Shown here: positions 1-18,504 of the stretch, piece after piece | Numbering within the stretch: position 1 is the stretch's first letter | Layout of the letters: each line of letters starts with the position of its first letter | From: a bacterium | GTDB taxonomy: Bacteria > UBP18 > UBA7526 | Assembly: GCA_030619985.1 (NCBI GenBank) | Contig: JAUXAI010000017.1 | Coordinates: 1 to 18,504 of the forward strand | Direction of reading: 5' to 3' | DNA length: 18,504 bases | The notes under the pieces: model-generated | Seen by the model: the letters and a program-made list of their open reading frames with translations, nothing else | What the model was told of the DNA's origin: nothing | Databases searched by the model: none | Made by a program: the position numbers and the translations under genes

Positions 1-710
1 CAGCCGCTGAGCTTGAAAAAAGAGGAACTGAAGACCCACGACTGACAAAAATCGGGAATAAACTCTATATGCCCTATGCGGGGTTTAATGGGACGCAGGC
101 CTATGTCTGTATGGCATCCATAAAGGTAGACGATTTCTTGAGGAATGAATGGAAGTGGGAGAGGTACGGATGCATCCTTCCCGAGTTACCTGTTCCCAAC
201 ACGGACGATAAGAATGCCTGCTTATTTTCGGACAAGATAAAGGGAAGATATGTTCTTATGCATCGTATTCCCCCCGATATCTGGATTTCTTATTCTGATG
301 ACTTAAGGAACTGGCAGGACCATAAGATCATTGCTCGTCCCAGGGAAGGTCTATGGGATGAAGCGAAAATTGGCGCAGGCGGCCCGCCCATCAAGACAGA
401 AAAAGGCTGGTTGTGTATATATCATGGGGTGGCCTGGAAGGATAGAAGGGAAAGGAAATTCTTCGGGACCTATCGCCTGGGAGTGATGCTTTTAGACTTA
501 GAGGATCCGGAGAAGGTGCTCTTCAGGAGTAAGTATCCCATACTGGAACCAGAGCAGGAATATGAAGAGCAGGGTTATGTGGCGAATATAGTTTTTACCT
601 GTGGAACGGTTCTCATCGGTGATGAATTATTCTGTTACTATGGCGGGGCGGATACTGTCATCTGCCTTGCTACAGTAAAATTGAATGATCTGCTTTCTTT
701 GGAAGAGTAA
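1..710 (+). CDS. GH130 family glycoside phosphorylase/hydrolase (5' end outside the window)
   Basis: The reading frame is open from the left edge (codons begin at base 3), so the gene starts upstream and only about 235 C-terminal residues are visible. The segment just before the first internal Met reads GTEDPRLTKIGNKLY. This contains the EDPR motif whose Asp is the catalytic acid of GH130 beta-mannoside phosphorylases. Further family marks are HRIPPDIWIS, KIGAGGPPIKTEKGW, CIYHG, VFTCG and YYGGAD, which build the five-bladed propeller and the phosphate/sugar pocket. Known members phosphorolyse or hydrolyse beta-1,2- or beta-1,4-mannosides; I cannot set the substrate. A second GH130 gene follows 82 bases downstream, so the pair probably acts on one oligosaccharide. 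The family call is strong and the specificity unknown. Confidence 0.9.
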   Translation, partial: AAELEKRGTEDPRLTKIGNKLYMPYAGFNGTQAYVCMASIKVDDFLRNEWKWERYGCILPELPVPNTDDKNACLFSDKIKGRYVLMHRIPPDIWISYSDDLRNWQDHKIIARPREGLWDEAKIGAGGPPIKTEKGWLCIYHGVAWKDRRERKFFGTYRLGVMLLDLEDPEKVLFRSKYPILEPEQEYEEQGYVANIVFTCGTVLIGDELFCYYGGADTVICLATVKLNDLLSLEE

Positions 711-723
711 GAGAGTAGGAAAG

Positions 724-778
724 TATTAGGCTATCCGGTTATCGGAGTATCGGGTTTCCTGATATCCTGATATTCTAA
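724..778. repeat. Degenerate octamer tandem repeat between the two GH130 genes
   Basis: The gap is made of phased units: TATTAGGC, TATCCGGT, TATCGGAG, TATCGGGT, a 7-base TTCCTGA, TATCCTGA and TATTCTAA. The unit changes from a TATCCGG-like to a TATCCTGA-like form. The Shine-Dalgarno GGAGGT (782-787) of the next gene follows at once. It resembles the heptamer repeats elsewhere in the window but with a period of 8. Confidence 0.6.
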
Positions 779-792
779 ATTGGAGGTAGAAA

Positions 793-1728
793 ATGCTGAA
801 GAGATATGAGGGGAATCCCATCTTAGAACCCATAAAGGAGCATGTTTGGGAGGAGCAGTTGGTCTATAATACCGGGGCCATCTATCTTGGAGGCAAGGTC
901 CATCTCTTATATCGAGCCAGGAATAAGAAACATGTATCCTGTTTTGGCTATGCCTCCTCCAAGGATGGTTTTCATATCGATGAGAGGTTGCCTGAGCCGG
1001 TCTTTGGTCCCCAGAGTGAGATAGATTGTTTAGGATGCGAGGACCCCAGAATAATCAAGATGGGAAATACCCTGCATATTCCCTATGCCGCCTTTGGTAA
1101 GCTTCCAGATTTTGGGGAAGACAATATAAGAAAATTTGAACGTAAGGCTACTGTTATCCAAATTGGCCTGACTTCAATCTCAGTTGATAATTTTTTAAAT
1201 CATAGATGGAACTTTACCGAGCGCCATTACCCTATACCCCGAGTTTTTAATAAGGACTGTGTCATACTGCCGGAGAAGTATAAAGGCAAATATGTTATCT
1301 ATCACCGCATTTCACCCCATATCTGGGTTTGTTTTTCGGATGATTTAGTTCACTGGTATGACCACAACATCATGATGATACCTGAAGGGGCATGGGAGGC
1401 TTTTAAAATCGGCGCCGGTGCCCAGCCCATCAAGACAGAGAAAGGGTGGCTCTTTATCTACCATGGAGTTTCAAATTCCCAGCATTATAGCATAGGCTTC
1501 GCCTTCTTGGATTTAGAGGATCCGACAAAGGTCATCTATCGCCATACTGGGCCCATTCTGGAGGCTAGGGAGAAGTGGGAATTGGAAGGGATGGTTCCCA
1601 ATGTGGTCTTCACCTGTGGGGCAGTCCTTAAGGATGGAGAGGTATTCGTCTATTACGGGGGAGCAGATACCGCCATCGGGGTAGCCACTGCCCCCCTTAC
1701 AGAGTTCTTTAAATTAGCCGGCCTTTAA
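793..1728 (+). CDS. GH130 family glycoside phosphorylase/hydrolase
   Basis: A complete 311-residue protein starts at an ATG six bases after GGAGGT (782-787). GH130 marks in order are GNPIL near the N-terminus, LLYRAR (38-43), EDPR (83-86, catalytic Asp84), YHRISPHIWV (170-179), KIGAGAQPIKTEKGW (205-219), YHG (223-225), VFTCG (272-276) and YYGGAD (287-292). The length fits the compact GH130 types of about 300-330 residues. No signal peptide is visible, so it is probably cytoplasmic. It is a diverged paralogue of the upstream gene: the same motif order but many differences, and the segment after EDPR is longer (LPDFGEDNIRKFERK) in this copy. It probably cleaves a mannoside with phosphate; hydrolysis is the alternative in some GH130 subfamilies. 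Confidence 0.9.
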   Translation: MLKRYEGNPILEPIKEHVWEEQLVYNTGAIYLGGKVHLLYRARNKKHVSCFGYASSKDGFHIDERLPEPVFGPQSEIDCLGCEDPRIIKMGNTLHIPYAAFGKLPDFGEDNIRKFERKATVIQIGLTSISVDNFLNHRWNFTERHYPIPRVFNKDCVILPEKYKGKYVIYHRISPHIWVCFSDDLVHWYDHNIMMIPEGAWEAFKIGAGAQPIKTEKGWLFIYHGVSNSQHYSIGFAFLDLEDPTKVIYRHTGPILEAREKWELEGMVPNVVFTCGAVLKDGEVFVYYGGADTAIGVATAPLTEFFKLAGL

Positions 1729-1746
1729 AATTTTTAAAAAAAACTC

Positions 1747-1775
1747 TTGACTTTTTATTTAATAAAGAATAAAAT
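1747..1775 (+). promoter_or_regulatory. Sigma-70-type promoter of groES-groEL
   Basis: TTGACT (1747-1752) and TAAAAT (1770-1775) are separated by 17 bases in an A/T-rich gap, about 110 bases before the groES start. No CIRCE palindrome (TTAGCACTC with its inverted partner) lies between it and groES. Confidence 0.65.
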
Positions 1776-1828
1776 AAATACTTTAGGAAGTAAATATCTT
1801 TTACAACAAATAAGGGAAGGATTATAAT

Positions 1829-1862
1829 TTTGCGTCTTTGCGTTAAATTTTGCGCTTTGGCG
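1829..1862. repeat. Octamer-like repeat in the groES leader
   Basis: TTTGCGTC and TTTGCGTT stand in tandem at 1829-1844. A degenerate continuation follows (TTTTGCGC, TTTGGCGG), ending just before the groES Shine-Dalgarno. It lies in the predicted 5' leader of the groESL transcript. Confidence 0.5.
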
Positions 1863-1882
1863 GTTGCAGAGGAGGTGTTTAT

Positions 1883-2173
1883 ATGGCTATCAAAAAACCA
1901 TTAGGAGATAGGGTCCTAGTAAAGCCTTTAGAGCCCAAAGAGGTGAAGAAGGGAGAAATCATCATTCCCGATACTGCTAAGGAAAAATCCCAGGAAGGAA
2001 AAGTGATTGAGGTAGGAAGGGGGAAGATGCTTGAGGATGGAAAAGTAGTCCCTTTAGAGGTAAAGAAAGGGGATAGAGTTCTTTACAAGGAGTATGGTGG
2101 TACAGAGATAAAGATAGAAGCAGAAAAATATCTTATCTTAGAAGGTGAGGATATCTTAGCAATCCTAAAATAG
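1883..2173 (+). CDS. groES: Co-chaperonin GroES (Hsp10)
   Basis: This is the heptameric cytosolic lid for GroEL. The 96-residue protein has the full family pattern: [15 protein letters not shown] at the N-terminus, the mobile-loop region [47 protein letters not shown], and [12 protein letters not shown] at the C-terminus. I chose the ATG at 1883 because GAGGAGGTG (1869-1877) sits at ideal spacing and the product then has the usual length. An in-frame ATG at 1850 would add 11 unlikely residues. groEL follows after an unusually long 149-base spacer. Confidence 0.97.
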
Positions 2174-3942
<1,769 letters not shown>

Positions 3943-3944
3943 AA

Positions 3945-3975
3945 AGTAACCAGTAACCAGTGAACAGTAACCAGT
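3945..3975. repeat. AGTAACC heptamer repeat after groEL (copy 1)
   Basis: The units are AGTAACC, AGTAACC, AGTGAAC, AGTAACC and a final AGT. The repeat starts two bases after the groEL stop codon. It differs by one base from the 31-base block at 10264-10294, which starts inside the ileS stop codon. Confidence 0.8.
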
Positions 3976-4006
3976 TAAAAAGTAGAAGAATAAGTGAGTG
4001 AAAGAG

Positions 4007-4047
4007 AAAAGCAGGGTTCCCGTTCAGGTAGGGCCCTGCGTTTTGTT
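4007..4047 (+). terminator. Terminator-like hairpin after groEL
   Basis: GCAGGG (4011-4016) pairs with CCCTGC (4034-4039), and an inner CCC (4019-4021) can pair with GGG (4031-4033). An A run precedes the stem and GTTTTGTTT follows it. It looks like a moderate intrinsic terminator of groESL. Because a Shine-Dalgarno follows immediately, it may instead be a read-through attenuator for the small ORF. Confidence 0.55.
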
Positions 4048-4059
4048 TGGAGGTTTTAA

Positions 4060-4215
4060 ATGGTTTTCACTAAGGAGGAGTGGCAGGAGTTCTACCAGAG
4101 GAATCCAGACTTTCCGGCAACAGATTTCATGTGCCGAGAATTAGAGGAGAGGGCGAAAGAAGAGGGCTGTAGTCTGGATGAGGCCTGGAAGGGGATGAAG
4201 GAAGAAAAAGAGTAG
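4060..4215 (+). CDS. Small acidic protein of unknown function (51 aa)
   Basis: A 51-codon ORF has a good Shine-Dalgarno (GGAGG, 4049-4053) six bases before its ATG and a strong terminator just after its TAG. The product begins MVFTKEEWQEFYQRNPDF and ends in KGMKEEKE. It is rich in Glu and Lys, with a Cys near residue 25 and another near 37, and no signal peptide or membrane segment. The predicted C-terminal half looks helical and charged. I do not recognise the family. Its tight fit between two hairpins and its ribosome binding site argue that it is a real gene, perhaps transcribed by read-through from groESL. A chance ORF remains possible. Confidence 0.6.
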   Translation: MVFTKEEWQEFYQRNPDFPATDFMCRELEERAKEEGCSLDEAWKGMKEEKE

Positions 4216-4229
4216 GACTTTTTATAATA

Positions 4230-4264
4230 AAAAGGGCCCCAGATTGGGGCCCTTTTCTTTTTTT
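4230..4264 (+). terminator. Strong intrinsic terminator after the 51-codon ORF
   Basis: AAAAGGGCCCC (4230-4240) pairs perfectly with GGGGCCCTTTT (4246-4256) around the loop AGATT, followed by CTTTTTTTT. It is an 11-bp stem with a U tract. The A run on its left would also give a U tract on the other strand, so it may act in both directions. Confidence 0.9.
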
Positions 4265-4375
4265 GAGATTTCTGTAAAAGTTCGAAATCTCTGATTCCAC
4301 AGATAAAATATAGATTACACAGATTTCTTTATTATCGAAGTAATCGGTGTAATCTTCCCGTAATCGGCGTAATCA
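4265..4375. repeat. GTAATC/GATTAC inverted and direct repeats
   Basis: GAGATTTC (4265-4272) pairs with GAAATCTC (4284-4291). GATTACAC (4313-4320) pairs with GTGTAATC (4347-4354). The words GTAATCGGTGTAATC and GTAATCGGCGTAATC recur at 4340-4374. No ORF is supported. This is another small dispersed palindromic repeat cluster. Confidence 0.55.
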
Positions 4376-4411
4376 GAGGACTCTGAAACTTTTTCAGAGC
4401 CCTCTTTTTTT
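4376..4411 (+). terminator. Hairpin with U tract, + strand
   Basis: GAGG-A-CTCTGAAA (4376-4388) pairs with TTTCAGAG-C-CCTC (4392-4404) through one A/C mismatch, followed by seven T. The U tract is only on the + strand. It therefore stops rightward transcription and is not the terminator of the minus-strand nuclease remnant, whose stop codon it touches. Confidence 0.65.
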
Positions 4412-4637
4412 ACCAGGAATAAGGATCGAATTCTGATGGTGGAATATAAAAAATAGTTGCATAACCTTTACGCAGTAACTCAACATTCACATTCTTCTGG
4501 CCAACATAGACCACAGCTAGCATCCTCCCATACTTATCTGTTGATCTCTCATCATCCAGATCAAGATAGACTGTTTTGTCTTCACATAGATTTCTCATAA
4601 ACTCCCTGGCCTCTTTTCCTCCTGGCTCATCACCCAT
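4410..4637 (-). pseudogene. SNase-like (thermonuclease) remnant, C-terminal half only
   Basis: The 75 readable residues match the C-terminal half of staphylococcal-nuclease-type proteins: GGKEAREFMRNLCEDKTVYL, then STDKYGRMLAVVYV (its Arg corresponds to catalytic Arg87 of SNase), then NVELLRKGYATIFYIPP. The N-terminal half, with the DGDT calcium site and the catalytic Arg35/Glu43 equivalents, is absent. The frame meets a TGA nine codons before the ATG, and no Shine-Dalgarno is evident. Full-length relatives have about 150-180 residues. Its broken end abuts the broken end of a DUF72 remnant on the other strand, which suggests one deletion removed both 5' halves. A short expressed protein is possible but would lack the active site. 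Confidence 0.75.
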
Positions 4638-4640
4638 CTC

Positions 4641-5123
4641 TTCAAGTTTAGTGAAAGAAGCCTCTCAACCTGGAAGAAATTTCAAAAACTCTTCTCCCCT
4701 CTGGATGAATCGATAGACTTCTACCTCTTCCAGCTCTCTCCCAACTATACCCCAAAGGCAGTCGATGGATTAGAGAAATTTATTAAGAAGACAAGACTGA
4801 AAAAAAGGTTTGCTTTAGAAGTAAGAAATATTAAATGGTATGATAAAGAATGGATTAACTGGGCAAGGAAATTAGGAATTACCTGGGTAAGCGTAGATAG
4901 TCCAGACTTCCCCTTAGATATCTACAACACCAGTGGTCTAATCTATGAGCGTCTTCACGGAAGATATACCTGGTACTCCCACAATTACACGGATGAGGAA
5001 TTAAAGGATATCGCAAAGAGGATTAAGGAGAAGAAGCCCCAGGCAGTTTATGCCTTTTTCAATAACAACACCAATATGCTTGCTAATGCCCGAAAAGCCC
5101 TTAAAGTATTCAAGGCTACTTAA
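4641..5123 (+). pseudogene. DUF72/YecE-family remnant, N-terminus missing
   Basis: This frame (open from 4590 to the TAA at 5121-5123) has no ATG, GTG or TTG at a plausible start; the only in-frame ATG is about 15 codons before the stop. The product contains FKFSERSLSTWKKF, SIDFYLFQLSPNYTPK, RFALEVRNIKWYD, WVSVDSPDFP, YERLHGRYTWYSHNYTDEEL, VYAFFNNNTN and NARKALKVF. These match the C-terminal two thirds of DUF72 (YecE-like TIM-barrel) proteins, which usually have about 240 residues. The function of DUF72 is not established. The remaining frame has no internal stop, so the loss looks recent or the segment is an assembly junction. It lies head to head with the SNase remnant. Confidence 0.8.
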
Positions 5124-5141
5124 GAGAAACAAAATTTTTGT

Positions 5142-5170
5142 TTGCATTTTGGAAGTTTCTGTTATATACT
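5142..5170 (+). promoter_or_regulatory. Sigma-70-type promoter of proC-yggT-mtnA
   Basis: TTGCAT (5142-5147) and TATACT (5165-5170) are separated by 17 bases. Transcription would begin about 25 bases before the proC start and continue through yggT and mtnA. Confidence 0.6.
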
Positions 5171-5202
5171 ATGTACTTATTATATAACTGAGGAGGTTGG
5201 AG

Positions 5203-6012
5203 ATGCTGAAAGAGAGGATTGCTTTTCTGGGAGTGGGGAATATGGCCACGGCTTTAATGAGAGGAATTATTGAGGCAGAACTCATCAGGCCAGAGAATAT
5301 CATTATAAGTGACATCGATAAAGAAAAATTAAAAATTAAAAGTGAAAAATTAAAAGTTAAAGCAGCCAAGGATAATTACAAAGCAGCAAGGAAAGCAGAT
5401 GTTATTATTTTAGCGGTGAAGCCCAATGATATGGAAGGGCTTCTAAATGAGATTAAGGACTCTTTGGAGCCGAAAAAGCTGGTAATTTCTATTGCTGCTG
5501 GAATTACCACTTCCTATATTGAGAAGATGTTAAAAAAGGAAGTCCCGGTTGTCAGGGTTATGCCCAATACTCCAGTAGCGGTGAAGGAGGGGGCGAGCGC
5601 CTTTGCTATAGGAAAGCATGTTTTCCCGGAGCAAGAGGAGATAGTAAAGAGCATCTTTGGGGCAGTGGGGAAGATAGTTAAGGTAGAGGAGAACCTCATG
5701 GATACTATTACTGCTCTTTCGGGAAGTGGCCCGGCCTATATCTTCTATATCATCGCCTCTTTAGTTGAAGCGGCGGTCTCCCTGGGACTGGATAAGAAGA
5801 CCGCCACCACCCTCGCTATCCAGACGGTCCTCGGTTCTGCTAAATTACTTCAGGAGACGGGTGAAGAGCCTGCTACCCTAAAAGAGAAAGTAACCTCTAA
5901 AGGAGGGACGACAGAGGCTGCCTTATTAGTCCTGGATGAGGAAAAACTAAAAGAGACTCTGGACAAAGCATTAAAGGCCGCCGCCAAGAGATCAGAAGAG
6001 CTTAAAAGGTAA
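5203..6012 (+). CDS. proC: Pyrroline-5-carboxylate reductase
   Basis: This is the last step of proline synthesis, the NAD(P)H reduction of pyrroline-5-carboxylate in the cytosol. The ATG at 5203 is six bases after AGGAGG (5191-5196); a TTG at 5197 overlaps that spacing and is unlikely. The 269 residues carry the Rossmann motif FLGVGNMATA (8-17), AVKP (71-74), MPNTP (120-124), the signature ALSGSGPAY (171-179) and TSKGGTT (231-237). Residues 41-54 (KLKIKSEKLKVK and flanks) are encoded by five phased 7-base units at 5324-5358. In relatives this stretch normally holds a KYGV-type turn. Overall length is normal, so the repeat seems to replace a loop rather than extend it. It heads a proC-yggT-mtnA operon. 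Confidence 0.96.
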   Translation: MLKERIAFLGVGNMATALMRGIIEAELIRPENIIISDIDKEKLKIKSEKLKVKAAKDNYKAARKADVIILAVKPNDMEGLLNEIKDSLEPKKLVISIAAGITTSYIEKMLKKEVPVVRVMPNTPVAVKEGASAFAIGKHVFPEQEEIVKSIFGAVGKIVKVEENLMDTITALSGSGPAYIFYIIASLVEAAVSLGLDKKTATTLAIQTVLGSAKLLQETGEEPATLKEKVTSKGGTTEAALLVLDEEKLKETLDKALKAAAKRSEELKR

Positions 6013-6016
6013 AACG

Positions 6017-6325
6017 ATGTTTGTTCTGGCAAACTTTATTGGAGCAGTAGCAACTATTTTAAATATAGTGGTCACTATCCTAATCTGGCTCATTATTATT
6101 GGTGCCGTGATTTCTTGGGTGAATCCCGACCCCTATAACCCTATCGTCCAGTTTCTCCATCGTACTACAGAACCTACTTTGCGTCCCATTAGAAGATTAA
6201 TCCCCTTCCGCAGCCCAATCGATTTCTCTCCCATGATTGCTATTATAATCCTGTTCTTCCTGCGCCTCTTCGTTATCGGTTCCTTAATAGACTGGAGCAT
6301 TAGATTAAAATTACTTCCAAAATAG
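6017..6325 (+). CDS. yggT: YggT family membrane protein
   Basis: The protein has 102 residues with two hydrophobic segments (about 7-33 and 73-97). Between them lies the conserved YggT loop: SWVNPDPYNP (33-42), TEPTLRPIRRLIP (51-63) and IDFSPM (68-73). The family is an inner-membrane protein often encoded beside proC and yggS. Its role is not firmly established, though links to osmotic stress and to cell or plastid division have been proposed. It starts four bases after the proC stop, so it is translated from the same message. The call rests on the motif pair and on the conserved proC neighbourhood. Confidence 0.9.
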   Translation: MFVLANFIGAVATILNIVVTILIWLIIIGAVISWVNPDPYNPIVQFLHRTTEPTLRPIRRLIPFRSPIDFSPMIAIIILFFLRLFVIGSLIDWSIRLKLLPK

Positions 6326-6334
6326 AGGAAAGAG

Positions 6335-7375
6335 ATGAGAGAAATTAAAACTGTCTGGTGGTCTAAGGACAGAGTAAAGATTATCGATCAAACGAAGCTC
6401 CCTTTCAAAACAAAAATTTTAGAGTTCCGTGATTATAAAAAGTTAGCAAGAACAATAAAGGAGATGAAGTTGAGAGGGGCACCAGCCATTGGAGTGGCTA
6501 CTGCCTTGGGTATCGCTTTAGGGATAAACTATTCAAAAGGGTCTTCCTATAAAGAATTATCTAAAGAATTGAATAGAATAATAAAGACCTTTCAAAGGAC
6601 GAGGCCAACTGCAGTCAACCTCTTCTGGGCCTGTCGAAGGATGAGGGAGAAGTTTCGAGAGAATAAAGATAAGAGCCTCAAAGAGATTAAGAGAATATTG
6701 ATTCAAGAAGCGAAGAGGATCGTTCAGGAAGATATAGCTTGTTGTAGAAGAATTGGGAAGTATGGGGCTTCCTTGATTAAGAAGGGAAGTTCTATCCTCA
6801 CCCATTGCAATGCCGGTACTTTAGCAACCGCAGGTTATGGAACTGCTCTGGGAGTAATCAGAAGGGCCCATGAAGAGGGCAGGAGGATTAAGGTCTTTGT
6901 TGACGAAACTCGTCCCAGGCTTCAGGGGGCAAGACTCACTACATGGGAATTGAAGAAGGCTAAGATCCCCTTTACCCTAATTACTGACAATATGGCTGGC
7001 TACTTCATGAAGAAGAAGAAGGTTGATTTGGTCATTGTGGGGGCAGATAGGATTGCAAGAAATGGTGATGTAGCAAATAAGATTGGAACCTATTCTCTGG
7101 CGGTCTTGGCCAAGGAGCATAAGGTTCCCTTCTATGTTGCTTGCCCCACATCAACCATTGATTTAAGACTTTCCTCTGGCAACAGGATACCCATTGAAGA
7201 GAGGGATATAAGGGAAGTGACCCATATGGGAGACAGACCCTTAGTTCCTAAAGGGACAAAGGCAGCCAATCCCGCCTTTGATGTAACGCCTAATAAACTC
7301 GTTAAGGCCATCATTACAGAGAAGGGGATTGCTCGAAAACCTTACAGGAGAAACCTGAAGAAACTCCTTATTTGA
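6335..7375 (+). CDS. mtnA: S-methyl-5-thioribose-1-phosphate isomerase
   Basis: The enzyme converts 5-methylthioribose-1-phosphate to methylthioribulose-1-phosphate in methionine salvage. The 346 residues are full length. Motifs are RGAPAIG (47-53), THCNAGTLAT (156-165, with the catalytic Cys at 158), VDETRPRLQGARLT (189-202), GADRIARNGD (236-245, catalytic Asp238) and NPAFDVTP (312-319). These separate it from eIF2B-alpha and ribose-1,5-bisphosphate isomerase relatives, which share the fold. GAGG (6325-6328) precedes the ATG, nine bases after the yggT stop. No other salvage gene is in view; an MTA phosphorylase or nucleosidase should exist elsewhere. The -35 box of the ileS promoter overlaps its stop codon. 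Confidence 0.95.
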   Translation: MREIKTVWWSKDRVKIIDQTKLPFKTKILEFRDYKKLARTIKEMKLRGAPAIGVATALGIALGINYSKGSSYKELSKELNRIIKTFQRTRPTAVNLFWACRRMREKFRENKDKSLKEIKRILIQEAKRIVQEDIACCRRIGKYGASLIKKGSSILTHCNAGTLATAGYGTALGVIRRAHEEGRRIKVFVDETRPRLQGARLTTWELKKAKIPFTLITDNMAGYFMKKKKVDLVIVGADRIARNGDVANKIGTYSLAVLAKEHKVPFYVACPTSTIDLRLSSGNRIPIEERDIREVTHMGDRPLVPKGTKAANPAFDVTPNKLVKAIITEKGIARKPYRRNLKKLLI

Positions 7376-7401
7376 CTTTTTCCTTATATAGATGGTATAC
7401 T
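7372..7401 (+). promoter_or_regulatory. Sigma-70-type promoter of ileS
   Basis: TTGACT (7372-7377) and TATACT (7396-7401) are separated by 18 bases. The -35 box overlaps the TGA of mtnA. The predicted leader is about 105 bases and contains a compact hairpin structure. Confidence 0.75.
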
Positions 7402-7417
7402 AAATAAATTGCCCTAT

Positions 7418-7498
7418 TAAGAAAGCCCCTCCGACAAATCGGAGAGAACCGTGTTATCCGGGCTTTCTTAGTAGAGGGGGAAAACGAAGTGCGCCCTC
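7418..7498 (+). promoter_or_regulatory. Structured leader of ileS, possible cis-regulatory RNA
   Basis: An 11-bp perfect outer stem (7418-7428 with 7460-7470) is followed without gap by a 6-bp inner stem, CTCCGA (7429-7434) with TCGGAG (7439-7444), loop CAAA. A 15-base one-sided bulge (7445-7459) remains. After the structure, GAGGGG (7474-7479) can pair either with CCCTC in the 5' strand of the stems (7427-7431) or with CCCTC at 7494-7498, which offers alternative folds. No T-box sequence is present and no U tract follows the stem, so it matches no regulator I know. It could instead be an inserted palindromic repeat. Confidence 0.5.
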
Positions 7499-7514
7499 AT
7501 TAAAGATAGAAAAG

Positions 7515-10265
7515 ATGGATTACAATAAAACTCTTTATCTACCAAAGACGAAATTTCCCATGAAGGCCGAGCTTCCTAAGAAGGAGCCGGAGATACTCTC
7601 TTTCTGGGATAGAGTGGATATCTATCAGAAGATAAGAGATAAGAGGAAGGGGGCCAAGAAGTACATTCTTCACGATGGCCCCCCCTATGCCAATGGGGGT
7701 GTCCACATTGGGACCGCCCTCAATAAAATATTAAAGGACATCATCGTCAAGTTCAAGACTATGTCTGGTTTTGATGCCCCCTTTGTTCCTGGCTGGGACT
7801 GTCATGGCCTGCCCATCGAACACCAGGTGATGAAGCTCTTGGGTGCAGAAGGCTTGAAAATTTCCCAGATAGAGATTAGGAAGAAATGCCAGAAATATGC
7901 CAAAAAATATATCGATATTCAAAGAAAGCAGTTCAAGAGATTAGGGATCTTCGGCGACTGGGAAAAGCCATATCTTACGTTAGATTTTAAATACGAAGCA
8001 AAGATCATAGAAGTCTTCAGTCGACTCATTAAGGATGGCTACATCTACAAGAGGAAGAAACCCATCCACTGGTGCCCCACCTGCAAGACCGCCTTGGCAG
8101 AAGCGGAGCTGGAATATAAGGATCGCATCTCCCCCTCCATCTATGTCAAGTTTAAATTAGTCGACGGATCACAGATCACCGATCACCGATCACCGACTTA
8201 TATTATCATCTGGACCACCACTCCCTGGACGCTCCTGGGCAATGTGGCCATTGCCTTCCATCCCGACTTCGATTACCAACTCCTCAAGATAAACGATGAG
8301 ATATTCATTATGTTAAAAGATTTAGTTGCCCCTATTATGGAGAGGCTAGGGATAGAGAACTTTGAGGTGTTGGATACCGTTAAGGGTAAGAGATTTGAGG
8401 GATTGGAGTGCCAGCATCCCTTTTTGGATAGGAGATCAAGGCTCATTTTAGCAGATTATGTTACTAAAGAAGACGGGACGGGCTGTGTTCACACTGCACC
8501 GGGCCATGGAGAGGAAGATTACCAGAGTGGAGTGAAGTATGATCTACCCATCCTCTCCCCAGTGGATGAGAGAGGGGAGTTTACTGAAGAGGCAGGAGAG
8601 TTTAAAGGTCAGGATGTCTTTAAGGCGAATGAAGGAATCATTAAGAAACTAAAAGAGACCGGAAATCTAATCTATGAGGAAACTCTTATCCATTCCTATC
8701 CCCATTGCTGGAGGTGTAAGAACCCGGTCATCTTTCGGGCAACGGAGCAGTGGTTCATTTCCGTGGACCATAAGAATTTAAGGAGAAGAGCACTTACTGA
8801 AATAGACAAAGTGGAATGGATCCCGGATTGGGGCAGATCGCGCATCAGGGGGATGGTGGAGGTGCGTCCTGACTGGTGTATCTCGAGGCAGAGGGCCTGG
8901 GGGGTTCCCCTTCCTATATTCTACTGTGAAAAGTGCAATCGCTATTTAGCAAGTGAAGAGAGCCTGGAAGCAGTTAAGGAATTAGTAAGAAGGGAGGGCT
9001 CTGATAGCTGGTTTAAGAAGGGAGTAGATGAGATTCTTCCTCAAGGCATTACCTGTCCCAATTGTGGAGAAAAGAATTTTAGGAAAGAAACCGATATCTT
9101 AGATGTCTGGTTCGAATCTGGGGTGAGCCATAAGGCGGTATTAACTACCAGAGAAGAACTTTCCTATCCTTCTGATCTCTACTTAGAGGGAAGCGACCAG
9201 CACCGGGGATGGTTCCAGAGCTCTCTATTGACCGCCTTAGGATGTGAAGAGAAGACTCCCTATAAATCGGTTCTCACCCATGGCTTCATGGTGGATGGCG
9301 AGAGGAGGAAGATGTCCAAGTCCTTAGGAAACCTCATCTCTTCTGAAGAGATGGTTAAAAAAAACGGGGCAGATGTTACCAGATTATGGGTGGCCTCTGA
9401 GAACTATCAGGAGGATGTTGCCTACTCTGATGAGATAATAGAGAGGATGCAGGAGGCCTATCGCAGAATCCGGAATACCTTCCGCTATCTTCTGGGGAAC
9501 CTCTCCGACTTCGATCCCAAAAAAGATAGCATAAAATATGATGAGATGTTGGAGATAGATAGATGGGCCCTCTCCCAGTTGCAGAGTCTCCTGGAGAAGG
9601 TGACCAAGGCCTACCACAGTTTCTCCTTCTATCAGATCTACCATCTGGTCCACAACTTCTGCACCATTCAGCTATCTTCTTTCTACTTCGATATCCTGAA
9701 AGATAGATTATATACCCAGGGAAAAGATTCAAAGGAGAGGCGTTCTGCCCAGACCGCCCTCCATGAGATACTCCTAGTTTCAGTAAAGATTATGGCTCCC
9801 ATCCTCTCCTATACCATAGAGGAGGTCTGGGAATATCTTCCCGGCGAGAAAGAGGAAAGCGCCCATCTCTCTGACTGGCCAAAAGTAAATAAGAGATTCT
9901 TGAATAAAAAATTGGAAGAGAGATGGGAGAAATTGATCTCCATCAGGGAAAGGGTCTTAGCCTCCTTAGAAAAGGCCAGGAAGGAGAAGAGAATAGGTAA
10001 CTCCTTAGAGGCAGAGGTGGAGATCCGTTGTGAGAAGGAATACCAATTCCTGAAAAAATATGAGAAAGATCTTCCTGCTTTGTTCATCGTCTCTAAGGTA
10101 AGGTTAGTGAAGAAAGGAAATGGAGAGATGGTGGTCAAAGTGAAAAAGGCGCCAGGAAAGAAATGTAGCCGCTGTTGGAACTATTCCATAGAAGTGGGCA
10201 AAAGTAAAGAGCACCCTACCCTCTGCCCAAGGTGCATTAGAGTAATCAAGAAATATTACAGTTAG
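7515..10265 (+). CDS. ileS: Isoleucyl-tRNA synthetase
   Basis: This class I synthetase charges tRNA-Ile in the cytosol. It has 916 residues and begins MDYNKTLYLPKTKFPMKAEL as is usual for bacterial IleS. Active-site motifs are HIGT (64-67) and KMSKS (599-603). GWDCHGLPIE lies in the Rossmann fold, and TTTPWTLLGN opens the CP1 editing domain. A CPTC pair (HWCPTC) precedes the editing domain. Cys884, 887, 904 and 907 form the C-terminal zinc finger, so it is the bacterial zinc-containing type. Residues 218-227 are encoded by four 7-base units (GATCACA, then GATCACC three times, 8167-8194) in a variable loop just before the editing motif. The Shine-Dalgarno is weak (AGATAGAAAAG). Its stop codon lies in a heptamer repeat. 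Confidence 0.98.
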   Translation: MDYNKTLYLPKTKFPMKAELPKKEPEILSFWDRVDIYQKIRDKRKGAKKYILHDGPPYANGGVHIGTALNKILKDIIVKFKTMSGFDAPFVPGWDCHGLPIEHQVMKLLGAEGLKISQIEIRKKCQKYAKKYIDIQRKQFKRLGIFGDWEKPYLTLDFKYEAKIIEVFSRLIKDGYIYKRKKPIHWCPTCKTALAEAELEYKDRISPSIYVKFKLVDGSQITDHRSPTYIIIWTTTPWTLLGNVAIAFHPDFDYQLLKINDEIFIMLKDLVAPIMERLGIENFEVLDTVKGKRFEGLECQHPFLDRRSRLILADYVTKEDGTGCVHTAPGHGEEDYQSGVKYDLPILSPVDERGEFTEEAGEFKGQDVFKANEGIIKKLKETGNLIYEETLIHSYPHCWRCKNPVIFRATEQWFISVDHKNLRRRALTEIDKVEWIPDWGRSRIRGMVEVRPDWCISRQRAWGVPLPIFYCEKCNRYLASEESLEAVKELVRREGSDSWFKKGVDEILPQGITCPNCGEKNFRKETDILDVWFESGVSHKAVLTTREELSYPSDLYLEGSDQHRGWFQSSLLTALGCEEKTPYKSVLTHGFMVDGERRKMSKSLGNLISSEEMVKKNGADVTRLWVASENYQEDVAYSDEIIERMQEAYRRIRNTFRYLLGNLSDFDPKKDSIKYDEMLEIDRWALSQLQSLLEKVTKAYHSFSFYQIYHLVHNFCTIQLSSFYFDILKDRLYTQGKDSKERRSAQTALHEILLVSVKIMAPILSYTIEEVWEYLPGEKEESAHLSDWPKVNKRFLNKKLEERWEKLISIRERVLASLEKARKEKRIGNSLEAEVEIRCEKEYQFLKKYEKDLPALFIVSKVRLVKKGNGEMVVKVKKAPGKKCSRCWNYSIEVGKSKEHPTLCPRCIRVIKKYYS
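8167..8194. repeat. GATCACC heptamer repeat inside ileS
   Basis: Four tandem units, GATCACA followed by three GATCACC, encode about residues 218-227 (SQITDHRSP region) in the loop ahead of the CP1 editing domain. Four units are 28 bases, which is not a multiple of three, so gain or loss of one unit would break the gene. Confidence 0.85.
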
Positions 10266-10326
10266 TAACCAGTAACCAGCGAACAGTAACCAGTTTTTAA
10301 CTGTACACTGTAAACTGTTAACTCCG
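10264..10326. repeat. Nine phased heptamers between ileS and the DUF5665 gene
   Basis: The units are AGTAACC, AGTAACC, AGCGAAC, AGTAACC, AGTTTTT, AACTGTA, CACTGTA, AACTGTT and AACTCCG, with no break in phase over 63 bases. The first two bases of the array are the last two of the ileS TAG. The unit sequence shifts from AGTAACC-like to AACTGTA-like while the 7-base period is kept. Confidence 0.85.
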
Positions 10327-10341
10327 ACCGAAGGGAGGTCG
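10325..10341 (+). promoter_or_regulatory. Small hairpin holding the Shine-Dalgarno of the DUF5665 gene
   Basis: CGACC (10325-10329) pairs with GGTCG (10337-10341) around loop GAAGGGA. The Shine-Dalgarno GGGAGG (10333-10338) is half in the loop and half in the stem, and the ATG is at 10344. This may limit initiation. Confidence 0.4.
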
Positions 10342-10343
10342 CA

Positions 10344-10673
10344 ATGGAAGAGAAAGAGATCAAAAGAGAAAATGAGGCTAAAGCCTTAGAGAAGTTAAAG
10401 ACTACAGTGCAGGGATTATCCGAACACTTGGAGAAGTTGAGAAGTGAGTATGTGGAACTCTTCAAAAGACCCCGGAAATTCATCTGGATGAACCTTTTCT
10501 TAGGAATAGTGCGTGGGGTAGGGATGTTTATTGGAATGGCGGTCCTGGGTGCTATCTTGGTTGCTATTGGTACGATGATTATGAAAAAGGGGGAAGCTCT
10601 TCCAATAATTGGAGAATTCTTTGCCAAGATCAATCAGGTACTAGATCAGGTACTGAAGACGAGTGGTAAATAG
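10344..10673 (+). CDS. DUF5665-like small membrane protein
   Basis: The protein has 109 residues. A charged, probably coiled-coil N-terminus (about 1-40) contains LEKLRSEYVELFKRPRKF. NLFLGIVRGVG (50-60) follows, leading into one hydrophobic helix or hairpin (about 58-80), then a short loop, LPIIGEFFAKI (86-96) and an amphipathic tail. The pattern of Tyr before a KRP segment, an N-x3-G-x2-RG-x-G motif and PIIG matches DUF5665 proteins, found in many Gram-positive and deep-branching bacteria. Their function is unknown. It lies between ileS and the traR-like gene and may be expressed from the ileS transcript. Confidence 0.75.
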   Translation: MEEKEIKRENEAKALEKLKTTVQGLSEHLEKLRSEYVELFKRPRKFIWMNLFLGIVRGVGMFIGMAVLGAILVAIGTMIMKKGEALPIIGEFFAKINQVLDQVLKTSGK

Positions 10674-10683
10674 CGTGAGGGAT

Positions 10684-10711
10684 TTACGGTTAACGGTGTA
10701 CGGTTTACGGT
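10684..10711. repeat. TTACGGT heptamer repeat
   Basis: Four units stand in phase: TTACGGT, TAACGGT, GTACGGT, TTACGGT. Inverted counterparts (ACCGTAA, ACGGTAA) follow at 10752-10765, so the two arrays can pair across a T-rich centre. GAGGG (10677-10681) and CCCTC (10718-10722) frame the first array and are followed by TCTCTTTTT, which may serve as a weak terminator. Confidence 0.7.
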
Positions 10712-10855
10712 AAAAAACCCTCTCTCTTTTTACTTAAGATTACGATCCTAAACCGTAAACGGTAAACAGCCCGAAGGGCGGGCAAATTGAATAGTAGTTA
10801 TTCATCAGCGGGGCAAGTGAAACGCACCGCTCAACGGTAAACGATTGATAGAAGG
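10712..10855. other. Intergenic segment before the traR-like gene: inverted repeats and hairpins
   Basis: Besides the inverted heptamers, this stretch holds the imperfect palindrome GCCCGAAGGGCGGGC (10769-10783). It also has TGAATA (10788-10793) pairing with TATTCA (10799-10804), and AGCGG (10807-10811) pairing with CCGCT (10827-10831). No ORF or clear promoter is seen. The Shine-Dalgarno AAGGAGG follows at 10853-10859. Confidence 0.45.
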
Positions 10856-10864
10856 AGGAGACAA

Positions 10865-11239
10865 ATGAGAAAGAAGAGTTTGGAATATTATAAGAAGAAG
10901 CTCTTAAAATTGAGGAATAGTCTGGTGGAGGAGATCGAGCATCTGGAAGGAAGGTCTCTTTCAAAGACCCAGAGGGATTCTACTGGAGACCTCTCTGGCT
11001 ATTCCTTTCACATGGCGGATGTTGCCACTGTAAATCATGAGAGGGAGAAAGCCTTGAACTTAAGGGGGAGCGAGGAAAACCTACTCTATAAGGTGGATCA
11101 GGCTTTGTATCGTATTGAAAAGAGAACCTATGGCCTCTGTATCCAATGTCAGAGAAAGATCCATAAGAAGCGTCTTGCTGCCATTCCTTATGCTGAGCTA
11201 TGCATCAAATGCCAGGCAAGTCAGGAGAAGAGAACCTGA
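10865..11239 (+). CDS. TraR/DksA family zinc-finger protein
   Basis: The 124 residues are in the typical order. A helical N-terminus holds MRKKSLEYYKKKLLKLRNSL, then comes GDLSGYSFHMADVA, then a C-terminal C4 zinc finger with Cys92, Cys95, Cys113 and Cys116. The E. coli DksA coiled-coil tip motif DxxDxA is not present, so it is closer to the YteA/TraR-like branch. Such proteins may bind RNA polymerase through the secondary channel, but that role is not shown for this branch. AAGGAGG lies just before the start. Its TGA overlaps the lspA ATG (TGATG), so the two are translationally coupled. Confidence 0.9.
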   Translation: MRKKSLEYYKKKLLKLRNSLVEEIEHLEGRSLSKTQRDSTGDLSGYSFHMADVATVNHEREKALNLRGSEENLLYKVDQALYRIEKRTYGLCIQCQRKIHKKRLAAIPYAELCIKCQASQEKRT

Positions 11240-11688
11240 TGTTCCTTTTTCTCCTGGCAGCCGTCATCCTCATTTTAGACCAGGTATCAAAGTTCATCAT
11301 CTGTCGGATCATACTGCCTGGGGGATCGTTTCCGGTAATTGAAAATATCTTTCATCTCACCCACGTTCAGAATCAAGGAGCAGCCTTCGGCCTCTTTCCC
11401 AATCAGACATTATTCTTTATTAGCATTACCCTACTCACCGTCCTCCTCATCCTCTTCTTTCACCGGAGGATTTCCAAAAAAGGAAGTCCCCCCTCCTGGG
11501 CCCTGGGCCTTATTTTAGGAGGGGCATTGGGAAACCTGATAGATAGGATAAGGTTAAAAGCGGTCATTGATTTCTTAGATTTTAGCCTGAAAGGTCACCA
11601 CTGGCCATCCTTTAATATTGCAGACTCCGCCATTACCATTGGAGCAATAATCCTCCTTTTCTCCGTGTTATTTAAAAAAGGAAAGTAA
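11239..11688 (+). CDS. lspA: Lipoprotein signal peptidase (signal peptidase II)
   Basis: This inner-membrane aspartyl protease removes the signal peptide of diacylglyceryl-modified prolipoproteins. The ATG at 11239 overlaps the previous stop and follows AGGAGA (11223-11228), giving 149 residues; an in-frame ATG at 11200 lies well inside traR and is less likely. Motifs are DQVSK (14-18), HVQNQGAAFGLF (42-53), GNLIDR (98-103), VIDF with catalytic Asp111, and FNIADS with catalytic Asp129. The 18-residue spacing of the two Asp matches E. coli LspA. Four hydrophobic segments fit the family. It is followed directly by lgt, the preceding step of the pathway. Confidence 0.96.
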   Translation: MFLFLLAAVILILDQVSKFIICRIILPGGSFPVIENIFHLTHVQNQGAAFGLFPNQTLFFISITLLTVLLILFFHRRISKKGSPPSWALGLILGGALGNLIDRIRLKAVIDFLDFSLKGHHWPSFNIADSAITIGAIILLFSVLFKKGK

Positions 11689-11689
11689 G

Positions 11690-12373
11690 ATGCATCCCAT
11701 CCTCTTCGAAATAGGGCCATTGACCATCTATTCCTATGGGGTGATGCTTGCTCTGGCCTTTGTTGTGGGTATCTGGCTCGCCACTCGTCAGGCGCGAAGA
11801 GAAAAAGTTCCCGCCAATACCATATTAGATCTCTCTCTCGTTGCCCTGTTAACTGGGATAATCGGCGCTAGAATACTCTTTGTTCTTCTCAACCTCGATT
11901 ACTACTCAAAGCATCCTTTTGAGAGCATCATGTTCTGGCAGGGAGGATTGATCTACTCTGGGGGACTCATTCTAGGGACATTATGCGCCATACTATTCCT
12001 GAAAGTCCGCAGGCTAAATATCTGGAAGGTAGTAGATATCTACGCCCCTTCTTTGGCTATTGGCCAGGCCATTGGCCGTATCGGTTGTTTTTTAAACGGC
12101 TGTTGCTTCGGCAGACCAGTCTCCTGGGGAATCAAATTCCCTCCGGGAAGTATGGCCTCTTATGAACAGTTCTCTCAAGGTCTAATTAAGAGTGTCAATG
12201 AATACTCCCTTCCCGTTCATCCCACTCAATTATATTCTTCTCTTAATGCCCTGATAATCTTTCTTATCCTCATTCTGGTGAGAAGGAGGAAGAGATTTAA
12301 TGGGGAACTCTTCTGGCTCTATCTTCTCTTATATGCCGTTACCAGATTTGGTATTGAGTTCTTAAGGGGGTGA
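11690..12373 (+). CDS. lgt: Prolipoprotein diacylglyceryl transferase, C-terminus shifted out of frame
   Basis: Lgt moves diacylglycerol from phosphatidylglycerol to the lipobox Cys in the inner membrane. The 227 residues in this frame carry the expected motifs: YSYGVMLALAF (14-24), WQGGLIYSGGLI (83-94), GRIGCFLNGCCFGRP (129-143, with the essential Arg at 130), PVHPTQLYSSLNA (175-187) and RFGIEFLRG (219-227). The frame ends at TGA 12371-12373, right after five G (12366-12370). That is where relatives continue with GD-x-RG and a last membrane helix. Exactly this continuation is present in the +1 frame to 12494. The true gene is therefore about 267 residues, interrupted by a one-base insertion, a sequencing error or a programmed shift. 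Confidence 0.93.
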   Translation: MHPILFEIGPLTIYSYGVMLALAFVVGIWLATRQARREKVPANTILDLSLVALLTGIIGARILFVLLNLDYYSKHPFESIMFWQGGLIYSGGLILGTLCAILFLKVRRLNIWKVVDIYAPSLAIGQAIGRIGCFLNGCCFGRPVSWGIKFPPGSMASYEQFSQGLIKSVNEYSLPVHPTQLYSSLNALIIFLILILVRRRKRFNGELFWLYLLLYAVTRFGIEFLRG

Positions 12374-12494
12374 TAATCGGGGTCCGGTATTTTTTAATCT
12401 CTTTAGCATCTCTCAATTGATCGGAGTAGGAATATTTATCTTAGCTTTACTCATATTTTTCATACTTAGAAGGAAGGAGGTGAGAATAGAATGA
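12369..12494 (+). other. lgt: Out-of-frame C-terminal segment of lgt
   Basis: Reading from G12369 gives GDNRGPVFFNLFSISQLIGV, followed by a hydrophobic helix, then ILRRKEVRIE and TGA (12492-12494). This is the usual Lgt C-terminus (R-G-D, then LSxSQ, then the last helix). The end forms an ATGA overlap with the next gene's ATG at 12491, the same overlap style as other pairs here. This supports the extended frame as the ancestral one. Removing one G from the run 12366-12370 would join both parts. Confidence 0.85.
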
Positions 12495-13456
12495 AGAAAA
12501 GCGTTTTGCTGCCACTTTTTATTCTTTTGGTCATTGCTGGTTGCGCCCCCAAAGCAGTGAAACTGGAGAATAAGTATATCCCAGGCGAGATCCTGAGATA
12601 CAGGATGGAGGCAAGCGGTAAAGGGACCATGACCTTAAGCGGTCTTCCTGGTGAGGAAGAGGTTAAGAGCATAGATATGGACATTTACCTAGAGATGGAT
12701 AGTAGCCAAAAGGTCTTAGCAGTTGATGAAGAGGGAACCGCAGATTTAGAACTCTCCTATGATCGGTTGATAGAGAAGATTACTTCTGCTGGACAAACCA
12801 TGGAGATAATTGCTGACAAGAATGCTACCATCATGAGGCAGAATGAAAAGGTCATCTATGATTCTACTGCTCCTGGAGCAGAAGGAAGACCTTCTCCGTT
12901 TAAGGGACTCATTGGGCAGTCCATGAGTATGAAGGTAACTAAGACCGGGAAGATCCTGGAGGTTAAGGGGCTTGAGGGACTGAAGAGACTCATGCCTCAA
13001 CTTGATATTCAGGGAATGATCAAACAGAGTCAACCTGCCTTTCCGGAAAAAGAGGTAAGGATCGGAGAATCCTGGACTCAAGATGTAGAACTTCCTCTTC
13101 CCCAGGTAGGTAAACCAGTTACTATCGAGACCAAGTACACCCTGAAAGGCTTTGAAAAAATCAAAGAGTATAATTGTGCCCGAATAGAAGCCAAGACGGA
13201 TGTTCTGCTTACTGACCTAGTCTTCGACATGTCCTTGGGCAAGCCTCAGACAGAAGTAGGGATGGTCATTGATAGGCTTTCTCAGAAGATGGAAGGGATA
13301 CTTTACTTTGCTCATAAAGAGGGGATAGTTGTAAAAAGCGATCAGGATGTGGATATGAGCATGGAGATGACTACCAAGGTGAAGAGAGAGGGGAAAGAGA
13401 CAGAGATGAAGACCAAGATGGATATGAAGATGAAGGTAGTCATGGAACTCCAGTAA
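12491..13456 (+). CDS. Predicted lipoprotein, DUF6263-like, unknown function
   Basis: The protein has 321 residues. MKKSVLLPLFILLVIAGC is a type II signal peptide with lipobox IAGC and acylated Cys18, so Lgt and LspA encoded just upstream would process it. The mature part begins YIPGEILRYRMEASGKGTMT and looks like an all-beta repeat protein. It includes GESWTQDVELPLP and a TKYTLKGFEKIKEYNCARIE block, a pattern seen in DUF6263-type lipoproteins with no established function; I hold that family call loosely. The C-terminal 35 residues are rich in Met and Lys (MSMEMTTKV through MKMKVVMEL). AAGGAGGTGAG (12474-12484) lies in the lgt tail, and the ATG overlaps lgt's shifted stop. Confidence 0.8.
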   Translation: MKKSVLLPLFILLVIAGCAPKAVKLENKYIPGEILRYRMEASGKGTMTLSGLPGEEEVKSIDMDIYLEMDSSQKVLAVDEEGTADLELSYDRLIEKITSAGQTMEIIADKNATIMRQNEKVIYDSTAPGAEGRPSPFKGLIGQSMSMKVTKTGKILEVKGLEGLKRLMPQLDIQGMIKQSQPAFPEKEVRIGESWTQDVELPLPQVGKPVTIETKYTLKGFEKIKEYNCARIEAKTDVLLTDLVFDMSLGKPQTEVGMVIDRLSQKMEGILYFAHKEGIVVKSDQDVDMSMEMTTKVKREGKETEMKTKMDMKMKVVMELQ

Positions 13457-13457
13457 T

Positions 13458-14426
13458 ATGCTCCGGTTCGTCATTGACCAACCCCAGGCCAACCAGAGAA
13501 TAGACCTCTACCTTGTTCAAAAAAGATTAGGTCTCTCTCGCTCCCGGATTCAGAAGTTAATTTCCTCTGGCAGGGTAAAGGTAAACGATTCAGTTGTAAA
13601 ACCAAGTTATAAAGTAAGAGTTGGGGATAGGGTAGAGGTCACTATTCCCAAACCAAAGCCTCTTAAGATAGAGCCAGAGAAGATCCCGCTCAATATCCTC
13701 TATGAAGATAGGGATTTGATAGTAGTGAACAAGCCGCGAGGAATAGTTGTTCATCCCGGAGCCGGGATATCCTCTGGCACCTTAGTAAATGCTTTACTCT
13801 ATCACTGTAAGGACTTATCTGGTATCGGTGGAGTTTTGAGGCCAGGGATTGTCCATAGGTTGGATAAGGATACCAGCGGGGTCTTAGTAATAGCCAAGAA
13901 CGACTTTACCCATCTTGCCCTATCTAAGCAGTTCAAAGAGAGAAGCGTCAATAAGAGATATATTGCTTTAGTAAAGGGTAGAATCTTAAGAGAGCAAGGA
14001 AAGATTAAGGTTCCTATCGGTCGCCATCCAGTCAGAAGGAAGAAGATGGCGGCTGGAGTAAGAAGGGCAAGAGGAGCCATTACCAGTTATAAGGTCTTAG
14101 AGAGGTTTAAGGACTTGACTCTCTTAGAAGCCATCCCAGAGACAGGAAGGACCCACCAGATAAGGGTTCATCTCTCCCATATCGGCCATTCCATTGTGGG
14201 AGACCCGAAATACGGCAAAAGACTCCGAACTCTCCCTCGGGGACCTCGAGTCCCCTCGGGACGAGAGGCGAACTCCGAACTCCGAACTGCCATAGCAGAC
14301 CTTAAAGGGCAATTGCTACATGCTCAGACACTGGGATTTATTCATCCCAGAACCAAGGAATATATGGAATTCAACGCACCCCTGCCAGAGGATATGGAAA
14401 AGGTAATTGAACTCTTAAGAAAATGA
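13458..14426 (+). CDS. rluD: Pseudouridine synthase, RluD/RluA family
   Basis: The enzyme isomerises uridine to pseudouridine in RNA; the RluD group acts on 23S rRNA helix 69, but the exact target here is not proven. The 322 residues comprise an S4 RNA-binding domain (about 13-60, QRIDLYLVQKRLGLSRSRIQ), VNKPRGIVVHPG, the catalytic motif HRLDKDTSG (133-141, Asp136), ETGRTHQIRVHL, GDPKYGKR, and LLHAQTLGFIHP near the end. Residues about 255-277 (RLRTLPRGPRVPSG and on to SELRTA) are encoded by a palindrome flanked by CTCCGAA heptamers and make the linker about nine residues longer than usual. No strong Shine-Dalgarno is seen; it starts one base after the lipoprotein stop, so coupling is likely. 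It overlaps the next gene by ATGA. Confidence 0.93.
   Translation: MLRFVIDQPQANQRIDLYLVQKRLGLSRSRIQKLISSGRVKVNDSVVKPSYKVRVGDRVEVTIPKPKPLKIEPEKIPLNILYEDRDLIVVNKPRGIVVHPGAGISSGTLVNALLYHCKDLSGIGGVLRPGIVHRLDKDTSGVLVIAKNDFTHLALSKQFKERSVNKRYIALVKGRILREQGKIKVPIGRHPVRRKKMAAGVRRARGAITSYKVLERFKDLTLLEAIPETGRTHQIRVHLSHIGHSIVGDPKYGKRLRTLPRGPRVPSGREANSELRTAIADLKGQLLHAQTLGFIHPRTKEYMEFNAPLPEDMEKVIELLRK
14220..14291. repeat. Palindrome plus CTCCGAA heptamers inside rluD
   Basis: GGGGAC (14239-14244) pairs with GTCCCC (14250-14255), and CTCTC (14230-14234) with GAGAG (14263-14267) outside it. CTCCGAA occurs at 14223-14229, 14273-14279 and 14280-14286, so the hairpin is flanked by direct repeats. The whole block is read through in frame. 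Confidence 0.8.
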
Positions 14427-15019
14427 AAATCGTAGAGAATATTCCCATAGAGATTGAGAAGGAAGAGGTTCTTAGGAGCCTGGGGTATTATCGAAAGAAG
14501 AAGAGCGTTCTTTCTCCCAGTATCGATGCTTTGATTAAGGGGGAGAGAAAGAAGGCTAAGGGATTGATTCAAGCTAAAGGGGTTTATGTTATTTTACCAA
14601 TAAAGTCCAAATCTAAAAGTAAAATTATCTTGAAAAACATTACCCTGAAAGGAAAGGCCATCGCTAAAGCTATGGCAAAAGCAGAGGAGATTGCCCTCTT
14701 TGTGGATACCATTGGCCCGGCCTTAGAGGCTGAGGTCAACCGACTCTATCAAAAAGACGAATATACCAAGGCCACTATCCTGGATACTATCGGCTCTGTG
14801 GCTGCAGATGAGGGAGCAGAGTATTTGAATTCGCTAATTGTAAAGAAAGCGAAGAAGGAAAGCACCCCCCGCTTTTCTCCCGGATATGGAGACTGGGATT
14901 TGAGCATTCAGAAAAGACTCTTGGAGGTTACCCAGGCCTCGAAGATCGGGGTTACCTGTAACGAGGCCTTCTTCATGATCCCCAGAAAGTCGGTCTCGGC
15001 AGTCATCGGATTATATTAA
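14423..15019 (+). CDS. Stand-alone methionine synthase reactivation (activation-domain) protein
   Basis: The 198 residues match the C-terminal SAM-binding activation domain of cobalamin-dependent methionine synthase, here as a separate protein like TM0269 of Thermotoga maritima. Key parts are ALFVDTIGPALEAEV (91-105), the DTIGSVAADEGAEYLN helix (121-136), the SAM-binding motif RFSPGYGDWDLSIQ (150-163, compare RxxPGY in E. coli MetH) and IGVTCNEAFFMIPRKSVSAV (175-194). It would bind SAM and reductively re-methylate MetH whose cobalamin has oxidised to Co(II). The metH gene downstream lacks this domain, which fits. An ATGA overlap with rluD couples translation. A redox partner (flavodoxin or ferredoxin) is not in the window. 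Confidence 0.85.
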   Translation: MKIVENIPIEIEKEEVLRSLGYYRKKKSVLSPSIDALIKGERKKAKGLIQAKGVYVILPIKSKSKSKIILKNITLKGKAIAKAMAKAEEIALFVDTIGPALEAEVNRLYQKDEYTKATILDTIGSVAADEGAEYLNSLIVKKAKKESTPRFSPGYGDWDLSIQKRLLEVTQASKIGVTCNEAFFMIPRKSVSAVIGLY

Positions 15020-15023
15020 TCTC

Positions 15024-15147
15024 AGGGTTATTGGTAGTTGGGTTAGGGTAAGGTAGTGGGTTTGGTAGTTAGGTAAGGGTTAGGTTTTTTAAAGACCAAC
15101 TACTTAACCCAACAACTAAACTAACAACCTAACCTTAACCATAACCG
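15024..15147. repeat. G/T-rich and C/A-rich arms forming a long imperfect inverted repeat
   Basis: The left arm (15024-15089) is a run of GGTTAGG, GGTAGTT and GGGTTAG-like words; the right arm (15093-15147) is the C/A complement with TTAACCC, AACAACT and AACCTTA-like words. They meet at TTTTTTAAAGA. The two arms can fold into a long, loosely paired hairpin, and unit length is about 6-7. It separates the activation-protein gene from metH. No ORF or riboswitch is seen in 15020-15201. Confidence 0.7.
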
Positions 15148-15201
15148 AATAGTTTTTGTCAACTGATCAACTAATATTGAATTCTGAATTAAGGTATAAG
15201 T

Positions 15202-17637
15202 GTGAAAAAATCTTTTTTGGAAAGATTGAAGAGTGAAATACTGGTCTTTGATGGGGCGATGGGGACAGAACTGCCTCTCAATCTGGGGAGATGCCCTGAA
15301 GAGCTGAACCTCACCCATCCAGAGGTAGTGGCTAAGGTCCATTCCTCCTATGTCGAGGCTGGTGCAGATGTCATTACTACTAACACTTTTGGAGGGAATA
15401 GACTAAAATTAAAGGAGAGCGGCTTAGAGGATAGATTAGAAGAGGTCAATATTAAGGGAATAGAGATAGCAAAGCAAGTGGCAAGAGGAAAGGCATTCGT
15501 TGCTGCCTCTGTTGGCCCCACCGGGAAGCTATTGGAGCCCTTAGGCGAGTTTACCTTTGACCAGTTTTACGATGTCTATCGAGAACAGATAAAGGTCCTT
15601 GCTCAGGCAGGAGCAGACATCATCATCCTGGAGACCATGATTGATATTCAGGAGGCGAAGATCGCCCTCATGGCCGCAAAAGAGAGTTGTAATCTTCCCG
15701 TAATCTCTTCCCTTACTTTTACCGAAGAGGGAAGGATGGTTACGGGAAGCGATCCTTTGATAGCCACCACTATCTTAGAGCCCTTGAGGCCAGATGTCTT
15801 AGGAGCAAACTGCAGCCTGGGACCCAAGGGATTAATGAAAGTAATGAAAAAATTTGCTTCGGCGACCGATCTTCCTCTCATTGTGGAGCCCAATGCTGGA
15901 CTTCCCCGGATGGTTCAAGGAAAGACCGTCTATCCCGCCTCTCCAGATTATATGGCGAGGTATGCTTCAGAGTTTGTTAACCTTGGAATAAATGTCGTAG
16001 GGAGTTGTTGCGGAAGCGGGCCAGAGCATACTAAGGCCATTATCAGTAAAGTAAAAAGTAGAAAACCCAAAGAGAGAAAAGTAATATCCAGGATGCACTT
16101 AGCATCGAGAACAAAGGCAGTATCCTTTGCTTGCCCCGTAGGTTTACCCCGTAGGCTTGTCCTTCGGGGCTTGTCCTTCGGGGATAAGAAACCAATCATC
16201 GTTGGGGAGAGAATAAATCCTACGGGAAAAAAGGCCCTTCAGGAGGAGTTAAGGAATGATAGGTTCTCTTTGGTGAGGGAGGAGGCAAAGAGGCAGGAAG
16301 AAGAAGGGGCAAAGGTCTTGGATATAAATGTTATTGGAGAAGGGATAGACGAGGCGAGGGCTTTGAGGAAGGCGATCCTTGTTATAGAGAAGACAACTGA
16401 CCTACCCATTTCCATCGATAGCCCCAATTCAGAAGCGATTGAGAAGGCCCTGAAGGTAGTGGGAGGAAAGGCACTCATCAATTCGGTAAATGGGAAAGAG
16501 AAATCTTTAAAAGTTATATTGCCCCTGGCCAAGAGGTTCGGAGCAGCGATTATTGGATTGACCTTAGATAAAGAGGGAATACCGAGGACCGTCGAGAAGA
16601 AACTCCAGATTGCCAAGAAGATTGTTAAAAAGGCAGTAGAAGTCGGGATTTCTAAAGAGGACATCTTCATCGATACCCTTACTTTGACAGTAGCCAGCCA
16701 GCAGGAGCAGGCCTTAGAATCCTTAGAGGCCTTGAAGCTAATAAAGAAAGAGTTAGGAGTAAAGACTATTTTAGGAATAAGCAATATCTCCTTCGGCCTT
16801 CCCAATAGACCGCTATTAAATGCTACTTTTTATCATCTGGCGAAGAGGTACGGTCTGGATGCTGCCATCATAAATCCTAAGGATGTTAAGTTGAAGGGTT
16901 CCTCTTTAGCATTGAAAGTTCTTAAGGGTGAGGATAAAGGAGCAAAGGAGTATATCAAGGTCCAGAAGGGAATAATAGAAGAAGAGATTAAACCAAAAGA
17001 AGAAGCGGATATTAGAATTCAGTTGAAAGAAGCAATTATTGAAGGTAATAAGGAAGATATCTTAAGACTTACGGAAGAGGCCCTGAAAGAAGAACTTAAG
17101 CCCTTAAAGATTATGGACGAGATTCTGACCCCGGCCATTACTTTAGTTGGTGAGAGATACGATGAAGGGATCTACTTTTTACCTCAGCTCATATCTTCTG
17201 CAGAGGTCATGAAATTGGCCTGTGAGAGATTAAACAAAGAAATGAAGAAAGAGACCATCTCTACCCAAGGGAGGATAGTTATGGCTACGGTAGAGGGAGA
17301 CATCCACGATATCGGAAAGAATATCGTCTCCTTGCTTCTCTCCAATCATGGCTTTAGAGTGATCGATTTAGGAAAGGATGTTAAGAAAGAAAAGATCATC
17401 CAGGAGACAATCTCTCAAAAGGCAGATCTTATCGGCCTCTCTGCTCTAATGACCACTACTATGGGCCGGATGAAAGAGATAAGTGACGAACTAAAGAGAC
17501 GCAGGATAAATATTCCCACTTTAGTAGGAGGTGCAGTAGTAACCAGTCAGTATGCTAAAAAAATTGGAGCGACCTACGCTAAAGATGCCATTGAAGCGGT
17601 AAGGAAAGCAAAGGAACTTATAAAGGAGAAGAGATGA
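15202..17637 (+). CDS. metH: Cobalamin-dependent methionine synthase, without activation domain
   Basis: MetH moves a methyl group from methyl-tetrahydrofolate through cobalamin to homocysteine. The GTG at 15202 follows AAGG (15191-15194) and leads into the normal N-terminus ILVFDGAMGTEL. The 811 residues hold a homocysteine domain (about 1-290, zinc Cys204 in GANCSLGP and Cys269/Cys270 in GSCCG) and a pterin-binding domain (about 329-580, starting PIIVGERINPTG). A cobalamin cap (about 610-690) and a cobalamin-binding domain (about 695-811) follow, with cobalt ligand His702 in GDIHDIGKN. The protein ends there, as in Thermotoga MetH; the activation domain is encoded just upstream. Residues 310-326 of the linker look like a repeat-derived insertion. 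ATGA overlaps the next gene. Confidence 0.95.
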   Translation: MKKSFLERLKSEILVFDGAMGTELPLNLGRCPEELNLTHPEVVAKVHSSYVEAGADVITTNTFGGNRLKLKESGLEDRLEEVNIKGIEIAKQVARGKAFVAASVGPTGKLLEPLGEFTFDQFYDVYREQIKVLAQAGADIIILETMIDIQEAKIALMAAKESCNLPVISSLTFTEEGRMVTGSDPLIATTILEPLRPDVLGANCSLGPKGLMKVMKKFASATDLPLIVEPNAGLPRMVQGKTVYPASPDYMARYASEFVNLGINVVGSCCGSGPEHTKAIISKVKSRKPKERKVISRMHLASRTKAVSFACPVGLPRRLVLRGLSFGDKKPIIVGERINPTGKKALQEELRNDRFSLVREEAKRQEEEGAKVLDINVIGEGIDEARALRKAILVIEKTTDLPISIDSPNSEAIEKALKVVGGKALINSVNGKEKSLKVILPLAKRFGAAIIGLTLDKEGIPRTVEKKLQIAKKIVKKAVEVGISKEDIFIDTLTLTVASQQEQALESLEALKLIKKELGVKTILGISNISFGLPNRPLLNATFYHLAKRYGLDAAIINPKDVKLKGSSLALKVLKGEDKGAKEYIKVQKGIIEEEIKPKEEADIRIQLKEAIIEGNKEDILRLTEEALKEELKPLKIMDEILTPAITLVGERYDEGIYFLPQLISSAEVMKLACERLNKEMKKETISTQGRIVMATVEGDIHDIGKNIVSLLLSNHGFRVIDLGKDVKKEKIIQETISQKADLIGLSALMTTTMGRMKEISDELKRRRINIPTLVGGAVVTSQYAKKIGATYAKDAIEAVRKAKELIKEKR
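16129..16183. repeat. 14-base tandem repeat inserted in the metH linker
   Basis: CTTGTCCTTCGGGG occurs twice in tandem (16156-16169, 16170-16183), after two CCCCGTAGG-containing units (16134-16142, 16147-16155). The codons before and near the end of the insert both read Ser-Phe (AVSF before, GLSF after). Removing 51 bases (16129-16179) would restore a normal AVSF-GDKKP linker. Confidence 0.8.
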
Positions 17638-18260
17638 TTATTAGTGAACAGAAACCAAGAGAAGAGATTTTAGAGATGCTAAAGGGTAAGGAAGAGGTAT
17701 TCATCGTGGGTTGTACTGCCTGCGCCACAAAGTGCCAGACCGGGGGAGAGGACGAGGTAGAGGAGATGAAAAGGGAACTAAAGAAAGAGGGCAAGAAAAT
17801 TACTGGTACCATTGTTCTCGATACCCCTTGCGATGAGCGCATTGTGAAGAAAGACCTTTCTTCCCTTCCCACTTTAAAGAATAGCGATTCTCTCTTAATT
17901 ATGGCCTGTGGCGTGGGATTGCAGACCATAGGGAAGCTAATCGATAGGCCCCTTGTTCCCGCTCTAAATCCTCTTTTTGCTGGAACCACAGAGAGGATTG
18001 GAAGGTATTATGAATACTGCTCCCTCTGCGGCGACTGCCTATTGGATGAGTTTGGAGGCCTCTGCCCTTTGACGAGATGCGCCAAGGGACTATTAAACGG
18101 CCCCTGCGGCGGGGCACGGGATGGGAAATGTGAAGTAAATGATGAGATAGACTGTATCTGGGCCTTGATCTATGAGAAGACAAAAGAACCTCTCAAGACC
18201 TACTATAAGCCGAGAGATTATGAAAAGATATTGATGCCGGGAAAGAGGGTAGTCCGATAA
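17634..18260 (+). CDS. metV: MetV-like, methylenetetrahydrofolate reductase C-terminal domain protein
   Basis: The 208 residues have three cysteines near the start (IVGCTACATKCQTGG: Cys27, 30, 34), then a Rossmann-like middle with DTPCDER and MACGVGLQT (Cys66, Cys92). A cysteine-rich tail follows with Cys129, 132, 135, 144, 149, 158, 166 and 174, in YCSLCGDC, CPLTRC and GPCGGARDGKC. This matches the MTHFR C-terminal (MetV) family that partners MetF in acetogens such as Moorella, where MetV binds zinc and probably iron-sulfur and links MetF to an electron donor. It lies between metH and metF with ATGA and TAATG overlaps, so it probably supplies reductant for methyl-tetrahydrofolate formation. 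The family call is firm; the complex is inferred from order. Confidence 0.88.
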   Translation: MIISEQKPREEILEMLKGKEEVFIVGCTACATKCQTGGEDEVEEMKRELKKEGKKITGTIVLDTPCDERIVKKDLSSLPTLKNSDSLLIMACGVGLQTIGKLIDRPLVPALNPLFAGTTERIGRYYEYCSLCGDCLLDEFGGLCPLTRCAKGLLNGPCGGARDGKCEVNDEIDCIWALIYEKTKEPLKTYYKPRDYEKILMPGKRVVR

Positions 18261-18504
18261 TGTCTCGCTTCTCTGAAAGACTGAAATCCAAGAAGTTTAT
18301 CATTACCTGTGAGATCTTTCCTCCCAAGGGAACAGATCTTACCAATCTCCTAAAGAAAGCGAAAGCACTAAAAGGGATTGTGGATGGGGTGAATGTCACT
18401 GATAGCCAGAGGGCGATAATGCGTATCTCTCCCTTAGCTGTCTGCCACATATTAAAAGAAAAAGGCCTGGAACCCGTCTTTCAATTAACCTGCCGGGATA
18501 GGAA
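18260..18504 (+). CDS. metF: Methylenetetrahydrofolate reductase, N-terminal part (cut by window end)
   Basis: The flavoenzyme reduces methylene- to methyl-tetrahydrofolate, the methyl donor for MetH. About 81 residues are visible and the frame runs off the right edge. FIITCEIFPPKGTDL carries the catalytic Glu of the family, DGVNVTDSQRA the folate/FAD region, and FQLTCRDR the conserved segment at the barrel. The start ATG overlaps the metV stop (TAATG), so the two are coupled. Whether it uses NAD(P)H directly or electrons through MetV cannot be told from this fragment. Confidence 0.9.
   Translation, partial: MSRFSERLKSKKFIITCEIFPPKGTDLTNLLKKAKALKGIVDGVNVTDSQRAIMRISPLAVCHILKEKGLEPVFQLTCRDR

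Follow-up and report, generated by a model that had tools for sequence, protein, structure and literature searches.

A run of heptanucleotides between ileS and the following DUF5665 gene changes its letters along its length and seems to keep its period, and it raises the question of whether a process that fixes the length rather than the sequence of the unit has produced it. We analyzed the window, a stretch of 18,504 nt from a UBP18 bacterium (G000; 1.25 Mb in 91 contigs, 84% complete), together with its five relatives (G001–G005), among which G002 is a congener and G003 belongs to another genus. The gene assignments of the preliminary description hold (ileS, 7515–10265; the DUF5665 gene, 10344–10673; groEL, proC, an rluD-type gene and a dksA/traR-type gene), as does its outline of the array: 63 nt at 10264–10326 can be divided into nine 7-mers, the first base falls on position 2 of the TAG stop codon of ileS, and the array reaches a CGACC..GGTCG hairpin carrying the Shine–Dalgarno sequence.

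Nine 7-mers fit this span, but they are not nine consecutive units of one array. Tandem Repeats Finder called period 7 in two blocks, 10264–10294 (4.4 copies) and 10299–10323 (3.6 copies), and the actual build is a four-unit left arm, a loop and an inverted right arm. The left arm (10264–10294, plus strand), which begins within the stop codon, reads AGTAACC AGTAACC AGCGAAC AGTAACC AGT. The loop (10291–10299, unstranded) is T-rich (AGTTTTT). The right arm (10299–10323, minus strand) reads AACTGTA CACTGTA AACTGTT AACT, or, as its reverse complement, AGTTAAC AGTTTAC AGTGTAC AGTT. The text does change from AGTAACC to AACTGTA to AACTCCG, as had been described, but AACTCCG occurs once and has no array of its own. 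That the period never slips across this change carries little information, because it is the loop that determines how far apart the arms lie, and in other copies of the same element this distance covers every class modulo 7. Phase lock across the loop was considered as a property of the family and rejected, as loop length varies.

Tandem Repeats Finder also called period 7 at the other sites that had been named (3945, 5324, 8167, 10683 and 14269). The array at 3945–3975 (plus strand), 3 nt past the groEL stop codon, is a second copy of the left arm (AGTAACC AGTAACC AGTGAAC AGTAACC AGT), for which no right arm was found. Behind the DUF5665 gene lies a second hairpin element, with a left arm at 10683–10711 (plus strand; TTTACGG TTAACGG TGTACGG TTTACGG) that differs from its G002 ortholog by one substitution, and an inverted partner arm at 10749–10767 (minus strand; TAAACCG TAAACGG TAAAC). 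In-frame arrays without the two-arm form, all on the plus strand, occur in ileS (8164–8196, GATCACC units), in proC (5324–5361, AAAAATT units) and in the rluD-type pseudouridine synthase gene (14269–14288, CGAACTC units). A period-8 array between two genes (704–776, unstranded) has as its G002 counterpart a heptamer-armed cassette with nested content. In a metH-like ORF (16154–16183), GGCTTGTCCTTCGG is present twice in perfect copies, and the G002 ortholog is without them.

The left arm of the array behind ileS contains a 23-mer core, AGTAACCAGCGAACAGTAACCAG (10271–10293), which includes the odd unit AGCGAAC. Exact copies of this core number 16 in G000, 16 in G002, 1 in G001, 5 in G003, 4 in G004 and 8 in G005 (34 in the five relatives); 284 other genomes contained none, and the reversed control gave 0. 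Because a composite 23-mer with an odd unit recurs at 16 places in the genome, the window array belongs, as one of its copies, to a hairpin element that is dispersed and lineage-specific, and is not an independent product of slippage. The idea that each array was generated independently is not supported by this observation.

We examined 36 copies in their sequence context. Their left side begins with AGTTTAC or AGTAACC and their right side typically ends with ACTGGTTACT or ACTGTTAACT; the ends are alike, AGT on the left and ACT on the right, and most of the 36 have inverted arms. Within an arm, 7-nt units follow one another, and each unit combines a conserved AGT/CAG core with about three bases that vary. 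The loops are short and T- or A-rich, hold unrelated sequence, or are occupied by another cassette, made of ATCAGAAC octamers, TAAATCC heptamers or GTTTACGG heptamers. At L021/L191, the outer arms are common to G000 and G002 and the loop contents differ. The copies, about 60 nt or more in length, are intergenic and often lie shortly past stop codons; for period-7 arrays the median distance is 18 nt after the stop. The predicted RNA fold of the window copy was not more stable than that of shuffled sequence (z of −0.76), and other cassettes gave −3.3 and −2.6. Behind the DUF5665 gene of G005 (L058:2555–2790), a nested quasi-palindrome with 8-mer arms around 7-mer arms gave −6.7. Rfam had no match in the whole window.

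Such copies resemble REP elements and MITEs (PMC3733652), which are short, dispersed, intergenic hairpins, lineage-specific and present in many copies, and which are apparently moved in trans. Like MITEs, they are dispersed, with 16 exact cores in G000, and bear terminal inverted repeats, as seen in most of the 36 copies in context. In contrast to REPs, which are palindromes of 20–40 bp with a GTAG/CGTC end tag, often linked to a RAYT (PMC3733652), the arms here are periodic, and by eye no shared tag of that kind was seen among the copies in context. No target-site duplication was seen at the cleaner empty sites; the flanks there differ too, so replacement is possible, and in the comparison of orthologous sites flanks appeared replaced rather than cleanly duplicated. 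Our searches for mobilizing enzymes covered RVT_1 and, among transposases, Y1_Tnp. Neither an RVT_1 reverse transcriptase domain nor a Y1 transposase (PF01797) had a match in G000–G003, which are incomplete MAGs, and a RAYT can be lost. Within the incompleteness of the genomes, these results count against a standard REP/RAYT pair and against a reverse-transcribed unit, which the preliminary description had listed as one possibility and which we find unsupported. A separate short element with the ends CCCCGTTAGA...TCTAACGGGG, which one sister species has and the other lacks, resembles a conventional MITE; its sites are L019:357–367 (empty) versus G002 L073, L020:13496–13643 and the G002 locus facing L022:1199, and at one site it has TTTA flanks on both sides.

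Is a period of 7 peculiar to these repeats? We counted segments with strong lag-p self-similarity in 324 kb of G000, namely the window and 20 further stretches, a non-random sample with many contigs picked for containing AGTAACC. At p of 6, 7, 8, 9 and 10 the counts were 9, 92, 63, 23 and 11, respectively. An order-3 Markov simulation gave 0 arrays at p of 7 and 8 and 1 at p of 9, and simulations of orders 1 and 5 gave 0–2. The G002 sample (370 kb) bears on the selection bias, since it was not selected for repeats and has the same profile (8, 87, 59, 12 and 20). The excess of 7 that had been predicted over 6 and 8 is therefore evident against period 6, but period 8 is nearly as over-represented; periods 9 and 10 are over-represented likewise, and a reading in terms of period 7 only fails. 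Many unit sequences had also been predicted, and the 324 kb indeed held 55 distinct period-7 consensus units in 27 families, with 30 of the 55 unit texts also present in G002. Many of these families have a single member in the sample and could stem from slippage. Overall clustering of the unit texts (0.90) was not above that of shuffled units (0.83–0.92).

The preferred lag of single 5-mers was sharp: 7 for GTAAC, ACCAG and ACCGT; 8 for ACAAG, GTTGA and ATCAG; 9 for CAGGG and ACCCT; and 10 for ATCTG, ATTCG and CGCGA. Period is a property of the repeat family and not of the genome, each core having its own preferred period. The strongest single excess of a 5-mer at a given lag in the sample was that of ATCTG at lag 10. 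Arrays of 8 and 9 nt have the same build as the heptamers, with, for example, ACAAGGGTG units standing opposite ACCCCTGTT units; at L014:15950–16055 and similar loci, period-9 arrays of ACAAGGGTG/ACCCCTGTT fold into regular hairpins whose short stems are separated by single mismatches. Period-10 families, ATTCGCG/CGCGAAT and CACGGAT/ATCCGTG, were noticed at L019:11035, L020:15477 and the G002 locus facing L014:8114. We then scored inverted partners within 90 bp (score of at least 10), using as a control the arrays paired with the surroundings of other arrays. Partners were found for 29 of 92 period-7, 30 of 63 period-8 and 14 of 23 period-9 arrays, compared with 3 of 92, 7 of 63 and 0 of 23 in the control; direct similarity near period-7 arrays was also raised (17 of 92). 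Since arrays of 8, 9 and 10 nt, alike in build, coexist in the genome and each core has its own period, a mechanism that fixes length at 7 is unsupported.

To follow the arrays over time, G000 and G002 were compared over about 82 kb of syntenic spans, with genes called by a simple longest-ORF rule. Identity was 86% in coding sequence, 62% in intergenic sequence outside arrays and 18% in intergenic arrays. Many gaps have a cassette in both species, yet a different one. The ileS–DUF5665 gap is identical in G002. In G003 it holds the same hairpin, with the right arm one heptamer shorter and the middle of the left arm different; G001 is without such an element, and G004 and G005 have other arrays. 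Given the identical gap in G002 and the same hairpin in another genus, these alignments indicate that the window copy predates the split of the two genera and was later lost or replaced in some lineages. Gain and loss of units in orthologous gaps, which had been proposed as a check, were seen as whole-unit differences. Among them are −7 nt in the right arm at two loci; the ileS gap and L014:10424 each differ by a single unit. Within an ORF, L022:816 showed a difference of 21 nt.

Some sites retain the period and not the text. Nineteen period-7 arrays of G000 lay inside a single G002 alignment and were less than 75% identical; in 14 of them the G002 counterpart had a lag-7 score of at least 7 (0.5% of random segments score at least 8). 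In six of the 14 the difference consists mainly of unit or block indels, the case is weak, or the text is largely the same (for example, L014:10424, L019:13684, L021:6367 and L022:816), and about eight have a clearly different unit in G002. These (G000/G002) are AAAAATT/AGGAGTT in proC, in register; CGAACTC/AAAACTT in the rluD-type gene; ATTGAAC/GTTAACC at L020:10292; ACCGGTG/ACCCTTG at L020:8894; CTTGGAG/ATTTTTG at L022:10971; GCTTGGA/GTTTTGA at L025:5837; ACAGGCC/ACCAGTT at L016:19214; and ACTGGTT/TCACTGT at L020:3470. The AAAAATT array of proC is common to G000 and G003, so the AGGAGTT text of G002 is probably the derived state. The array within ileS (GATCACC/GTTCACC/GATTACC) is common to four species of three genera, with GTTCACC/GATTACC variants in G002–G004, and the G001 site has AAAGTCC units. 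Old and new units, aligned in register, agree at 2–5 of 7 positions in the eight cases; in most of them the agreement exceeds the one quarter that chance would give. In our reading, homologous arrays drifted at the rewritten sites, and unit turnover would have spread the variants. We keep as an alternative that a copy from another place replaced the array, because for three of the eight new units the match to existing families is significantly better than for shuffled units; on the same comparison, reuse of vocabulary at rewritten sites is only partly supported. Of the notion that period is fixed and text free, one part stands, in that the period is kept with a new unit at several coding sites, but no mechanism fixing length at 7 follows from it. 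On the sequences compared, unit turnover together with concerted drift is the best account of a fixed period with changing letters.

On a wider scale, we scanned 290 genomes of 261 genera for five CAGT cores at 7-nt spacing (CAGTNNN repeated). Such arrays were present in 24 of the genomes and 22 of the genera; a reversed control matched some as well, being compatible with other heptamer families. In an unrelated genome, G188, there are two-arm heptamer hairpins designed much like the window element (L116:4830–4897 and L116:7221–7283), for example AGTAACA AGTAACA AGTGTCA AGTATCA AGTTTGA AACTGGC CACTGGA. Of 35 genomes from outside the family, taken without selection (629 kb), two had at least five period-7 arrays; in this set period 7 (26 arrays) exceeded periods 5, 8, 10 and 11, about equaled 9 and 12, and was below 6, periods divisible by three being raised because of coding sequence.

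Cyanobacterial STRR elements are heptanucleotide tandem arrays between genes, with a fixed unit in each family; periods of 8–10 and a hairpin form, both present here, are not known to be part of that description. The limited literature searched gave no paper on STRR or on inverted 7-bp tandem repeats, and papers naming UBP18 were general ones on candidate phyla. To say that the unit is fixed in known heptamer families was too strong, since the (GGGAATC/GGGANTN)n repeats of Xanthomonas, usually of about four units, are heterogeneous and form 70–75 inverted pairs per genome (PMC4692102). Like the present arrays, they have a conserved core with variable positions, are mostly intergenic and nearer the upstream gene, and differ between sister species (PMC4692102). 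They constitute one G-rich, quadruplex-forming family, whereas here there are many A+T-richer families with periods of 7–10, nested cassettes and in-register rewriting within genes, and the window element, with its AGT/CAG core, has no G-tract. The TAACTGA direct repeats of marine Beggiatoaceae, Cyanobacteria and Bacteroidetes (PMC4679880) are likewise intergenic, between neighboring genes, with a 7-nt period, and on the other strand the unit becomes CAGTTAT, which has the CAGTNNN core. They have, however, a single fixed text, with related heptamers rarely repeated and nearly no inverted repeats, in contrast to the mixed texts and inverted arms described here.

We think it more likely than not that the window array is a copy of a dispersed, non-coding, REP- or MITE-like hairpin, confined to the family as far as tested, which spread and was then edited by slippage. 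Their spread would rest on a copying process, in which either a trans-acting enzyme moves the copies or template switching is combined with ectopic recombination of one arm with another. Arms already inserted would gain and lose whole units by slippage, and the same turnover would spread variant units within an array, so that the period is inherited while the text drifts fast. Fixed period with changing letters would then need no device that measures 7 nt, the 8-, 9- and 10-nt families behaving alike. Slippage of DNA polymerase with a step of about 7 nt could instead have made each array independently, as Mrazek proposed (cited via PMC4679880 and PMC4692102); many bacteria have heptamers as their most frequent long simple repeats, no class here is larger than that of period 7, which comes with many unit texts and whole-unit indels, and some unselected genomes of other families also have several period-7 arrays. 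Yet identical composites at many loci already weaken this account, inverted partner arms are not expected from slippage alone, and families of period 8, 9 and 10 coexist, each core with its own period. Copy number does change by whole units, as in long SSRs, but the loci do not look independently expanded, and we judge slippage alone to be an unlikely origin. We entertain, as a tentative conjecture that is more likely wrong than right, a copying system for hairpin cassettes not described so far, in which the arm period would be fixed (7, 8, 9 or 10, each with its own core vocabulary), units would be rewritten together at a fixed site even in essential genes like ileS, period and register would persist, and similar arrays would occur in scattered bacteria.

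Selection on the arrays as binding sites or mRNA hairpins, forming a post-transcriptional network rewritten along with its reader, as proposed for TAACTGA in Beggiatoaceae, would accord with their position shortly past stop codons and with cassettes that fold better than shuffles. It would also accord with the location of 97 of 112 intergenic arrays in co-directional gaps, yet co-directionality is the rule among such gaps (174 of 192). No sequence in our comparison is less conserved than intergenic arrays, arrays also lie inside genes, and the window copy shows neither a fold signal nor, like the rest of the window, an Rfam match; we therefore hold a selected network to be quite improbable, and a host benefit of the dispersed hairpin, for example as a 3′-end mRNA hairpin in operons, is unproven. 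Several units per array differ together between the sister species at orthologous sites (proC and rluD), which a reverse-transcribed or templated rewriting system, akin to diversity-generating retroelements and writing units of fixed length, might produce. The extent of in-register identity between old and new units fits drift of a homologous array instead, and with no RVT_1 domain in the four genomes searched, we give such a system hardly any credence.

Already established are the excess of heptamers in bacteria, known since 2007 (Mrazek, as cited in PMC4679880 and PMC4692102), the heterogeneous heptamers of Xanthomonas with their inverted pairs (PMC4692102) and the TAACTGA repeats (PMC4679880). 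What is new, to our knowledge and within the limited literature, is that one genome contains several period classes, that composite hairpins are dispersed and have nested loops, and that units are rewritten in register within genes. Heptamer excess has been attributed to polymerase slippage; in this lineage, a single genome combines periods from 7 to 10 with inverted arms, with identical composites at scattered places and with loops that enclose other cassettes, which points to mobile hairpin cassettes instead. The arrays rewritten in register within genes form a natural series on which to test how a period is inherited without its sequence, and this question extends past one lineage, because arrays with the CAGTNNN core occur across genera of the wide scan.
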